A DNA stretch of 64,000 nucleotides from Bacilli bacterium (GTDB lineage Bacteria > Bacillota_I > Bacilli_A > RF39 > UBA660). Made by a program: the position numbers and the translations under genes. The DNA is taken from positions 424,852 to 488,851 of the forward strand of contig JAFYYX010000001.1 of the NCBI GenBank assembly GCA_017548925.1, given 5' to 3'. The notes below the pieces were generated by a model, which was not told the origin of the DNA, did not search any database, and worked only from the letters and a program-made list of their open reading frames with translations. Positions 1-64,000 of this stretch are shown piece by piece. How positions within the stretch are numbered: the first letter of the stretch is position 1; each line of letters starts with the position of its first letter.

Positions 1-2
1 TT

Positions 3-419
3 GTGGAAACTGAATGTAAGACAGTTGATATATTTTGCGAAAATAATATATATATTCAAGGAATAGAAGAGGATGGATTTATAGAACTAAAATCAATCGA
101 TTTTATGTATAATTATAATTTTTATAAAATTACAGATTCAGAATTCAATATTAAGGTCGGTGTATATTATGAAGATGCTATATCAGTTATTAAACGAAAA
201 ACTTGTGATGATGTTCACTGCGATTTAGATTTTGAAGACAGAGGTTTTTTGCCAGATATAACATTCTTGATAAATAAAAGAGAATTAGCTGATAAATTAT
301 CAACAAGAGCTGTTAGTATTTATCAAATAATTGAAGATGCTCTTAAAGTTGAACAGGAAAAAGAAGCAGTTAGAAAAAGAGCAGCAAGAAATTCTGGTGA
401 ACTTCCATTTGAAATATAA
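3..419 (+). CDS. Hypothetical protein, possibly 5'-truncated by the window edge
   Basis: An open frame runs from a GTG at base 3 to a TAA, giving about 138 residues. No ribosome binding site is visible because only two bases precede it, so the true start may lie outside the window. The protein is acidic with many aromatic residues, has no signal peptide or membrane segment, and ends in a short helical basic stretch (RKRAARNSG) followed by LPFEI. I recognise no family. The basic stretch near the end resembles tails on other unknown proteins in this window. It is followed at once by a hairpin terminator, so it ends its transcription unit. Confidence 0.6.
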   Translation: METECKTVDIFCENNIYIQGIEEDGFIELKSIDFMYNYNFYKITDSEFNIKVGVYYEDAISVIKRKTCDDVHCDLDFEDRGFLPDITFLINKRELADKLSTRAVSIYQIIEDALKVEQEKEAVRKRAARNSGELPFEI

Positions 420-443
420 AAAGGTATATTAATACCTTTTTTT
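418..443 (+). terminator. Rho-independent terminator
   Basis: AAGGTAT and ATACCTT pair as a 7-bp stem around a 4-base loop, followed by a run of T. It overlaps the stop codon of the preceding gene. Confidence 0.8.
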
Positions 444-473
444 ATATGTTAAAATATAAGTGTAGGTGATCGT

Positions 474-1706
474 ATGAAAACTAAAAGAATTAAAACTAAG
501 AAAGAGAAACTAATATTACTTCTTGATATAGCCGTAATTATAGTATGTATATTAAGAAGTTTAGGTAACTATAAATTCTTTGCTGAAGGATTTGCTATGG
601 TAAAAGAATTTAGTGGTAGTAATCCTTTTATGTCATGTTTATTAATATTTTATATGATATGGTTATTTATTTTATATATAGCTATTAAAAACTTTATTAT
701 CCTTGCTATTTATTTAGCTTATAGAATTCCTAAAAAGAGAATTATAAAGCATAATACTAAATATGAAGTAATAGAAAATATTGATTATTTTAGAGAAAGA
801 TTTACTGGTATTACACCACCAGAAATAAGTTTATTAACAGATTTAGAAATTGAAACTAAAAAAGACTTAGCTGCATCTATATTAAATCTATATAATAAGA
901 AAGTAATATCATTTGATAGTAAAAATAAAATGGTAGTTAATAAAGATGTCAACACAGATCACTTAAAAGAAAGTGATAGTTATTTATATAGTTTACTACT
1001 TAATAACAACTTAGATATTATAAGTGTTAAAAAGTGGAAAGAAATATCAACTAAAGAAGCTATTGAAGATGGATATATTAAAGAAAAAAATAGAGAAAAA
1101 AGATATGGATTTAATGATTCTCTTTTAACTATTTTTAGATGGGTTGGAATAATGTTCTTAGCTGGTATTATTGGTGGAGGATATTTAGTTACTCCTCCAG
1201 GACAAAAACTAATGAAGAACATGGAAGAATATGAAACTATAACTAAAGATATTAAAGATCAAGATGTCATAGTTGATATGATTAAAGAAGATAAGGACTT
1301 TAGAAAATTAACATATGATTTATATGTTGGATCTATTCCCGTATGTTTAGTTGGTACTTTTGCTGTTATAGCTTTATTTGCATTATTCTCAATGCCTTTC
1401 TACCTAAGAGCAAGAAAGATAACATACTTCTTTGTTGATGCTAATGATAAATATGAACGAACTCCTGAAGGAAAAATTTTAGTAGAACAAATTGTTGGTA
1501 TGAAAAACTTTATTCATGACTTTAGTAATTTATCACAAAGTGAGAAAGAAGAAGTTGTTTTATGGAATGACTTTATCATCTATGCAATACTTCTTGAAGA
1601 AAATGAAAAAATCATTCATGAAATACTTAAGATTAAAAAGATGGATGTTAACATCTTAGATAATGTTAATACTCAAGTAATTGATTTAAGTAATAATAAA
1701 GACTAG
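474..1706 (+). CDS. DUF2207-like membrane protein
   Basis: A 410-residue membrane protein with good spacing from GGTGAT to the ATG. Hydrophobic segments lie near residues 14-34, 50-75, 218-240 and 285-310. Between the second and third is a soluble part with PPEISLLTD followed by a DLAASILNLYNKKVI helix. Near the C-terminus is a W-x-x-F-I-x-Y-A-I-L motif. These match the C-terminal half of the DUF2207 (YciQ-type) predicted membrane proteins, where a P-x-E-x-x-x-L winged-helix-like part sits between membrane helices and a WxxYLxYA motif follows. The usual N-terminal beta domain and signal peptide are missing. The function of the family is unknown to me. Confidence 0.6.
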   Translation: MKTKRIKTKKEKLILLLDIAVIIVCILRSLGNYKFFAEGFAMVKEFSGSNPFMSCLLIFYMIWLFILYIAIKNFIILAIYLAYRIPKKRIIKHNTKYEVIENIDYFRERFTGITPPEISLLTDLEIETKKDLAASILNLYNKKVISFDSKNKMVVNKDVNTDHLKESDSYLYSLLLNNNLDIISVKKWKEISTKEAIEDGYIKEKNREKRYGFNDSLLTIFRWVGIMFLAGIIGGGYLVTPPGQKLMKNMEEYETITKDIKDQDVIVDMIKEDKDFRKLTYDLYVGSIPVCLVGTFAVIALFALFSMPFYLRARKITYFFVDANDKYERTPEGKILVEQIVGMKNFIHDFSNLSQSEKEEVVLWNDFIIYAILLEENEKIIHEILKIKKMDVNILDNVNTQVIDLSNNKD

Positions 1707-1723
1707 ATAATTCTAGTCTTTTT
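1698..1723 (+). terminator. Rho-independent terminator
   Basis: GACTAGA and TCTAGTC form a 7-bp stem followed by TTTTT. It ends the DUF2207-like gene and lies just upstream of a repeated promoter motif. Confidence 0.8.
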
Positions 1724-1729
1724 ATTTGC

Positions 1730-1773
1730 TCTACAAATCATAGAGACGAAGTATATACAAATCATGCTATATT
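1730..1773 (+). promoter_or_regulatory. Repeated promoter element TCTA-N7-TAGA plus extended -10
   Basis: The 15-base element TCTACAAATCATAGA (an imperfect dyad, TCTA and TAGA arms) is followed 23 bases later by TGC-TATATT, an extended -10 at 1765-1773. The same arrangement recurs at 19011, 48803 and 53239 with the same spacing to within one base. No -35 consensus is present. The element is centred near -42 of the predicted start site, the usual place for a class II activator. Confidence 0.6.
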
Positions 1774-1808
1774 AAATTTAATAATAAAAGAAAGTAGGAG
1801 GGTTTTAT

Positions 1809-2402
1809 ATGACCAGAGAAGAAGAAATATTATTAAATGAATTAAATCGTAAAAAAGAGTATGAGGCTAGATGTTCCGAATATCTATATGATATTAGTTC
1901 ATATTTTCGAATTTTACTTGGAAATGTTGAATTATTTGAAAATACTGTTGAAGGTGAAGAAAGCTCACTTGATTATAGTCCTGCACATTTAAAAGTTATA
2001 AGAATAAAAGGAAAATTCAATATTGAAGAAGACGAATTTAATGGTAATATTTATTGTTGTTTATTTGAAAACGATGGATATTATCGCATCTATAGAACCA
2101 AAGACATTTATGTTGAGTATAATGATAAATGTTATAACATTGATATAGAATGGGAAAATTTAGAATATAATTCTAGTAATTATAATTTACTTTGTGATGT
2201 TTATGAATGCGATAAGAATATATTTAAATTAAGTCATGGTAATATAATAGCTTACAATAATAACTATCATGAGAATCAAAAAATCATTAATATGTTGCAT
2301 CGAGAAAGATTTGAATTAACACTTAATTATAATACGAATATAATAAGTGAAGTAATAAGTAGAATAAGAAAAAAAGATAAAACTAGAACTCATAAATCAT
2401 AA
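1809..2402 (+). CDS. Hypothetical protein under the TCTA-N7-TAGA promoter
   Basis: A 197-residue soluble protein with a strong ribosome binding site (GTAGGAGGG) before the ATG. It begins with a charged helix (TREEEILLNELNRKKEYEA), continues with mixed alpha/beta sequence rich in Tyr, Asn and Glu, and ends in a basic tail, RIRKKDKTRTHKS. There is no signal peptide, membrane segment or motif I recognise. It is a single-gene unit with its own repeated promoter element and its own terminator. The promoter element and basic tail link it to the genes at 19075, 48877 and 53305, but I see no clear sequence similarity among the four. Confidence 0.6.
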   Translation: MTREEEILLNELNRKKEYEARCSEYLYDISSYFRILLGNVELFENTVEGEESSLDYSPAHLKVIRIKGKFNIEEDEFNGNIYCCLFENDGYYRIYRTKDIYVEYNDKCYNIDIEWENLEYNSSNYNLLCDVYECDKNIFKLSHGNIIAYNNNYHENQKIINMLHRERFELTLNYNTNIISEVISRIRKKDKTRTHKS

Positions 2403-2403
2403 T

Positions 2404-2426
2404 AAAGGTATGTAAATACCTTTTTT
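2404..2426 (+). terminator. Rho-independent terminator
   Basis: AAAGGTA and TACCTTT pair around a 6-base loop, followed by T residues. Confidence 0.75.
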
Positions 2427-2458
2427 ATTTGGTATAATTAATAAAGAGGGATTTAAGT

Positions 2459-3097
2459 ATGCAAGTAGAAATCAATGATCAAATTATTAATGTCGTTGTT
2501 GAAAAAAAGAGAAACAAAAATATGTATTTTCGTTTTTCTGATGCAATTACTCTTCATGTTACTTGCCCGCACTTAACCCCAAATTCATACATCTTATCAT
2601 GCATAAATAAAAATATTAAATCATTATCAAGAATGCAATTAAAAGCACAAAGAAACGATGAATCAGATGAATTCTTTTGTTTTAAAGGAAAAAGATATAT
2701 CAGAGTATTTGATGAATCATATAAAACTGTATCTTTTGATGATGAATTTGTATATGCTAAAGATCAATTATCTTTAGACAAATATATAAAAAAATATATT
2801 AAAGAATACTTTTATGATGAAGTATACTTCTTAAAACAATATTTTAATGATATACCAGATTTTAAACTTCGAATTAGAAAAATGACAACAAGATGGGGAG
2901 TATGTAATAGAACTGATAAAGTTGTTACATTAAATAGTGAACTTATTAAAAGAACTAAAGAAGAACTTGATTATGTAATAATTCATGAACTATGTCATTT
3001 CTATGAAGGAAATCACTCAAGTAGATTCTGGGAACACGTATCAAGATACTGTCCTAATTATAAAGTATTTAGAAAGACTATGAAGGAGGCTATATAA
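2459..3097 (+). CDS. YgjP-like zinc metallopeptidase (DUF45)
   Basis: A 212-residue protein of the YgjP-like metallopeptidase family. The zinc motif HELCH is at residues 176-180, with a third likely ligand in the following GNHSSRFWE segment (His186), and a family signature R-x-x-T-R-W-G-x-C lies at about residues 140-149. The N-terminal half is beta-rich, as in the family, where substrates are unknown. It is the first gene of an operon: its TAA overlaps the ATG of the SpoU methylase by one base, which suggests translational coupling. I assign the family with confidence but not a biological role. Confidence 0.85.
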   Translation: MQVEINDQIINVVVEKKRNKNMYFRFSDAITLHVTCPHLTPNSYILSCINKNIKSLSRMQLKAQRNDESDEFFCFKGKRYIRVFDESYKTVSFDDEFVYAKDQLSLDKYIKKYIKEYFYDEVYFLKQYFNDIPDFKLRIRKMTTRWGVCNRTDKVVTLNSELIKRTKEELDYVIIHELCHFYEGNHSSRFWEHVSRYCPNYKVFRKTMKEAI

Positions 3098-3828
3098 TGT
3101 TAATTACATCTTTAACTAATGATAAAGTTAAAAATTTAGTAAAACTTCAAACTAAAAAATATCGTGATGAAGAAAGAAAATTTCTTGTTGAAGGAGATCA
3201 TTTAGTTAGTGAAGCTTATAAAACTAATAACTTAATTGAAATATTTGCTGTAGAAGATGTTTTAGTTACTTTTGCTGATATACCAGTTACTTATGTAACA
3301 AAAGAAGTAATGAAAAAAATATCAGAACAAACATCTTCAACTAATATTATTGGAGTATGTAAATATATCAATAATAAAATAGATGAAAACAAAAATATTG
3401 TTCTTCTTGATAGTATACAAGATCCTGGTAATCTAGGAACTATTATAAGAAGTGCTGTTGCTTTTAATTTTGATATCGTATTAGGTGATAATTCAGTTGA
3501 TATTTATAATAGTAAAACTATAAGATCTACTGAAGGTATGATTTTTAATGTTAATTTTATAAAATCTAATTTAATAGATTTTATAAATAATCATAATGAT
3601 TATAAATATCTCATTGCTGATATGAATAATGGTACTGATATTAAAAACTATAATAAAACAAATAAGGTAGCTATTATTATGGGTAATGAAGGTAATGGTA
3701 TATCAGAATCTATTAGAAATTTAGATATTGATTATATTTATATAAAACAATCAAGTAAGTGTGAAAGTTTAAATGTTGGTGTAGCTGCATCAATACTTAT
3801 GCATGAGTTAGGTGATATAAATGAATAA
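3097..3828 (+). CDS. TrmH/SpoU-family RNA 2'-O-methyltransferase
   Basis: A 243-residue SpoU-class enzyme that would transfer methyl from S-adenosylmethionine to a ribose 2'-OH in rRNA or tRNA. An N-terminal substrate-binding domain (residues 1-95, with FLVEGDHLVSEA) precedes the knotted methylase domain. The three family motifs are visible: QDPGNLGTIIRSA (108-120), IIMGNEGNGIS (193-203) and SLNVGVAASILMHEL (224-238). The length and architecture resemble RlmB or YsgA-type enzymes. Which nucleotide it modifies cannot be told from sequence. It overlaps rimM by 8 bases, so it belongs to the same translation operon. Confidence 0.9.
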   Translation: MLITSLTNDKVKNLVKLQTKKYRDEERKFLVEGDHLVSEAYKTNNLIEIFAVEDVLVTFADIPVTYVTKEVMKKISEQTSSTNIIGVCKYINNKIDENKNIVLLDSIQDPGNLGTIIRSAVAFNFDIVLGDNSVDIYNSKTIRSTEGMIFNVNFIKSNLIDFINNHNDYKYLIADMNNGTDIKNYNKTNKVAIIMGNEGNGISESIRNLDIDYIYIKQSSKCESLNVGVAASILMHELGDINE

Positions 3829-4312
3829 GTTATATGTTGGTAAAGTAGTTGGAACTCATGGTATTAAAGGTGAAATTAAAGTATATACTGAAATTGAAAT
3901 AAAAGATAAAGTATTTAAAGAAGGTACTAAACTTTATTTTAATGATGATGATAAAGAATATACCATCGAACATGTTAGATTTCATAAAGATAATTATTTA
4001 GTATTACTTAAAGGTTTTAATAATATAAATGATGTTCTTTATTTAAATAAATCAAAAGTATATGTAAATAGAGATAATTTTTTAAATAATTCTGAATATG
4101 TTATTGATGATCTACTTGGGTTTATAGTAGTAGATGAAAATGAAAATATTTTAGGAACTATTAAAGATTATGAGGTTAATTCTTCATATGCCACATTTTT
4201 AGTAGAAGGAGATAAAAATTTTTATCTTCCTAATGTATCAAATTATGTCACAAAGATTGATTTAGAAAACAAAAAAGTTTATACTAAAAATGTAGGGGAT
4301 TTGATGTTATGA
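3821..4312 (+). CDS. rimM: 16S rRNA processing protein RimM
   Basis: A 163-residue RimM, the assembly factor that binds S19 and helps mature the 30S head. The N-terminal RimM barrel carries the signature VGKVVGTHGIKGEIKV at residues 6-21, and the C-terminal PRC-like barrel ends in the usual FLVEGDKNFYLP and ENKKVY strands. Its ATG lies inside the end of the SpoU gene, and its TGA overlaps the trmD start (ATGA). The rimM-trmD pair is conserved across bacteria. The usual neighbours rpsP and a KH-domain gene are not upstream here. Confidence 0.95.
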   Translation: MNKLYVGKVVGTHGIKGEIKVYTEIEIKDKVFKEGTKLYFNDDDKEYTIEHVRFHKDNYLVLLKGFNNINDVLYLNKSKVYVNRDNFLNNSEYVIDDLLGFIVVDENENILGTIKDYEVNSSYATFLVEGDKNFYLPNVSNYVTKIDLENKKVYTKNVGDLML

Positions 4313-4971
4313 GAATAGATGTTTTAACACTTTTTCCAGAATCAATTGAAGGATTTTTAAATGAATCAATTATTAAAAGAGCAATAAATAATAATAAGGT
4401 TGAAATTAATTTAATCAACTTTAGAGATTATTCTCCACTTAATAATAATCAAGTAGATGATACACCATATGGTGGTGGAGCTGGAATGGTTCTTAGATGT
4501 GAACCAATCTTTAATGCAATTAATGATATTAAAACAGATGATTCATACGTTATAATGCTTACCCCTGAAGGAAATAAATATAATCAAAAAAAAGCTAGAG
4601 AGTTAACAAGTAAAAAACATATTATTTTACTTTGTGGACACTACGAAGGCTTTGATGAAAGAATAAAAACATTGGTTGATGAGGAAATCTCTATAGGTGA
4701 TTATATTCTAACTGGTGGAGAAATAGCAGCAGCTGCTATTATTGATTCAACAGTCAGATTAATCGATGGTGTGATCACTAAAGAAAGTTTAGATTCTGAA
4801 AGTTTTGATGATAATCTTTTAGATTATCCAACTTATACTAAACCAGCTGAATATAACGGAATGAAAGTACCTGATGTTTTAATTAGTGGAAATCATGCAC
4901 TTATAAATAAATGGCGTGAAGAAAAAAGAATCGAAAAGACAAAAGAAAAAAGACCTGATTTAATGAATTAG
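4309..4971 (+). CDS. trmD: tRNA (guanine37-N1)-methyltransferase TrmD
   Basis: A 220-residue TrmD, which methylates N1 of G37 next to the anticodon and prevents +1 frameshifting. It is a SPOUT-fold enzyme. MRIDVLTLFPE opens the protein, DTPYGGGAGMVLR is at about residues 51-63, LCGHYEGFDERI and SIGDYILTGGE form the knotted cofactor site, and the C-terminus has the family's helical LISGNHALINKWR. The full length is present. The ATG overlaps the rimM stop by four bases. Confidence 0.97.
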   Translation: MRIDVLTLFPESIEGFLNESIIKRAINNNKVEINLINFRDYSPLNNNQVDDTPYGGGAGMVLRCEPIFNAINDIKTDDSYVIMLTPEGNKYNQKKARELTSKKHIILLCGHYEGFDERIKTLVDEEISIGDYILTGGEIAAAAIIDSTVRLIDGVITKESLDSESFDDNLLDYPTYTKPAEYNGMKVPDVLISGNHALINKWREEKRIEKTKEKRPDLMN

Positions 4972-4982
4972 AGGTGAAAATC

Positions 4983-5423
4983 ATGAAGTATAAAGTATAT
5001 CATCGTAAGAAAAAACTTACTGGTAAAGTAAAATATTCAAAAGAATTACCATATGTTTTTAACCCTTCTTATCATAAAAATGATTCAATAATTGATATTT
5101 CTAAATTATCTATTTATAACAAAAATATGATCAATAATATTATTGTAAAAAAATATATTAGAAAATATAAAAACTTACTTAAAATGGTATATTTATTATT
5201 TCATGATGCTTTTCCAGGAGATACTGGTTATCCGGCAGTTCTTGGAGAAGTTGATAAATTAAGAGCAACATTAATAGATAAATATGAAAAGTTTTTAGCT
5301 CGTGAAAAAGAAGAAAAATTCTTAAAAGAACTTGCTTATATTGAAAAGGAAGTACAAAAGAAATTTATATCTGAAAAAATATTTATGAATGATTTAGTAC
5401 AATCAAATGGTATAAATAGATAG
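4983..5423 (+). CDS. Hypothetical protein in the rimM-trmD operon
   Basis: A basic protein of 146 residues. I chose the ATG at 4983 because GAGGTG at 4971-4976 sits 6 bases upstream; an earlier GTG would overlap that site. Residues 1-35 are rich in Lys, Tyr and His. A central segment reads YLLFHDAFPGDTGYPAVLGEVDKL, and a charged helical or coiled-coil C-terminal half follows. There is no membrane segment and I recognise no family. It lies between trmD and cdd with 2-14 base gaps to either, so it is co-transcribed with translation genes. Confidence 0.7.
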   Translation: MKYKVYHRKKKLTGKVKYSKELPYVFNPSYHKNDSIIDISKLSIYNKNMINNIIVKKYIRKYKNLLKMVYLLFHDAFPGDTGYPAVLGEVDKLRATLIDKYEKFLAREKEEKFLKELAYIEKEVQKKFISEKIFMNDLVQSNGINR

Positions 5424-5436
5424 GAGTAAATAAACT

Positions 5437-5823
5437 ATGGTTGAAAAACTATTAGAACTACATAAAAATAGTTATGCCCCAATATCACATTTTCCTGTTA
5501 GTGCATGTGTAGTTACTAAAGATGGAAATAAGTTTTATGGGGTAAATGTTGAAGATGCGTCAACTAGAGCAGGAACTTGTGCTGAAAGAAATGCTATTTT
5601 TAATGCCATAACAAGTGGATACACTAAAGGTGATTTTAAAGAAGTACATGTTATGATATCTGGTGGAGAAATTGGAACACCTTGCTTTGTATGTAGACAA
5701 ATGATATCTGAATTATTTGATTTAGATTCTACTATTTATTGCTACTCAACAAAAGGTGAATGTAAAACGTATACTGTTAAAGAGTTATGCCCATATCCTT
5801 TTGGAGAAGCTGATTTAAAATAA
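5437..5823 (+). CDS. cdd: Cytidine deaminase
   Basis: A 128-residue zinc-dependent cytidine deaminase, which salvages cytidine or deoxycytidine to uridine. The catalytic motif T-C-A-E-R-N is at residues 47-52 (Cys48 as zinc ligand, Glu50 as proton shuttle) and the second zinc motif P-C-x-x-C-R-Q at 82-88 (Cys83, Cys86). The substrate-recognition N-x-E motif appears as GVNVEDAS. The length is that of the homotetrameric class. It is the last gene of the operon and is followed by a terminator. Confidence 0.93.
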   Translation: MVEKLLELHKNSYAPISHFPVSACVVTKDGNKFYGVNVEDASTRAGTCAERNAIFNAITSGYTKGDFKEVHVMISGGEIGTPCFVCRQMISELFDLDSTIYCYSTKGECKTYTVKELCPYPFGEADLK

Positions 5824-5849
5824 AGATGATTGAAAAATTATCTTTTTTT
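5822..5849 (+). terminator. Rho-independent terminator after cdd
   Basis: AAAGAT and ATCTTT with an A-rich loop, followed by seven T. Confidence 0.65.
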
Positions 5850-5881
5850 AATTAATTCTTGTGTTATTTATAGGTTTATGT

Positions 5882-5960
5882 TATAATCTTTTTGACCCAA
5901 AAAAAGTAATCCGCTTAAAGTATTTTAATGATTGCTGGTTAATATATTTTATAGAAAGGA
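5882..5960 (+). promoter_or_regulatory. rplS promoter and possible L19-type leader RNA
   Basis: TATAAT at 5882-5887 with an upstream TG predicts a transcript from about 5894. The 70-base leader can fold: GTAATC pairs with GATTGC (6 bp, one G-U), and ACC outside it pairs with GGT. Leader RNAs that bind L19 are known upstream of rplS in Firmicutes. I infer this is one from position and fold; I could not compare it with the family model. Confidence 0.45.
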
Positions 5961-5967
5961 TATTTTT

Positions 5968-6309
5968 ATGGCAAATTTAGTTGATAAAATCAATGAAAAA
6001 CACATAAGAAAAGATATTCCTAAATTTCAAGTTGGCGACACTGTTCGTGTAGATGTATGGGTTAGAGAAGGTAAAAAAGAAAGAATTCAAGCATTTGAAG
6101 GCCTAGTAATAGGAAAGAAAAATGGTGGTGTTTCTGAAACATTCTCAGTTCGTAAAAAATCTAGCGGCGTAGGAGTTACAAGAGTATTTCCTGTAAATGC
6201 ACCTACAATTGATAAGATTACTGTTATCAAAAAAGGTAGCGTAAGAAGAGCTAAACTTAACTTCATTAAGAAGATGACTAAGGAATATAGAGTAAAGGAA
6301 AGAAATTAA
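5968..6309 (+). CDS. rplS: 50S ribosomal protein L19
   Basis: A 113-residue L19, at the 30S-50S interface. The ATG at 5968 follows AAAGGA by 7 bases and gives the expected N-terminus (MANLVDKINEKH). A possible upstream start lies within the leader and lacks a binding site. The family signatures F-x-V-G-D-T-V-R-V and ERIQAFEGLVIGKKNGG are present, as is the basic C-terminus RRAKLNFIKK. It has its own promoter, although rplS also lies downstream of rimM-trmD, as in many Firmicutes. Confidence 0.97.
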   Translation: MANLVDKINEKHIRKDIPKFQVGDTVRVDVWVREGKKERIQAFEGLVIGKKNGGVSETFSVRKKSSGVGVTRVFPVNAPTIDKITVIKKGSVRRAKLNFIKKMTKEYRVKERN

Positions 6310-6330
6310 GGCTTAGTCCTTAATTTTTTT
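6304..6330 (+). terminator. Rho-independent terminator overlapping the rplS stop
   Basis: AATTAAGG and CCTTAATT form an 8-bp stem with a 6-base loop, followed by seven T. The left arm includes the rplS stop codon. Confidence 0.85.
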
Positions 6331-6353
6331 GTTTAAAAAGGAGATTAGTTGAT

Positions 6354-6854
6354 ATGAATAAAGAAAAAGTAATAAACGTTTTAAAAAGTTTAATACCTTA
6401 TGTAGCTATAGTTTTAGTAGTAGTTTTAATCCGAACATTTTTAGTTACACCAATAAGAGTTGTAGGTCCATCTATGAACCCAACCCTTACATCAGGTGAT
6501 ATTATGATTCTAAACAAAGTTGCTAAGATAGATCGCTTTGATATCGTTGTAATTAAATCTGATAAAACCCCTGATGTTTTAATTAAAAGAGTAATAGGTT
6601 TACCTGGTGAAAAAGTAGAAATAATTGATGGTGAAATATACATTAATGATAAAGTGCTTAAAGAAAACTATGGTAAAGGATCAACATCAGATATGTCTGC
6701 AATTAAAATACCTAAAAATGAATACTTTGTTTTAGGTGATAATAGGCCGATATCAGCTGACAGTAGAATGTTTGGTACTTTTACTAAAAAAGAAATAAAA
6801 GGCACAACAAGATTAACAATCTTTCCATTTAAACATTTTGGTTTAAAAAAATAG
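6354..6854 (+). CDS. lepB: Signal peptidase I
   Basis: A 166-residue type I signal peptidase that cleaves signal peptides on the outer face of the membrane. One N-terminal membrane anchor spans residues 10-29. The catalytic serine is Ser40 in VGPSMNPTL, and the general base is Lys79 in IKRVIGLPGEK. Box E is GDNRPISADSR at about 129-139. The small size is typical of Gram-positive Sip-type enzymes. It is a single-gene unit between terminators. Its substrates here probably include the exported proteins at 33169 and 35106. Confidence 0.95.
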   Translation: MNKEKVINVLKSLIPYVAIVLVVVLIRTFLVTPIRVVGPSMNPTLTSGDIMILNKVAKIDRFDIVVIKSDKTPDVLIKRVIGLPGEKVEIIDGEIYINDKVLKENYGKGSTSDMSAIKIPKNEYFVLGDNRPISADSRMFGTFTKKEIKGTTRLTIFPFKHFGLKK

Positions 6855-6861
6855 TTAATAA

Positions 6862-6895
6862 AAACTAAATATTTTTTACAATATTTAGTTTTTTT
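6862..6895 (+). terminator. Rho-independent terminator
   Basis: A 12-bp perfect stem, AAACTAAATATT and AATATTTAGTTT, with a 6-base loop, followed by T residues. Confidence 0.9.
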
Positions 6896-6966
6896 ATGTA
6901 ATTGATTTTTAAAATAAATTTTTATATAATTTTTTTAGTTATTAATGGTAGTAGGAAGTAGTAGTT

Positions 6967-8388
6967 ATGAAAAAGAAAGTTCTGTTTATAATTCTTGGTT
7001 CATGTATATTTTTACTTATATCTGCCATAACTACGCTTTCAATTATTAGAAGTCATATTAAACTTTATTTAGTAGATGGTAATAGGGTTAATGTTCAAGT
7101 ATTTACTGAATATAAAGATAATGGAGCTATTTTAAAACTTGGTAAAAAGAAAATAAATAGTAAAAAGTATAAGGTAAAAGTTACTGGTAAATATGATACT
7201 AATAAAACTGGTATGTACAAAGTTGATTATGATGTTAAATATCATGGAAAAGAGCTTCATGAAGTAAAAATTGTTTCTGTGTATGATGATATAGCTCCAG
7301 AGTTAACTCTTAATTTAGAAAAAGTATCTAAAGATTATTGTACTAAAAAATATAAACAAGAAATTAAATATACCGCTAAAGATAATTATGATGGTGATAT
7401 AACTGATAAAGTTGTAGTAAAAGAAGAAGAGGATAAAATTACTTATACTGTTACTGATACAAATAAAAATACAACATCTAAAGAAGTACAAATAGATTAT
7501 GGAACAAAACCATCAAATAAATTTAGTTTAAAAGGACAATCTAAAGTATATGTTGTTGTTAATAATGATTATAACGAGCAAGGTGCAACATATACAGATG
7601 GTTGCGGAAATAAAATAAATAAAGAAATTAAAATATCAGGTAGTGTTGATACTAAAACATTAGGCACATATACAATCACTTATGAAGTAGATGGTGAAAA
7701 AGCAATTACAAGAACTGTAGTTGTAAGAGAAAAACCTCATAAAATAATTTATTTAACATTTGATGACGGACCTGGTGCAAATACTAAAAAGGTGCTTGCT
7801 GCTCTTGATAAATATAATGTAAAAGCAACATTCTTTGTAACAAATCAGTTTGGTGGAGGTAAATATCAATACTTAATTAAAGAGGAGCATGATAAAGGTC
7901 ATGCTGTTGGAGTTCACACTTTAACTCATGTTTATAAAAACGGGGATCCACGAAATATATATGCAAGTGTTGATGCATATATTAGTGACTTTAATGCTAT
8001 GAACGAAATTATAAAAGAACAAACCGGATCTTATACTAAGATATTTAGATTCCCAGGTGGTTCTGGTAATACTGTAAGTAAGTCATCAAGTATAGGTGTT
8101 GTAACAGCAATAGCTGAAGAAATGACTAAACGTGGTTATGTATATTTCGACTGGAACTTAAGTAGTGGTGATGCATCTAGTGGTAAAGTTACATCTGAAA
8201 AGATAATTAACAATGTTTTAAATCATGTAGATAACTGTGCATATAACTGTGTAATATTATTTCATGATTATAAATCACAAACTGCAAATGCAATTGAACC
8301 AATAGTAAAAGAACTAGTAAATAGAGGTTATGAATTTAAAACATTATCTGAAGATGGACCTACTGTACATGCTAAGATTAAAAATTAA
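6967..8388 (+). CDS. Membrane-anchored polysaccharide deacetylase with Ig-like domains
   Basis: A 473-residue protein with an N-terminal membrane anchor (residues 4-26), two Ig-like repeats of the DUF5011 type (about 35-105 and 180-253, with a further beta-rich segment between them), and a C-terminal NodB deacetylase domain (about 258-465). The NodB motifs are TFDDGPG (264-270, Asp266 as base) and H-T-L-T-H (317-321, metal ligands), followed by RFPGGSGN. This is the layout of cell-wall N-acetylglucosamine deacetylases such as PgdA, which protect peptidoglycan from lysozyme. Cysteine pairs (NCAYNC, and single Cys in the Ig part) suggest disulfides. The exact substrate is inferred. Confidence 0.88.
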   Translation: MKKKVLFIILGSCIFLLISAITTLSIIRSHIKLYLVDGNRVNVQVFTEYKDNGAILKLGKKKINSKKYKVKVTGKYDTNKTGMYKVDYDVKYHGKELHEVKIVSVYDDIAPELTLNLEKVSKDYCTKKYKQEIKYTAKDNYDGDITDKVVVKEEEDKITYTVTDTNKNTTSKEVQIDYGTKPSNKFSLKGQSKVYVVVNNDYNEQGATYTDGCGNKINKEIKISGSVDTKTLGTYTITYEVDGEKAITRTVVVREKPHKIIYLTFDDGPGANTKKVLAALDKYNVKATFFVTNQFGGGKYQYLIKEEHDKGHAVGVHTLTHVYKNGDPRNIYASVDAYISDFNAMNEIIKEQTGSYTKIFRFPGGSGNTVSKSSSIGVVTAIAEEMTKRGYVYFDWNLSSGDASSGKVTSEKIINNVLNHVDNCAYNCVILFHDYKSQTANAIEPIVKELVNRGYEFKTLSEDGPTVHAKIKN

Positions 8389-8415
8389 AAGTAGATTTAA
8401 AAAATCTACTTTTTT
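8387..8415 (+). terminator. Rho-independent terminator fused to the next promoter
   Basis: AAAAGTAGATTT and AAATCTACTTTT form a 12-bp stem with a 3-base loop. The T-tract runs into ATGTTATAAT, an extended -10 at 8418-8426 for the next gene. Confidence 0.9.
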
Positions 8416-8450
8416 CATGTTATAATAGATAAGGAAAGTTGTGGTATATT

Positions 8451-9077
8451 GTGGCATCATTATTAATACATTTAGCAGTAGGTAAAAAAGTAAATGAAAA
8501 ACTTTGTAAAAAAGAAGAACCATTTCTAACAGGTTGCATTGCACCTGACCTTGCTAAATTTGTTGGTTTAAAACGAAGTGACTCTCACTTTCAAGATCAT
8601 GATGGAAATTATGATTTAAAAAAGTTTTTAGATAAATATTATGATTATATAAATAATGAATATGTATTAGGATATTATGTTCATTTATATACTGATTATT
8701 TATGGTACAGATATTTTGCATCAGAAATAATGGATGATAATTATATAACTAAACTTGATGGAACCAAAGTTAAATATGTAAGTGAAAATATGGCTAAACT
8801 ATATCTTTATAATGATTATTCAAATATGAGTTTTGATCTTATTAATGAATATGGTTTAGATTTAGAATTTTTTCATAAAAATGAATACTACTCAAATAGT
8901 ATTATTGAAGAAGTTCCATACGATCAAATAAATATCTTAATTGATGCAACTGTTGATATCTTAAACCAAAAAACATATAAGAGTAATTTTGTTTTTAACT
9001 TTGAACAAGTTAAACAATTTATTGATATAATTGCTGATTATATTATTGCTAATTTAAAAGAAGAAAAACTAATATAG
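8451..9077 (+). CDS. Zinc-dependent phospholipase C-like protein
   Basis: About 208 residues. I prefer the GTG at 8451, which gives MASLLIHLAVGKKV, the N-terminus usual for this group; a TTG at 8439 abuts the binding site AAGGAAAG. The pattern of scattered His and Asp (LIHLA, CIAPDLAKF, SDSHFQDH, GYYVHLYTDYLW) matches the Zn-dependent phospholipase C / S1-P1 nuclease-like family (PF00882), often annotated hypothetical in Clostridia and Bacilli. No signal peptide is present, so it is probably cytoplasmic. The activity is not certain. Confidence 0.6.
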   Translation: MASLLIHLAVGKKVNEKLCKKEEPFLTGCIAPDLAKFVGLKRSDSHFQDHDGNYDLKKFLDKYYDYINNEYVLGYYVHLYTDYLWYRYFASEIMDDNYITKLDGTKVKYVSENMAKLYLYNDYSNMSFDLINEYGLDLEFFHKNEYYSNSIIEEVPYDQINILIDATVDILNQKTYKSNFVFNFEQVKQFIDIIADYIIANLKEEKLI

Positions 9078-9086
9078 GAGTTCTAT

Positions 9087-9758
9087 ATGAAATATAAATA
9101 TGTAGTTGTAGATTTTGGTAAAGTACTAGCAGTACCACCAACAGGTAACTGGTATTTAACTCCAAAATTTTTAGAATTAGTTGGTATGGATGAAATAGAT
9201 CAAGAAAACTTTGATGATATACTTAAGGAACATCGTCAAAAACTTCTTGATATTATCGATGTTAAAACTTTAGATGAAGAATATGAAATGTTTTATAAAT
9301 TTTATTATAATTTTTTAAAAGATTTAAAATATCAAGGTGATATTGAAAATGTATCTAAAGAAATTGCTTATGATAGAGTTTATAGTACTACTAAATATAA
9401 ACTTTGTGATAATCTATTTAATGAACTTGATAATTTAAAAAATAAATATAAATTAATAATGCTTACAGATAATTATCCAGATATTGTAGATTTTTTAAGA
9501 GAAACTAAAGTAGATGAGTATTTTGAAAAAATATATGTATCTAGTTTGTACGCAATGACTAAAAAGAATATAAAATTCTTTGAAGAAGTAATTAAAGATT
9601 TTGATATAAAACCAGGTGAAGCATTATTTATTGATGATGTTGAATCAAATTTAGATAACGCTGTAAAATGTGGTTTTGATTGTTTATTAATGGATAGATA
9701 TTGTAGTAATAATAAAAACTCAAAATATAAAATAATAAATAATTTAGAAAACATATAG
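9087..9758 (+). CDS. HAD-family hydrolase
   Basis: A 223-residue haloacid dehalogenase-like hydrolase. Motif I is VVVDFGKVL, with the nucleophile Asp9 but Gly in place of the second Asp, as in the YihX-type subfamily (DxG). Motif II is MLTDN, and motif IV is LFIDDVESN. The cap is helical and inserted after motif I. The substrate is unknown; most relatives are sugar-phosphate or nucleotide phosphatases. It lies 9 bases after the PLC-like gene and 16 before a second HAD gene of related layout, so the two may be an old duplication. Confidence 0.82.
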   Translation: MKYKYVVVDFGKVLAVPPTGNWYLTPKFLELVGMDEIDQENFDDILKEHRQKLLDIIDVKTLDEEYEMFYKFYYNFLKDLKYQGDIENVSKEIAYDRVYSTTKYKLCDNLFNELDNLKNKYKLIMLTDNYPDIVDFLRETKVDEYFEKIYVSSLYAMTKKNIKFFEEVIKDFDIKPGEALFIDDVESNLDNAVKCGFDCLLMDRYCSNNKNSKYKIINNLENI

Positions 9759-9774
9759 AAATTGGTGATTAATA

Positions 9775-10398
9775 ATGGTAAACAATGTAATATTTGATAT
9801 AGGAAAAGTTATAGCTTATGTCGATTACGATGAAGCATTAGATGCTTTACTTGATAATGAAGAAGATAAAAAATTTGTTATTGATAACGTACTTAATTCT
9901 CCAGAATGGGAAGGCGATGACCTAATAGATTATGGTTTTCTTTCTTTAGATGAATTTGTAAGTGTATTATGTGATAAATTTAGTAATAAAAAAGATGACA
10001 TAATTAAAGGATTTATTTATGGCCATTATGATTACTTTAAAATTAATAATAAAATGCTTGATCTTATTAAATCACTTAAAAATAATGGTTATAAAGTATA
10101 TTTACTTTCAAATATAAATGAAGTAGTAATAGATATGTTTACACCAAGTGGTTTATTTGATATTGTAGATGGCAAAGTGCTTTCATGTGAAGTACATCAA
10201 GTAAAACCTAATGATGGTATTTATAAAACATTATTAGATAAATATAGTATAAATCCTAGCGAATCATGTTTTGTTGATGATAGAATAGATAATATTAAAA
10301 AGGCAGAAACTTTTGGTATAAAAGGATTATATGTTAAACCAAATAATTATGATGATGTTGTAAGTAAATTAAAAGATTTAAACATTAATGTAGATTAA
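9775..10398 (+). CDS. HAD-family hydrolase
   Basis: A 207-residue HAD hydrolase. Motif I is NVIFDIGKVIAYVD (Asp8 with Gly two residues on), motif II is LLSNINE, the motif III lysine is in VKPNDGIY, and motif IV is CFVDDRIDN. This is the pattern of YihX-like alpha-D-glucose-1-phosphate phosphatases, although the substrate cannot be fixed from sequence. It is co-directional with the preceding HAD gene and the following TIR gene with only a 10-base gap, so the three may share a transcript. Confidence 0.85.
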   Translation: MVNNVIFDIGKVIAYVDYDEALDALLDNEEDKKFVIDNVLNSPEWEGDDLIDYGFLSLDEFVSVLCDKFSNKKDDIIKGFIYGHYDYFKINNKMLDLIKSLKNNGYKVYLLSNINEVVIDMFTPSGLFDIVDGKVLSCEVHQVKPNDGIYKTLLDKYSINPSESCFVDDRIDNIKKAETFGIKGLYVKPNNYDDVVSKLKDLNINVD

Positions 10399-10408
10399 GG
10401 TGATATAA

Positions 10409-12814
10409 ATGAAAGAAAAAGAATATAAATATGATGCCTTTATTAGTTATAGACATTGTGACTTAGATAAATATGTTGCTGAAAACTTACATAAAGTTTT
10501 AGAAACATATGAACTACCTAAAAACATAAAAGAAAAACTAGGTATAACTGGTAGAACTATTAAAAGAGTATTTAGAGATCAAGATGAACTTCCACTATCT
10601 AGTAATCTAGAAGATCCTATAGTAGAAGCTTTAAAAGAATCTAAATATTTAATTGTTATTTGTTCACCAAGATTAAAAGAATCTATGTGGTGTAAAAAAG
10701 AAATAGAGACTTTTAAAAAATTAAGAGGTAGAAAAAATATCTTTTGTGTTTTAATTGAAGGTGAACCAAAAGATTCATTCCCAGAAGAAATATGTTTCGA
10801 TGAAATTGAAACTATAGATAAAAACGGTAAAAAGAAAATTGAAAAGAAACCAGTTGAACCCCTTGCTGCTGATGTAAGAGGAGAAACTAAAAAAGAGGTT
10901 TTAAAGAAAATCAAAGAAGAAAAATTAAGATTAATTGCTCCAATGTATAATCTTGATTATGATGATTTAAAACAAAGACATAAATTAAGAAAAATGAGAA
11001 GAATGTTTATAACATCAGCTTGTGTATCAGCATTCTGTATTTTATTTACAATCTACTCATTATTAATGTTCTTAAAAATATATCATCAACAAAAAACTTT
11101 AAAAACTCATCAAGCTTTATCTTTATCAGAAGATGCTATGAGATATATGAAAGTTGATAGTAAACATAGTGCTGTTAAATCAGCTTATGAAGCATTAACT
11201 AAATTTAATGGTGTTAAAATGCCATATACACCTGAAGCTGAATATGCTTTATCAGAAAGTTTAGGTGTATATAATGCTGGTCTTTCATATAAAGCTATGG
11301 ATGAAGTTAAAACTAAAGGTGTAATTGATTATATTAAATCATCATATGATGATAACTATGCTTTATCTTTTGATGAATCTGAAGAATTAGTTTTATGGGA
11401 TATAAATAAACTTAAAAAAATAAAAACTTATAGTGACTTAAATGCCTTTGCAATGACTAAAGATCAATTTACTTTTATAGGTAATGATAAACTTGCTTAT
11501 ATAAATAAAATAGGTAATGTTATTATTGCATCTACAAAAAATGGTAAGGTTCTAAAAGAAATAAAAAAAGACAATTATGGGTATATGTCTGTTAAAAGTA
11601 ATGAAGAAGGAAAATATTTAATAATAAATGATTCTCCTAAACTATATTTATATGATGCTGAAACATATAAAAATATAGCAACATATTCATCTAAAGAAAA
11701 AATAGCTAAAGAAATCTTTACTACTTTTGATGGATCTAAAATCTTTATTGGTACATCCAAAAATAGTGCTGATCCATTTAAAGAAGATAACGTGACAGTT
11801 CATGTACTTAACTCTAAAGATTTAAATGAAATGGATTCATTTGAACTTGAAGCAAGATATTTAAATGCATTAGTTGAAAAGAATAATAATGTTTATATTC
11901 TATCTAACCAATCTGTTGGCAATGATTATCATGCATTAGTAACATCTTATAATGTTAAAAATAATAAAGTTAATTGGACTAAGAAATTTAATAAAGACTG
12001 GGGAGAATACATCCAAACAAGTTTAGCTGAAGGTACTCATAATATAGCTTTTGCATCTGGTAATGTAGTAACAGTTATGGATGATTCTGATGGAAGCGTT
12101 ATTAAAAAATATTCATTAACAAGTGATGTAATTGATATTTATGTATCAACTACAAATGATACTTATATTGTATTTACAGCAGATGGTACTGTACACTTTG
12201 TAAGTGTTAAATATGAAGAAAGTATTGTTTATGGTAATTTATTTGAATTAAATTTAGATAACTATAAAGCTGTTATATTAAATAAAAAAGGATATTTGCT
12301 TATTGCTGAAAATGATAACAGAATTATATATTATGAAAAAGATAGCAATAAAAATTTAAAAGAAGAAAAAGTAAAACTTGATTATCCTAAAAATCAAAGT
12401 ATTGCTGGTAAAGATTTAGAAAAAATTAAAAAAGAATATGACTTAAAGAAAAAGAACTTAATTAAATATGCTATTTATGATGATAAAAAAACATTATTAT
12501 TTATAAGTTATACTGATTCATCACTTGGTATATATTCTGTTAAGGATAAAAAACTTATAAAGATGATTGATGATGTTACAGTTATTGAATACTACTTTGG
12601 AAAAGATAAAGAAAATAGAGTATATGTAGGTAACATAACTGATTCATACATCATTGATAAAGACTATAACAAAGTAGGTCATATTAATAGCTTAAATAAA
12701 GTAGATAAGAAAAATAATAAAATATATATTAAAGATGGAGATAATTCTTATTCACTTCCAATTTATTATTTAGATGATTTACTTAAAGAAGCAAAAGCTT
12801 ATTTAAATAAATAA
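10409..12814 (+). CDS. TIR-domain membrane protein with C-terminal repeat domain
   Basis: An 801-residue protein in three parts. Residues 6-130 are a TIR domain: YDAFISYRH opens it, RVFRDQDELP is the box 2 region, and the catalytic-type Glu98 sits in SMWCKKEIE, as in NAD-cleaving bacterial TIRs. Residues 199-222 are one membrane helix. Residues 270-795 are a beta-rich repeat region (LVLWDINKLKKI, LYLYDAETYKNI and similar blade-like units), probably one or two WD40/PQQ-like propellers. Such TIR-TM-propeller proteins occur in Firmicutes, with no role I can name. TIR NADases are often abortive-infection effectors, so defence is possible, but no partner defence gene is adjacent. Confidence 0.8.
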   Translation: MKEKEYKYDAFISYRHCDLDKYVAENLHKVLETYELPKNIKEKLGITGRTIKRVFRDQDELPLSSNLEDPIVEALKESKYLIVICSPRLKESMWCKKEIETFKKLRGRKNIFCVLIEGEPKDSFPEEICFDEIETIDKNGKKKIEKKPVEPLAADVRGETKKEVLKKIKEEKLRLIAPMYNLDYDDLKQRHKLRKMRRMFITSACVSAFCILFTIYSLLMFLKIYHQQKTLKTHQALSLSEDAMRYMKVDSKHSAVKSAYEALTKFNGVKMPYTPEAEYALSESLGVYNAGLSYKAMDEVKTKGVIDYIKSSYDDNYALSFDESEELVLWDINKLKKIKTYSDLNAFAMTKDQFTFIGNDKLAYINKIGNVIIASTKNGKVLKEIKKDNYGYMSVKSNEEGKYLIINDSPKLYLYDAETYKNIATYSSKEKIAKEIFTTFDGSKIFIGTSKNSADPFKEDNVTVHVLNSKDLNEMDSFELEARYLNALVEKNNNVYILSNQSVGNDYHALVTSYNVKNNKVNWTKKFNKDWGEYIQTSLAEGTHNIAFASGNVVTVMDDSDGSVIKKYSLTSDVIDIYVSTTNDTYIVFTADGTVHFVSVKYEESIVYGNLFELNLDNYKAVILNKKGYLLIAENDNRIIYYEKDSNKNLKEEKVKLDYPKNQSIAGKDLEKIKKEYDLKKKNLIKYAIYDDKKTLLFISYTDSSLGIYSVKDKKLIKMIDDVTVIEYYFGKDKENRVYVGNITDSYIIDKDYNKVGHINSLNKVDKKNNKIYIKDGDNSYSLPIYYLDDLLKEAKAYLNK

Positions 12815-12876
12815 ATTGATTATATCTAAATAAAATATTATAATTAATATATAAATAAAGAAAGTAGGTAGTTTAA

Positions 12877-13278
12877 ATGAAGTATTGTGAAAATTGTGGT
12901 GCTGAACTAAATGAAAACGCAGATGTATGTGTTAGTTGTGGTAAAGCATTAAGAAAAGTAAAGAAAGGTAATGGAAAAGCTGTTGCAAGTATGGTACTTG
13001 GTATCATCGCAGTATGTTGGGCAGTGTTATCTTTATTTAGTTTAGGTAACATTGAACCAAAACTAACAGAATTATTACTTGAAACAGAATTATCTGAAGC
13101 TGGAGCAAAATTAAGCTTTGGTATTGGATATAACTTATTATCACTTCCATGTGGTATTATTGGTTTAATCTTAGGTTTACGTGCTAAGAAAAATGGTAAA
13201 GCTATTGCTGGTATTGTAACATCTTCAATTGCTTTATTAGTTGCTTTAATCGCATACATTGTAATCTTTACTGTATAA
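12877..13278 (+). CDS. Zinc-ribbon DUF4190-type membrane protein
   Basis: A 133-residue protein. A zinc ribbon, C-x-x-C-G-A-E-L and C-x-x-C-G-K-A-L (residues 4-26), is followed by a basic linker and two to three membrane helices (about 35-55, 85-107 and 113-132). The GKAVASMVLGIIAV and KNGKAIAGIVTSSIAL repeats are typical of DUF4190. Function is unknown. The gene has its own promoter region and a terminator downstream. The opposite strand is also open across it, which I treat as a shadow. Confidence 0.8.
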   Translation: MKYCENCGAELNENADVCVSCGKALRKVKKGNGKAVASMVLGIIAVCWAVLSLFSLGNIEPKLTELLLETELSEAGAKLSFGIGYNLLSLPCGIIGLILGLRAKKNGKAIAGIVTSSIALLVALIAYIVIFTV

Positions 13279-13298
13279 ATTATAAGTAAACAAAGTAT

Positions 13299-13324
13299 CA
13301 AGAGTCTCGTAAGAGATTCTTTTT
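13299..13324 (+). terminator. Rho-independent terminator
   Basis: AGAGTCTC and GAGATTCT (8 bp, one G-T) with a GTAA loop, followed by T residues. A TGCTATAAT promoter follows 5 bases later. Confidence 0.8.
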
Positions 13325-13358
13325 ATATGCTATAATTTTTATAGTATGGTGATTATAT

Positions 13359-14012
13359 ATGGTAAAGGTAAAAATATGTGCTAATAAAACAGTTGATGAT
13401 ATTAAAGCATCTATTGATGCAGGTGCTGATATTGTTGGACTTTTAGTAGGTCAAGAACACGCTAGCACAGATTTTATCGATAAGTATAAAGCTAAAGAAT
13501 TAGCTAATTTTGCTAAAGGTAAGTTGGATGTATCATTGGTTACACATTTAACAAATGCAGATGAAATAATTGATTTAACAAATTTTATTGGAAATAATGT
13601 TATTCAGCTTCACTCTGATATATCAGAAGAAGAAGTTGAAAAGATAAAAAAAACTTTACCCAATATTAAATTGATTAGATTAATACATATATCAAGCGAC
13701 GGAAAAATTTGTACAGATTATAAGAAAATGAAATATGCCGATTACTACTTACTTGATAGTTTTAATTTAAAAACTAATCAAGTAGGTGGAACTGGTTTAA
13801 CTCACGACTGGAATAAAAGTAGAGAATTAATAAAAATTTTAGATAAACCAGTATTCTTAGCTGGTGGTTTAAATCCGGATAATGTTGCTGATGCTATTAA
13901 AATTGCTAAACCATATGGTGTTGATGTAAATAGCGGATGCAAAAATAGTTTAGGTCTAAAAGATAAACAGAAAGTAATGGAATTTGTAAGAAATGCAAAA
14001 AAAGGTGAATAG
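13359..14012 (+). CDS. Phosphoribosylanthranilate isomerase-like TIM-barrel protein
   Basis: A 217-residue TIM-barrel protein of the TrpF family. VKVKICAN stands where TrpF has KICG, and the general base Asp is in LLDSF. GGTGLTHDW matches the GG-T-G-x-x-x-D-W loop, and LAGGLNPDNV and GVDVNSGC are the phosphate-binding C-terminal motifs. In tryptophan synthesis TrpF isomerises N-(5-phosphoribosyl)anthranilate. No other trp gene is near, and the N-terminal signature is altered, so the substrate may differ. It is followed directly by a HAD hydrolase, which suggests a phosphorylated metabolite. Confidence 0.75.
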   Translation: MVKVKICANKTVDDIKASIDAGADIVGLLVGQEHASTDFIDKYKAKELANFAKGKLDVSLVTHLTNADEIIDLTNFIGNNVIQLHSDISEEEVEKIKKTLPNIKLIRLIHISSDGKICTDYKKMKYADYYLLDSFNLKTNQVGGTGLTHDWNKSRELIKILDKPVFLAGGLNPDNVADAIKIAKPYGVDVNSGCKNSLGLKDKQKVMEFVRNAKKGE

Positions 14013-14013
14013 T

Positions 14014-14643
14014 ATGAAAAAAATAATATTCGATCTTGACAATACTTTGTTATTTTTATCCGATGAATGGTTAAATGTTTATGATAAATTTAGAGAAAAA
14101 TATTCTCTTAATGTTTCATCAATTGAAATGTTTAAAACAATTGGTACAATTGAAGTAAATAATAAAGATAAAATTATAAATCATGATTTCTTTATTAATT
14201 ATATTAATGAAAATTTATCTCAAAACTATGATGAAAATATGGGCAAGGAAATTCTAGAAGAATATGCTAAAATACCGCTTCTTAAAGTAGATATAGTTGA
14301 AGATGTTTTAAAATATTTATCAAGTAAATATGAAATTATTGCATATACTAATTGGTTTACTGATAACCAAATTTATAGACTTAAAATAAATAATCTTGAT
14401 AAGTATTTTACTAAAATATATGGTTGGGATATTCTTCCGGTAAAACCATCTAAAAAAGGTCTAGAAGAAATTGTTAATGGTAGTGACATTAACGATTATA
14501 TATTTATTGGTGATAACATTGATGCTGATATGGTTATACCTGATGAGATGGGAATGAAAACTATATTTTATAATAATAAGGGTATAGTTCAAGATAAATA
14601 TAAAGAAGTTAAAAATATAGAAGAATTAAAAAATATTTTATAA
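14014..14643 (+). CDS. HAD-family hydrolase
   Basis: A 209-residue HAD hydrolase with the full motif I, IIFDLDNTL (Asp6 and Asp8). Motif II is AYTNW, the motif III region is KPSKKGLE, and motif IV is FIGDNIDADM. The start at 14014 follows GGTG by 7 bases; a longer frame would begin inside the previous gene. It has the canonical phosphatase residues, unlike the two HAD genes at 9-10 kb. The gene lies one base after the PRAI-like gene and 14 before the TIM-barrel gene, so it is in their operon. Confidence 0.85.
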   Translation: MKKIIFDLDNTLLFLSDEWLNVYDKFREKYSLNVSSIEMFKTIGTIEVNNKDKIINHDFFINYINENLSQNYDENMGKEILEEYAKIPLLKVDIVEDVLKYLSSKYEIIAYTNWFTDNQIYRLKINNLDKYFTKIYGWDILPVKPSKKGLEEIVNGSDINDYIFIGDNIDADMVIPDEMGMKTIFYNNKGIVQDKYKEVKNIEELKNIL

Positions 14644-14657
14644 AAGGGTTGGTGTTT

Positions 14658-15449
14658 ATGAATAGCTTAATATCAACAAATAAAAAATTTATGTCTATTA
14701 ATCCTAAAAGACTTTGTGAAATACTGCTTAGTTATAAATATACTAAAGGAATAGAAATATATATTGATTATAATAATGAAGATGAAGTTAAATATTTAAA
14801 TGATTTAGTATATGAAATAAAAAGAAATAATCTTTTATTACAAGTACATGGAGAAATAACTTTAGATATTAATAAACAAATAGAATACCTAAAAAAATTA
14901 GAAAGCTATTCAGACTATTTAGGTTATCCAATTATTTTTACACTTCATACTATTTATGATGATAATAAAAATATTTCCATGAATAAAACTATAGAATATA
15001 TTAATAATTTAATTACTAATATAGATTCAAGTAAAATAATTATTTCATTAGAAAACTTAAATGATATAAGAGGTTATGTTAGATTAGGTAAGGAAGAAAT
15101 TAAACCATTAGTTTTAAATGATGAAAAAATATTTTTTACATATGATATAGGTCATGAAATATCTGATTATGGATTAATTACTAATCTAGATGGATATATG
15201 TTTAGTGATATTAGAAATGTTCATTTGCACTCAATTAGTAGTGATTTAAAAGATCATATGCCAATATATAAAAATGATAAATATTGGAATAATATTATGA
15301 AATCAATTGAGTTCTTAATATTAAATAAATACAAATATAATATTGTTTATGAATATGGTTTAGAATATTGTCATGGAAATACAGTTGAAGAAAAATTAAA
15401 TGATTATTTATTTTCAATTGATTTAGTAAGTGAAAAGTATAGTGGTTAA
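14658..15449 (+). CDS. Xylose isomerase-like TIM-barrel protein
   Basis: About 263 residues. AAAAGGG lies 9 bases upstream of the ATG at 14658, which I prefer over the upstream TTG. Putative metal ligands occur at strand ends in the order expected for sugar-phosphate isomerase/AP-endonuclease-like barrels: VHGEITL, TLHTI, ISLENLND, TYDIGHE, VHLHSIS, then YEYGLEY. There is no signal peptide. The position between a HAD phosphatase and a SemiSWEET-like transporter suggests a role in sugar or polyol metabolism. That is inference; no specific substrate can be read. Confidence 0.6.
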   Translation: MNSLISTNKKFMSINPKRLCEILLSYKYTKGIEIYIDYNNEDEVKYLNDLVYEIKRNNLLLQVHGEITLDINKQIEYLKKLESYSDYLGYPIIFTLHTIYDDNKNISMNKTIEYINNLITNIDSSKIIISLENLNDIRGYVRLGKEEIKPLVLNDEKIFFTYDIGHEISDYGLITNLDGYMFSDIRNVHLHSISSDLKDHMPIYKNDKYWNNIMKSIEFLILNKYKYNIVYEYGLEYCHGNTVEEKLNDYLFSIDLVSEKYSG

Positions 15450-15461
15450 AGGAGTCTTATT

Positions 15462-15737
15462 ATGTTAATATTTTGTACAATATATTACACACTTAGTTAT
15501 ATGCAAACTATTCCTCAAATAGTTAAATTAATTAGAACTAAGTCAAGTAATGATTATAGTTTAGGAATGTTACTACTACAGTTTATATCTGTTACTAGTT
15601 GGTCTATATATATATTTACATCTAAACAAAAGAATTTAGTATATATAGGAACAGTAATAGATTTATTATTAATAATTGTTGTAGATTTATTTATATTAAA
15701 ATATTATAAATTTGATAAAAAGAAGGTAAAAGCATAA
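15462..15737 (+). CDS. SemiSWEET/PQ-loop membrane protein
   Basis: A 91-residue membrane protein with three hydrophobic helices (about 2-20, 34-52 and 58-78). The PQ-loop signature is clear: QTIPQIVKLIRTKSSNDYS at residues 15-33. This is the size and topology of bacterial SemiSWEET sugar transporters, which work as homodimers, and of related PQ-loop proteins. It follows the TIM-barrel gene by 12 bases, and its TAA overlaps the next ATG by one base. Transport activity is inferred from family only. Confidence 0.8.
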   Translation: MLIFCTIYYTLSYMQTIPQIVKLIRTKSSNDYSLGMLLLQFISVTSWSIYIFTSKQKNLVYIGTVIDLLLIIVVDLFILKYYKFDKKKVKA

Positions 15738-16492
15738 TGACTATAGATTTTAGTAAACAAAATAATATATATGAAAAAAAGGCATTAGTTTATGCTCTTT
15801 ATGAAAGATTTAATCAAACATTTGGAAATTATGTAGATTTAAACATAGTTAAAGAAGGATTAAATAATGTAGAAAAGATGACTAAAGATGTCGGTCTAGG
15901 TATATCAGCTTATCAAGAAGATGATAAAATATACGTTAAAGACGATGTTGATATTAATACATTTTTTCATGAAGTACTTCATTATGTAACAAGAGAGCAT
16001 AATGGTATGGCATATTCGCTTGTTGGAGCATATTCAGATGAAGAATTTGATAATTGCTGTCGCGAATTTGGCCAAGATAGATTTGTAAAACAAATTGCTA
16101 TGCTTGATGAATCATTCACAACTTTTATAACAGAACTTGCTATACCTGAAACAGATTATACAAATCTATATGAATTTGGTACTAACTTTTTAAGAAAGTA
16201 TTATAGTGCCCTTATTAATAATGGTATAGATACATCATTTTTATTTACGATGTATTTTAATGAAGATCCTGTAATTGGTTTAAAATTTAAAGAAAGTTTT
16301 GGAAGTAAATTTAAAGAACTAATTGATACTATCGAAAAATCAAATAACGCTCAATATATTGGTAAAATAATTAGAGAACAAAGAAAAAATCCAAGCTTAA
16401 CAGCTGATGATATTATTGGAAAAAAATTAACAGAAGAAGAAATAGATAATTTAATAGAAGAATCTATTAATAATATGAAAACAAGATCATAA
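15737..16492 (+). CDS. HExxH putative metalloprotein, unknown family
   Basis: A 251-residue soluble protein. It has a zincin-type motif H-E-V-L-H in NTFFHEVLHYVTREHNG (at about residues 77-81) and a downstream Glu region, MLDESFTTFITELA (about 130-143), which could supply the third ligand. The C-terminus is acidic-helical and ends MKTRS, a short basic tail. I cannot name the family. It resembles the unknown proteins at 24367 and 58651 only in motif layout. Expression is coupled to the upstream SemiSWEET gene through a one-base overlap. Confidence 0.6.
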   Translation: MTIDFSKQNNIYEKKALVYALYERFNQTFGNYVDLNIVKEGLNNVEKMTKDVGLGISAYQEDDKIYVKDDVDINTFFHEVLHYVTREHNGMAYSLVGAYSDEEFDNCCREFGQDRFVKQIAMLDESFTTFITELAIPETDYTNLYEFGTNFLRKYYSALINNGIDTSFLFTMYFNEDPVIGLKFKESFGSKFKELIDTIEKSNNAQYIGKIIREQRKNPSLTADDIIGKKLTEEEIDNLIEESINNMKTRS

Positions 16493-16506
16493 GGAAGAAA
16501 CCATAT

Positions 16507-17400
16507 ATGAAAAAAATAAAACAGACATTTATATTAATACTACTACTATGTATTACAATGATGCCGGTGGTAGTAAATGCTGATTCTGGTTTAGATGCAA
16601 AATATACTGATGCATCATCTGGTGAATCAATTTTTGGTGCACTTTCATCTGGTTTTTCTTTTACAGGAAAACTACTTAAAGCTAAACCAGGTGATAAAGA
16701 CTTTAGTTCATCTCATATAATAGGGGCTATTATATGTATTATTACTTTCTATATATTTACTTCTAGATACATATTTAAAATAGATGGTACTAAACATAAA
16801 AAAACTAAGATAATATTTACTTTACTTGGCATAAGTTTAATACCAACTATATTGTTTTCTTTATTTTGCTTTCTAGTAAAAACATATTTAATTCTTTATA
16901 TAATCTTACTTATTATTTATATTATTATCTTTAAGATAATAACTAAAATTATTACTAAAAATAGATTTAATAATAAATTATCAAAATTAAAAGATTTTGA
17001 TAAAGATGAATTTAATACTAAAGCATTTGAGTTATATAAAGATATTCAAATATCTTGGATGAATTTTGATACCACAAAATTAAAAGAATTAGTTACAAGT
17101 GATATTTATGAAGACTATAAAACAAAATTAGACAAATTAAAAACTGATTGTGAAAAAAATATTATGGATAATATTTTATTTAAATCAAATAAAATAACAG
17201 ATATTATTTTTGATGATAATAAAAAGTTAATAGAATGCGAATTAAATGTTACATGCAGTGACTATATAATAAATAAAGAAGAAAAAGTAGTTAAAGGAAA
17301 AAAAGATAAAGTAAATGATTATAAATATAGATTAGTAATTGATATTACAAATTCTAAAAAATATGTTTTAGTTGAAAAAAAGATATTAAAACAAAAATAA
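16507..17400 (+). CDS. Membrane protein with Tim44-like domain
   Basis: A 297-residue protein. A signal peptide (residues 1-26, ending VVNADS) is followed by a short exported loop, then three membrane helices (about 74-92, 105-122 and 125-148), and a C-terminal cytosolic domain from about 165. The domain reads FELYKDIQISWMNFD, then KLKELVTSDIYEDYK, the pattern of the Tim44-like/DUF2-type fold (PF04280) seen on many Firmicute membrane proteins. The role is unknown. It lies 14 bases after the HExxH gene. Confidence 0.65.
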   Translation: MKKIKQTFILILLLCITMMPVVVNADSGLDAKYTDASSGESIFGALSSGFSFTGKLLKAKPGDKDFSSSHIIGAIICIITFYIFTSRYIFKIDGTKHKKTKIIFTLLGISLIPTILFSLFCFLVKTYLILYIILLIIYIIIFKIITKIITKNRFNNKLSKLKDFDKDEFNTKAFELYKDIQISWMNFDTTKLKELVTSDIYEDYKTKLDKLKTDCEKNIMDNILFKSNKITDIIFDDNKKLIECELNVTCSDYIINKEEKVVKGKKDKVNDYKYRLVIDITNSKKYVLVEKKILKQK

Positions 17401-17431
17401 ATGTATTATAATTTAATCATAGGAGGATTAT

Positions 17432-17692
17432 ATGAGTGTATCTGAAATCGTAATGGCAATCCTAATCGGTGGTATTGCTGGATGGCTTGCAACTATAGTT
17501 ATGAAAACTAAAGGAAACATCGTTAAATACATCGTACTTGGTATTTTAGGTGGATTTGTTGGTGGTTATCTATTTGGTTTACTAAACTTAAGCATAAGTT
17601 TAAGTGTAGGTCCAATTAATTTTGGAACTGTAATTGTATCAGCTATTGGTGCTTGCATAGTAATTTTCTTAGTAGATAAATTACTTAAATAA
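17432..17692 (+). CDS. GlsB/YeaQ/YmgE family membrane protein
   Basis: An 86-residue protein of three hydrophobic segments with the GlsB/YeaQ signature: GGIAGWLATIVMK near the N-terminus and GILGGFVGGYLFGLL in the middle. It was once called transglycosylase-associated; relatives are stress-induced small membrane proteins. The binding site AGGAGG is strong, and codon use is less A+T-extreme than that of the neighbours (several ATC and GGT codons), suggesting high expression. It is followed by a terminator. Confidence 0.9.
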   Translation: MSVSEIVMAILIGGIAGWLATIVMKTKGNIVKYIVLGILGGFVGGYLFGLLNLSISLSVGPINFGTVIVSAIGACIVIFLVDKLLK

Positions 17693-17719
17693 AAGAGAAC
17701 TTAGTTAAGTTCTTTTTTA
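17693..17719 (+). terminator. Rho-independent terminator
   Basis: AGAACTT and AAGTTCT with a 4-base loop, then a T-tract. A TGATATAAT promoter follows within 10 bases. Confidence 0.85.
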
Positions 17720-17756
17720 TTTGTGATATAATATATTTATCAACACGGAGGGTTTT

Positions 17757-18344
17757 ATGAGAAAGACAATAAAAGAATATACATTAAATGAAAATCTCAC
17801 TGAAGAAACATTAAAAAGTAATGGTTTTAAATATAATAATGAAGGATCTGTAACAACTGCAAAATTACCTTTATATTTTTACTATAAATATATAGAAGAT
17901 GAAATTGAACTATTTGTTGAAATAGGTATAAAAGAAGATGGAACATTCATGTTTGATACATTTGATAATGTATTAGTGTTAGATGATGATTTCTGTCAAC
18001 CATATCATCCATTTTATAGAGATGATGTTGATACACCTTTTGTTAATAAAGTTATAGAAAAATATAATGAAGCAATGGATGAACTTGTTAGTATGGGAAT
18101 ATTAAAAGAAAAAACTAAAGAGTTTACTATAGATAAAAGCATAATATTTAAAGATTATCCACCACTTATAGTTGATGATAAAACAAGACATGATGTAATA
18201 AATAATCCACTTGCACATATAAACTGTCCACTTACAACAAGGTTAGGTAAATTTTATACAAATGAGGAATATGAAAAAAGAACAGAAAAATTATCTAAAA
18301 GAACTTTACCTGGAGATAATGGTGGAGCAAGAGTAAGAAAATAA
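17757..18344 (+). CDS. Hypothetical protein with GGARVRK tail
   Basis: A 195-residue acidic soluble protein with a GGAGGG binding site. The N-terminal half is beta-rich with many Asp and aromatic residues, and a helix at about 100-125 follows (VNKVIEKYNEAMDELVSMG). The C-terminal 50 residues are rich in Thr, Lys and Arg and end GDNGGARVRK. I recognise no family. The basic R-V-R-K end is the same as that of the unrelated protein at 45317 (SRVRK) and is similar to GGRVRAAEH in the protein at 20208. It is a single-gene unit between terminators. Confidence 0.6.
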   Translation: MRKTIKEYTLNENLTEETLKSNGFKYNNEGSVTTAKLPLYFYYKYIEDEIELFVEIGIKEDGTFMFDTFDNVLVLDDDFCQPYHPFYRDDVDTPFVNKVIEKYNEAMDELVSMGILKEKTKEFTIDKSIIFKDYPPLIVDDKTRHDVINNPLAHINCPLTTRLGKFYTNEEYEKRTEKLSKRTLPGDNGGARVRK

Positions 18345-18369
18345 AAAAGAACTTATATAAGTTCTTTTT
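18343..18369 (+). terminator. Rho-independent terminator
   Basis: AAGAACTTAT and ATAAGTTCTT form a palindromic stem followed by T residues. A TGCTATAAT promoter follows. Confidence 0.85.
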
Positions 18370-18410
18370 ATTTATGCTATAATTTAATAGTGAAATGAGG
18401 CATAATAATT

Positions 18411-18974
18411 ATGAACATAGAAAAGTTGTATGAAATTCTTTTAAGTAAAAAACCTAGTGATGAAATAAAAAGATGTGAAGAAGAAATTTTTAATTTTATT
18501 CCAGAACTTAGAGTATGTAAAGGATTTGATCAAAAAAATCCATGGCATATATATGACGTTTATGAACATACTCTTCATGTTGTAGATGGAGTAAAACCTA
18601 ATTTACTTGTTAGACTTGCAGCTTTATTTCATGATATAGGTAAACCTATATCATTTAATCAAGATGATCAAGGTATAGGCCATTTTCATGGACACTGGGA
18701 AGAATCGCAAAAAATATTTGAAGAGTTTGCAAAGAAAAATAATATTGATGATGAAACTATATATATAGTTTCAAACTTAATTTTCTATCATGACTTAAAT
18801 TTACTTAAACTATCGGATGATGATATTGGTGTAGTAAAGAATATTTTTAAAGAAGATGGATTAGAACTACTATTTAATTTAAAAGAATCAGATTTATATG
18901 CTCATTCTAAAAAATATCATAGTTATATTGAAGTCATTAATAAAATGAAAGAAAGATTAAATTATACAAGATGA
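18411..18974 (+). CDS. HD-domain phosphohydrolase
   Basis: A 187-residue HD-superfamily protein. The metal-binding residues are visible: VYEHTLHVVDG (first His), AALFHDIGKP (HD pair plus Gly-Lys), GHFHGHWEESQ (third His), and YHD near residue 127. The order matches HD domains of tRNA nucleotidyltransferase and YqeK-like phosphohydrolases. The substrate is probably a nucleotide, by family. It stands alone, without a polymerase domain. TGA is its stop codon. Confidence 0.85.
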   Translation: MNIEKLYEILLSKKPSDEIKRCEEEIFNFIPELRVCKGFDQKNPWHIYDVYEHTLHVVDGVKPNLLVRLAALFHDIGKPISFNQDDQGIGHFHGHWEESQKIFEEFAKKNNIDDETIYIVSNLIFYHDLNLLKLSDDDIGVVKNIFKEDGLELLFNLKESDLYAHSKKYHSYIEVINKMKERLNYTR

Positions 18975-18976
18975 AC

Positions 18977-19004
18977 AAAAGATTGGTAATAACTAGTCTT
19001 TTTT
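18977..19004 (+). terminator. Rho-independent terminator
   Basis: AGATTGGT and ACTAGTCT (8 pairs, two of them G-T) with an AATA loop, then six T. Confidence 0.7.
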
Positions 19005-19010
19005 CTTACG

Positions 19011-19053
19011 TCTACAAATTATAGAGACACAAGAAGAAAATATATGATAGATT
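19011..19053 (+). promoter_or_regulatory. Repeated promoter element, second copy
   Basis: TCTACAAATTATAGA at 19011-19025, then TGA-TAGATT (extended -10 at 19045-19053). The distance from element to -10 is the same as at 48803 and 53239 and one base shorter than at 1730. Confidence 0.6.
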
Positions 19054-19074
19054 CTAAATAAGGAAGTGAGTTAT

Positions 19075-19425
19075 ATGTGGTTATTTAGACATGAAGTTGC
19101 AGTAATTAATGCTTTATATGCTAGAGGTGAAGGAAGATTAAGTTATCAGGAGATAAATAAGTTTTCAAATATACTAGCATCCAAATGGTGTGAAAATCAT
19201 ATACCATTTATAGTAAGTGATGAAAATGATGGAGAGCATGATATAACATTTATGAATGTTAGATATATTCGTGCGATAGATGAAGTACTTTTATGTACTC
19301 CATTAACAGAAGAAATAGTAAATAAAGTAAACTCTATTTATGATGAAAAAATGCAAAAATTAATAGTTGAGGCAAGAGAAGAGTATTTAAAAAAGGAAAA
19401 TAATACAAGAAAAAAGTCTAAATAA
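19075..19425 (+). CDS. Small protein with LSYQE domain and basic tail
   Basis: A 116-residue protein. AGGAAGTGAG lies just upstream of the ATG at 19075; a GTG at 19066 is part of that site and is rejected as start. The segment from residue 22, LSYQEINKFSNILASKWC, followed by NHIPFIVSD, resembles both repeats of the protein at 51427 (LTYREMHEYGERLIEYAK then NIKIYLYLS), so I think they share a domain. It ends NNTRKKSK. It is driven by the second copy of the repeated promoter element. Function unknown. Confidence 0.6.
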   Translation: MWLFRHEVAVINALYARGEGRLSYQEINKFSNILASKWCENHIPFIVSDENDGEHDITFMNVRYIRAIDEVLLCTPLTEEIVNKVNSIYDEKMQKLIVEAREEYLKKENNTRKKSK

Positions 19426-19482
19426 TGGAAAATGTTTTATTCCAACTTTATGGTATAATAAAAACATAAATGAGGTGTAAAC

Positions 19483-20158
19483 ATGAAAAAATTAGAGTTT
19501 ATTGGTGTTGGTGGAGCCAACTAATATTGAATTTGGTGGTAATGGAGCTTTTGTAAAAGATAATGAAAATTTAATTATTATTGATGCTCCAGAAGAAGCA
19601 ACAAAAAAATTAAACGATGCGAAAGCATTTGATAATATAAATAATATTTATATTATTATTACCCATTCGCATTATGACCATGTCGCTGGACTTGGTATTT
19701 TAATATGGTATTCTAATTTTTATTTAAAAATTAAACCAAATATCATTTATAGTAAAAATAGATTTAAAAGAACTTTAAACAAATTATTAAAAATAACTGG
19801 TGTTCATGATAATTTATTTACCTTTATTAAAGATAATGAAGTAAATTTATCTTTTAAAGTAGATATACTTCCAACAACTCATTCCAAAGGTTTAGATTGC
19901 TTTGGAATTATGTTTACTGATAATACTGGAAAGTATTATTATACAGGCGATACTAATGATATTAACTTTGTTAGAAAATTAAATGATGAAAAAGAAGTTA
20001 AAAAAATATACTGTGAAGTTGCAACAGAGACTTATGATGTTCATATTAAATATGATGATATTAAAGATTTGGACAAAGAAAAATTTGTTCTTATGCATTT
20101 TGATAAAATAGAATTATATAATAAAGTTAAAAAAGATGGATTTAATGTTGGCAAATAA
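19483..20158 (+). pseudogene. MBL-fold metallohydrolase, frameshifted at the N-terminus
   Basis: A good start at 19483 (TGAGGTG then ATG) encodes MKKLEFIGVGGAN and then meets TAA at 19522. The reading frame one base on continues as NIEFGGNGAFVKDNENLIIIDAPEE and runs to 20158. Joining them by removing one base in GAGCCAAC gives the normal start of this MBL group. The metal motif is THSHYDHVAG, later histidines lie in TTHSKG, and the catalytic region is YTGDTNDI. The protein would have about 224 residues. It is either a real +1 disruption, a sequencing error, or less likely a programmed shift. Without the joined N-terminus the downstream frame has no ribosome binding site. Confidence 0.75.
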
Positions 20159-20207
20159 TTAATAAAGTATGTTATAATAACTCACAAATTTAAAGAGGTG
20201 ATTTAAT

Positions 20208-20828
20208 ATGAAAATATTTATTTCATGTAGTACATCATTTTATAATAAAATTCCCCATATAAAGGAAGAGTTAGAACAAAAAGGATATGAAGTTATCCTT
20301 CCATGTAGTTATGAAAATCCTAATGCTGAAGAAGAAGCATGGGAAGAAGGACATGAAACGCATGCAAAAGTAGTAAGAGAGTTTTTTAGACAAAGTGAAG
20401 AAAAAGTAAAAAGTGTAGATGCGCTATTATGTTTAAACTTTGATAAAGTAAAAAATTGTACTATATATCCAAATTATATTGGTGGTGCAGTATATACAGA
20501 GTTATATGAAGCATTTAGAAATGAAAAGAAAATATTTTTATATCATGATATTCCAGAAGGTATTTTATTTGATGAAATATCAGGTTTTGATGTAGTAGTT
20601 ATTAATGAAGATCTAAATAAACTATTTAGCATTCTTGATAATCATAAAAAAAGTAAAGAACTATCATTTGGAAAATTTAATCCTCCAGTATCAGTTAAAA
20701 GTGTTTCTGGTTTTGATGAACCAAGTAACTCTTATAGAAGATATGTTGAATATCAAAAAGATTGTAGTGCTGGCGGAAGAGTAAGAGCTGCAGAACACAG
20801 AACTACTGGTCCAATTAGTGACAAATAA
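20208..20828 (+). CDS. Nucleoside 2-deoxyribosyltransferase-like protein
   Basis: A 206-residue protein. Residues 1-140 look like a Rossmann-type nucleoside 2-deoxyribosyltransferase-like or TIR-like fold: MKIFISCSTSF at the start, SVDALLCLNFD in the middle, and IGGAVYTELYEAF, the G-G-x-x-x-E-L segment that holds the family's catalytic Glu. A C-terminal extension of about 60 residues is basic and low in structure, with SAGGRVRAAEHRTTG near the end. The extension is not part of the family and has the R-V-R pattern seen in other tails here. The activity is inferred. Confidence 0.55.
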   Translation: MKIFISCSTSFYNKIPHIKEELEQKGYEVILPCSYENPNAEEEAWEEGHETHAKVVREFFRQSEEKVKSVDALLCLNFDKVKNCTIYPNYIGGAVYTELYEAFRNEKKIFLYHDIPEGILFDEISGFDVVVINEDLNKLFSILDNHKKSKELSFGKFNPPVSVKSVSGFDEPSNSYRRYVEYQKDCSAGGRVRAAEHRTTGPISDK

Positions 20829-20830
20829 AT

Positions 20831-20857
20831 AAATCAGATTTTAATCTGATTTTTTTA
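20831..20857 (+). terminator. Rho-independent terminator fused to the next promoter
   Basis: AAATCAGATT and AATCTGATTT form a 10-bp stem with a TT loop, then T residues. An extended -10, TGATATAAT, begins 3 bases later at 20860. Confidence 0.9.
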
Positions 20858-20897
20858 TGTGATATAATATGTATATATACAATAATTAGGAGGCAAT

Positions 20898-21395
20898 ATG
20901 TTATTAACAGCTATAAAAATATTTTTTGCACGTATATGTGATGTATCTATCGGTACAATTAGAACTATATATACAATTGAAGAAAAAAAGTTCTTAGCAA
21001 CTCTTGCTGCATTTGTTGAAGTATTTATTTGGTTTCACGTTGCAAGATCAGCAATTAATGGGGAATTTACTCCAATAGTTCCATTTGCTTATGCTGGTGG
21101 ATATGCAACTGGTACTTATGTTGGAATGCTGATTAACTCTTTATTTAATAAGGGTAATAAAATGCTTACAGTAATTACATCTAAAGATGAAATGAAATTT
21201 TATTTAGAAAAGAATCAAATTAAATACTCACTAGTAAACCTAGAAAATGCTTATGACAAACTAGAAAGAAAAATGTATATTTTATTTATTGATAAAAGAA
21301 CTACTGGTAAAACAATTAATTTAATTAGAAAATATGATCCAGCTGCAGTAATATCATCAACTAGTACTAACTTTGTTGAAAGAAATGATAAATAG
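20898..21395 (+). CDS. UPF0316/DUF2179-family membrane protein
   Basis: A 165-residue protein with three hydrophobic segments (about 1-20, 30-50 and 56-78). FFARICDVSIGTIRTI and AAFVEVFIWFHVARSAI are diagnostic of the UPF0316 (DUF5698) N-terminal domain. The rest is a small cytosolic DUF2179 domain ending KYDPAAVISSTSTNFVERN. No function is established that I know of. It is transcribed toward the tetR gene, with a shared bidirectional terminator. Confidence 0.88.
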   Translation: MLLTAIKIFFARICDVSIGTIRTIYTIEEKKFLATLAAFVEVFIWFHVARSAINGEFTPIVPFAYAGGYATGTYVGMLINSLFNKGNKMLTVITSKDEMKFYLEKNQIKYSLVNLENAYDKLERKMYILFIDKRTTGKTINLIRKYDPAAVISSTSTNFVERNDK

Positions 21396-21434
21396 TAAAA
21401 AAGAAAAAAGCCTAAAAGGCTTTTTCTTTTTTTA
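21396..21434. terminator. Bidirectional terminator
   Basis: An A-rich left arm, AAAAAAGAAAAAGCC-type, pairs with GGCTTTTTCTTTTTT. Both flanks are poly-A or poly-T, so it can end transcripts from both sides. It overlaps the last codons of tetR. Confidence 0.85.
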
Positions 21435-21939
21435 CTAGTATTGTTATATAGTTAAGAAGAGTATCTTCATCTTCAACCATACCACCAATAAACCACTCTG
21501 ATAATATTGCAAGAACAGCTGATACATAAAAGTGTGCTGCATAATTACTTGGTACTTCTTGAATATTTTGTTTATTTATTTTTTCTTCTATATCTTTAAT
21601 ATATAGTTTTTCAAATAATATAATACCAGTTCTATTATCGTTAGAAATAATAGATTTAAATAACTTAGGATTATTCTTTATATATTTAATATAGTACTTA
21701 GCAACAGATAAATAATAATCAATTAAACTTCCTTCAAATTTAATATTTGAAATTATGTCATTATGCATTTGTAAAAGAACATAGTTAAGAAGTTCATACT
21801 TATCTTCAAAATGATTATAAAAGGTAGTTTTATGTATTAATGCTTTATCACATATTTCAGTTACTTTAATATTATCAAAACTTTTAGTTTTAAGTAGTTC
21901 AAGTAGAGCATTAGCTAAATACATTTTCGTTTTTTCCAT
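21412..21939 (-). CDS. TetR-family transcriptional regulator
   Basis: A 175-residue TetR/AcrR regulator. The start at 21939 has GGTGA 6 bases upstream. The N-terminal helix-turn-helix reads KVTEICDKALIHKTTFYNHFEDKYEL at about residues 24-49, the TetR signature. The C-terminal ligand domain has FYVSAVLAILSEWFIGGM, typical of the TetR_C_8 (DhaS-like) group. It is divergent from the MMPL permease at 22071, with a perfect 32-bp palindrome between them, so I infer it represses itself and the permease until a ligand binds. Confidence 0.9.
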   Translation of the reverse strand: MEKTKMYLANALLELLKTKSFDNIKVTEICDKALIHKTTFYNHFEDKYELLNYVLLQMHNDIISNIKFEGSLIDYYLSVAKYYIKYIKNNPKLFKSIISNDNRTGIILFEKLYIKDIEEKINKQNIQEVPSNYAAHFYVSAVLAILSEWFIGGMVEDEDTLLNYITILVKKEKAF

Positions 21940-21981
21940 GTAAATCACCGTAAACAATTATAACATAAAAATCTACTAAAA

Positions 21982-22013
21982 TGTACAAAAGTAGAAAAAT
22001 CTACTTTTGTACA
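21982..22013. promoter_or_regulatory. Perfect 32-bp palindromic operator
   Basis: TGTACAAAAGTAGA and TCTACTTTTGTACA are exact inverted 14-base arms around AAAA. It lies between divergent tetR and MMPL genes, where a TetR dimer would bind. A further TTTTGTAC half-site lies at about 22017-22024. Confidence 0.85.
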
Positions 22014-22070
22014 TATTTTGTACTTACTTTAACTATATATAAATAATAAAATGTAGCAGTGGTGATTGAA

Positions 22071-24308
22071 GTGAAAGAAAAATTTTTAATTACACTTGGA
22101 AATATAATAACAAAATATAGATATTTATTCTTAGCTATCTTTTCAGTTTTATTTGTTATAGGTTTAATTAATCTTAATAACGTTAAAATTAATGAATCAT
22201 TAACAGATTATTTACCTGAAAAAACAGAAACTAAAGAAGGTATTAAAATCATGGAAAAAGAGTATGGAACTCTTATTTCTATTGATGTAATGCTAGAAAA
22301 TGTATCAAAAGAAGAAGCATCTTCTTATTATGAAAAATTTCAAAATATTAATAATGTAGACTTAGTTATGTTTAGTTTAAGCGATAAATATTATAAAGAA
22401 AATAATGCTTTATATAAATTTGAACTTGTAAATAAAAATAATGATCAAGCAAAGAAAATAGCTAAAGATATAGAAAGTATCACTAAAGATAAAAAAACTT
22501 ATATTTATAGTGATAAGTTTGAAGATCCAACTCAAGGTGTTACTTTAGTATTACTATTAGTAGTAGCTATTATAGTAATAGTTTTAATATCAGCATCTAA
22601 AACATATTTTGAAGTTGTCATAGCTTTTATTATTTTAGGTATATCAATAGTTTTAAATATGGGAAGTAATTTCATCTTTGGTGAAATATCATATATAACA
22701 AAAGCTATTGCTGTAGTATTACAGCTTGCTCTTTCAATTGATTATGTAATTATATTTATGAATCAATTTATGAAAGAAATAGAAGATACTACGGATAAAA
22801 AATTAGCAATTAAAAAAACACTATCTAAATCCATACCTGAAATATTTGCATCATCACTTACAACAGTTTCTGGTTTAATAGCGTTAATCTTTATGCAATT
22901 TAAATTAGGTGGAGATATTGGTATTGTTTTATCAAAAGGTATATTATGTAGTTTTTTAACAGTAATACTTATAATGCCATGCTTACTTGATATCTTTACT
23001 AAACCTATACTTAAATTTAAAAAGAAAGAACTTAAAAAAACAAATGGTATTTTAAATTCTTTATCTAATTTTATTGTTAAATATAAATTTATATTATTAC
23101 CAATATATATTGTTTTAATATTTGTATCAGTTTTATGCATTAATAAATATGATTATGTATTTAATTTAAATTCAACTAAAGCATTTAGAGTAAGCGAAAA
23201 TATTAAATCACTTGATAAAATTCAAAATACATTTGGTAAAGATAATACACTTCTTGTTTTAACAGAAAATAAAGATAAAGATTTTAATAAAGAAAGAGAA
23301 TATACAGAAGATTTAAATAATATAGATGGAGTAATATCTGCATCATCTATAGCATCATATAAAATAAATGATAATATTTCTTTACTTGCAAGTTTTGATT
23401 ACCAAACTGTATCATCAATGCTTAATATTAATCCAGAGCTATTAAAAGGAATGTATACAAGTTATGCTTTAGTAAATAATGAAAATGTTCCGAATATTGA
23501 TGAATATAAAGTACCTCTTATTAATCTTGTTTCTTTTATTGAAAATAATAGTGATAAGTTAAATATAGATACTAATACTAAAATAGAATTAGTAAAAAAA
23601 TATGGAAAGAAATTTGAAAGCTTTAAATTTCTAGAAAGTAATAATTATTCAAGAATAATCCTTACACTAGATGCTGAAGTAGAATCAAATAAAGTAAGTA
23701 GAATAGTTAAAAATATTAGAGAAGTAACTAATAAGTATTATAGTAAATCACTACTTGTAGGTAACTCTATAAATGCAAGAGATTTAAAATCTACATTTAC
23801 TAGTGATAATATTAAAATTACTTTTGTAACTATTTTATTTATTTTAGTAATATTATTAATATCATTTAGATCATTTGGTATGGCACTACTATTAATTCTT
23901 ACTATTGAAGGAAGTATATTAGTAAACTTTGGTATTGTAACATTAACAGGTCATAAAATATTCTTTATAAGTTATATTGTTGTATCAGCTATTCAAATGG
24001 GAGCAACAATAGATTATGCAATTGTAATAGCAAGTAGATACATGCAACTAAGAAAAAAACAAGATAAAAAAGAAGCTATCTTAGGTACACTTAAAGATAG
24101 ATTATCAGCTGTTATTACATCTGGTTTAATACTTTTATCTGCTGGATTCTTAGTAGGTACAATAACAACATCATCATGTATATCAAGTATAGGATTATTC
24201 TTAGGACTAGGTACTTTAATATCTCTTCTTGCAACAATACTTTTCTTACCAGCAATCCTATATACATTTGACAAGTTTATATTTAAAACTACTATAAAAG
24301 GCAAGTAA
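22071..24308 (+). CDS. MMPL/RND-family permease
   Basis: About 745 residues. GTG at 22071 is preferred since GGTG lies 6 bases upstream; two earlier in-frame GTGs overlap that site. The layout is that of an RND/MMPL protein: one N-terminal helix (about 14-32), an extracellular domain, five helices (about 155-310), a central helix (about 330-355), a second extracellular domain, and five more helices (about 575-735). The Asp-containing helices read LSIDYVIIFMN and MGATIDYAIVIASRY. Family members export lipids or drugs by proton motive force. Its control by the adjacent TetR is inferred. Confidence 0.88.
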   Translation: MKEKFLITLGNIITKYRYLFLAIFSVLFVIGLINLNNVKINESLTDYLPEKTETKEGIKIMEKEYGTLISIDVMLENVSKEEASSYYEKFQNINNVDLVMFSLSDKYYKENNALYKFELVNKNNDQAKKIAKDIESITKDKKTYIYSDKFEDPTQGVTLVLLLVVAIIVIVLISASKTYFEVVIAFIILGISIVLNMGSNFIFGEISYITKAIAVVLQLALSIDYVIIFMNQFMKEIEDTTDKKLAIKKTLSKSIPEIFASSLTTVSGLIALIFMQFKLGGDIGIVLSKGILCSFLTVILIMPCLLDIFTKPILKFKKKELKKTNGILNSLSNFIVKYKFILLPIYIVLIFVSVLCINKYDYVFNLNSTKAFRVSENIKSLDKIQNTFGKDNTLLVLTENKDKDFNKEREYTEDLNNIDGVISASSIASYKINDNISLLASFDYQTVSSMLNINPELLKGMYTSYALVNNENVPNIDEYKVPLINLVSFIENNSDKLNIDTNTKIELVKKYGKKFESFKFLESNNYSRIILTLDAEVESNKVSRIVKNIREVTNKYYSKSLLVGNSINARDLKSTFTSDNIKITFVTILFILVILLISFRSFGMALLLILTIEGSILVNFGIVTLTGHKIFFISYIVVSAIQMGATIDYAIVIASRYMQLRKKQDKKEAILGTLKDRLSAVITSGLILLSAGFLVGTITTSSCISSIGLFLGLGTLISLLATILFLPAILYTFDKFIFKTTIKGK

Positions 24309-24320
24309 TTGTCTTTTTTT
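24297..24320 (+). terminator. Rho-independent terminator fused to the next promoter
   Basis: AAGGCAA and TTGTCTT (7 pairs, one G-T), then T residues. ATGTTATAAT follows at once (TATAAT 24325-24330). Confidence 0.75.
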
Positions 24321-24366
24321 ATGTTATAATTTATATGTAGTTAAATGCCGCATAGGATGTGATATT

Positions 24367-25197
24367 ATGGATTTTCGTGAAGAATATAAACTATTAATAA
24401 AATCTTCAATTAAACAAGATGATAATATTTTAGCAGATAAGAAAAAAGCAGCTCTTCAACACTTTAGAGGCAATTTAAATGCTTATTGTATTGCTCTTGC
24501 AAAAAACTATGGTAAAACATTTATATTATATGTTGCACCAGTAAGGCAAATACATGGTTCGTTTTTAGTTTGTTTTCCATATTCAAACTGTATAGATATC
24601 TTTGTTGATCCAGAATTTTTAAAAAAGAATCCAGCATATATAAATGTAATATTACAACACGAGGTATTACACGGACTTTCACAAGAAAAAAATTTAGATC
24701 AGTTTAGTTTTGGCCATTCTGTTCGTGAAAACTATAAAAATTATGTAGGAGTAGATGAGGCTGTTACTCAAATGTTTGCTGAAGATATACAAGGTGTAAG
24801 ACTAAGTAGTAAAGAAGATTATTTGTTATATGTAAAAAACATGATGAGAATCTTAAAATCAATATTTGGCGCTGAGTTAATTGCAGCACAGTATATTAAA
24901 GGTGATCTTACATTTGAAAATACTGTTAATAAGTTAATGGACTATAAGTTTGAAGCATTTGCTATTAAAATGAAAGAAGTTTATACATTATGGAAAAAAG
25001 AATTTTATAGTTTTTTAACTCAGGAAGAAATAATAAAAAAAGAAAATATAGAACATGATATAAATGTTTTTATATCATCATTAATTAAAAAATGTCCAAT
25101 TGAAAATTTAAATAATATTTTATATCAAGAACTTGATCAAGAGTTTATTGATAGATATAAAGATAAAATAGGTATTCTTACTGAAAGAATAGTTTAA
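24367..25197 (+). CDS. HExxH putative metalloprotein, unknown family
   Basis: A 276-residue soluble protein. A zincin motif, H-E-V-L-H in VILQHEVLHGLSQEK, lies at about residues 98-102. DEAVTQMFAEDI near 136-147 may provide a downstream Glu ligand, as in gluzincin-type peptidases. The N-terminal part has FLVCFPYSNCIDIFVDPEF. The C-terminal half is helical. I cannot assign a peptidase family. It starts its own unit from an extended -10 promoter fused to the upstream terminator, and the FGase-like gene follows after 23 bases. Confidence 0.6.
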   Translation: MDFREEYKLLIKSSIKQDDNILADKKKAALQHFRGNLNAYCIALAKNYGKTFILYVAPVRQIHGSFLVCFPYSNCIDIFVDPEFLKKNPAYINVILQHEVLHGLSQEKNLDQFSFGHSVRENYKNYVGVDEAVTQMFAEDIQGVRLSSKEDYLLYVKNMMRILKSIFGAELIAAQYIKGDLTFENTVNKLMDYKFEAFAIKMKEVYTLWKKEFYSFLTQEEIIKKENIEHDINVFISSLIKKCPIENLNNILYQELDQEFIDRYKDKIGILTERIV

Positions 25198-25220
25198 TAA
25201 TTAATTGTGAGGTGATAGCT

Positions 25221-25844
25221 ATGATGTTTAGAGAAGAAATTAATGAATTTGAAAATCTTAAATTTAACGAAGACTACATTACTAAAAAAGGAAGGATTCC
25301 CATTCTTTTTACTGCACCTCATACAATGGAGCAACTAAGAGAAGATGGAAGTATTAAACCAAGTGAATCATTTACTAAAGCTATCGCACTATATTTAAAT
25401 AAATACTATGATGTAAGTTCTATGATAAAAATTAAAGATACAGGACTTGATTCTAATAAAGATAATAAAGATGAATTTAAAACAGAGATTATTAGGTTTA
25501 TTAAAGATAAGAATATAAGACTTGTAATTGATTTACACGGATCTAAAAAAGAAAGAGAATTTGATATTGAATTTGGAACTATGAATAATTTATCAGCAGA
25601 TTTTTCTACTATAAAAGAATTAGAGAACTGTTTTATTTCAAACGGCATTAATAATATTGTTCATAATGATCCATTTAAAGGTGGAGCTATTACACAGTAT
25701 GTGTATGGTTTAAAAGATGTTGATATCATTCAGCTTGAAATAAATAGTAAATTTAGAGATATTGAAAATATTGATAAATTAGAAAAAGTATGTAAAAGTT
25801 TAGGAGATTTTATTAAAAAATATAATGATTATATAAATAGATAA
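25221..25844 (+). CDS. N-formylglutamate amidohydrolase-like protein
   Basis: A 207-residue protein with the landmarks of the FGase fold: IPILFTAPHTMEQ near the N-terminus (metal His), RLVIDLHGSKK in the centre (His), and DVIQLEIN near 172 (catalytic Glu region, reading VDIIQLEIN). GAGGTG upstream supports ATG 25221, not the earlier GTG. FGase relatives cleave N-formyl amino acids; the substrate here is uncertain. It is part of a chain of small enzymes extending to the NADAR gene. Confidence 0.68.
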   Translation: MMFREEINEFENLKFNEDYITKKGRIPILFTAPHTMEQLREDGSIKPSESFTKAIALYLNKYYDVSSMIKIKDTGLDSNKDNKDEFKTEIIRFIKDKNIRLVIDLHGSKKEREFDIEFGTMNNLSADFSTIKELENCFISNGINNIVHNDPFKGGAITQYVYGLKDVDIIQLEINSKFRDIENIDKLEKVCKSLGDFIKKYNDYINR

Positions 25845-25871
25845 AAAGATTAAATAAATAAGGTGATATAT

Positions 25872-26378
25872 ATGAAATTAATTTATTTGCATCATTCAGA
25901 AAGAGATATGACTAGCAATAAAAAATGGGGAACTATAGAAAGAACATTTGATGATATAACTATAGAAGGTATAAATCGTGCTAATTTTTTAGCAGAAAAA
26001 TTAAAAGGCCAAAAAATAACAGCAATCATAACATCACCATATTTAAGATGCAAGCATACTGCACAAATAATAAATAAGTATCAAAATCTAAACATAATAG
26101 AAGATGATAGATTTAATGAAATTCAAAAAGGTGAAAAATGGGAAGACTTATTAAAAAGAAATATAAAGGCAATTGATGATATTGTAAAAAAATATCCAGA
26201 TGATTCTGTTATAATATGTGTTACTAGTGGATTAAATATCTCTGCTTTTATATGTTATACATATAATATTACTCCATCTAATGATGTTCCTTTAAGTCAA
26301 GCAGCAGATTTATCACCAGTAATATTTAATATAAATAAAACAAAAGAAACTAATCAAGTTTTTGATACTTGGTGTTAA
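25872..26378 (+). CDS. Histidine phosphatase superfamily protein
   Basis: A 168-residue phosphoglycerate mutase-like protein. LIYLHHSERDM at the N-terminus stands where RHGE is expected, so the Arg of the R-H-G motif is His and Gly is Ser; the second His (His8 or nearby) would be the phospho-acceptor. TSPYLRCKHTAQII gives the second catalytic Arg. The C-terminal His is not obvious. Enzymatic activity is therefore uncertain. GGTGAT supports the ATG at 25872. Confidence 0.75.
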   Translation: MKLIYLHHSERDMTSNKKWGTIERTFDDITIEGINRANFLAEKLKGQKITAIITSPYLRCKHTAQIINKYQNLNIIEDDRFNEIQKGEKWEDLLKRNIKAIDDIVKKYPDDSVIICVTSGLNISAFICYTYNITPSNDVPLSQAADLSPVIFNINKTKETNQVFDTWC

Positions 26379-26402
26379 TGTAAGTATAAGGAGAGTAAAA
26401 TT

Positions 26403-26918
26403 ATGGAATTACTAGATATAGTTGATGAATATGGAAATAAAACAGGAAAAGTAATGGAAAGAGATAAAGTACATGAATTAAATTTATTTCACTGGGAAAT
26501 ATCTGTATTTTTAATTAATAATAAAAAAGAAGTCTTACTTCAAAAAAGATCGGCAACTAAGAAAATGAATCCTAATATGTGGGGTTCATGTGCTGGCCAT
26601 GTAGATAGTGGTGAAGGACTTGAAGAAACTGCACTTAGAGAAATTGAAGAAGAAATAGGTTTAAAATTCTCACTAGATGATTTGCATGTTTTAGAAGAAA
26701 GACAAGTTACAAAAAAAGAAATTAATTCCCATTTAACAAAAGTTTATTATGTTTACTATAATGGTAATGATTTTAAATTACAAACTGAAGAAGTATCTGA
26801 GGTTAAATGGTTTAATATAGATGATGTTATTAATATGATAAAAAATAATGATGAATCATTAACATTTAAATCTGATAGATTATATTTATTAGAAAATCTT
26901 AAAGAAAAAATGATTTAA
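26403..26918 (+). CDS. Nudix hydrolase
   Basis: A 171-residue Nudix protein of the isopentenyl-diphosphate isomerase-like or YfcD type: MELLDIVDEYGNKTG opens it, then FHWEISVFLINN. The Nudix box is GHVDSGEGLEETALREIEEEIGL-type, at about residues 66-88, with the key R-E-x-x-E-E intact. Substrates for the type are poorly known (nucleoside diphosphates linked to another group). It is next to NADAR, which acts on ADP-ribose or related glycosides, so NAD-derived metabolites are possible. Confidence 0.88.
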   Translation: MELLDIVDEYGNKTGKVMERDKVHELNLFHWEISVFLINNKKEVLLQKRSATKKMNPNMWGSCAGHVDSGEGLEETALREIEEEIGLKFSLDDLHVLEERQVTKKEINSHLTKVYYVYYNGNDFKLQTEEVSEVKWFNIDDVINMIKNNDESLTFKSDRLYLLENLKEKMI

Positions 26919-26959
26919 TGAAGTGAGTGCTTAAAGTTTTAGTATAAGAGGTGATTAAT

Positions 26960-27448
26960 ATGATTAAATTATTTGATAAAGATATGAATGAATTAATTAT
27001 TGAAAGAAGTATGTATCAATGGCAATTACTTCCACTTGATAATTTTTCTGCATTCGGTTTTGAAATGAATGGAGAATATTTTCAAACAAGTGAACATGCA
27101 TTCCAATATTTAAAATTTATAGAAACAAATAAAGAAATAGCAAATAAAATTAAAAAATCATATTCACCTAATGATGCAAGAAGAATAGCTCATGAAAATA
27201 AAGAGTATAGATTACCTAATTGGTCAGAAATAAAATATGATAATATGGAAAAAGTATTAAGATTAAAAGCCTTACAAAATCCTATTGTAAAAGAATGCCT
27301 TCTTAAGACTAAGGATTATGTTATTGCTGAATGTTGTATTGATGAAGATACAGATTGGGGTATAGATAATAATAATCAAGGCAATAATCATTTAGGTAAA
27401 ATATGGATGAAAATAAGAGATGAAATTGGAGGTAATACTCATGAATGA
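26960..27448 (+). CDS. NADAR-family protein (YbiA-like)
   Basis: A 162-residue NADAR domain. The family landmarks are LLPLDNFSAFGFEMNGEYF, TSEHAFQYLKF, SPNDARRIA and the C-terminal WGIDNNNQGNNHLGKIWM. YbiA-type members cleave N-glycosidic bonds of riboflavin intermediates, and other members remove ADP-ribose from DNA guanine. The ATG at 26960 follows GAGGTG. It overlaps rbgA by eight bases. A defence or repair role is possible but only by family. Confidence 0.9.
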   Translation: MIKLFDKDMNELIIERSMYQWQLLPLDNFSAFGFEMNGEYFQTSEHAFQYLKFIETNKEIANKIKKSYSPNDARRIAHENKEYRLPNWSEIKYDNMEKVLRLKALQNPIVKECLLKTKDYVIAECCIDEDTDWGIDNNNQGNNHLGKIWMKIRDEIGGNTHE

Positions 27449-28298
27449 AAATAAAACTAATATAAATTGGTATCCAGGACATATGCAAAAAACTAAAAGA
27501 TTAATTAGTGAAATGAAAGATATGATAGATGTAGTAATAGAACTAATTGATGCTAGATGTCCATACTCATCTAAAATGAGAGATATTGATGAACTAATTA
27601 AAAATAAACCAAGACTATTAGTTCTAACTAAAAAAGATTTATGTGATATTAATGAAACTAATAAGTGGATTAAACATTATGAAGATGAAGGATACAATAC
27701 TTGTTTAGTTAGTAGTGTAGATAGTAAGGATTATAAACTTATTTATGATAAATTATCTTATATTTCTAAACAAATACAAGAAAAAAGAGCGTCTAAAGGT
27801 TTAAACAATAGAGATATTAGATGTTTAGTAATAGGTATTCCAAATGTTGGTAAATCAACTTTAATAAATAAAATGGTTGGAAGAAAAGTAGCAACTGTAG
27901 GTAATAGACCTGGTGTTACAACTTCTTTAAACTGGCTTAAAACTAATGCAGGAGTACTTCTTTTAGATTCCCCTGGTATTTTATGGCCTAAGTTAGATGA
28001 ACAAAACGTTGCTTATAACTTAGCAGCTATATCATCTATTAAACAAGAAGTAATAGATGTAGATACTGTTGCTAGCTACATATTAGAATTTTTAAGTAAA
28101 TACTATCCAGATATTTTACACTCTAGATATAAACTTAATGACACAGAAGATATGGAAGAAGTGTATAATGTAATAGGTAAGCAAATTGGTGCTTATAAAA
28201 ATGGTGAAGCTGATTATAATAGAGTTTCTACTAAAATAATAAATGATATTAAAGATGAAAGCATCAAAGGAGTTACATTAGATAGATGGAAAAACTAG
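27441..28298 (+). CDS. rbgA: Ribosome biogenesis GTPase RbgA (YlqF)
   Basis: A 285-residue circularly permuted GTPase needed for late 50S assembly. INWYPGHMQKTKRLI opens the protein. The motif order is permuted as expected: G4-like LTKKD (near 64), G5-like SSVDS, then G1 GIPNVGKST (about 131-139), G2 with GVTTS, and G3 LLDSPGI. A C-terminal helical domain follows. The ATG at 27441 has GGAGG upstream; an upstream in-frame ATG would lie in the NADAR gene. It overlaps rnhB by 13 bases. Confidence 0.96.
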   Translation: MNENKTNINWYPGHMQKTKRLISEMKDMIDVVIELIDARCPYSSKMRDIDELIKNKPRLLVLTKKDLCDINETNKWIKHYEDEGYNTCLVSSVDSKDYKLIYDKLSYISKQIQEKRASKGLNNRDIRCLVIGIPNVGKSTLINKMVGRKVATVGNRPGVTTSLNWLKTNAGVLLLDSPGILWPKLDEQNVAYNLAAISSIKQEVIDVDTVASYILEFLSKYYPDILHSRYKLNDTEDMEEVYNVIGKQIGAYKNGEADYNRVSTKIINDIKDESIKGVTLDRWKN

Positions 28299-28924
28299 AC
28301 TTATTAGCATACGAAAAAAAATTATATAAAAAGAATATAACTCTTATTGCAGGAGTTGATGAAGTAGGAAGAGGACCACTAGTTGGTCCTGTTGTTGCTG
28401 CTGCAGTAATTTTACCTAAGAATTATAAACTTGATGGTTTAAATGATTCTAAAAAACTTACTGAGAAAAAAAGAGAAGAGTTATATCCTATTATAATGAA
28501 AGATGCTATAAGTGTAGGTATAGGTGAAGTATCAGCTAAAGAAATAGATGAAATAAATATCTATGAAGCATCAAGAAAAGCTATGATGATAGCAATAGAT
28601 AATCTTGATGTAAAACCTGAACATATTTTAGTTGATGCTATGCCACTATTTACAGATATCCCACATGATGCTATAATACACGGCGATGCGCTCAGTTTAT
28701 CTATAGCTGCAGCATCAGTTATCGCTAAAGTTACAAGGGATAAAATGATGATAGAGCTTGATCAAAAATACCCAATGTATGGTTTTAAAAAGCATAAAGG
28801 GTATCCAACAAAGCTTCATTTAGAAAATTTACAAAAATATGGCCCACTTGAAAATTATAGATTTACATATGGCCCTGTTCGTGATTTAATTATAAAGGAT
28901 GGTTGTGATAAAAGTGATAAATAG
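28286..28924 (+). CDS. rnhB: Ribonuclease HII
   Basis: A 212-residue RNase HII, which removes ribonucleotides from DNA. The active-site motif AGVDEVGRGPLVGPVVAA (Asp-Glu pair) lies at about residues 22-39. The third acidic residue is in ILVDAMPL, and the fourth in KVTRDKMM. The Tyr of GYPTKLH is present. rbgA-rnhB adjacency is the same as in Bacillus. It overlaps the LtaS-like gene by 20 bases. Confidence 0.95.
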   Translation: MEKLDLLAYEKKLYKKNITLIAGVDEVGRGPLVGPVVAAAVILPKNYKLDGLNDSKKLTEKKREELYPIIMKDAISVGIGEVSAKEIDEINIYEASRKAMMIAIDNLDVKPEHILVDAMPLFTDIPHDAIIHGDALSLSIAAASVIAKVTRDKMMIELDQKYPMYGFKKHKGYPTKLHLENLQKYGPLENYRFTYGPVRDLIIKDGCDKSDK

Positions 28925-30992
28925 AATAAAAGAGTTTACTAAAACTACATGGTTTAGATATACATTAGTATTATTTTTAGGCATCTTTCTTGGAGAGATG
29001 ATTTTTAGACTTTGTGCTAAAATGCCTATTTTTAGTTATCCAACTTTAAGAATATTTATATCAACATTACTACTTAGTAGTTTCTTTGGGTATTTATTAT
29101 CTTTCTTAAAGAAAATACCTGCAAGAATACTACTTGGTTTAATAGTATTTGCAACTAACTTTTATGCATATTTACAACTAGGTTTTAATAACTTTTTAGG
29201 TGTATATATGTCATTTGGTACATCAAGTCAATTTGGTGCAGTAGTTGATTATATTAAAGATTTCTTACATAGTATTAAACTTGTTTATTATACATGCTAT
29301 ATACCAGCTATATTAGTAATTGTATATTTAGTGCTATTTGAAAAGAAACTATATAATAATGATAGAACTAATGCAACAAAAGAAGAAAAACAATATAAAT
29401 TTTATTTAAAAACTATTAATTTAGTTGGTTTTGCATTATTTTTAATTGTTATGTATTATTTAACTATTTCTCTTAAATTTATGCAAAATGATTTACAATT
29501 AACATCAAATAAAAAATTAATTGTTAATCCATCTGTACCATCAACTGCTATTCAAGAGTTTGGTACAACACTATTTTGTTTAGATGATATTAAAATAACA
29601 TTATTCCCTAAAGATGAATCTCTTGCTTATGAAAGAAAAAATAATAGTGGAAATAATAGTGGAGGATCACATATTAATCCTGATTATAAAAGAGTAATAG
29701 ATGATACTGCTTGGGAAAAAGTTATCGCTAATGAAAAAAGAAGTACTTATAATACTTTAAATAATTATTTTATTAGTCAAAAGATTACTGATAAGAATGA
29801 ATACACAGGTTTATTTAAAGGTAAAAACGTTATCTTTATAATGATGGAATCTGTTGGTGATGAAATGATTAATGAAGAGTTATTCCCTAACTTCTATAAG
29901 ATGTATTCTGAAGGATGGCACTGGGAAAATAACTTCTCACCAAGAAATGCTTGTGCAACTGGTAATAATGAAATGTCTGGTATGCTTTCTTTATATACTA
30001 TTAATAATAACTGTACAGCAAACTATTATCGTAATAACCAATACTTTGAAAGTATCTTTGGTATTTATAATGATGCTGGTTATAGAACTACATCAATGCA
30101 TGATTATACTGAAGCATATTATTATAGATCAACAATCCATAGAAATATGGGTTCTGGAAAATACTATGGTGTTAGAGATCTAGGTATTTCATATCAAAGT
30201 GAATATGTTAACTGGGCATCTGATGATGACTTTATGAATAAAGCTGTTGATATTTTAACTAATACAGATGATGAAAGGCCATTTATGACATGGCTTACAA
30301 CAGTATCTGGTCATCAACCATACAATGTATCAAGTATTTTAGGTGATAAATACTTAAAAGAATTCTCTAACTTAAAATATTCAACTGAAAACAAAAGATA
30401 TTTAAGTAAGATTAAAGTTACAGATGATGGTCTTGGAACTTTAATGAGAAAATTAGAAGAAAAAGGTATATTAGAAAATACTGTTATAGTTATGTATGGA
30501 GATCATTATCCATATGGTTTAAGAAAATCAGCTGTTAAACAAATGATAGATCGTAACTTAGATGATTACGAAATCGAAAGAGTACCATTTGTAATTTATA
30601 CTCCTGGTATGGAAGCTAAAACATTTAGTGAATATACATCATATATTAATATTTTACCAACACTAGCAAATCTATTTGATTTAAATTATGACCCAAGACT
30701 ATATATGGGTACAGATTTACTATCTAGTGATTATGAATCAAGAGTAGTATTTGCTGATGGATCATGGAAAAATGAAAGAGCATATTATAATGCTGCTAAT
30801 GGTAGAATTAAAAACTATACTGATAATCCTTACTCAAGTGAAGAAATTAAAGCTATAAATGAAACTGTATCTTATAAAATGAAGATGAGTAGTTTAGCTA
30901 TAAAAAATAATTACTTTAAATATTTAAAAACACAATTAGATAAATATAAAGAAGAAGAAAAACAAGAACCTGTTGCAGTAGTTTCTGAATAG
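28905..30992 (+). CDS. LTA synthase-family membrane sulfatase
   Basis: About 695 residues. The start is uncertain: ATG 28899, GTG 28905 and GTG 28914 are in frame, and AAGGA at 28895 best serves 28905. Five N-terminal membrane helices are followed by an extracellular alkaline-phosphatase-type domain from about residue 305. NVIFIMMESVGDE holds the first metal Glu, NACATGNNEMSG the nucleophile Thr, and MYGDHYPYG the Asp-His pair. These match LtaS-type phosphoglycerol transferases, which build lipoteichoic acid on the cell surface. No glycolipid synthesis gene is adjacent. Confidence 0.86.
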   Translation: MIKVINRIKEFTKTTWFRYTLVLFLGIFLGEMIFRLCAKMPIFSYPTLRIFISTLLLSSFFGYLLSFLKKIPARILLGLIVFATNFYAYLQLGFNNFLGVYMSFGTSSQFGAVVDYIKDFLHSIKLVYYTCYIPAILVIVYLVLFEKKLYNNDRTNATKEEKQYKFYLKTINLVGFALFLIVMYYLTISLKFMQNDLQLTSNKKLIVNPSVPSTAIQEFGTTLFCLDDIKITLFPKDESLAYERKNNSGNNSGGSHINPDYKRVIDDTAWEKVIANEKRSTYNTLNNYFISQKITDKNEYTGLFKGKNVIFIMMESVGDEMINEELFPNFYKMYSEGWHWENNFSPRNACATGNNEMSGMLSLYTINNNCTANYYRNNQYFESIFGIYNDAGYRTTSMHDYTEAYYYRSTIHRNMGSGKYYGVRDLGISYQSEYVNWASDDDFMNKAVDILTNTDDERPFMTWLTTVSGHQPYNVSSILGDKYLKEFSNLKYSTENKRYLSKIKVTDDGLGTLMRKLEEKGILENTVIVMYGDHYPYGLRKSAVKQMIDRNLDDYEIERVPFVIYTPGMEAKTFSEYTSYINILPTLANLFDLNYDPRLYMGTDLLSSDYESRVVFADGSWKNERAYYNAANGRIKNYTDNPYSSEEIKAINETVSYKMKMSSLAIKNNYFKYLKTQLDKYKEEEKQEPVAVVSE

Positions 30993-31001
30993 AACTACTG
31001 C
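30975..31001 (+). other. Perfect 9-bp hairpin spanning the LtaS-like stop codon
   Basis: GCAGTAGTT and AACTACTGC pair exactly around a 9-base loop that holds the stop codon. Only CTTTAGG follows, so it is a weak terminator at best. It could limit read-through into topA or protect the mRNA end. Confidence 0.55.
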
Positions 31002-31027
31002 TTTAGGTATTTATGGAGGAAAATACT

Positions 31028-33052
31028 ATGAAAAAAGTTGTTATTGTAGAATCACCTGCTAAAAGTAAAACTATTGAAAAGTATCTAGGTAGTGACTTTT
31101 CTGTTGTATCTAGTAAAGGTCATATAAGAGATTTAGCAACATCTGGTAAATATGGACTAGGTGTTGATATTGAAAATGACTTTGCTCCTAAATATATAAT
31201 TATAAAAGGTAAAAATAAAGATGTTAAAGCCCTTCAAAAATTAGTTGATAATGCTGATAAAGTATATCTTGCAACTGATCCAGACCGTGAAGGAGAAGCT
31301 ATTAGTTGGCATCTTTATGATGAACTTAAAATACCTGATGAAAAATATGATCGTGTAGAATTTAATGAAATAACAAAAGATGTTGTAAAAAATGCTATCG
31401 AAAATCCTAGAAAAATTGATATGGATTTAGTTCATAGTCAAGAAACAAGAAGAATTCTAGATAGAATTATTGGATTTAGATTATCTAAATTAATGCAATC
31501 TAAAACTGGTGGTAAATCAGCAGGTAGAGTACAAAGTGTGGCACTTAAAATTATTGTTGATAGAGAAAGAGAAATTGAAGCATTTAATCCAGAAGAATAC
31601 TGGACTATATCAGCAAACTTTGGACAATTTGAAGCCACTTTAGAAAAATATCATGGTAAAAATATTGAAATTAAAAATGAAGTTGAAGCAAGTGATATTT
31701 TAGATAGTTTAAGTAAATCATTTGAAATTGAATCAATTGATGAAACTGAGAAAGCTAAAAAGAGTAAAGAAGTATTTAGGACGTCAACTTTACAACAAGC
31801 TGCATATAACAAATATAATTTTGATGCATCTAAAACAATGCGTATAGCACAAAAACTATATGAAGGTATAGATTTAGGATCTGAAACTGTTGGTTTAATT
31901 ACATACATGAGAACAGATTCAGTTAGACTATCTCCTGAATTTACTAATAATGTATTTGGTTATATTAAAGGTAAATATGGAGCAGAGTATGTAGGTACTG
32001 TTAAATTTGGTAAAAAGAATGAAAACATTCAAGATGCTCATGAAGGTATCAGACCTACATCAATAAATAGAAATCCTGAAGAGATAAAAGAATACTTATC
32101 TCCAGATGAATATAAATTATATAAATTAATTTATTATAGAGCTTTAGCATCACTAATGAGTGATTCTAAATATCTATCTACAACAATTAATTTAGAAAAT
32201 AATGGATATTTATTTAAAGCAAATGGTTCAGTTATGACTTTTGATGGTTATTTAAAAGTTTATAGTGAATTTGAAGATAAAGAAGATGTAGTTCTTCCAG
32301 ACTTTAAAAATTATAAGAGCAAAACTTTAGTATGTGATGAAATAAATAAAGAACAACACTTTACTAAAGCACCAGCTAGATATACTGAAAGTTCTTTAAT
32401 TAAAGAACTTGAAGCCTTAGGTATTGGTAGGCCATCAACATATGCAACTATCATGCAAACTATTAAAGCTAGAGGTTATGTAACACTTGAAGATAAAAGA
32501 TTTGTTCCTACTAAAATAGGAATAGAAACTAATGATAAATTACAAGAATATTTTGACTCTATTATTAATGTAGAATATACAGCTAATATGGAAAAAGATT
32601 TAGATGAAATAGCTGAAGATAAAAAAGATTCTGTTAAAGTACTTAAAGATTTCTATAAAGGTTTTGAACCACTTCTTGATAAAGCATTTAATGAAATGGA
32701 GAAAAAACAAGCTGAAGAAACTGGCGAGATGTGTCCTAACTGTGGAAGTCCACTAGTTATTAGAAATGGTAGATTTGGTGAATTTACTGCTTGTTCAAAT
32801 TATCCTAAATGTAAATACATCAAACAAGAAGAAAGAGAAGTTAAAACTGTTTGTAAATGTCCTAAATGTGATGGAGATATAGTTGAAAAAAGAACTAGAA
32901 GAGGTAAAATATTCTATGGATGTTCTAACTATCCTAAATGTGACTTTGCATCATGGAATAAACCTATTGATAGAAAATGTCCTGATTGTGGATCAATTCT
33001 AACAGAAAAAGGTAAACAAATAGTTTGTTCATCTTGTGATTATAGTGAATAA
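31028..33052 (+). CDS. topA: DNA topoisomerase I
   Basis: A 674-residue type IA topoisomerase that relaxes negative supercoils. The ATG at 31028 follows GGAGG by 8 bases, giving MKKVVIVESPAKSKTI. The Toprim acidic motif is DPDREGEAISWH, and the catalytic tyrosine is Tyr293 in LITYMRTDS. The C-terminus carries three zinc-ribbon motifs with C-x-x-C-x pairs (about 565-670), the last CPDCGSIL and CSSCDYS. Length and order are normal for Firmicutes. Confidence 0.97.
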   Translation: MKKVVIVESPAKSKTIEKYLGSDFSVVSSKGHIRDLATSGKYGLGVDIENDFAPKYIIIKGKNKDVKALQKLVDNADKVYLATDPDREGEAISWHLYDELKIPDEKYDRVEFNEITKDVVKNAIENPRKIDMDLVHSQETRRILDRIIGFRLSKLMQSKTGGKSAGRVQSVALKIIVDREREIEAFNPEEYWTISANFGQFEATLEKYHGKNIEIKNEVEASDILDSLSKSFEIESIDETEKAKKSKEVFRTSTLQQAAYNKYNFDASKTMRIAQKLYEGIDLGSETVGLITYMRTDSVRLSPEFTNNVFGYIKGKYGAEYVGTVKFGKKNENIQDAHEGIRPTSINRNPEEIKEYLSPDEYKLYKLIYYRALASLMSDSKYLSTTINLENNGYLFKANGSVMTFDGYLKVYSEFEDKEDVVLPDFKNYKSKTLVCDEINKEQHFTKAPARYTESSLIKELEALGIGRPSTYATIMQTIKARGYVTLEDKRFVPTKIGIETNDKLQEYFDSIINVEYTANMEKDLDEIAEDKKDSVKVLKDFYKGFEPLLDKAFNEMEKKQAEETGEMCPNCGSPLVIRNGRFGEFTACSNYPKCKYIKQEEREVKTVCKCPKCDGDIVEKRTRRGKIFYGCSNYPKCDFASWNKPIDRKCPDCGSILTEKGKQIVCSSCDYSE

Positions 33053-33079
33053 AAAGTGAAATTATATTTCACTTTTTTA
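33051..33079 (+). terminator. Rho-independent terminator after topA
   Basis: AAGTGAAA and TTTCACTT form the stem with a short AT loop, then six T. Confidence 0.85.
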
Positions 33080-33168
33080 TTTTATATAGTATGTATACTT
33101 ATGTTAAAAAAATATTTTTTTCTTGATATTTTGTATGATATAATTTTTGTATAGAAAGTAGGAAACTT

Positions 33169-35103
33169 ATGAAACGAAAAATAGTTATGACATTATCACT
33201 ATTTTTAGTTTTAACAATTTCTGTCTTTATTGTACGAGCTTTAACTTTTTCACAACCAACAGATGTTGTAAATGTAACTAAAACTAGTGCAGCTGGCTGC
33301 TCAGATTGTGCAAGCCATGCAACATACACACTTGATGTTAGTCAAACACATCTAGAAAATGATCCATACATTGGTATTGTTGTACTTGATGTAGACCCTG
33401 GATACTACATTAAATCATTTGCTGCAACATATGATGGAAATCCACTTGAGCTTGGCTTTGTTGGAGGAACAGAACAAGGTGAAATATTTAGACCTAGTGG
33501 ATATAGAGCTGATATAACTGAATATCAATTTATTATCCCTGATGAAGCTTCAACATCTAAAAAGGTTGAAGTAACTTTTGAAGTAGATAAGAAAAAACCT
33601 ATAGATATTACTTATATTAAATATACTTCAAATGATACATCTGATGATGCTTTGAATGATCCAGATAATTATGATTTTGCTAATGAAACACCATTAGTAT
33701 CCAAATATATGGATGGAGATATTGTTCTTCCAACTGAATGTTTAGAAAAAGGTTGTGCATTACAATTTAAATTTAATAGTGTTGCTGATTATGAAGAATA
33801 TGAAAGCCATATTATCCATAATGACAATAATCAGTGGTTTTGGGGCGATGGATTTATCTTTGAAGAAGGTAGCCAAAATAATGTTCAAAAAAGAACTGTT
33901 CTAGCAGAAAAAGATATGTGTGATAAAGATAATTTATCTTGCTTTGCTGTAGTTAAGAAAGACTTTAATGAAATTGCCTATACTCCAATAACAATTGGTT
34001 ATACTGAATTTGGTTTATATAGTCCTGACTTTGTAGGCGTTAGAGTAAGTATGGATATAAATAATTTCTCTGATACACTTGGTCAAGATGGAACTAAAGT
34101 GGTTGGATTTACTAACGAAAAAAATGTAATGAATATTGAACTATTCTATGGTACTAAACGAATTTATTTAACACCTGAAAATGGCAAACCTGTAGTTTTA
34201 GGTGAAGGCGGAGCAAGTAATATGCCAGCACTAAAGGATTTTGATACTATAACAGGTGAAGATTTTGCTTATGAAACAACATATGATAGTGTTAATAATA
34301 GATATGTTGTTAATATAAATTCTTATTACCAAGACAAAATAACATTAGAGTTAACATTTAAGAAGAATAATACAAATATCTTTAATGATAAAGTAAAAAT
34401 AAATCTTGATAGATTTGCATTTAGTGGTAATGGTGGAGAACTTCTTGAAGTTGATTCACTAGGAAGAAACTGTAGAGAAACTACTAATGGTAATACTTGT
34501 GATCAAGGTAGATTCTATTCAACAGAATATAGGGGAATGCTTAGTGCTTTCTATGTTAAAGAATCTGAACTTGAAACACATATGGATGAAGATAAATGTG
34601 TTAATGATGAAACTACAACAAATAGTAATACCTTAACACTTACTGATGGATGTCCTGATAGAGCGTATAAAAGAAATAAAGACTTTAATCCACATGCTAT
34701 AGCTCTATTCTATGATGAAAATGGTGAAATCGTTTTAACTAAAGACTTTGATTTGAATGCTGAAGTTAAAATGTCTGGATTTGTAAAAAATGATGTCTTT
34801 ACAAGTGTATATACAACAGTTGGAACAGATGATTCTGCTGTAACTGTTACTAAAGATTATATGTACTTAGGACATACAAAATTCTTTATGCCATTTATAA
34901 AAGATATTGAATATTTTGAACGTCACTTAGATGCAACTATAATGCATGAAATGGTTTTAATATCTAAAGATGAAGCACAGGAAAAAGGTATTAAGAAAAT
35001 AGCATTATTTATTGTTAATGGTGAAGTAGAAGAAAACAATATACCAGCACTTACATATGGTGTAGGTGAAGGTAAAGTTTTAGAAATAAGGGATGGTGAG
35101 TAG
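33169..35103 (+). CDS. Exported beta-rich protein with paired cysteines
   Basis: A 644-residue secreted protein. A signal peptide occupies residues 1-25 (hydrophobic MTLSLFLVLTISVFIV core). The mature part is beta-rich and acidic, with no C-terminal anchor. Cysteines come in close pairs: GCSDC near residue 41, ECLEKGC, MCDKDNLSC, NCRETTNGNTC, then DKC and DGC. This suggests several disulfide bonds, which is unusual for a Firmicute and indicates an extracellular life. I recognise no family. It is two bases upstream of a second exported protein with a membrane or wall anchor, so the two are probably partners. Confidence 0.7.
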   Translation: MKRKIVMTLSLFLVLTISVFIVRALTFSQPTDVVNVTKTSAAGCSDCASHATYTLDVSQTHLENDPYIGIVVLDVDPGYYIKSFAATYDGNPLELGFVGGTEQGEIFRPSGYRADITEYQFIIPDEASTSKKVEVTFEVDKKKPIDITYIKYTSNDTSDDALNDPDNYDFANETPLVSKYMDGDIVLPTECLEKGCALQFKFNSVADYEEYESHIIHNDNNQWFWGDGFIFEEGSQNNVQKRTVLAEKDMCDKDNLSCFAVVKKDFNEIAYTPITIGYTEFGLYSPDFVGVRVSMDINNFSDTLGQDGTKVVGFTNEKNVMNIELFYGTKRIYLTPENGKPVVLGEGGASNMPALKDFDTITGEDFAYETTYDSVNNRYVVNINSYYQDKITLELTFKKNNTNIFNDKVKINLDRFAFSGNGGELLEVDSLGRNCRETTNGNTCDQGRFYSTEYRGMLSAFYVKESELETHMDEDKCVNDETTTNSNTLTLTDGCPDRAYKRNKDFNPHAIALFYDENGEIVLTKDFDLNAEVKMSGFVKNDVFTSVYTTVGTDDSAVTVTKDYMYLGHTKFFMPFIKDIEYFERHLDATIMHEMVLISKDEAQEKGIKKIALFIVNGEVEENNIPALTYGVGEGKVLEIRDGE

Positions 35104-35105
35104 CA

Positions 35106-36344
35106 ATGAAGAAAATTAAATATTTACTTTTCTTATCACTTTTCTTATTTCCAGTAAAAGCTATAGCATCAACTATTGAAACTTCATTTGATAATGAAAA
35201 ATGTGAACTTACTATATCTGGTAAGTTAACAGAAAGTGAAAGCCATGATGCTGTTGTAACAATATTTAATAAAAATGGTGATACATTAGGTGTTAAAACA
35301 AGTGAACTTAATAATGAAAATTATTCTGTTACATATGTTTTAACATATGATTCTGAAAAAAATATAGATGTAACTATAGCAAATCAAGAGGGAAAAGGTA
35401 ACTATTCTAAAGAAGATGTAACAGTTCCTGCTTGTGAACTAGCTAATGTTCTTCCAAATGGAAAAGTAAAATTTATAAATGATTTTGATGGTAATGGTCA
35501 CATGATTGTCATCAAAGATGAATCTGTTGGATTTAATCATGATGATAGATTAGATGTTGAATTCATTAATATGGAACAAATGGATGCTTTACTTGAATCA
35601 GTTAAAGGTACACCGCAGTATGAAGGTTTTGTAGCAGTTAGAGATTCTGTATTATCATTAATTGGTGATTATAAAGAATTCTTATATTTTTCTAATATAT
35701 ATGTAAGAGATTCTCATGGAACAGATATTGATTATAGTAATTATAATAAAGGCTTTATATTAAAACTTAAAGTTACTAAGGAAGAATATGCTCAACTAAA
35801 AGGTATTAAAGCTATAATGTTTGATCAAGAAAATTTAAAACAAATAGGTGATGAAATAACACCTACATATGATAGTGAAAATGAATTATTATCATTTAAT
35901 ATTCCAAAACCTGGTCAAATGATTCTATATATTAGTAATGACTATGAATTTATTAATAATACTGCTAATCCTACATTTAAGCTAGGTTCTGATAAAGAAG
36001 CAACTTTAGAAATTGATGCTGATTATAGTAAATATAAAGAATTATATATTGATGGTAAAAAGGTAGATAAATCTAATTATACTTCTAAAGCAGGTAGTAC
36101 TATAATTACTTTAAGTAATGAATTTTTGAACTCATTATCTAGTGGTTCTCATGAAGTAGTAGCTTACTTTGCAAATGGATCAGCTAAAACAACTTTAACA
36201 GTGGAAGCTAAAGATGAATCTGTAATATCTAAATTAGTTAATCCAAAAACAAATGACCCAATTTATATATTCGCTAGAATAGCGATTATATCATTTGTTG
36301 GATTGTCATTTATGATAATTAAAAAGAAACTTAAGAAAAATTAA
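35106..36344 (+). CDS. Surface protein with NPKTN-type anchor
   Basis: A 412-residue exported protein. Signal peptide at 1-21 (KYLLFLSLFLFPVKAIAS). The mature part is beta-rich and Ig-like, without repeats I can define. The C-terminus has NPKTND (about 377-382), then a hydrophobic helix (IYIFARIAIISFVGLSFMII) and KKKLKKN. That is the layout of a sortase sorting signal, with NPKTN resembling the NPxTG/NPQTN variants; no sortase gene is in the window. It is two bases after the cysteine-rich exported protein and ends the pair, with its terminator overlapping its last codons. Confidence 0.72.
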   Translation: MKKIKYLLFLSLFLFPVKAIASTIETSFDNEKCELTISGKLTESESHDAVVTIFNKNGDTLGVKTSELNNENYSVTYVLTYDSEKNIDVTIANQEGKGNYSKEDVTVPACELANVLPNGKVKFINDFDGNGHMIVIKDESVGFNHDDRLDVEFINMEQMDALLESVKGTPQYEGFVAVRDSVLSLIGDYKEFLYFSNIYVRDSHGTDIDYSNYNKGFILKLKVTKEEYAQLKGIKAIMFDQENLKQIGDEITPTYDSENELLSFNIPKPGQMILYISNDYEFINNTANPTFKLGSDKEATLEIDADYSKYKELYIDGKKVDKSNYTSKAGSTIITLSNEFLNSLSSGSHEVVAYFANGSAKTTLTVEAKDESVISKLVNPKTNDPIYIFARIAIISFVGLSFMIIKKKLKKN

Positions 36345-36356
36345 GTTTCTTTTTTA
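36321..36356 (+). terminator. Rho-independent terminator
   Basis: AAGAAACTTAA and TTAAGTTTCTT form an 11-bp stem overlapping the last codons and stop of the surface protein gene, then six T. Confidence 0.88.
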
Positions 36357-36379
36357 TTAATAAGTGTTATAATAAAAAT

Positions 36380-36455
36380 GTAAGTGTTACCCAGTGTGGG
36401 TTATGCCTACGGTTTTTTTTCTAATCTCACCTTATTAGGGTGAGATTATTTTTAT
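36380..36455 (+). ncRNA. Candidate antitoxin RNA of type I toxin-antitoxin locus 1
   Basis: An extended -10, TGTTATAAT (36365-36373), predicts a transcript starting near 36380. It contains a small hairpin ACCCA-GTG-TGGGT, then a strong terminator, AATCTCACC and GGTGAGATT, with T residues ending near 36454. No good ORF is present. The 3' end overlaps the 3' end of the convergent minus-strand peptide gene at 36452. The same arrangement is at 54925, and the first 18 bases of both (GTAAGTGTTACCCA at the 5' end) are nearly identical. Confidence 0.65.
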
Positions 36456-36520
36456 ATCAATTTTAGAATTATTAAAATTAACAGAATCTCAATGATCCAG
36501 AACATTACAAAATGTTTCAT
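36452..36520 (-). CDS. Candidate type I toxin, 22-residue hydrophobic peptide (copy 1)
   Basis: ATG at 36520 to TAA at 36452 encodes a 22-residue peptide: a short polar start, MKHFVMFW, then a helix rich in Ile and Leu ending LLILIILKLI. AGTGGAG lies 3-6 bases upstream. A minus-strand promoter at 36623-36650 gives a leader of about 96 bases. Single-helix peptides of this size overlapped by a convergent RNA are the hallmark of type I toxins (TxpA, BsrG, Fst classes), but this sequence resembles none I know. Its paralogue at 54998 has the same length and ends MLILVILRLI. Confidence 0.65.
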   Translation of the reverse strand: MKHFVMFWIIEILLILIILKLI

Positions 36521-36622
36521 AAACTCCACTCACTTTCTTAATTACCCCCTGATAACTCCAGTACTACGAAGTACTTGGAAAATAAATGAAGTAGACATAA
36601 CCCGCTTAAGTAACGATATGTT

Positions 36623-36650
36623 ATTATATTTAATAAATATAATATTTCAA
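36623..36650 (-). promoter_or_regulatory. Promoter of toxin copy 1 (minus strand)
   Basis: On the minus strand, TTGAAA (36645-36650), 16-base spacer, TATAAT (36623-36628). It is the best consensus promoter in the window. The 20 bases across the -35 and upstream (ATTTCAATACTTTCGACAAA on the + strand) are identical in the second locus. Confidence 0.75.
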
Positions 36651-36742
36651 TACTTTCGACAAACGATATCATAATATGACACATCAAATTAAACTCTTTA
36701 CAATTTATAAGTGTAAATGAGTGTAAAATTAATTCATATTTA

Positions 36743-36771
36743 TTGCCTTAAAATAGGGGCTTTGCTATAAT
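36743..36771 (+). promoter_or_regulatory. ppdK promoter
   Basis: TTGCCT at 36743, a 17-base spacer and TATAAT at 36766, with TGC before the -10. Upstream, TTTACA and TGTAAA form an inverted repeat (36697-36717) with another TGTAAA at 36722; this could be an operator but is weak evidence. Confidence 0.6.
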
Positions 36772-36802
36772 AATTTTTGTGAAAAAATAGGAGGAATAGA
36801 AA

Positions 36803-39436
36803 ATGACTAAATATGTATACTTATTTAGTGAAGGTAATGCTGATATGAGAAACCTTCTTGGTGGTAAAGGTGCAAACCTTGCTGAAATGACTAACATTGG
36901 TCTTCCAGTACCTCAAGGTTTTACTATCACTACTGAAGCTTGTACTAAGTATTACGAAGATGGAAGAGAAATTAACTCTGAAATCCAAGAACAAATTAAC
37001 GAATATATCGTTAAGATGGAGGAAATTACAGGAAAGAAATTTGGAGATGTTGAAAATCCACTTTTAGTATCAGTTAGATCTGGTGCAAGAGCATCTATGC
37101 CAGGTATGATGGATACAATTTTAAACTTAGGTTTAAATGAAGAAGTTGTAAATTCAATAGCTGAAAAATCAGGTAATCCAAGATGGGCTTGGGACTGTTA
37201 TAGAAGATTCATTCAAATGTATTCTGACGTTGTTATGGAAGTTGGTAAGAAATACTTTGAAGAATTAATCGATAAAATGAAGGAAGCAAAAGGTGTTAAA
37301 CAAGACGTTGAACTTTCTGCTGAAGATTTAAAAGAACTAGCTAACCAATTTAAAGCTGAATATAAAGAAAAAATTGGTTCAGAATTCCCAACTGATCCAA
37401 AAGAACAATTAATGGGAGCTATTAAAGCTGTATTTAGATCTTGGGATAACCCTAGAGCTAACGTATATAGAAGAGATAACGATATTCCATATTCATGGGG
37501 AACTGCTGTAAACGTTCAATCTATGGCTTTTGGTAATATGGGAGATGACTGTGGTACAGGTGTTGCCTTTACTCGTGACCCTGCAACAGGTGAAAAAGGT
37601 TTGTTTGGTGAATTCTTAACTAATGCACAAGGTGAAGACGTTGTTGCTGGTGTTAGAACTCCAATGCATATAACTGAAATGGAAGAAAAATTCCCAGAAG
37701 CATTTGCTCAATTTAAAGAAGTATGTGCTACACTAGAATCTCATTATAGAGACATGCAAGATATGGAATTTACTGTTGAACATGGTAAACTTTATATGCT
37801 TCAAACAAGAAATGGTAAAAGAACTGCTAAAGCAGCATTAAAAATTGCTTGTGACTTAGTAGATGAAGGAATGAGATCTGAAGAAGAAGCTGTAGCTATG
37901 ATTGATCCAAGAAACTTAGATACACTACTTCATCCACAATTTGATACTACAGCACTTAAAAATGCTACAGTATTAGGTAAAGGTTTAGGAGCATCTCCTG
38001 GAGCTGCTTGTGGACAAATTGTATTTACTGCTGAAGATGCTGTTAAATGGCATGAAGCTGGTAAAAAAGTTGTATTAGTTAGACTTGAAACATCTCCAGA
38101 AGATATTACAGGTATGAAAGCATCACAAGGTATTTTAACTGTTCGTGGTGGTATGACTTCACACGCTGCAGTTGTTGCTCGTGGTATGGGTACTTGCTGT
38201 GTATCTGGTTGTGGAGACATCGCAATGGATGAAGCTAATAAACAATTTACATTAGCTGGTAAAACATTCCATGAAGGTGATGAAATTTCTATTGATGGTA
38301 CAACTGGTAATATTTATGATGGATTAGTTCCAACAGTTGATGCTACTATCTCTGGTGAATTTGGTAGAGTTATGGAGTGGGCTGATAAATTTAGAACACT
38401 AAAGGTTAGAACTAACGCTGATACTCCAAGAGATGCTAAAAAAGCTCATGAACTAGGAGCTCAAGGTATTGGTTTATGTAGAACAGAACACATGTTCTTC
38501 GAAGAAGATAGAATTGCTGCATTTAGAGAAATGATTTGTGCAGATACTGTTGAAGAAAGAGAAGCTGCACTTGAAAAAATCCTTCCATATCAACAAGGTG
38601 ATTTTGAAGAATTATATGAAGCAATGGAAGGTGATGGAATGGTAGTTAGATACCTAGACCCACCTCTACATGAATTCGTTCCAACTGAAGAAGCTGATAT
38701 TAAAAAGCTAGCTGATGCTCAAGGTAAATCAGTTGAAAGAATTAAAGAAATCATTGCATCTTTACATGAATTTAACCCAATGATGGGACATCGTGGTTGC
38801 CGTTTAGCTGTTACTTATCCTGAAATAGCTAAGATGCAAACTAAAGCTGTTATTAGAGCTGCTATTAATGTTTCTAAAAAACATCCAGATTGGAATATAA
38901 CTCCAGAAATTATGATTCCTTTAACTGGAGAAGTAAAAGAATTAAAATATGTTAAAGATGTAGTTGTTAAAACTGCTGATGAAGAAATTAAAGCTGCTGG
39001 TGTTGAAATGAAATATCAAGTTGGTACTATGATTGAAATCCCAAGAGCTGCTTTAACAGCAGATGAAATTGCTAAAGAAGCTGAATTCTTCTCATTTGGT
39101 ACTAACGACTTAACTCAAATGACATTTGGATTCTCAAGAGATGATGCTGGTAAATTCTTACCTGCATATTATGAAAACAAAATTTATGAAGAAGATCCAT
39201 TTAAAACACTTGATCAAAAAGGTGTTGGTCAATTAATTAAGATGGCTGCTGAAAAAGGTAGATCTACTAGACCAGAACTTCACTTAGGAGTTTGTGGTGA
39301 AACTGGTGGAGATCCTAAATCAATTGAATTCTACAATGCTGTTGGACTTGATTATGTATCATGTTCTCCATTTAGAGTTCCTGTAGCTCGCCTTGCTGCT
39401 GCGCAAGCTGCTATAGCACTTAAAAACAATAAATAA
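36803..39436 (+). CDS. ppdK: Pyruvate, phosphate dikinase
   Basis: An 877-residue PPDK, which interconverts pyruvate, ATP and Pi with phosphoenolpyruvate, AMP and PPi. The N-terminal ATP-grasp domain includes GGKGANLAEMTNIGLPVP and SVRSGARASMPGMMDT. The catalytic phospho-histidine is His454 in GGMTSHAAVVARGMG. The C-terminal PEP/pyruvate barrel has GLCRTEHMFF, MGHRGCRLA and FFSFGTNDLTQMTFGFSRDD. The length is normal. A strong AGGAGG binding site and regular codon use suggest high expression. In anaerobes it often serves glycolysis or gluconeogenesis. It stands alone after type I locus 1. Confidence 0.98.
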   Translation: MTKYVYLFSEGNADMRNLLGGKGANLAEMTNIGLPVPQGFTITTEACTKYYEDGREINSEIQEQINEYIVKMEEITGKKFGDVENPLLVSVRSGARASMPGMMDTILNLGLNEEVVNSIAEKSGNPRWAWDCYRRFIQMYSDVVMEVGKKYFEELIDKMKEAKGVKQDVELSAEDLKELANQFKAEYKEKIGSEFPTDPKEQLMGAIKAVFRSWDNPRANVYRRDNDIPYSWGTAVNVQSMAFGNMGDDCGTGVAFTRDPATGEKGLFGEFLTNAQGEDVVAGVRTPMHITEMEEKFPEAFAQFKEVCATLESHYRDMQDMEFTVEHGKLYMLQTRNGKRTAKAALKIACDLVDEGMRSEEEAVAMIDPRNLDTLLHPQFDTTALKNATVLGKGLGASPGAACGQIVFTAEDAVKWHEAGKKVVLVRLETSPEDITGMKASQGILTVRGGMTSHAAVVARGMGTCCVSGCGDIAMDEANKQFTLAGKTFHEGDEISIDGTTGNIYDGLVPTVDATISGEFGRVMEWADKFRTLKVRTNADTPRDAKKAHELGAQGIGLCRTEHMFFEEDRIAAFREMICADTVEEREAALEKILPYQQGDFEELYEAMEGDGMVVRYLDPPLHEFVPTEEADIKKLADAQGKSVERIKEIIASLHEFNPMMGHRGCRLAVTYPEIAKMQTKAVIRAAINVSKKHPDWNITPEIMIPLTGEVKELKYVKDVVVKTADEEIKAAGVEMKYQVGTMIEIPRAALTADEIAKEAEFFSFGTNDLTQMTFGFSRDDAGKFLPAYYENKIYEEDPFKTLDQKGVGQLIKMAAEKGRSTRPELHLGVCGETGGDPKSIEFYNAVGLDYVSCSPFRVPVARLAAAQAAIALKNNK

Positions 39437-39452
39437 TTAAAACTAAATAAGA

Positions 39453-39486
39453 AAAACTAGGTAACTTCATACAGCCTAGTTTTTTA
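39453..39486 (+). terminator. Rho-independent terminator after ppdK, fused to the next promoter
   Basis: AAAACTAGG and CCTAGTTTT form the stem; the T-tract runs into ATGTTATAAT (TATAAT at 39490-39495). Confidence 0.85.
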
Positions 39487-39514
39487 TGTTATAATGTATC
39501 TAGAAGGTGGAAAT

Positions 39515-40798
39515 ATGGAACTAACAAAATCTGAACTACATACGCATTTGTTTGGAATGATTTCGGCAAAAGAATTACTAAAAATGGTATCTGAATATGT
39601 TGATTTTATTTATTGGCCACTAAATAAACCTGTCGATGAAACTAGCAGATTAGTTAGTATTAATGATTTACTTAATAATGAGACTGCACTAAAGCAGTTA
39701 AGAATAAAACATGGTGAACAAGCATCGTATGGTGAACTTGAAAATTATTATCGAACTAGAATATCAATTATAAATTACTTAATATCTATTTTTTATCTAT
39801 CTAACGGAAAGAAAAATTGTAAATATAACGATTTAATCATGAATGATGCCATAAGAAGTAAGATAAGTTGTTATTACAATAAATCATATAATGATAAAAA
39901 TGTCGCATATATTATGGCTATTTTAGATTATGTAAAGCTGGATAAAAAATTAAATAAAGAAAAAAATGATTCAATTTCTAAATTAATCTATAGTGATTAT
40001 TTAAATAGAGCACTAAAAGAACTTACAAGTATGGGATGTAAATATATAGAAGTTAGCTACTCATCTGAAAACATAATGTCATTAATAGAACTTAATCCAG
40101 ATGTTGCTAGTACTATTAAATGTAAATTTCTCTTATCTACAGAAAGAAGTAGGAGAGTAAAACAAATGGAAGAAAGCATCTCATCACTAAAAGAAGGCAT
40201 AAAAAAAGGGATGATTATTGGATTTGATATTATGGGTCAAGAATTACCGCTTCGTGATGATGAAAAAAGTTATAGTCAAATCAAAAATTCATATAGTTTA
40301 AAAAGAAAATTAGAATTGCTTGTTGAAGTATTAAAAGATACGAAAAATGGGATTAATACTCTAAGAATACATTCAGGAGAATCTAAAACATCTTTTGGAA
40401 ATACTGAATGGATATTAAATACACTACTTGAAATAAAATCTGAATATGAAAGTAATAATTCAAATGAAAAAATATTGCCACCACCAGAAATAAGAATTGG
40501 ACATGGTATATATTTTGATAAGAATAATAACTATCTAAAAATGTTACAACAATTAGGAGTTGTTATTGAGATTAATGCATCAAGTAATTTTGCATTAGGA
40601 AACATTGATAATTATATCACTATTCCATATGATTATTATTTAGAAAATAATATTCCAATAGTAATATCAACTGATGGACATGGTTTATATGACACATCAC
40701 TTAAAGTTGAAGATTATATAGCTAGTGAAGTTAGTAAATATTATAAAATAATTCCAAGGATAGAAGATAAGATTATAGAAGGGAAAATAAAAAGATGA
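39515..40798 (+). CDS. Adenosine deaminase-like amidohydrolase
   Basis: A 427-residue protein. AAGGTGG sits just before the ATG at 39515. The zinc-site motifs of the adenosine/AMP deaminase family are present: SELHTHLFG (His9 and His11), IHSGE (His and Glu), IGHGIYF (His), and ISTDGHGLY where STDD is usual. A sequence EINASSNFALG precedes it. About 100 residues more than bacterial Add are inserted near 50-150. The altered STDG motif means the substrate may not be adenosine. It is the first gene of a three-gene operon with two small helical proteins. Confidence 0.75.
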   Translation: MELTKSELHTHLFGMISAKELLKMVSEYVDFIYWPLNKPVDETSRLVSINDLLNNETALKQLRIKHGEQASYGELENYYRTRISIINYLISIFYLSNGKKNCKYNDLIMNDAIRSKISCYYNKSYNDKNVAYIMAILDYVKLDKKLNKEKNDSISKLIYSDYLNRALKELTSMGCKYIEVSYSSENIMSLIELNPDVASTIKCKFLLSTERSRRVKQMEESISSLKEGIKKGMIIGFDIMGQELPLRDDEKSYSQIKNSYSLKRKLELLVEVLKDTKNGINTLRIHSGESKTSFGNTEWILNTLLEIKSEYESNNSNEKILPPPEIRIGHGIYFDKNNNYLKMLQQLGVVIEINASSNFALGNIDNYITIPYDYYLENNIPIVISTDGHGLYDTSLKVEDYIASEVSKYYKIIPRIEDKIIEGKIKR

Positions 40799-41238
40799 TT
40801 TCATTTTATGATAATTTAAACGAAGAAATATCATTGTTAAGTAATAATCCATCTCAAGAAGAAATCACTCATTTTACTATTAATGGTAATGTACTTAATG
40901 ATGAAGCAAAATTATTATATGAAAAGGATAGAATACTTCTATGTTTTACACACCTTAATAAAGAAAATATGGATTTTATAAAATACAATACGTTCAGAAG
41001 AATAATTGATGAGCTGTCATATAATGTTGATAATTTGACAACCGATTATGAGACTTTAAAAAAAATAATAGTTCATATGGAACTAGAATTAAGTATGAAT
41101 GTTTTGTTCTCTTCTACATTAACTGATATTTTGAATATGGGATTAGAAAATTTGATATGTTATGAAAATATAGATAATTTAACATACGGAAAATTAAATG
41201 AACACTATTCAAAAGATCGTAGCAAGGGTTCAAGGTGA
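40795..41238 (+). CDS. Small helical protein of the ADA-like operon (paralogue A)
   Basis: A 147-residue acidic, mostly helical protein whose ATG overlaps the deaminase TGA (ATGA). It has FTINGNVLND, then a helix, then HLNKENMDFIKYN. The next gene has the same order (FKVNGKKLNH, then HIKENIDFVDIQ), so the two are distant paralogues. It ends SKDRSKGSR. No known domain is recognised. Tight coupling suggests a partner or regulator of the deaminase-like enzyme. Confidence 0.6.
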   Translation: MISFYDNLNEEISLLSNNPSQEEITHFTINGNVLNDEAKLLYEKDRILLCFTHLNKENMDFIKYNTFRRIIDELSYNVDNLTTDYETLKKIIVHMELELSMNVLFSSTLTDILNMGLENLICYENIDNLTYGKLNEHYSKDRSKGSR

Positions 41239-41242
41239 TAAT

Positions 41243-41623
41243 ATGGGTAATGAATTATTAAAAAAAATGAACAACAATAATTATAAAATTATTAATGAAT
41301 TAATTGAGATTATTGCTGATGAAAATATTAATACTATTGATGAGTTAAGAACTTATCAAAATAATTTATTTAAAGTAAATGGTAAAAAATTAAATCATGA
41401 TGAACAAATAGAGTATTGTATAAAATTAACTAGAAATACACATATAAAAGAAAATATTGACTTTGTAGATATTCAAAAAATAGGTATTATTAAAGAAAAA
41501 CTAAATAATAATAATTCGAATAAAGGAATAATGGTGTTATTAATTCAATTGATGTCTTTACTTGAAGAAAATATGCTATTACCATATGATGCATATAATT
41601 TAATTATGAATAATGAATTATAA
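41243..41623 (+). CDS. Small helical protein of the ADA-like operon (paralogue B)
   Basis: A 126-residue helical protein. AAGGTGAT supports the ATG at 41243. Residues about 40-80 align by eye with paralogue A: FKVNGKKLN, RNTHIKENIDF and a following IIKEKL helix. The C-terminus lacks the basic end found in paralogue A. It is the last gene of the operon, 17 bases before a GNAT gene that may also be co-transcribed. Function unknown. Confidence 0.6.
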   Translation: MGNELLKKMNNNNYKIINELIEIIADENINTIDELRTYQNNLFKVNGKKLNHDEQIEYCIKLTRNTHIKENIDFVDIQKIGIIKEKLNNNNSNKGIMVLLIQLMSLLEENMLLPYDAYNLIMNNEL

Positions 41624-41640
41624 TTAAGTAGGTGATAAAT

Positions 41641-42150
41641 ATGAATGAAAAAATTCAAATAGTTGAGTATGAACCTAAATATGCCGAAGAAATTTCTGAA
41701 ATTATTTTAAGTAATTTATATACAATAAATATTAAAGATTATGGTAAAGAGTTAATAGATCGTATTTCAGTATATTTTACAAAAGAAGAAATAGCAAAGA
41801 ATTTTCCAAATAGAGTAAAATGCTTTGTTGCAGTTAAAAATGGTAAAGTAGTTGGTACTGCAAGTATGGATAACATAAAAAGTATGTATGGAGTTGAAGT
41901 TGAAAGTCAACCTAATAAATATTTAATATTAACTGTTTTTATAGATATGAATAATCAGCATCAAGGAATTGGAAAAAGATTAATTAAAGCAATAGAAGAT
42001 TATTCTATGAAAATAAAAGCTGAAGAATTAATCATACCTGCTTCAATTCATGGTTTAGAATTTTATAGAAAATGTGGTTATGATTATTTAAATGGTAATA
42101 AAGAAATAAATAAAGACGGTGAATACATATTGTCTAAAAAATTAAAATAA
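41641..42150 (+). CDS. GNAT-family N-acetyltransferase
   Basis: A 169-residue GNAT. The acetyl-CoA site is NNQHQGIGKRLI (Q/R-x-x-G-x-G/A type), preceded by the beta-4 strand LILTVFID and by VGTASMDNI. The C-terminal HGLEFYRKCGYDYL is the usual GNAT ending. The substrate cannot be told. GGTGAT supports ATG 41641. It follows the two helical genes by 17 bases. Confidence 0.87.
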   Translation: MNEKIQIVEYEPKYAEEISEIILSNLYTINIKDYGKELIDRISVYFTKEEIAKNFPNRVKCFVAVKNGKVVGTASMDNIKSMYGVEVESQPNKYLILTVFIDMNNQHQGIGKRLIKAIEDYSMKIKAEELIIPASIHGLEFYRKCGYDYLNGNKEINKDGEYILSKKLK

Positions 42151-42240
42151 TACTTAATAAAATATGAATATTCACCATTTTATATTATTTGACAAATGTT
42201 CGATATTTTAATATAATATCATACCAATGGAGGAAGTTAT

Positions 42241-42909
42241 ATGATTGAACTACTCGATAAATATTTAAATAATGAAGAACAAAAAGAGTTTCTAGAAATT
42301 GTAAAACCAATTATAGAAAGTGAAGAATTTAAATATAGATGCACAAGTGTATTTAAGCATCATGATAATATAACACTAGGTGAGCATATTCTTGAAGTAG
42401 CAATACTAACATATTTAGAATGCAAAAAAAGAAATAATGTTAGTATAAATGAAGCTGTATATATTGCTATGATGCACGATCTATACACAAATCCATGGCA
42501 AAATAATCCAAATAATAAAGTTAAATACTTTTTTAATAAACATGGATTTAGACATCCAGTTGAAGCTGTTATTAATAGTGCTAATTGGTTTCCTGAAATA
42601 TATAAAAAATATGATATCAATATTTTAATAGATGGTATTATTCATCATATGTATCCACTTCCTGTTAGAGTATATAATGATAAAAATCTAGAACTTAAAA
42701 CTAATAATCAAATTGATGGAGATTTAAAAAAAGCATTAATAGATTCAACAAATAGATGCAAAATTGGTGATATATCTTTTTGTAGATCTAGATACAAAGA
42801 AGGCAGAATAGTATCTATGTGTGATAAAAAGGTAACTAGAATACATTTAAAAAATGTTACAAGTTTAACATCAGGGGTAACAGGTCGTAATAAAAATATA
42901 ACTAACTAG
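42241..42909 (+). CDS. HD-domain hydrolase
   Basis: A 222-residue HD-superfamily protein. His ligands are in KHHDNITLGEHILEVA, AMMHDLYTNPWQ (the HD pair) and HGFRHPVEAV; a last IHHMYPLP lies downstream. The layout recalls small cytoplasmic HD hydrolases with unknown substrates. The C-terminal 40 residues are basic and Ser/Thr-rich (SLTSGVTGRNKN), unlike the core. The terminator stem overlaps the stop codon. Confidence 0.8.
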   Translation: MIELLDKYLNNEEQKEFLEIVKPIIESEEFKYRCTSVFKHHDNITLGEHILEVAILTYLECKKRNNVSINEAVYIAMMHDLYTNPWQNNPNNKVKYFFNKHGFRHPVEAVINSANWFPEIYKKYDINILIDGIIHHMYPLPVRVYNDKNLELKTNNQIDGDLKKALIDSTNRCKIGDISFCRSRYKEGRIVSMCDKKVTRIHLKNVTSLTSGVTGRNKNITN

Positions 42910-42932
42910 GTAATTTAATTACCTAGTTTTTT
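42904..42932 (+). terminator. Rho-independent terminator fused to the next promoter
   Basis: AACTAGGTAAT and ATTACCTAGTT form an 11-bp stem. The T-tract runs into ATGTTATAAT (TATAAT 42937-42942). Confidence 0.9.
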
Positions 42933-42962
42933 ATGTTATAATCTTTACTGGATGTGAAATTT

Positions 42963-43805
42963 ATGAAAGATTGTTTAATGGATGGATTACTCGATACAGT
43001 AAAATTACTTCCATATTTACTTATAACATTTTTACTACTTGAATTTATTGAACATAAATTAAGTAAAAAGAATCAAAAGGTATTATCTAATAATAAAAAG
43101 TATGGACCTTTTGTAGGTGGTATATTTGGAGCTCTTCCACAATGTGGTTTTTCATCAATGGCTGCAAATCTATTTTCTGCAAGAGTAATTACAATGGGAA
43201 CATTAATAGCAGTATTTTTGTCAACTAGTGATGAAATGCTTCCAATAATGTTAAGCGAAAAATGTAGTCCTATATTATTATTTAAAATCATTGGTTTTAA
43301 AGTACTTATTGGCATTACTATTGGTTTTATTATTGATTTAATATATAGAAAAAATAATAGTAGTAAGAATGAAGAAATTAAAGAATTATGTGAACATGAT
43401 CACTGCGGATGTGAACATGATGGCATAATTCTATCAAGTATTAAACATACTTTAAAAATAGGTTTCTTTATTTTAGTAGTAAATTTAATTATTAATTTAA
43501 TTATATTCAAAGTAGGGGAAAATAACTTATCAAATCTACTACATCATAAAAACATTTTATCTTACTTTATAGCATGCTTAATAGGTTTAATACCAAATTG
43601 TGCTGGTAGTGTAATAATAACAGAAGTATACTTGGCAAAATTTATTACCGTTGGTACAATGATTGGTGGACTTTTAACAGGTAGTGGCCTTGGTATATTA
43701 CTTTTATTTAAAACTAATAAAAACTTAAAAGAAAACTTATCTATTTTATCTATTATCTATTTTACAGGTGTAATAATAGGTTTTTTAATAGATTTATTTA
43801 TATAG
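42963..43805 (+). CDS. Putative manganese/arsenic-type transporter (ArsP_2-like)
   Basis: A 280-residue membrane protein with about eight hydrophobic helices. The N-terminal half has VGGIFGALPQCGFSSMAANLFSAR, and the second half has the inverted-repeat-like CLIGLIPNCAGSVIITEVYL, signatures of the putative manganese transporter (PF11449) family. A His/Cys-rich cytosolic loop, CEHDHCGCEHDG, lies between and probably binds metal. ATG 42963 is preferred over GTG 42954. Whether the ion is Mn or another metal is not shown by the sequence. Confidence 0.85.
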   Translation: MKDCLMDGLLDTVKLLPYLLITFLLLEFIEHKLSKKNQKVLSNNKKYGPFVGGIFGALPQCGFSSMAANLFSARVITMGTLIAVFLSTSDEMLPIMLSEKCSPILLFKIIGFKVLIGITIGFIIDLIYRKNNSSKNEEIKELCEHDHCGCEHDGIILSSIKHTLKIGFFILVVNLIINLIIFKVGENNLSNLLHHKNILSYFIACLIGLIPNCAGSVIITEVYLAKFITVGTMIGGLLTGSGLGILLLFKTNKNLKENLSILSIIYFTGVIIGFLIDLFI

Positions 43806-43837
43806 TGATATAATTAAAATATAAATGGAGGGTAAAT

Positions 43838-44254
43838 ATGGAAAATAAAGAATTTGCAAAACAATTAATTAAAGATATTAGAACATTTTATATAATGACT
43901 AGAAATGATAATTATAAGGATAGACTTTTAGAAGCTTATAAATACTTAAAAGAAGTTGGTGTAACTTCTTTAGAAGATTTTAAAACTAGAAAAGGTTTAA
44001 AAATCGGAGCTTTTGAATATGACGAAATAACTATCTTTGATAGAATTCAAGATGAAGAATATAAAAATATTATCTCTAATGGATATTATGAAATATCAAG
44101 TATTGAAGATATTGTTAATGATAAAACTTATGGTGATCAGTTAGCAAGCTGGGGAACACTTGGTTATACACCATATAGAGAAAAAATGATTAATGATGGA
44201 GTAATAATTGAAGGTTTAACACCGGAAGAAAAACAAAGACATGGATTATTATAA
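43838..44254 (+). CDS. Hypothetical protein
   Basis: A 138-residue soluble protein, helical in the first half (FAKQLIKDIRTFYIMTRNDNY) and mixed in the second, with TYGDQLASWGTLGYTPYREKM near 110-130. No signal peptide or motif I recognise. AGGGT binding site. It is a single-gene unit, ending in a terminator. Its C-terminus (KQRHGLL) lacks the R-x-R tail of many neighbours. Confidence 0.6.
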   Translation: MENKEFAKQLIKDIRTFYIMTRNDNYKDRLLEAYKYLKEVGVTSLEDFKTRKGLKIGAFEYDEITIFDRIQDEEYKNIISNGYYEISSIEDIVNDKTYGDQLASWGTLGYTPYREKMINDGVIIEGLTPEEKQRHGLL

Positions 44255-44280
44255 AGACTAGATTTTTCTAGTCTTTTTTT
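44253..44280 (+). terminator. Rho-independent terminator
   Basis: AAAGACTAGA and TCTAGTCTTT with a 4-base loop, then seven T. Confidence 0.9.
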
Positions 44281-44319
44281 GTATAATACTTTTCAATTAC
44301 TTGAATTGGTGGTGATAAA

Positions 44320-45240
44320 ATGAATATATTTGAAAAAATATTTGGTAAAAAAACAAAAGAAATAGAACCAGAGAAAAAATTTATATTACCTGATAATTTT
44401 GAAATTACAATGCAAGATATTAATTATTATCATTTCATGGAAACAGGAAAAACTTATACAAGTCCTGAAGAACTTAAAAGAGATGGTAAAGAAATAGATA
44501 GAAAAATAGAAGAATATAAAAAAACCGATATTTATAAAATTTTATCCACTAATTTAAATGATCTTGACTTTAAAGAAATTATTATTAATAAACCATCATA
44601 TTCTATCGGAAATATTAATCTTACATTAGGTATCAAGGGAGATTCATATACAAGATGTATATTTAATCCATCTATTGGTCTTTCAATAGTGACAAAGATA
44701 AATAATAGTAGCAAACTTACTTTATATGACTTTATAAAATTTAGTCCATATTTTTTAACATCAAGTAAAGTTGCATATGAAAAAGGTAAAAAAATAGAAT
44801 TTTTTAATAAAGTAAATGGATTAAGTGAAGAAAGTGATAATAACAACAAAGAAGTAACTTTTACTAATAATGTTGAAAAACGTGATGTAGATAACGTATA
44901 TCAGTATTTTGCTTTAGATCAAAAACAAGATTATAGTATTAAATATCTAGATGATTATTCATCAAAAATTCTTGCATTCAATTTAACTATGACAGATTAT
45001 GAATTATCTATAATTAAAACATTTTCTGAAAATGTAAATTTTAACAATTTTGATGAATTATCTAACTTATTAAAAGAAACTTTAAATAATAAAATATTAT
45101 TTATAAGTATGATGTATGGTGTAATCGTAATTAAAGGTATTGATAAAGATGAAAATGTTATTTATACATCACTTAGTAAAGATGAATTAACAGATGAATT
45201 AAAAGAACTACCAGAAGAAAAAGAAAGAAAAAGAAACTAG
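44320..45240 (+). CDS. Hypothetical protein with basic tail
   Basis: A 306-residue acidic soluble protein. The start (MNIFEKIFGKKTKE) is of a type common in cytosolic proteins of unknown function. The centre is beta-rich with LTLGIKGDSYTR and FNPSIGLSIVT. The end is helical, then EEKERKRN. No domain is recognised. The R-K-R near the C-terminus matches tails of other unknown proteins in this region. The terminator stem overlaps the stop codon. Confidence 0.6.
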   Translation: MNIFEKIFGKKTKEIEPEKKFILPDNFEITMQDINYYHFMETGKTYTSPEELKRDGKEIDRKIEEYKKTDIYKILSTNLNDLDFKEIIINKPSYSIGNINLTLGIKGDSYTRCIFNPSIGLSIVTKINNSSKLTLYDFIKFSPYFLTSSKVAYEKGKKIEFFNKVNGLSEESDNNNKEVTFTNNVEKRDVDNVYQYFALDQKQDYSIKYLDDYSSKILAFNLTMTDYELSIIKTFSENVNFNNFDELSNLLKETLNNKILFISMMYGVIVIKGIDKDENVIYTSLSKDELTDELKELPEEKERKRN

Positions 45241-45261
45241 GTTATAAAACCTAGTTTTTTA
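45234..45261 (+). terminator. Rho-independent terminator
   Basis: AAACTAGGTT and AACCTAGTTT with an ATAA loop, then T residues. Confidence 0.9.
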
Positions 45262-45316
45262 TTGCATTAGTATAGTGCATATATTAAAATAAATAATTAT
45301 ATTAAAAGGTGATTAT

Positions 45317-45808
45317 ATGGAAACAAAAGGAGATATTACACCTAGTGTAAATCATATTATTAAAGAAGCAAGAAAAGAAAAAATAATTAATTCTAAAGAA
45401 ATAAAGGTTGATTATCATACAGTTAGAGAGCTTTACACAAGAATCCAATCTCTATTTAGATTTTGTACTGCAGTATGTCCAGAACTTGCTTTTAAATCAC
45501 TAAAACATTATGATGAAGATAATGATTCTATTGATAAATTTAATGATGATTTTATTGTTGGTATATATACACCAAAAGGTCCTATATCATTTCATTTTAA
45601 ATTAATATATTTAGATAAATATAATCATATAGATTTTATAGATAGAGCACCATTATATGATGGGTATAATGAAGAAGAAATGATTGATAGATTAGAAACT
45701 CTAACTAATTATATATGTAGTGGAAAAACTACAAATGAAATAATTGATGAAATTATAAATAATCCAAATTTACATGAATCACAAAAACCATCACGAGTAA
45801 GAAAATAA
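45317..45808 (+). CDS. Hypothetical protein with SRVRK tail
   Basis: A 163-residue protein. The middle, FIVGIYTPKGPISFHFKLIYLD, then IDRAPLYDGYNEEEMIDRLETL, resembles a short C-terminal pattern (P-x-W-D-G-H-x-x-E-x-V-x-x-R-L) seen in small proteins of phages and bacteria; this is from memory and weak. The last eight residues are QKPSRVRK. Binding site AAAAGGTGAT. A short inverted repeat (GCATTAGTATAGTGC) lies about 55 bases upstream. Single-gene unit. Confidence 0.6.
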   Translation: METKGDITPSVNHIIKEARKEKIINSKEIKVDYHTVRELYTRIQSLFRFCTAVCPELAFKSLKHYDEDNDSIDKFNDDFIVGIYTPKGPISFHFKLIYLDKYNHIDFIDRAPLYDGYNEEEMIDRLETLTNYICSGKTTNEIIDEIINNPNLHESQKPSRVRK

Positions 45809-45830
45809 GTTAATAATACTTATTTTTTTA
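45803..45830 (+). terminator. Rho-independent terminator
   Basis: AAATAAGT and ACTTATTT form the stem, overlapping the stop, followed by T residues. Confidence 0.75.
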
Positions 45831-45858
45831 TGATACAAAAGAAAGGAAGATAGTCATT

Positions 45859-46785
45859 ATGGATAACAAGATAACAATTAATTCATACAATATGGCAAGC
45901 CCCAAAGTTTTAGTTGATCATCAAATTGCATTTATAAGTGATATCCATAGTGATGATGTACAATTTGAAAGAATTCTTAAAATATTAAGACTTCTTAGTA
46001 TTAAAACTATAATTATTGGTGGAGATTTAGTTGATAGTTTAAGAGATAAAAACAGATGTAAAAAAATCCTTAAATTATTAGAAGAAAATTCAAATTATTT
46101 TACTATATATGTATCTATTGGAAACCATGATATGGTTTTCTATAGAAACTATTTATATCAACTTAATAATAGTGCATCTCCAAATACATTTGATTTTTGG
46201 AAAAATATAAGTAGTATTGATAATGTTAATGTATCAGATATACCTTTAAAAGATCCAACAGTTAATAAATGGACTTTAAGTGATGATATTGATATAACAG
46301 CCCTTAATATGCCGATATCTTATTATAAAGATAAAGAACCATATTCTGAATATAAAGAAATAATAAAAACTTTAGAAACTATAAATCTTGATAAAAAGAA
46401 ATTTAATATTTTATTATCACATTCTCCAAAACATATTATTCAAAATGGTGAAATAGATGAATATTTAAGACAAAAAAGATTTAATTTAATTTTATCTGGT
46501 CATGTTCATGGAGGATTAGTACCAATTCAATTTAGAATTAAACAGCATGGAGGAGGATTTGTAGGCCCATATAGTACTAAACTTCCAGAACATGCTTATG
46601 GAACAGTTAAAAATGGAGGAGTTGTATCTTTAACATCTGCAGGAGTTATAAAAATAGCTCATGAAAAAGGTAGAGAAAAGTTTAAGGGTGTAATTGATAA
46701 TATCTATCCATCAGAAATTGAAATAATTAATTTATCACATAAAGATAGAACATCTTTTCAAAGAGTTAAAAGTAAAAAAATCTAA
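45859..46785 (+). CDS. Calcineurin-like metallophosphoesterase
   Basis: A 308-residue phosphoesterase. The metal motifs are in order: FISDIHSDD (D-x-H), IIIGGDLVDS (G-D), SIGNHDM (G-N-H-D), LLSHSPKHI (H) and LSGHVHGG (G-H-x-H). The layout is like YkuE-type enzymes but without a membrane anchor, so it is probably cytosolic. The C-terminus extends past the fold and ends SFQRVKSKKI. The substrate is unknown. It follows a hypothetical tagged gene by 50 bases. Confidence 0.88.
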   Translation: MDNKITINSYNMASPKVLVDHQIAFISDIHSDDVQFERILKILRLLSIKTIIIGGDLVDSLRDKNRCKKILKLLEENSNYFTIYVSIGNHDMVFYRNYLYQLNNSASPNTFDFWKNISSIDNVNVSDIPLKDPTVNKWTLSDDIDITALNMPISYYKDKEPYSEYKEIIKTLETINLDKKKFNILLSHSPKHIIQNGEIDEYLRQKRFNLILSGHVHGGLVPIQFRIKQHGGGFVGPYSTKLPEHAYGTVKNGGVVSLTSAGVIKIAHEKGREKFKGVIDNIYPSEIEIINLSHKDRTSFQRVKSKKI

Positions 46786-46853
46786 CAAAATTTGCATTTA
46801 TCGTACATTTGTGCTATAATTATAATTGTATTTAAAAAGAGGAGGAATTGGTT

Positions 46854-47273
46854 ATGGAACAAGTTAAAAAATATGGAGAGTATTATGTTAATGTTAATCC
46901 ACAAGAATTAGAACAATTAAACGAACTTGAAGTTTGGGATATAATTCGTGAAATGGAGCTTGAATTAAAGTATAATGCAATGGATCCAATGCTAGGTCAT
47001 TGTTTATCAAGCTCAAAAGTTATAAATTATGAATATGATTTACAATACATCATTTACTTTACGAGAAAATTTGGCGTTCAATTCGATTGTGAACCATCTG
47101 AAAAAAGAATTGAAAAAAGTGAATCATTTAATAAATGGTATGCTTTTTATGAAAAACTTATTGAAGATATGAAAGAATCAGGATTATATGCAGAATATTT
47201 AAAAGATAAACAATTACATAATAGTCTTGATAAGTATATGCCAACAACAAGTTGGAAAGAACATACTAGATAA
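46854..47273 (+). CDS. Hypothetical protein
   Basis: A 139-residue soluble protein with a very strong site, GAGGAGGAA, before ATG 46854. It is acidic and helical, with INYEYDLQYIIYFTRKFGVQFD in the middle, and ends SWKEHTR. No family is recognised. A -10 of GTGCTATAAT at about 46811 precedes it. Single-gene unit. Confidence 0.6.
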   Translation: MEQVKKYGEYYVNVNPQELEQLNELEVWDIIREMELELKYNAMDPMLGHCLSSSKVINYEYDLQYIIYFTRKFGVQFDCEPSEKRIEKSESFNKWYAFYEKLIEDMKESGLYAEYLKDKQLHNSLDKYMPTTSWKEHTR

Positions 47274-47278
47274 TTAAT

Positions 47279-47308
47279 AAAAGATAACATATAAATGTTA
47301 TCTTTTTT
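47279..47308 (+). terminator. Rho-independent terminator
   Basis: AAAGATAACAT and ATGTTATCTTT with a 4-base loop, then T residues. Confidence 0.9.
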
Positions 47309-47361
47309 AATTACAACATCAAAAAAGTTTATTTATGTTATAATAAAAATAGGTGATAGTT

Positions 47362-47754
47362 ATGAAAGAAGTACAAGAATTTTTAAAAGAATGTGGTGTT
47401 TATTATTTAGCAACAGTAGATAATAATAAACCAAAGGTAAGACCATTTGGAACTGCAGAAATATTTGAAAATAAATTATATATTCAAACAGGAAAGTCTA
47501 AAGATGTATCTAAGCAAATAGAAGTAAATCCTTATGTTGAAATATGTGCTTTTAAAGATGGTAAATGGCTTAGATTATCAGGTAAACTTATTAAAGATGA
47601 TAGAGTAGAAGCTAAAAAAGATATGCTTGATAAAAATCCAAATTTAAGAGGAATGTATAATGAAAATGATGATAACACAGAAGTATTATATTTTGAAAGT
47701 GCAAAAGCTGTATTTTCATCATTTATAGAAGCTCCTAAAGTAATTGAGTTTTAA
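47362..47754 (+). CDS. PPOX-class flavin-binding protein
   Basis: A 130-residue protein of the pyridoxamine 5'-phosphate oxidase-like split-barrel family: YYLATVDNNKPKVRPFGTAEI at residues 13-33, then LYIQTGKSKDVSKQI and VEICAFKDGKWLRLSG. These bind FMN in the family. The small size matches general FMN-binding or stress proteins, not PdxH itself. The ATG at 47362 follows GGTGAT; an earlier GTG is part of that site. Confidence 0.87.
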   Translation: MKEVQEFLKECGVYYLATVDNNKPKVRPFGTAEIFENKLYIQTGKSKDVSKQIEVNPYVEICAFKDGKWLRLSGKLIKDDRVEAKKDMLDKNPNLRGMYNENDDNTEVLYFESAKAVFSSFIEAPKVIEF

Positions 47755-47759
47755 TAAAT

Positions 47760-47784
47760 AAAGACTAGAGTATTCTAGTCTTTA
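47760..47784 (+). terminator. Probable terminator with short T-tract
   Basis: AAAGACTAGA and TCTAGTCTTT around GTAT, then TATTTG. A TGTTATAAT-like -10 follows 0-4 bases later. Confidence 0.7.
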
Positions 47785-47822
47785 TTTGTTATAATATTTT
47801 TAATGATGGTGGTGTTATTTAT

Positions 47823-48773
47823 ATGAAAGTAGTTGTTTTAGGTGGAGGAACTGGTTCATCAACTTTACTAAGAGGATTAAAATTATTTCCTCTTGATATA
47901 ACAGCAGTTATATCAGTTGCTGATGACGGAAGATCAACAGGAAAACTAAGAAAAGAATTTAATACTGTTGGTGTTGGTGATATAAGGCAAGTTATTACAG
48001 CTTTATCCGATACAGAACCTTTAATGGAAAAGTTAATGAATTATAGATTTAAAACGACTTCTGATTTAAATGGTCATGCAGTAGGTAATTTAATACTAAC
48101 TGCTCTTGCAAGTATGAATGGTAATTTATCAACAGGTATAGAGTCTTTATCTAAGGTATTTAATCTAAAAGGTAAAGTACTACCTTTAACAGAAGATTAT
48201 GTTACATTAAAAGCTAAAATGAAAGATAACTCAGTTATTGAAGGAGAACATAATATAACTGAATCTCATAAAGGTATTAAAAGTATTTCTTATAAAGAAA
48301 AAGTTAAAACAAATCCACTAGTAATTGATGCTATTAAAGATACCGATTTAATTATCCTTTCTATGGGTAGTTTATTTACATCTTTAATTCCTAATTTAAT
48401 ACCTAGTGATATTAAAAATGCTATTAAAGATTCTAAAGCTAAAATAATGTATGTATGTAATATGATGACACAACCTGGAGAAACAGATAACTTTAAAGCA
48501 TCTGATCATATTAAAGTACTAAATAAATATTTAAAAAGAAATGTTGATATTGTTATTGTAAATGATGGAGATATTAAACAAGAAGTAATAGATAAATATA
48601 AAGTAGAAGAACAAAAAGATCAAGTTATCTTTGATAAAGATAATTTAAAGAAACTTGGTGTTAAAATTATACATAATAATTATGTTGATACATCAACAGG
48701 AATGCTAAGACATAAAGTTGATAGACTTGCACTTGATATCTATGGTTATATGATTGATAACATTAAAAAATAA
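47823..48773 (+). CDS. YvcK/CofD-family gluconeogenesis factor
   Basis: A 316-residue protein of the YvcK type: VVVLGGGTGSSTLLRGLK at the start, VADDGRSTGKLRKEF at about 36-50, and IRQVITALSD and NGHAVGNLILTAL following. YvcK binds UDP-sugars and supports growth on gluconeogenic carbon sources and cell-wall synthesis in Bacillus. The usual neighbours rapZ and whiA are not here. Length is full. Confidence 0.92.
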   Translation: MKVVVLGGGTGSSTLLRGLKLFPLDITAVISVADDGRSTGKLRKEFNTVGVGDIRQVITALSDTEPLMEKLMNYRFKTTSDLNGHAVGNLILTALASMNGNLSTGIESLSKVFNLKGKVLPLTEDYVTLKAKMKDNSVIEGEHNITESHKGIKSISYKEKVKTNPLVIDAIKDTDLIILSMGSLFTSLIPNLIPSDIKNAIKDSKAKIMYVCNMMTQPGETDNFKASDHIKVLNKYLKRNVDIVIVNDGDIKQEVIDKYKVEEQKDQVIFDKDNLKKLGVKIIHNNYVDTSTGMLRHKVDRLALDIYGYMIDNIKK

Positions 48774-48800
48774 GGTGATAAAAAATCACCTTATTTTTTT
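48768..48800 (+). terminator. Rho-independent terminator
   Basis: AATAAGGTGAT and ATCACCTTATT form an 11-bp stem overlapping the stop, followed by seven T. Confidence 0.9.
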
Positions 48801-48802
48801 AC

Positions 48803-48845
48803 TCTACAAATCATAGATACAAGCAAAAATTAACTATGTTAATCT
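48803..48845 (+). promoter_or_regulatory. Repeated promoter element, third copy
   Basis: TCTACAAATCATAGA at 48803-48817, then TGT-TAATCT (extended -10 at 48837-48845). It begins three bases after the T-tract of the YvcK terminator. Confidence 0.6.
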
Positions 48846-48865
48846 TTAAGTGTAAGGGAGGTAAA

Positions 48866-48880
48866 ATGTATCTATTATGA
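48866..48880 (+). CDS. Four-codon leader ORF coupled to the next gene
   Basis: AAGGGAGG is followed after 4 bases by ATG at 48866, encoding M-Y-L-L and then TGA at 48878. That TGA overlaps the ATG (48877) of the next gene as ATGA. The next gene itself has no ribosome binding site at proper distance (15 bases), so translation may re-initiate from this mini-ORF. Alternatively an ATT start at 48874 is used. Confidence 0.45.
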   Translation: MYLL

Positions 48881-49263
48881 GACAAGTTAATAATCATGAT
48901 TCTTGTGACCATTTCTTTATTAAATGTTTTGATGATTATGATTGGTATGAAGGAACTCATTGTTTTTGTTACGGATGTATAAAATGTAAACTTTGTACTG
49001 GTGGACCATTTTATGAAAGCTATATGGCAAATTATTTTACATTTGAATCAAGTTTAAAGTATTGGTGGTCTAAATTAGAATTTAGTTATAGTTCTTATGA
49101 AATAAGTTTTGGTAGAGCAATTCACTTATATGAACAAATATCTGCTGAAAAACCAAATATTTCAAATAAGGAATTATATGAAATATTAAAAGTTAAATCT
49201 GAAGAATATATGAAATTAGATACCGAACCAAAAAAAGATGAAATAAGTAGAAAAAGAAGTTAA
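48877..49263 (+). CDS. CxH/CIKC putative zinc protein with SRKRS tail
   Basis: A 128-residue protein. C-D-H (10-12) and C-I-K-C (34-37) could hold zinc; the same pair of motifs is in the proteins at 49279 and 50468. More cysteines surround them (CFCYGC, KCKLC). An Ile/Leu helical segment (AIHLYEQISAEKPNISNKELYEILKVK) is clearly shared with the 49279 protein (VYDIYQKVIKLNPKISNRDFEKILKEK). It ends DEISRKRS. Translation is probably coupled to the four-codon leader. Function unknown; a nucleic-acid or scaffold role is only a guess. Confidence 0.6.
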   Translation: MRQVNNHDSCDHFFIKCFDDYDWYEGTHCFCYGCIKCKLCTGGPFYESYMANYFTFESSLKYWWSKLEFSYSSYEISFGRAIHLYEQISAEKPNISNKELYEILKVKSEEYMKLDTEPKKDEISRKRS

Positions 49264-49278
49264 AGGAGGAATTTAAAT

Positions 49279-49695
49279 ATGAAGTATTATTTGGATCCTG
49301 AATTTGAAAAAGGATATAGGGAGTATCGATTAAAAAAATATCAGGGATGTAAACACTTTCTTGTGTTTAACAAAACAATCGATAATAATGGACGTTTAGA
49401 TAATTGTTATGTATGTATTAAATGCGAAATTAATGAGATATTTAAATATTTTCCCTATAGTGAATACGATAATTTATATATGATTGATTACTTAAGAGAA
49501 ACAAATGGTGTATTACCTGGGTTTAGATCAAAAACTGATTTAAACCCTTATCAAGTGTATGATATTTATCAAAAGGTAATAAAACTAAATCCAAAAATAT
49601 CAAATAGAGATTTTGAAAAAATATTAAAAGAAAAGGAGAAAGAATTGTATAAATCAGGAATATCAAGAAGTAGATCAAATATGTTTTATATGTAA
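49279..49695 (+). CDS. CxH/CIKC putative zinc protein with SRSRS tail
   Basis: A 138-residue protein 15 bases after its paralogue, with AAAGGAGG before the ATG. C-K-H (24-26) and C-I-K-C (46-49) are the putative zinc ligands. The helical P-x-I-S-N segment follows near residue 106. The end reads SGISRSRSNMFYM, so the S-R-S-R-S lies eight residues from the terminus. It is in the same operon as the protein at 48877. Confidence 0.6.
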   Translation: MKYYLDPEFEKGYREYRLKKYQGCKHFLVFNKTIDNNGRLDNCYVCIKCEINEIFKYFPYSEYDNLYMIDYLRETNGVLPGFRSKTDLNPYQVYDIYQKVIKLNPKISNRDFEKILKEKEKELYKSGISRSRSNMFYM

Positions 49696-49740
49696 TTATA
49701 AGTTTATATGGTAAAATAGTCTTTATTAGGAGGTTTTATT

Positions 49741-50463
49741 ATGTCAATTGGAGATAATATAAAAAAGTTAAGAATTCAAAATAAATTAACCCAAGCAGAA
49801 CTTGGAGAAATGTTATATGTTTCAGATAAAACAATATCAAGTTGGGAAAGTAATAGAACATACCCAGATATTGAAGCATTAGCAGACTTATGTGGTGCAT
49901 TAAATACTAACATACTATTTTTAACTAATGGTTCAAATAAAACTGAAACAGAACTAGAAATTAAAATTAGAGTTACTGAAGAAGAACAAAAAAGAATCTT
50001 TGACATTATTAAAAAAGATGGAAAACTTTTAAGAGAAGAAGAACAAAAAGCCACTTATTTTAAATCTACTCTAAGAGATATGAATAACGAATGGCTTCGT
50101 ATTAGAAGAGAAGATAAACACATTGTTTTAAACTATAAAAAGAAAACAGATGGTGTTGTTAAAGAATATGAAGTAAATATTGATAATGAAGAAAATTTAA
50201 AAAAGATATTTTCTTACTTAGATTTTAAAGAAGTAGGTAATGTAAATAAATATAGAGTTGCTTACCTTTATAAAGATAAATATGAAGTATCTTTTGATGA
50301 TGTTGAAGATTTAGGTTTATTTATTGAATTTGAACTTAAAAAATATGATAAAGACTATCTAAATGAATATGAAGACTTAATAAAACTTTTATATGAACTT
50401 AATATAAATATAAATGATATAGAAAAACGAAGATATCCTGAAATGATTATGCAAGAAAATTAA
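49741..50463 (+). CDS. XRE-type HTH fused to a CYTH domain
   Basis: A 240-residue fusion. Residues 1-62 are an XRE helix-turn-helix (SIGDNIKKLRIQNKLTQAELG, DKTISSWESNRTYPD). Residues 66-230 match the CYTH/triphosphate tunnel fold: ELEIKIRV (E-x-E-x-K), WLRIRRED, VLNYKKKT, VKEYEVNI, KYEVSFDDVEDLGLFIEFEL. CYTH proteins act on triphosphates (thiamine triphosphate, inorganic polyphosphate) or make cyclic AMP. A DNA-binding CYTH protein could sense a polyphosphate ligand. AGGAGG site; a TGGTAAAAT -10 lies upstream, so it may have its own promoter. Confidence 0.85.
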   Translation: MSIGDNIKKLRIQNKLTQAELGEMLYVSDKTISSWESNRTYPDIEALADLCGALNTNILFLTNGSNKTETELEIKIRVTEEEQKRIFDIIKKDGKLLREEEQKATYFKSTLRDMNNEWLRIRREDKHIVLNYKKKTDGVVKEYEVNIDNEENLKKIFSYLDFKEVGNVNKYRVAYLYKDKYEVSFDDVEDLGLFIEFELKKYDKDYLNEYEDLIKLLYELNININDIEKRRYPEMIMQEN

Positions 50464-50467
50464 AAAG

Positions 50468-51427
50468 ATGGAATATAACAAATATACAGGTTTAAAATAT
50501 ATTATACCTACAATACATTTAATAATGATTGATAATAATTTTATTATGAGAGAAATATCAGTTTCTGCTGTAAAAGATCTAATTGATGTTTTTAATAAAT
50601 GCTCTAAAAAACTAGGAACTGATGTTGAAGCTAGTTTTGATAGAGATGATTTTGATGATAGATTTATTCAAGATTATGAACTTGATAGGGATGAAAAAAA
50701 TGTAGTTATTAAAGATTTATCAAGAAAAAGATGGTATATAAATCATATGTACTCACCAATGTTTACAGTGTATGATAATATCCTAAAAGATGAAGATTTT
50801 ATAACTGAAGCTAGAAAAATTGTTGATCGAGAAAGAAAAAGACAAAGATATGAAGTTCTAAAACAAAAATGGATAGATTCATCAAAGAGAATCCATTTTT
50901 TAGAAGAAGAAATTAAAAAATATAAAGGTAATGAAAAAAGAGTAGAATATCTTGAAAAAGAATTAGAAAAAAGAAAAGAAGAAAATAGTATTAATTTTTT
51001 TAAACAAGCAAGATTAGGTTATGAATCATGTAATCATGTGTTAGTTGAAACTATAGAAAAAGGTAGTGGAATAAAAATAAATCAAAATCCTGATTTTCAC
51101 AGACCTAGATTTGAATATAGATGCATTAAATGTGGACTATCTAATGAGGTATATTTAAGTGGTGATAAACACTTTTATGGACCACTTGGAGAAATCATGT
51201 GGGAACTAACTGATGATACAAGTGAATTTCATAAATTAACATATAGTGAATTTAATAATGCTTATGTATTAAGTGAACCTAACGTTGCAGAAGAAATATA
51301 TAAAGAAATGACATTACGTTATCCATATTCAGCATTATATGAATCAAACCTTAGTGTAATTAATGACTTAAGAGAAGAAGTAGAAAAAAGAGAAAAAGGT
51401 TCATTGAGAATAAGGAGAGCAAATTAA
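50468..51427 (+). CDS. Coiled-coil protein with CxH/CIKC domain and RIRRAN tail
   Basis: A 319-residue protein four bases after the XRE-CYTH gene. An N-terminal mixed domain (1-115) is followed by a coiled coil (about 118-180, rich in E/K/R), then the CxH/CIKC domain: C-N-H (188-190) and C-I-K-C (219-222). A helical region and a short basic end, GSLRIRRAN, close the protein. The C-terminal half is the same domain as in the two proteins at 48877 and 49279. The binding site is poor, so coupling to the upstream gene is likely. Confidence 0.6.
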   Translation: MEYNKYTGLKYIIPTIHLIMIDNNFIMREISVSAVKDLIDVFNKCSKKLGTDVEASFDRDDFDDRFIQDYELDRDEKNVVIKDLSRKRWYINHMYSPMFTVYDNILKDEDFITEARKIVDRERKRQRYEVLKQKWIDSSKRIHFLEEEIKKYKGNEKRVEYLEKELEKRKEENSINFFKQARLGYESCNHVLVETIEKGSGIKINQNPDFHRPRFEYRCIKCGLSNEVYLSGDKHFYGPLGEIMWELTDDTSEFHKLTYSEFNNAYVLSEPNVAEEIYKEMTLRYPYSALYESNLSVINDLREEVEKREKGSLRIRRAN

Positions 51428-52326
51428 TGGAAGGCTATTTTTTATGTTTAGATGATTTATTTTACTATATGCTTAATACTTTAAAAGAAAAAAATATTAC
51501 TCCTGATAAATTAACATACAGGGAAATGCATGAATATGGAGAAAGACTGATTGAATATGCAAAAACAAAAAATATAAAGATTTATTTATATTTAAGTAGA
51601 GAGTTAACATCAAAATGTTTATATGGTCATCAAAACTATATAAAAGAAGATTTAATGTATTCAGGTTACAAAGGTTTAAAACTTATAAAAGAATGTTCAC
51701 AAGAAGAACTTGAAGAAGAATTTAGAACTTATATGCCTCTTGAGGTATTGCTTCTTACTGAAGAAAATGAATTTGCGGAACAAATAGCAAATAAATATAA
51801 AAAAGAGCATGGCATGATTGAATCCAAAGATGAATACATCTATTACTCTAAAAATTATTACGTAACTTTAGCAGATTTATTTTTTAATATGCTTATTACG
51901 TTAAAAGAAGCAGGGATTAATCCTAATAGTTTAACTTATAAAGAATGTGAAGATTATGGAGAAATAATTAAAGAATTTGCAAAAAAGAATAATATTAACA
52001 TATGTTTAGTTTTAAGTAGGAAAGATACAAATGACTTTTTTAATGATTATTATGAATATGTTATAGATAATAATGATAATGAAATAAAATTAAAAAAAGA
52101 TGTTGATGTGATTGAATTAATCAACCTATGTCGAGGATATTTATCACTTGATATACTGATGATAATACTAAATAAAGAGTTAGAAAAAAAAGTTGTTTTC
52201 AAATATGATAGTGAACACAATATAGATAATGTAATGCCAGATTTTAATATTATACCCAAAAAATGTAACAAAAAGTTTTATACCGATGAATATGGCATTA
52301 TAAGAGAAAGGAAAAAACTAGATTAA
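51427..52326 (+). CDS. Protein with tandem LTYxE domains
   Basis: A 299-residue protein that is a clear internal duplication: LDDLFYYMLNTLK at 8-20 and LADLFFNMLITLK at 148-160, then LTYREMHEYGERL and LTYKECEDYGEII at the same offset (140 residues), then NIKIYLYLS and NINICLVLS. The single domain is also in the protein at 19075. It ends RERKKLD. The ATG overlaps the preceding stop by one base. It ends the operon. I know no family for it. Confidence 0.65.
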   Translation: MEGYFLCLDDLFYYMLNTLKEKNITPDKLTYREMHEYGERLIEYAKTKNIKIYLYLSRELTSKCLYGHQNYIKEDLMYSGYKGLKLIKECSQEELEEEFRTYMPLEVLLLTEENEFAEQIANKYKKEHGMIESKDEYIYYSKNYYVTLADLFFNMLITLKEAGINPNSLTYKECEDYGEIIKEFAKKNNINICLVLSRKDTNDFFNDYYEYVIDNNDNEIKLKKDVDVIELINLCRGYLSLDILMIILNKELEKKVVFKYDSEHNIDNVMPDFNIIPKKCNKKFYTDEYGIIRERKKLD

Positions 52327-52340
52327 CATCTAGTTTTTTT
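52313..52340 (+). terminator. Rho-independent terminator
   Basis: AAAACTAGAT and ATCTAGTTTT with a short loop, then T residues. It overlaps the stop codon. Confidence 0.9.
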
Positions 52341-52401
52341 ATTATAGAAATATCATATATTATGGTATATAATAAATTATTAACCGAGGTGTTATATTTA
52401 T

Positions 52402-53205
52402 ATGAAGCAAATAGATGTACATGATATTATTAATAAATTTATTAAAGAAATGGATTATGAAAATAATGAACATGTATTAGGCGTATACTTTTATGGAAGC
52501 TATCAACTTGGTTGTGCAAATGAAAAATCAGATATTGACTTACATGTTATTTTTGATGATTCTAATCCAAAACATATAATAAGAGGTAATCATTTTATTG
52601 ATGGTAAAAGAATTGAATACTTTGAAAAACCGTTAAAAGAAATGTACCTAACTATAATGCTTGATTTTAAAAATCAAAGTAATGCTTTACTTGCAATTGT
52701 AGGTAACTCAGAAATTATTATGGATAAAACAGGTGAGTTATACGAACTATCAACTTATGCAAAAGAAGTATTTGAGCATCCACTACCAAAACTAACAGAA
52801 AATGATGCCAAAGAATATGTTTCAATATTAAATAATCGTATGGAAAAACTTGATACTCTTGCTCATAATGGTGATTTAACTTTCTATCACTTATATCATT
52901 TAACAATTGAAAAAATAAGAAAATTTTATCACCGCGTTATTGGATCTCCAGAAATTCAAACCACTAAAGTAATACGTATTTATACTGACGATTATTATAG
53001 AGAATTAATTAATAAAGGTGTAATGCCAGAACAAGAATTTATTGATATGTATATAGATGCTATTTGTGATTCTAATAAAGATATGTTTATAAAATTAGAA
53101 AAAGCTAAAAAACTATATAGTTATGCAAAAAGAAGTATAGATCTTGATGAAAAAAGTAATTATAGAATACCAATTAGAAGTAGAAGTAATGAAATAAGAA
53201 GATAA
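52402..53205 (+). CDS. Nucleotidyltransferase-fold protein with basic tail
   Basis: A 267-residue protein. Residues about 22-50 have the NTase signature FYGSYQLGCANEKSDIDLHVI (G-S followed by D-x-D), the nucleotidyltransferase core as in aminoglycoside or MNT-type enzymes. The rest is a helical domain (LTFYHLYHLTIEKIRKFYHR) that fits a substrate-binding part. It ends IPIRSRSNEIRR. An extended -10, TGGTATATAAT, lies upstream at about 52362. Substrate unknown. Confidence 0.8.
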   Translation: MKQIDVHDIINKFIKEMDYENNEHVLGVYFYGSYQLGCANEKSDIDLHVIFDDSNPKHIIRGNHFIDGKRIEYFEKPLKEMYLTIMLDFKNQSNALLAIVGNSEIIMDKTGELYELSTYAKEVFEHPLPKLTENDAKEYVSILNNRMEKLDTLAHNGDLTFYHLYHLTIEKIRKFYHRVIGSPEIQTTKVIRIYTDDYYRELINKGVMPEQEFIDMYIDAICDSNKDMFIKLEKAKKLYSYAKRSIDLDEKSNYRIPIRSRSNEIRR

Positions 53206-53206
53206 T

Positions 53207-53234
53207 AAAAAACTAGATTTTATCTAGTTTTTTT
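53207..53234 (+). terminator. Rho-independent terminator
   Basis: AAAACTAGAT and ATCTAGTTTT with a TTT loop, then seven T. Confidence 0.9.
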
Positions 53235-53238
53235 ATTA

Positions 53239-53281
53239 TCTACAAATCATAGATACGAGCTTTTATATTTTCTGTTAGTAT
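53239..53281 (+). promoter_or_regulatory. Repeated promoter element, fourth copy
   Basis: TCTACAAATCATAGA at 53239-53253, then TGT-TAGTAT (extended -10 at 53273-53281). Same spacing as the 19011 and 48803 copies; it follows the terminator T-tract within five bases. Confidence 0.6.
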
Positions 53282-53304
53282 TAAATTGTAGGGAGAGTGA
53301 GTAA

Positions 53305-53715
53305 ATGGAAAATGCAAAACCAGTAACTGTTACACAGTATGGACTTTTATGTTTAATTACCGCATCAATGTATATGCAAAATACTAATTTTATAATTGGA
53401 AGGAATGATTTAGAGCACAGACTTTATAATTATTATAAAGACGATAAATATAAAGTATTATTTGAAGATGTTGTAGCAAGAAAATATATTGATGATCTTC
53501 CATATGTTGATTTATCAGAAGGATTCATTAATGCTCTTGCTTGGGGATTACTTATAATGATTCAAGATTTTTCTCCTGAAACAAGATATATAATAAATAT
53601 AACTAATGATAAAGAAGCTCAAGAATTATTAAATAATTATCCATTAGAAATCCAAGGTTTAATTACTGACCTTGTTAAGGATTTAAGTGGAAAAGAGAGA
53701 AAAAGAGTAAGTTAA
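53305..53715 (+). CDS. Hypothetical protein with ERKRVS tail
   Basis: A 136-residue protein, mostly helical, with GGGAGAGTGAG before the ATG. PVTVTQYGLLCLITASMYM starts it; a middle segment has DLPYVDLSEGFINALAWGLLIM, somewhat hydrophobic but short for a membrane helix. It ends SGKERKRVS. It is driven by the fourth copy of the repeated promoter element. The terminator palindrome overlaps the basic tail codons. Family unknown. Confidence 0.6.
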   Translation: MENAKPVTVTQYGLLCLITASMYMQNTNFIIGRNDLEHRLYNYYKDDKYKVLFEDVVARKYIDDLPYVDLSEGFINALAWGLLIMIQDFSPETRYIINITNDKEAQELLNNYPLEIQGLITDLVKDLSGKERKRVS

Positions 53716-53729
53716 CTTACTCTTTTTTT
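53700..53729 (+). terminator. Rho-independent terminator fused to the next promoter
   Basis: A perfect palindrome, AAAGAGTAAGTT and AACTTACTCTTT, spans the tail codons and stop. The T-tract is followed by CATGTTATAAT (TATAAT 53735-53740). Confidence 0.9.
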
Positions 53730-53757
53730 CATGTTATAATTTATTTAGGTGATTGAT

Positions 53758-54420
53758 ATGAATAATATAAGTTCAAGAGATTTACATACAGATAGATTAG
53801 ATTTAAGACTTCCTAGTATGGGTGAGCAACATCGATTATGGGAGATTCTTTGTCTTGAAGAAGTAAATAATTTATATTTTCCAACACCTGATAGAATCTT
53901 TAGAAAATATGAACTTTCAAAAGATAATATAAATGATTTAAAAGAAGCTAGAAAAATATTTTTAACGCAGCTTAACAATTGGGAAAGGCAAGGACCATTT
54001 TATAAAGCTAAAGTTGAATCAGTAAAGAATCAAGAAGATTCATCAAAATTTACTTGGAGTGTTTTTTTAAAGGATACTGATATTGTAATAGGCCAAGTTA
54101 CATGTCAACCAAAAGATAATGAGCCTGGTGATATAAGAGATGTTGGGTGGTATATAGACCCAATATATCAAGGAAAAGGATATGCGACTGAAGCTGCAAC
54201 TGCAATGCTTGATTTTATGTTCAATGAAGTTGAAATAAGTAAAATAGAAACTAGTGCAGCTGATTACAATTGTAATTCATGGAAAATAATGGAAAAACTA
54301 GGGTTTAAGTATACTGGTAATTATATTTCAACATATTATATGGATGATAAAATTCTTGAATGTAAAAAATATTTTGGGACTAGAGAATTGTTTAATAATA
54401 GAAGTTCTAAAAGAAGGTAA
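53758..54420 (+). CDS. GNAT acetyltransferase, RimJ/RimL-like
   Basis: A 220-residue GNAT. TDRLDLRLP starts the fold; VGWYIDPIYQGKGYATEAATAML is the acetyl-CoA pyrophosphate loop (Q-G-K-G-Y-A), and NCNSWKIMEKLGFKYTG is the classic end. It resembles RimJ/RimL protein or small-molecule acetyltransferases. The extension past the fold ends FNNRSSKRR. GGTGAT supports ATG 53758. Confidence 0.88.
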   Translation: MNNISSRDLHTDRLDLRLPSMGEQHRLWEILCLEEVNNLYFPTPDRIFRKYELSKDNINDLKEARKIFLTQLNNWERQGPFYKAKVESVKNQEDSSKFTWSVFLKDTDIVIGQVTCQPKDNEPGDIRDVGWYIDPIYQGKGYATEAATAMLDFMFNEVEISKIETSAADYNCNSWKIMEKLGFKYTGNYISTYYMDDKILECKKYFGTRELFNNRSSKRR

Positions 54421-54426
54421 TGTAAT

Positions 54427-54876
54427 ATGAAAAAATTAACACTAAAATACATTGATGAAATGCCTGAAGACATAGTTAATTATTTATTAACTTTGCCAGG
54501 TATGAAAAGAGTTATAAAATCAAAAGATGATGAAAACGCTATTATTTTTGATTTTGAATATGAAGATGAAGTATTAAAACCAAAGTTTATTTTAGAGGAA
54601 ATAGAATTATATTTTAAAAATGGAAGACCAATGATGGTTTATTTTGATAAACATATGGATAATATAAAAACTATAAGAGTGGATAAACCAAAAATATGTT
54701 GTGAATTTTGTTTTTTAAACTGTTTATATGAATTGTTTTATGATGATAATGTTAATAGTTTTTATAGTAAAAGAGATTCAATATATGATATTGAAAAACA
54801 AGCTGATTATTTTGAAATTACCTATAATAAAGATGATATAAATATAAAAGCTGTTATAGATAAATATACTAGTTAA
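54427..54876 (+). CDS. Hypothetical protein
   Basis: A 149-residue acidic protein 6 bases after the GNAT gene, so likely co-transcribed. A Cys-rich stretch, ICCEFCFLNCLYELFY, lies near residues 95-110. The rest is mixed. There is no R-x-R tail (ends DKYTS). I recognise no family. Non-coding DNA of about 395 bases follows and holds type I locus 2. Confidence 0.6.
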   Translation: MKKLTLKYIDEMPEDIVNYLLTLPGMKRVIKSKDDENAIIFDFEYEDEVLKPKFILEEIELYFKNGRPMMVYFDKHMDNIKTIRVDKPKICCEFCFLNCLYELFYDDNVNSFYSKRDSIYDIEKQADYFEITYNKDDINIKAVIDKYTS

Positions 54877-54924
54877 TGTATTTAAAGTAATTTTATTTAT
54901 AAAAATATGTGTTATAATGAAAAT

Positions 54925-54999
54925 GTAAGTGTTACCCAAGTTGGGTAGTACCTACTCGGATTTCGGCACCACACTTTTTAGGGTTGGTGCTCTTTTTTT
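54925..54999 (+). ncRNA. Candidate antitoxin RNA of type I toxin-antitoxin locus 2
   Basis: An extended -10, TGTTATAAT (54910-54918), predicts a start near 54925. The RNA has hairpin ACCCA-AGT-TGGGT, then a terminator GCACCA and TGGTGC with T residues ending at 54999. The end reaches the stop codon of the minus-strand peptide gene. The 5' part, GTAAGTGTTACCCA, is the same as in locus 1. Confidence 0.65.
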
Positions 55000-55066
55000 A
55001 TATTAATCTTAAAATAACTAAGATTAGCATAATTATTATTACTAAAAAACAAAAGTCTTTGTTCAT
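54998..55066 (-). CDS. Candidate type I toxin, 22-residue hydrophobic peptide (copy 2)
   Basis: ATG at 55066 to TAA at 54998. GGAGG lies 8 bases upstream. MNKDFCFLV starts the peptide, which then is nearly all Ile/Leu/Val/Met, ending MLILVILRLI. Length and ending match copy 1 at 36452. The minus-strand promoter at 55169-55196 gives a leader of about 96 bases, as in copy 1. A membrane-acting toxin is inferred from size, hydrophobicity and locus layout. Confidence 0.68.
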   Translation of the reverse strand: MNKDFCFLVIIIMLILVILRLI

Positions 55067-55168
55067 AGCCTACACCTCCAGTATTCCAAACCCCCCAAGT
55101 TATTTTCGGACAACAAGCCGGAATAATAAAAGAGAAGCAGGCACCACCAACTTAGATAACAAGATGCT

Positions 55169-55196
55169 ATTATATGTACTTAAAAATATATTTCAA
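55169..55196 (-). promoter_or_regulatory. Promoter of toxin copy 2 (minus strand)
   Basis: On the minus strand, TTGAAA (55191-55196), 16-base spacer, TATAAT (55169-55174). The spacing is the same as in copy 1 and the 20-base block around the -35 is identical. polA has a separate + strand -10 (TATAAT 55247-55252). Confidence 0.75.
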
Positions 55197-55271
55197 TACT
55201 TTCGACAAAACATGTCAAAACTTCTTATTTAAATGCCTTAATATGTTATAATAATAAGTAGGGTGAAGCAT

Positions 55272-57812
55272 ATGAAAAAAATCGTTTTGGTTGATGGTAA
55301 TAATTTACTTTTTAGATCATATTTTGCAACTGCATATACAGGAAATGTTATGAAAAACTCTAAAGGTTTTCCAACAAACGCTTTATATGGTTTTATTAAT
55401 ATGATTAATAAAATTGTAGAAGAAGAAAAACCTGAATATATGGCTGTTGCTTTTGATATAGGTAAAAACTTTAGAAAAACTAAATATGACTTTTATAAAG
55501 AAGGAAGAAATAAAACTCCCCAAGAGTTAATTGATCAAATGCCTGTTGCAAGAGACGTTTTAAAAGCTATGGGAATTAAATATTTTGAACTTGAGCCATA
55601 TGAAGCTGATGATATTATTGGAACTATCTCTAAAATGACTGAAGAAGATCCAGATGCCTATACATTAATTGTTTCATCTGATAAAGATTTACTTCAACTT
55701 GTTTCTGATGAAACAGAAATGAAATTATTAAAACAAAAAGATTATATTAGATATATTAGATCTTCATTTAAGGAAGAATATGGTATAGAACCTATTAGAA
55801 TTATTGATTTAAAAGGTTTATCAGGAGACCCATCAGATAACATTCCTGGAGTTCAAGGTGTAGGAGATAAAACAGCATTAAAACTACTTCAAGATTATGA
55901 ATCTGTTGAAGGCATTTATGAACATATTGATGAAATAAAGGGTAAGCTTCAAGAAAAGTTATTAGCTGATAAAGATAATGCTTTTATGAGTAAAGAAATA
56001 GCTACTATTTATAGAGAAGTGCCTCTTAATACAAATTACGATGAAATGAAATATGTTGGTCCTAATGCTTCTGAACTTGAAAAAATCTATAATGAACTTG
56101 AGTTCTATTCACTTCTTAAAAAGATAGATGTTAAACCTAAAGAAGATAACTTTAAGTATGAAGTAGTTAGTAGTGTTGATGATATCAAACTAGAAGATAA
56201 AGTATCTATCTATGTTGGTTATGAAACTGAAAACTACTATAGATCTAAAGCTATTGGTTATGGTATTTCATCAGGTGATAATAACTATTTTGTTAGTAAT
56301 GAAATCATTAACAAAATAGATTTTACTAATAAAAAAGTTTATACATATGACTATAAAAAATTACTTGCTGATTTAGATATAAGTGTAGATGGAGATTTAA
56401 TGCTAATTGATTATTTAGTAAATCCATTACATAAAGAAGACTTTGGCTATATGATACTTGAAAACAATGAAAAAGTACTTCTTTTAAATGAACTTAAAAA
56501 ACAAGAAGAATCTGTTTTACAAGAAAATATAGTAAGAAAATCAAGATTTATACTTGATTACTATGATAAATACTTTGAAAAACTAAAAGATGAAGAAATG
56601 GTTTCGTTATATGAAACAATTGAATTCCCGCTAGTTAGAGTTCTATCTGATATGGAAAAAACTGGAGTATATGTTGATACTAAAGTAATTGATGATATGA
56701 AAGAAGACATTGAAGCTAGAATGGATTTAATAACTAAAAAAATCTATGAACTAGCAGGCAAAGAATTTAATATTAATTCACCAAAACAATTAGGTGATGT
56801 CTTATTTGTTGATTTAGGGCTTCCAGCTCCTAAATCAAATAAAACAGGATTTAAAACTGATGTTAAAGTATTACAAAAATTATATGATTATCATCCAATT
56901 ATTGAACATATTTTAGACTATCGAAATTTAGCCAAGATAGCATCAACTTACTTAGATGGTTTAAAAGATTATATTCATGAAGATGGACTTGTTCATACAA
57001 TCTATAAACAAACTTTAACAAGAACAGGAAGACTTTCTTCTGTTGAACCTAATCTACAAAATATACCAGTTAGAAATGAAGAAGGAAGAAAGGTAAGAAA
57101 AGCCTTTATTCCACAAAATGATATATTCTTAAGTATAGATTATTCTCAAATAGAGTTAAGAATTCTTGCTCATTTATCAGGCGATGAAGAATTAATTAAA
57201 GCCTTTAATAATGATCAAGATATCCATACTAAGGTAGCTGCTGATATCTTTGATATAAGTGAAGATCAAGTAACTAAAAACCAAAGAAGAACAGCTAAAG
57301 CTGTTATCTTTGGAATTGTCTATGGTATTAGCGGTTATGGACTAGGAGAGAATCTAGAACTTAAACCTAGCGAAGCAAAAAAATATATTGATAAATATTT
57401 ATCACTTTATCCTAAAGTAGATGAATATATGAAACATAATATTTCATTTGCTTATGAAAATGGTTATGTTAAAACTATGTTTAATCGTAAAAGAATTATT
57501 GATGAACTAAAAAATACTAACTTCATGATAAGACAATCTGGTGAAAGAATGGCTCTTAATACACCAATTCAAGGAACTGCTGCTGATATCATGAAGATGG
57601 CTATGATTAAAGTTTATGATGAAATGAAAAAACATAACTTTAAAAGTAAAATTGTAATGCAGGTTCATGATGAATTAATCTTTGATTGTTTTAATGATGA
57701 ACTTGATGAAGTAATTAAAGTAGCTAAAGAAGCTATGGAAAATATTTATAAAATAAGTGTACCATTTAAAGTATCTGCTGATACTGGTAAAAATTGGTAC
57801 GATGCAAAATAG
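55272..57812 (+). CDS. polA: DNA polymerase I
   Basis: An 846-residue Pol I. The 5' nuclease domain (1-290) is intact: VLVDGNNLLFRSYFA, AFDIGKNFRKTKY, EADDIIGT, GVQGVGDKTALKLL. The 3'-5' exonuclease region (about 300-440) lacks the D-x-E proofreading residues, as in many Firmicutes. The polymerase domain has motif A DYSQIELRILAHLSGD, motif B RRTAKAVIFGIVYG and motif C VMQVHDELIFD. ATG 55272 is preferred over GTG 55263. It leads a likely repair operon with mutM. Confidence 0.97.
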   Translation: MKKIVLVDGNNLLFRSYFATAYTGNVMKNSKGFPTNALYGFINMINKIVEEEKPEYMAVAFDIGKNFRKTKYDFYKEGRNKTPQELIDQMPVARDVLKAMGIKYFELEPYEADDIIGTISKMTEEDPDAYTLIVSSDKDLLQLVSDETEMKLLKQKDYIRYIRSSFKEEYGIEPIRIIDLKGLSGDPSDNIPGVQGVGDKTALKLLQDYESVEGIYEHIDEIKGKLQEKLLADKDNAFMSKEIATIYREVPLNTNYDEMKYVGPNASELEKIYNELEFYSLLKKIDVKPKEDNFKYEVVSSVDDIKLEDKVSIYVGYETENYYRSKAIGYGISSGDNNYFVSNEIINKIDFTNKKVYTYDYKKLLADLDISVDGDLMLIDYLVNPLHKEDFGYMILENNEKVLLLNELKKQEESVLQENIVRKSRFILDYYDKYFEKLKDEEMVSLYETIEFPLVRVLSDMEKTGVYVDTKVIDDMKEDIEARMDLITKKIYELAGKEFNINSPKQLGDVLFVDLGLPAPKSNKTGFKTDVKVLQKLYDYHPIIEHILDYRNLAKIASTYLDGLKDYIHEDGLVHTIYKQTLTRTGRLSSVEPNLQNIPVRNEEGRKVRKAFIPQNDIFLSIDYSQIELRILAHLSGDEELIKAFNNDQDIHTKVAADIFDISEDQVTKNQRRTAKAVIFGIVYGISGYGLGENLELKPSEAKKYIDKYLSLYPKVDEYMKHNISFAYENGYVKTMFNRKRIIDELKNTNFMIRQSGERMALNTPIQGTAADIMKMAMIKVYDEMKKHNFKSKIVMQVHDELIFDCFNDELDEVIKVAKEAMENIYKISVPFKVSADTGKNWYDAK

Positions 57813-57825
57813 AAGGTGATAGTTT

Positions 57826-58644
57826 ATGCCTGAAATGCCTGAAGTAACAACTGTTAAAAATGCTCTTTTAAAAAAGTTAAGAGGATACAAAATTAAATCA
57901 GTTGATGTCTATTATCCCAAGATTATAGAATCTAATTTAGAAGAATTTAAAAAACTATCTAATAAAGAACTAAAAGATATTAAACAAATAGGTAAATGGA
58001 TGATCTTTGATTTAGGAGATATTTATATGCTTTCACATTTAAGAATGGAAGGTAAGTTCTTTATTAAAGAAGCTGGTTCTAAACCTGGATTTCATGATTT
58101 AGTATATTTTCACTTAGATCATGATACAGACTTAATTTATAACGATACAAGAAGATTTGGGATCTTAGCTTTAATAGATAAAGATAAACTATATGAATAT
58201 CCTGGAATAAAAAAGATGGGATATGATCCATATGATGAAAGATTAACAAAAGAATATTTATATAAAAAATATTCTAGATGTAGAAAAGCAATAAAGACTG
58301 TCTTACTTGATCAAACTATATTCTGTGGACTAGGTAATATCTACGCTAATGAAGTATTATTTGCCTGTGGTATAAATCCTTATACACCAGCAAATGGATT
58401 ATCAATAGAAGATTGTCAGAATATTATTGATAATTCAAGAGATATATTAAAAAGAGCAACTGAAGCTGGTGGAACAACTATTAGAAGCTATACTTCACAG
58501 CTTGGAGTAAAGGGTAGTTATCAAGATCAATTAAAAGTACATTCAAGAGAAAACATGCCTTGCCCTAAATGTGGTGAAAAGATAGTTTGTGAACAACTAA
58601 ATGGTAGAAGTGCTTACTACTGTCCTAAGTGTCAAAAGAGGTAA
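57826..58644 (+). CDS. mutM: Formamidopyrimidine-DNA glycosylase
   Basis: A 272-residue Fpg, which removes 8-oxoguanine and formamidopyrimidines. The N-terminus PEMPEVTTV gives the catalytic Pro2 and Glu3 after Met removal. LSHLRMEGKFF holds the family His/Arg loop, then CGLGNIYANEVLF is the H2TH region. The zinc finger is CPKCGEKIVC...YYCPKCQKR at the C-terminus. It follows polA by 13 bases, forming a repair pair. Confidence 0.96.
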   Translation: MPEMPEVTTVKNALLKKLRGYKIKSVDVYYPKIIESNLEEFKKLSNKELKDIKQIGKWMIFDLGDIYMLSHLRMEGKFFIKEAGSKPGFHDLVYFHLDHDTDLIYNDTRRFGILALIDKDKLYEYPGIKKMGYDPYDERLTKEYLYKKYSRCRKAIKTVLLDQTIFCGLGNIYANEVLFACGINPYTPANGLSIEDCQNIIDNSRDILKRATEAGGTTIRSYTSQLGVKGSYQDQLKVHSRENMPCPKCGEKIVCEQLNGRSAYYCPKCQKR

Positions 58645-58650
58645 TTAATT

Positions 58651-59316
58651 ATGAATATTACAGAAACTAATAATTTAATATTTATAGACCATACAAATAT
58701 ATCATATCTAACTGATGTAATATTAAATGTTGATGAACAAGAAGTTGATATATTAAATTTTTTTAGACTCTCTGAACTTAAAACAAAATGGAAAGTAGAA
58801 GTTCTTCCATTTGAAGAATTCAAAACAATAATGATTGAAAAACGAGGAAGATATGAAGACTACATGTCTGGTTGTGCGTTTAGCGAAGAAAGAACTATTA
58901 GAATTTTAAATATTGAAGACCAGATAAAATATACAAAACATAAAGATGCAGATTTTGAAAAATTCTGTAAGCAAATAGTGCATGAATTTGTTCATGCATG
59001 TTATGCAGAAATTTTACCTAATGCAGTTCAGTGGTTTAATGAAGCATTAGCAACATTCTTATCTCATCAAGATAGAGATTTTTATGATATATCAGATGTA
59101 GATTTAACAGGCCTTAAAGTGTTTAATGAAATAGCATCAAAAGGTGGATATAGTTACTCATACTTTATAGCTTGTTACTTATTTAATAATTATCCAGAAG
59201 AAGAAGTTTTTGAGCTTGCTAAAGATAGAGACCTATTAATTAGTAAATCCAATTTTCTATTTGATGAAACTAAAAAATGGATAAAAGAACAATTAAATAT
59301 AAGAGGAAAAAAATAA
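58651..59316 (+). CDS. HExxH peptidase-like protein
   Basis: A 221-residue soluble protein 6 bases after mutM. The zincin motif is H-E-F-V-H in QIVHEFVHACYAEILP (about residues 111-115), with WFNEALATFLSHQ 20 residues on: a gluzincin Glu (N-E-A-x-A-x-F-L). That is the layout of peptidase MA-like families. The substrate is unknown. It ends LNIRGKK. The terminator stem follows the stop. Confidence 0.7.
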   Translation: MNITETNNLIFIDHTNISYLTDVILNVDEQEVDILNFFRLSELKTKWKVEVLPFEEFKTIMIEKRGRYEDYMSGCAFSEERTIRILNIEDQIKYTKHKDADFEKFCKQIVHEFVHACYAEILPNAVQWFNEALATFLSHQDRDFYDISDVDLTGLKVFNEIASKGGYSYSYFIACYLFNNYPEEEVFELAKDRDLLISKSNFLFDETKKWIKEQLNIRGKK

Positions 59317-59341
59317 ACCTACCAGTAGGTTTATTTTTTTA
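59311..59341 (+). terminator. Rho-independent terminator
   Basis: AAATAAACCTA and TAGGTTTATTT with a CCAG loop, then T residues. Confidence 0.9.
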
Positions 59342-59429
59342 TTAAATGTTAATATAATATCAAGTTTTTGTATAGATGCTATTAACGCTTTTGATATAGA
59401 TATATAATATAATTAAAGAAGGTGTTATT

Positions 59430-60347
59430 GTGCCAGACGAATTATTAACTAAGTTAAAACATTTTTTTGTAGTTGATTATAAAATAAAAAAAGAAATATA
59501 TGATATGGCTCCACCACAATATACTGACATTAATTCATTAGTTAAATACACAAATGAATTTTTTAAGTCACTAAAGTATATTACAACAGAACTTGAACAT
59601 ATAACTTTAGATTTATTTAATAAACCAGAATATTATAAAGCAGTAAAAAGTCTATCTAATAAAATTAAAATGAAATTTATTACTTGTAAGTTAGATATTG
59701 ATTCTTTATCTAAATTCTATAAAGAAAACATAACAAATATGACTAAGCCATTTATTGATCAAGTACAAGAAAATTGTATTGGGTATACTGGTTATAGATT
59801 TCCTCCTGTTAGTGAAGCAACAACCATTAATGAACTTTTACACGTACTTCATGCTGCAATTGTTAATAATGACCTTTTACTCCGAAAAATACCTGAAATA
59901 GCTCACAGAGGTTCACTGCCAGATATAATGGTTGATAAGAATGGACCAATTTCACTAAGAGGTGAACAGTCACAAATATTTATTGATTTATTTAATAATA
60001 TTCCTACTGATTTATTTATAGGTATTACTGATATGGTATGTATAAGTGAAGATCAAATGATAATGATGATAAGAGATAGAGGACATGCTCTTACTATTGA
60101 AGTTAATATTGAAGGAAATAAAGCAAGAATTGAGTACTTTATTCCAAATATCACAAATATGGAAATGGTAAAACAAGTTCCAGGACTTATTTCAATAAAT
60201 GATAATAAAGTAGGCATTCCACATGCACTTAATTGTGCAACAGGAGCATTAGAAGTAGATGTAAATAATTTAAATAATACATTATATGATTTAATATCTA
60301 AAGTACCAACTGATATGGATATAATAAGAGAACAAAATGGAAGATAA
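59430..60347 (+). CDS. Hypothetical protein
   Basis: A 305-residue soluble protein with GTG start after AAGAAGGTG. The first 130 residues are helical. The middle has ELLHVLHAAIVNNDLLLRKIP, then RGSLPDIMVDKNGPISLRGEQ, and the C-terminal half is mixed alpha/beta with PGLISINDNKVGIPHALNCATGA-type sequence. It ends DIIREQNGR. No motif I recognise. It converges with tmcAL through a shared terminator. Confidence 0.6.
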   Translation: MPDELLTKLKHFFVVDYKIKKEIYDMAPPQYTDINSLVKYTNEFFKSLKYITTELEHITLDLFNKPEYYKAVKSLSNKIKMKFITCKLDIDSLSKFYKENITNMTKPFIDQVQENCIGYTGYRFPPVSEATTINELLHVLHAAIVNNDLLLRKIPEIAHRGSLPDIMVDKNGPISLRGEQSQIFIDLFNNIPTDLFIGITDMVCISEDQMIMMIRDRGHALTIEVNIEGNKARIEYFIPNITNMEMVKQVPGLISINDNKVGIPHALNCATGALEVDVNNLNNTLYDLISKVPTDMDIIREQNGR

Positions 60348-60383
60348 AGAAATAAACCTATCGCATGATAGGTTTATTTCTTG
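60347..60383. terminator. Bidirectional terminator
   Basis: AAGAAATAAACCTAT and ATAGGTTTATTTCTT form a 15-bp stem with a 6-base loop between convergent genes; T residues on the right, A on the left, so it works best for the tail of each. It overlaps the last codons of tmcAL. Confidence 0.8.
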
Positions 60384-61461
60384 TTTCAAAAGCAAGAGTT
60401 TTTGAATTAGTAATTAAATCATATATATAAGATGCTTTAATTTCACATTTAAACTGTTCACTATTAATATCAGGATTAATAGGTAGTATTAAATCATCCC
60501 TAATATTACTTAAGTATTTCTGACCATTTTGAGTAAATCCTAAAACTTTAGTGTAATCTAAAGTATAGGATTTTTTTTCTACATTAAGAAGTATATGAAC
60601 AAGCATTCTTGATATTTTATTATATGTATATCTTTTAGATTTAATTAAATATATTAAATCATCTCTATTAAATGCTTTTAATACTTCTTTTTTTAGTTTA
60701 TTTTCTATTCCTTCATCAACTGTTAGAATATTCTCTAAATGATTATTAGTAAGTATTTCATAACAAAGTAATTCAAATTGTTTTTTAATATTTATATCAA
60801 CAATATAGTCTTCCTTTTTATATGGAATATATTTATCAATATTTTCTTTATTTAAGATTCTATTTCTTATATTAGATGCACTAACTAAGTCTTCATCTAA
60901 ATCATCATCATGAAATGAATTAGTTCTCTTAATAGTTTCAAATTCTATTTCAAAATTATTATGTAGTACAGCTTTAATATAACTAATGCCAAGTAGATCA
61001 TTAGGATTAAAATCAAATTCAACATTAAGTGCTTTTGCAAGTGCAGTAGGATAGTTAACTCCTTCTTTAAGTTCTTCTTTAACTCTATTATCAAATTCTG
61101 GATCATAAAGCTGCGTTCTAGCAATTTGTTCAAGCATGCTTACATCATTTGATTCAGAACCAAAGATTATTTTATCTACATTAAAATTATTAAGTATTTT
61201 AACAGCCGCTTCAGCAAATATATCAGCAGCTTGTGTTCCAAATAAAGCAGGTAGTTCAACAACAATATCAACACCATAATCAAGAGCAAGTGATACTTTA
61301 TCTTCTTTAGTTAGAAAAGAAGTTTCACCACGTTCTGAAAAGTATCCATTAAGTGCTAAAACAATAATGCTTTTAGGATATCTTCTTTTTATTTCATCTA
61401 TATGATATTTATGTCCATTATGAAAAGGATTGTATTCACATATAATTCCTATAACTTCCAT
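60358..61461 (-). CDS. tmcAL: tRNA(Met) cytidine acetate ligase TmcAL
   Basis: A 367-residue protein of the YlbM type, which forms N4-acetylcytidine at the elongator tRNA(Met) anticodon from acetate and ATP. GIICEYNPFHNGHKYHI gives the nucleotidyl-transferase H-x-G-H motif; FGSESNDV, and SYIKAVLHNN follow. The start is ATG 61461 with AAGAAGGTAG upstream; an earlier ATG lies before that site. It is one of only two normal-size minus-strand genes here. It sits next to DUF177-rpmF, as ylbM does in Bacillus. Confidence 0.92.
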   Translation of the reverse strand: MEVIGIICEYNPFHNGHKYHIDEIKRRYPKSIIVLALNGYFSERGETSFLTKEDKVSLALDYGVDIVVELPALFGTQAADIFAEAAVKILNNFNVDKIIFGSESNDVSMLEQIARTQLYDPEFDNRVKEELKEGVNYPTALAKALNVEFDFNPNDLLGISYIKAVLHNNFEIEFETIKRTNSFHDDDLDEDLVSASNIRNRILNKENIDKYIPYKKEDYIVDINIKKQFELLCYEILTNNHLENILTVDEGIENKLKKEVLKAFNRDDLIYLIKSKRYTYNKISRMLVHILLNVEKKSYTLDYTKVLGFTQNGQKYLSNIRDDLILPINPDINSEQFKCEIKASYIYDLITNSKTLAFETRNKPIMR

Positions 61462-61563
61462 AGTATCTACCTTCTTATACATATTTTATCATATATGTAA
61501 ATAAAATACATTATGCTTTAATATAAACATTTATAAATGATATAATAATTCTAGGTGAATAAC

Positions 61564-62043
61564 ATGCAAATAGATTTAAATAAATTAAATGTATCAGATA
61601 TAGTTATTGATGAATCATTAACTATAGATAATGAACTTTATAAAAATACATCAATTAAAGAATTAAAACCTGTTAAAGTATCAGGTAAAATTTTTTACAA
61701 TATATCAGATGAAATAGAACTTGATGTTGATGTAGAAGGCATTATGATACTTGAGGACTCAATTACACTAGATCCAATAGATTATCCATATTCATTTCAT
61801 ATAAATGAAATAATATCAAGTGAAAATGAAGAAATTAAAGAATATTATCAAAATAGTAAAAATACACTTGATATTATGCCTATTTTATGGCAAAATATTG
61901 TATTGGAAGTTCCGATTTCAATTACGAAAGAAAAAGATGCTCATCTTTCTGGTGAAGGTTGGGAGCTTAATAATGATAAAGAAGATAATATAGATCCAAG
62001 ACTAGCTGAACTTAGTAAGCTACTTGAAGAAGGGAAGGAGTGA
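61564..62043 (+). CDS. YceD/DUF177-family protein
   Basis: A 159-residue acidic protein of the DUF177 (YceD/YlbN) family, almost always just upstream of rpmF, as here. VSGKIFYNISDEIELDVDVEGIM lies in the middle and IDPRLAELSKLLEE at the end. It functions in 23S rRNA metabolism in the studied cases. The cysteine pair of some members is absent. ATG 61564 is used with AGGTGA upstream. Confidence 0.88.
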   Translation: MQIDLNKLNVSDIVIDESLTIDNELYKNTSIKELKPVKVSGKIFYNISDEIELDVDVEGIMILEDSITLDPIDYPYSFHINEIISSENEEIKEYYQNSKNTLDIMPILWQNIVLEVPISITKEKDAHLSGEGWELNNDKEDNIDPRLAELSKLLEEGKE

Positions 62044-62049
62044 GACAAG

Positions 62050-62241
62050 ATGGCAGTACCTTTTAGAAGAACTAGTAAAACTAAAAAAAGAATGAGAAGA
62101 ACTCATTTAAAGAAAGAAGTAGGAGCTTTAACAACTTGTCCTAAATGTGGAGCTACAATTAGACCTCACAGAGCATGTCCTAAATGTGGATACTACAAAA
62201 ATGTTGAAGTAGTTAAAGTTAACAAAGAAGAAGAAAAATAA
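62050..62241 (+). CDS. rpmF: 50S ribosomal protein L32
   Basis: A 63-residue L32. AVPFRRTSKTKKRMRRTH is the family N-terminus. C-P-K-C-G and C-P-K-C-G-Y are the zinc-ribbon pairs, so this is the zinc-binding (C+) form. The C-terminus (EVVKVNKEEEK) is a little longer than usual. It follows DUF177 by six bases and ends the operon. Confidence 0.96.
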   Translation: MAVPFRRTSKTKKRMRRTHLKKEVGALTTCPKCGATIRPHRACPKCGYYKNVEVVKVNKEEEK

Positions 62242-62261
62242 TTCTTAAAAACTAATATAAA

Positions 62262-62299
62262 TTAAGAAACTTTACATATGGTGTAAAGTTTCTTTTTTT
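62262..62299 (+). terminator. Rho-independent terminator after rpmF
   Basis: AAGAAACTTTACA and TGTAAAGTTTCTT form a 13-bp stem, then T residues. Confidence 0.92.
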
Positions 62300-62323
62300 G
62301 TGTAAAAAATTTAACAAAAACTA

Positions 62324-62352
62324 TAGACAACCAGGCATATTTTTAGTAATAT
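62324..62352 (+). promoter_or_regulatory. Promoter of the dcw cluster
   Basis: TAGACA (62324-62329), a 17-base spacer and TAATAT (62347-62352). It drives mraZ; the MraZ boxes begin inside the -10. Confidence 0.65.
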
Positions 62353-62390
62353 AGTGGTAGACAGTGGCAGATAGTGGAAGAAAGTGGGGG
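62351..62390 (+). promoter_or_regulatory. MraZ-binding repeat array
   Basis: Four AGTGG boxes in a strict 10-base period (62353, 62363, 62373, 62383), each preceded by A or C and two bases. MraZ in other bacteria represses its own operon by binding tandem TGGG- or AGTG-type repeats upstream of mraZ, so these are its operators. Confidence 0.85.
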
Positions 62391-62397
62391 ATTTCTT

Positions 62398-62832
62398 ATG
62401 TTCATGGGCGAGTTTCATCACAACATTGATGACAAAGGAAGACTTGTTATTCCCAACAAGTTTAGACTTGAACTAGGAGAACGTTTCATTATTACACGTG
62501 GTCTTGAAAAGTGTTTATACGCTTACTCAATGACTGAATGGAATAATATCGTTGCCAAGTTAAAACAATTACCGTTTACGAAGAAAGACGCACGTACTTT
62601 CATCAGATCTTTCTTTTCTGGAGCTGCTGAGTGTGAATTTGATCGACAAGGTCGTATCAATATTACCTCCCCATTGGTTAGTTACGCCGATTTAACGAAG
62701 GAATGCGTTGTAATCGGCGCTAACGACCGACTTGAAATATGGGGTAAAGCAAATTGGGACAATTTCTTTGAAGAAAATAGTGAGAAATTAGAAGATATTG
62801 CGGAAAATTTATTTAACGAGTTGGATATCTAA
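62398..62832 (+). CDS. mraZ: Transcriptional regulator MraZ
   Basis: A 144-residue MraZ. ATG 62398 gives [19 protein letters not shown], the family start; a second, internal copy of the AbrB-like fold reads [14 protein letters not shown] near residue 83. It is a ring-shaped repressor of the division and cell-wall cluster. Four operator boxes are directly upstream. Its stop overlaps the rsmH ATG by one base. Codon use is less A+T-biased than in most neighbours. Confidence 0.97.
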
Positions 62833-63743
62833 TGCATTACAGTGTTATGTTATCTGAAGCTATTAAAGGTTTAAACATAAAAGACGATGGGAAATATGTT
62901 GATTGTACTTTAGGTTATGCCGGACATAGTAGTGAAATTCTAAAGCGTTTGAAAAGGGGTTTTCTATTCGCCTTTGATCAGGATATGGAAGCAATAAAGT
63001 ATTCTGAGAAAAAATTAAGTGAAATATCTTTAAATTTTAAAATTATTCATTCCAATTTCGAAAATATGAAAGAAAAACTAAATGAGGAAGGTATAGATAA
63101 AGTCGATGGTATTTTATTCGACTTGGGTTTATCTTCACCTCAAATAGATGATGCATCTAGAGGTTTTTCATTCATGAACGAAGCAAGACTTGATATGCGT
63201 ATGGATAAAGAAGCTAAAAAAGACGCATATATGGTCGTGAATAACTATTCTAAAGAGCAGCTTACTGAAATTTTCTTTAAGTATGGTGAAGAAAAGTTAA
63301 GTAGTGTTATTGCTAAGAAAATAGTTGATTCAAGACCTATTAATACAACGACAGAATTAGTAGAAGTCATTAAATCAGCTGTTGGGGCAAATTACTTCTT
63401 TAAATCTCATCCAGAAAGAGAAATATTTCAAGCAATAAGAATTGAAGTAAATGATGAACTTAAAGTTCTAGAAAAAGTGTTACCTGATGCAATAGAAATG
63501 CTAAATAAAGGTGGAAGAATATCAGTTATTACTTTTCATTCTTTAGAAGACAGAATAGTAAAACAAATATTTAAAAAATATAGTGAAATTGATCCAATAT
63601 TTAAAGGAATGCCAGATATTCCTGATGAGTATAAACCCAAAATTAAATTAGTAAATAAAAAACCAATTCTTCCAAGTGAGGAAGAACTTAAAAATAATTC
63701 GCGTAGTAAGAGTGCAAAACTAAGAATAATAGAAAGGATATAA
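62832..63743 (+). CDS. rsmH: 16S rRNA (cytosine1402-N4)-methyltransferase RsmH
   Basis: A 303-residue SAM-dependent methylase for C1402 of 16S r[14 protein letters not shown] opens it; YVDCTLGYAGHSSEILKR is the SAM-binding motif, FDLGLSSPQIDDASRGFSFM the catalytic loop, and VITFHSLEDRIVKQIFK the C-terminal motif, with NNSRSKSAKLRIIER at the end. Full length. It is translationally coupled to mraZ and followed by ftsL after three bases. Confidence 0.97.
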   Translation: MHYSVMLSEAIKGLNIKDDGKYVDCTLGYAGHSSEILKRLKRGFLFAFDQDMEAIKYSEKKLSEISLNFKIIHSNFENMKEKLNEEGIDKVDGILFDLGLSSPQIDDASRGFSFMNEARLDMRMDKEAKKDAYMVVNNYSKEQLTEIFFKYGEEKLSSVIAKKIVDSRPINTTTELVEVIKSAVGANYFFKSHPEREIFQAIRIEVNDELKVLEKVLPDAIEMLNKGGRISVITFHSLEDRIVKQIFKKYSEIDPIFKGMPDIPDEYKPKIKLVNKKPILPSEEELKNNSRSKSAKLRIIERI

Positions 63744-63746
63744 TCT

Positions 63747-64000
63747 ATGAAAAAAGTAGCAAAAAGAAGAGTTAAATTCTTAAAAGGTGAAAAATTTATG
63801 TATGGTGTTCTTGCAGTTATGATTTTAGCTATTCCTATTGCTAAAGTATGTACTCAAGCTATACTTTCTGAAAGTAATATTAAAGTTGAAAGAATGAGAA
63901 AAGATATTAATAAACAACAAAGATATAATGAAAGTTTGAGTATGAAAATAAGTGAACTAGCTTCACTTGAAAATATCGAATCTATTGCAAATGAACTTGG
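63747..64000 (+). CDS. ftsL: FtsL-like cell-division protein, cut by the window end
   Basis: ATG 63747 is three bases after rsmH. The visible 84 residues have a basic N-terminus (KKVAKRRVKFLKG), one membrane helix (about residues 18-37, YGVLAVMILAIPIAKV) and then a coiled-coil start (ERMRKDINKQQRYNESL). The position in mraZ-rsmH-ftsL and the bitopic layout support FtsL, although FtsL sequences are poorly conserved. No stop is reached. Confidence 0.75.
   Translation, partial: MKKVAKRRVKFLKGEKFMYGVLAVMILAIPIAKVCTQAILSESNIKVERMRKDINKQQRYNESLSMKISELASLENIESIANEL

Follow-up and report, generated by a model that had tools for sequence, protein, structure and literature searches.

Lambda CI activates PRM from an operator centred near −42, where it touches sigma region 4, and extended −10 promoters are able to fire without a −35 sequence. 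Among CYTH proteins, the class IV adenylate cyclases (CyaB) are marked by HFxxxxExExK and by a (W)xRxR that has lost its first arginine, and the thiamine triphosphatase-like members by W/YxRxR and ExE motifs (PMC8233210). In the 64,000-nucleotide stretch analysed here as a whole (the window), an HTH_3 domain of the CI type and a CYTH domain are fused in one predicted protein (49741-50463). We consider it quite likely that the repeated promoter element TCTA-N7-TAGA is the operator of this HTH_3-CYTH protein, whose dimer on the dyad would most likely activate in class II fashion, with a triphosphate ligand of the CYTH domain switching its activity, at its own operon and three more.

The window is bacterial chromosome, carrying genes for DNA polymerase I (polA), topoisomerase I (topA), PPDK, trmD and MMPL. 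A prophage or jumbo-phage origin was rejected, given polA, topA, trmD and PPDK and no phage structural genes among the scanned proteins, and no relatives of the topoisomerase were found in viral contigs. Searches of the window for Rfam families and of the literature for the operator strings gave no match. The 801-aa product encoded at 10409-12814 of the window has a TIR domain at its N-terminus and weakly matches a beta-propeller model; a role in defence or signalling is possible. The genome (1,069,392 bases, 24% GC) is in three contigs, of which C3 is the main one (1,038,195 bases); C2, at 5,384 bases, is near the size of the phiX174 sequencing control, compared on size alone, and is possibly an assembly contaminant.

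An earlier note on this DNA had described a dyad-symmetric promoter element shared by four places. The pattern TCTACAAATYATAGAKAC, then N16-17, then TGnTAnnnT, does match at 1730, 19011, 48803 and 53239, always on the plus strand and always with 0 mismatches to TCTACAAATYATAGAKAC; shuffled windows gave 0.72 matches to TCTACAAATYATAGAKAC on average with 3 mismatches tolerated. A genome scan found these four exact copies of the 18-mer and none with one mismatch, matches with two or three mismatches being at chance level (the mismatch scan covered the first 1,013,700 bases of the main contig, and a separate scan the whole genome). The distance from TAGA to the extended −10 is constant to within one base (20, 19, 19 and 19 nt, in order of position). 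All four sites are intergenic, each is followed by a gene, and a strong predicted terminator hairpin lies directly 5′ of each, within about 11 bases (z −3.6 to −7.5; terminators and start codons are predictions). With the −10 hexamer set at −12 to −7, the dyad centre falls at −42, or −43 at one site; the right half-site is TAGA with A before it, and the dyad is imperfect. Chance similarity among promoter regions has in its favour an AT-rich genome in which three-mismatch matches do arise by chance, but four exact 18-base matches with zero at one mismatch, and conservation of the element across genera (below), make its probability practically negligible.

Coordinates of the candidate operators, predicted terminators and genes in the window
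Feature	Position	Strand	Description
Terminator hairpin 5′ of operator 1	1698..1721	+	predicted, z −5.6
Candidate operator 1	1730..1744	+	dyad TCTACAAATCATAGA; extended −10 TGCTATATT at 1765-1773; N20 between dyad and TG
Target gene 1	1809..2402	+	197 aa, no Pfam family, basic tail
Terminator hairpin 5′ of operator 2	18977..19002	+	predicted, z −3.6
Candidate operator 2	19011..19025	+	dyad TCTACAAATTATAGA; extended −10 TGATAGATT at 19045-19053; N19
Target gene 2	19075..19425	+	116 aa from ATG 19075 (GTG 19066 possible), no Pfam family, basic tail
Terminator hairpin 5′ of operator 3	48765..48799	+	predicted, z −7.5
Candidate operator 3	48803..48817	+	dyad TCTACAAATCATAGA; extended −10 TGTTAATCT at 48837-48845; N19; heads regulator operon
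First gene, regulator operon	48877..49263	+	128 aa, CxH...CxxC putative zinc-ribbon, basic tail
Second gene, regulator operon	49279..49695	+	138 aa, weak paralog of first (E 1e-4), CxH...CxxC motif
Regulator gene	49741..50463	+	240 aa; HTH_3 (CI-like, recognition helix VSDKTISSWE) fused to CYTH domain
Gene 3′ of regulator	50468..51427	+	319 aa, CxH...CxxCG motif toward C-terminus
51427 gene	51427..52326	+	299 aa, two repeats
Terminator hairpin 5′ of operator 4	53203..53238	+	predicted, z −4.8
Candidate operator 4 (originally noted site)	53239..53253	+	dyad TCTACAAATCATAGA; extended −10 TGTTAGTAT at 53273-53281; N19
Target gene 4	53305..53715	+	136 aa, no Pfam family, basic tail

The candidate regulator is the third gene behind the site at 48803. 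Both of its domains score well above the Pfam cut-offs (HTH_3, PF01381, 47.8 bits against 23; CYTH, PF01928, 66.4 bits against 23.2), the best PDB match of the HTH is the P22 c2 repressor, and no other XRE protein with a KTxSSWE helix occurs in the genome. Besides the HTH_3 score, membership of the XRE/HTH_3 family is indicated by a dyad at the gene's own promoter in orthologs (16 genomes, and two more before damaged copies). The genome's gene set holds only three CxH...CxxC proteins, the window genes at 48877, 49279 and 50468, and such putative zinc-ribbon proteins also stand near the regulator in G065, G179 and G199. The 51427 gene has a homolog in G065 (E 4e-10), immediately after the upstream member of an operator pair, and another in G001 (E 5e-13), immediately after the regulator gene. 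As read from these loci, the conserved associations of the regulator are the CxH...CxxC putative zinc-ribbon proteins and, in G065 and G001, the 51427 family. A family of about 180-220 aa (MKKSELI...), with no Pfam match, adjoins the HTH-CYTH gene in G179, G199, G205, G245 and G304. In four of these it directly follows the regulator gene on the same strand; in G179 it lies close by on the opposite strand. Its members may be another partner of the regulator. The interval that separates the regulator operon from operator 4 holds a nucleotidyltransferase gene (NTP_transf_2; 52402-53205), weakly matched by models of MntA-type antitoxins and of candidate defence proteins.

In a family sample of 386 genomes from 150 genera, many of them fragmented, HTH-CYTH orthologs occur in 22; outside the family, a class-wide search gave one match only, to the CYTH part. 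The regions upstream of the orthologs were read with the dyad alone required and no −10. In 16 genomes TCTAC-N5-RTAGA, or a form differing from it by one base, precedes the HTH-CYTH gene by 59-70 nt, and TGnTAnnnT follows after N19 or N20 at every one of these 16 sites; examples are TCTACAAATTGTAGA-N20-TGTTATAAT in G016 and TCTACAAAATGTAGA-N20-TGATACAAT in G106. The closest ortholog (57%), in G065, has two copies of the element upstream. The downstream copy leads an operon containing HTH-CYTH plus a CxH/CxxCG protein, arranged as in the window; the upstream copy heads the homolog of the 51427 gene. The HTH-CYTH loci of G205 and G001 are interrupted by contig ends, and in G384 the gene is disrupted and the sole site lies elsewhere, not before it. 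In most genomes the single site is the regulator's own promoter, with two sites in G065 and four in the window genome. Control of its own operon would be read as ancestral, and in the family as usually the only target.

The reverse test, in which all 386 genomes were searched for the dyad, N19-20 and TGnTAnnnT together, matched 30 genomes. HTH-CYTH is present in 20 of these, out of 22 genomes that have it, and absent from the other 10, out of 364 that lack it (Fisher p = 5e-24). Phylogenetic co-occurrence, one of the routes to the regulator put forward in the earlier note, gives HTH-CYTH by these figures. Two of the ten matches counted as lacking the gene precede its remnants, a truncated HTH-CYTH gene in G361 and a frameshifted HTH gene in G330. 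The others read in context fall within an ORF on either strand, clearly so in all but G331, and the hit in G393, its context unread, matches the coding hit of G328. Since the HTH-CYTH-less matches are mostly coding or before remnants, nearly every non-coding instance belongs to the regulator. In genomes of the same genus a loose pattern performed at chance level apart from one TCTACTAATAGTAGA before another XRE gene. At G004:C2:79835, in a genome of the same genus, TCTACTAATAGTAGATAC stands behind a terminator, with a −10 at equal distance, before a different XRE gene of 353 aa that encodes an HTH, a membrane segment and the helix VSNKSISKWE. Exact-pattern relatives in viral genomes were rejected, both matches lying in coding sequence; in other genome contigs there were five exact-pattern matches, single and in unrelated phyla, with contexts unread.

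The earlier note had left the choice between a dedicated activator and an alternative sigma factor. A sigma factor reading the element directly could draw on the eight Sigma70_r2 genes of the genome and on the look of the element, a −35-like plus a −10-like block. We nevertheless regard it as very improbable: over 386 genomes the element tracks HTH-CYTH and sits at that gene's own promoter, a 15-base dyad exceeds a sigma −35 box, the −10 is of the ordinary extended sigma-A type, and the four copies have no graded tail of weaker sites as a sigma regulon would. The dedicated DNA-binding regulator stands and the sigma factor falls. Two of the eight sigma-70 region 2 genes of this 1.07-Mb genome are adjacent, at C3:358242-359154, and may encode sporulation sigma factors. 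More improbable still is that the four copies are non-regulatory dispersed repeats or recombination sites, such as gene-cassette ends. They do all lie within 51.5 kb, on one strand, abutting terminators and before unrelated lineage-specific genes, but their similarity is confined to the dyad and −10, and this geometry is kept at one orthologous promoter in other genera.

The position of the dyad bears on how an HTH_3-CYTH regulator would act. Over 26 sites the dyad centre lies at −42 in 8 and at −43 in 18 relative to the predicted start site, and the −35 region matches its consensus at a mean of 2.2 of 6 positions, against 3.2 at other TATAAT promoters of the genome and 2.65 in shuffles. Some of the 26 were gathered by a pattern in which the −10 letters are prescribed; the 16 ortholog upstream sites form the unbiased subset. 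A site near −42, fixed spacing and a poor −35 make up class II activator geometry, as the earlier note had remarked of the window sites, where it saw no −35 consensus. This suggests that the regulator is a class II activator, as are lambda and P22 CI. Bound to the dyad at −42/−43 of an extended −10 promoter that has no −35, it would most likely touch sigma region 4 and so activate transcription, as CI does at PRM; we infer this contact because the distance from dyad to −10 is fixed and a −35 is absent.

The same regulator and operator could instead work by repression, the protein blocking the −35 region of extended −10 promoters until a CYTH ligand releases it. We consider this somewhat unlikely, though it deserves weighing. 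Autorepression is common, the XRE/CI relatives that share the helix and operators are presumed phage repressors, a site overlapping the −35 region could repress, and several ortholog promoters have the consensus extended −10 TGnTATAAT and could fire alone. On the other hand, the four window −10 hexamers are weak, the −35 scores below chance, the dyad stands 5′ of the core promoter and does not cover it, and a repressor has no need of the one-base constancy of spacing seen at 26 sites of many genera.

In the window species the same promoter module would also drive three further small-protein operons. The ORFs downstream of sites 1-4 encode 197, about 116-119, 128 and 136 aa, with 5-6 K/R among the last 12 residues, and it is true at all four sites, as the earlier note had it, that a small unknown protein with a basic tail follows. 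That description conceals the regulator within one of the operons, and the tail is a weak marker because 9% of all small proteins in the genome have one; with basic tails enriched genome-wide, a basic C-terminus was rejected as a mark of the regulon. At least 3 R in the last 12 residues are found in 40 of the 1022 proteins of the genome, against about 8 expected from internal stretches, and K+R of at least 5 in 8.6% of its proteins against 1.6% expected. We found neither homology among the four downstream proteins nor a Pfam family for any of them. Target gene 1 had no homologs in 60 relatives and was present among those only in its own species. For target gene 2, whose start at ATG 19075 was picked from a visible ribosome-binding site, the homolog search covered its own genome and the collected neighbourhoods. 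Target gene 4 has distant homologs in 7 of 60 relatives, and the operator is absent upstream of the two intact ones inspected (G003 and G017). For three of the four window targets no counterpart is conserved under the element in other species, and targets 1, 2 and 4 look species-specific. In the operon led by operator 3, a 4-codon ORF (48867-48881; ATG TAT CTA TTA TGA) follows a strong ribosome-binding site, and its stop codon shares bases with the start codon of the 128-aa gene (ATGA), an arrangement that suggests translational coupling.

Viral contigs were scanned with the ortholog alignment, and selection by the helix [ST]xKT[IV]SSWE gave 18 CI-like phage or prophage repressors. Operators of the form TCTA[CT]-N5-[GA]TAGA or CTAC-N5-GTAG lie upstream of every one of the 18, often in sets of two or three spaced about 30 bases apart, against a background of 1 match in 78 kb of surrounding sequence. 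The predicted DNA specificity for TCTA-N7-TAGA derives from the HTH class with the KTxSSWE helix, and in the window a dimer of the phage-CI-like HTH domain would bind the dyad. The specificity can then be given to the whole helix class, common to phage repressors. Because phage CI-type repressors with this helix have the same operators, the element is not entirely new; of the "new regulon" of the earlier note, the shared element remains, as four sites within 51.5 kb and not genome-wide. What had been an orphan motif becomes a defined candidate regulator-operator pair, in a group known here from genome sequence alone.

The CYTH domain, for its part, would be the sensing module of such a transcription factor. 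It keeps E71xE73xK75, R120, K133, K170, R172, D186 and E196 (window numbering); E71, E73 and K75 are each kept in 17-18 of 19 orthologs and R120 is invariant among them. The window protein has W118-L-R120-I-R122 and E196-F-E198, and in the orthologs' WxRxR the W is kept in 17 of 19 and the second R in 9 of 19, with glycine in ten. Assignment as a class IV adenylate cyclase was rejected, for no HF precedes ExExK and R120 is invariant, although the regulator nonetheless scores above the TIGR00318 cut-off. The triphosphate tunnel is thus retained and the ligand likely bears a triphosphate, and its binding in the CYTH tunnel would switch the regulator's activity. A rather more doubtful proposal, which we offer tentatively, is that this one-component regulator uses the tunnel to sense, and perhaps to hydrolyse, thiamine triphosphate or some other triphosphate, and that it was taken over from a phage repressor and came to occupy additional promoters in this species. 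To our knowledge no transcription factor is known for thiamine triphosphate or a like triphosphate signal, and a partial literature search found no paper describing an HTH-CYTH fusion; if the proposal is true, it would be a direct gene switch for such a signal.

The regulator can be set beside three described groups. The KT[IV]SSWE phage repressors (L231-L248) share its near-identical recognition helix and TCTA-N7-TAGA operators, but they match it in the HTH region only and are found in viral contigs, many with two or three tandem operators. The CYTH or triphosphate tunnel metalloenzymes (Saci_0718, PH1819, thiamine triphosphatase, CyaB) share PF01928, ExExK, LRxR, K, KxR, D and ExE; unlike theirs, its CYTH domain is joined to a DNA-binding domain, ten of 19 of its orthologs have lost the second arginine of WxRxR, and the HF motif of the class IV cyclases is absent. 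A lambda-type lysogeny switch does not describe the locus, which has one dyad per promoter and co-directional flanking genes in the window. With lambda or P22-type CI at PRM, the regulator has in common an HTH of the same family (HTH_3), a dyad operator centred near −42 and, as predicted, autoregulation; it differs in that a CYTH domain replaces the CI C-terminal or peptidase domain, that operators stand singly and not in tandem, that a divergent cro is absent, and that its location is chromosomal and kept through a bacterial family.
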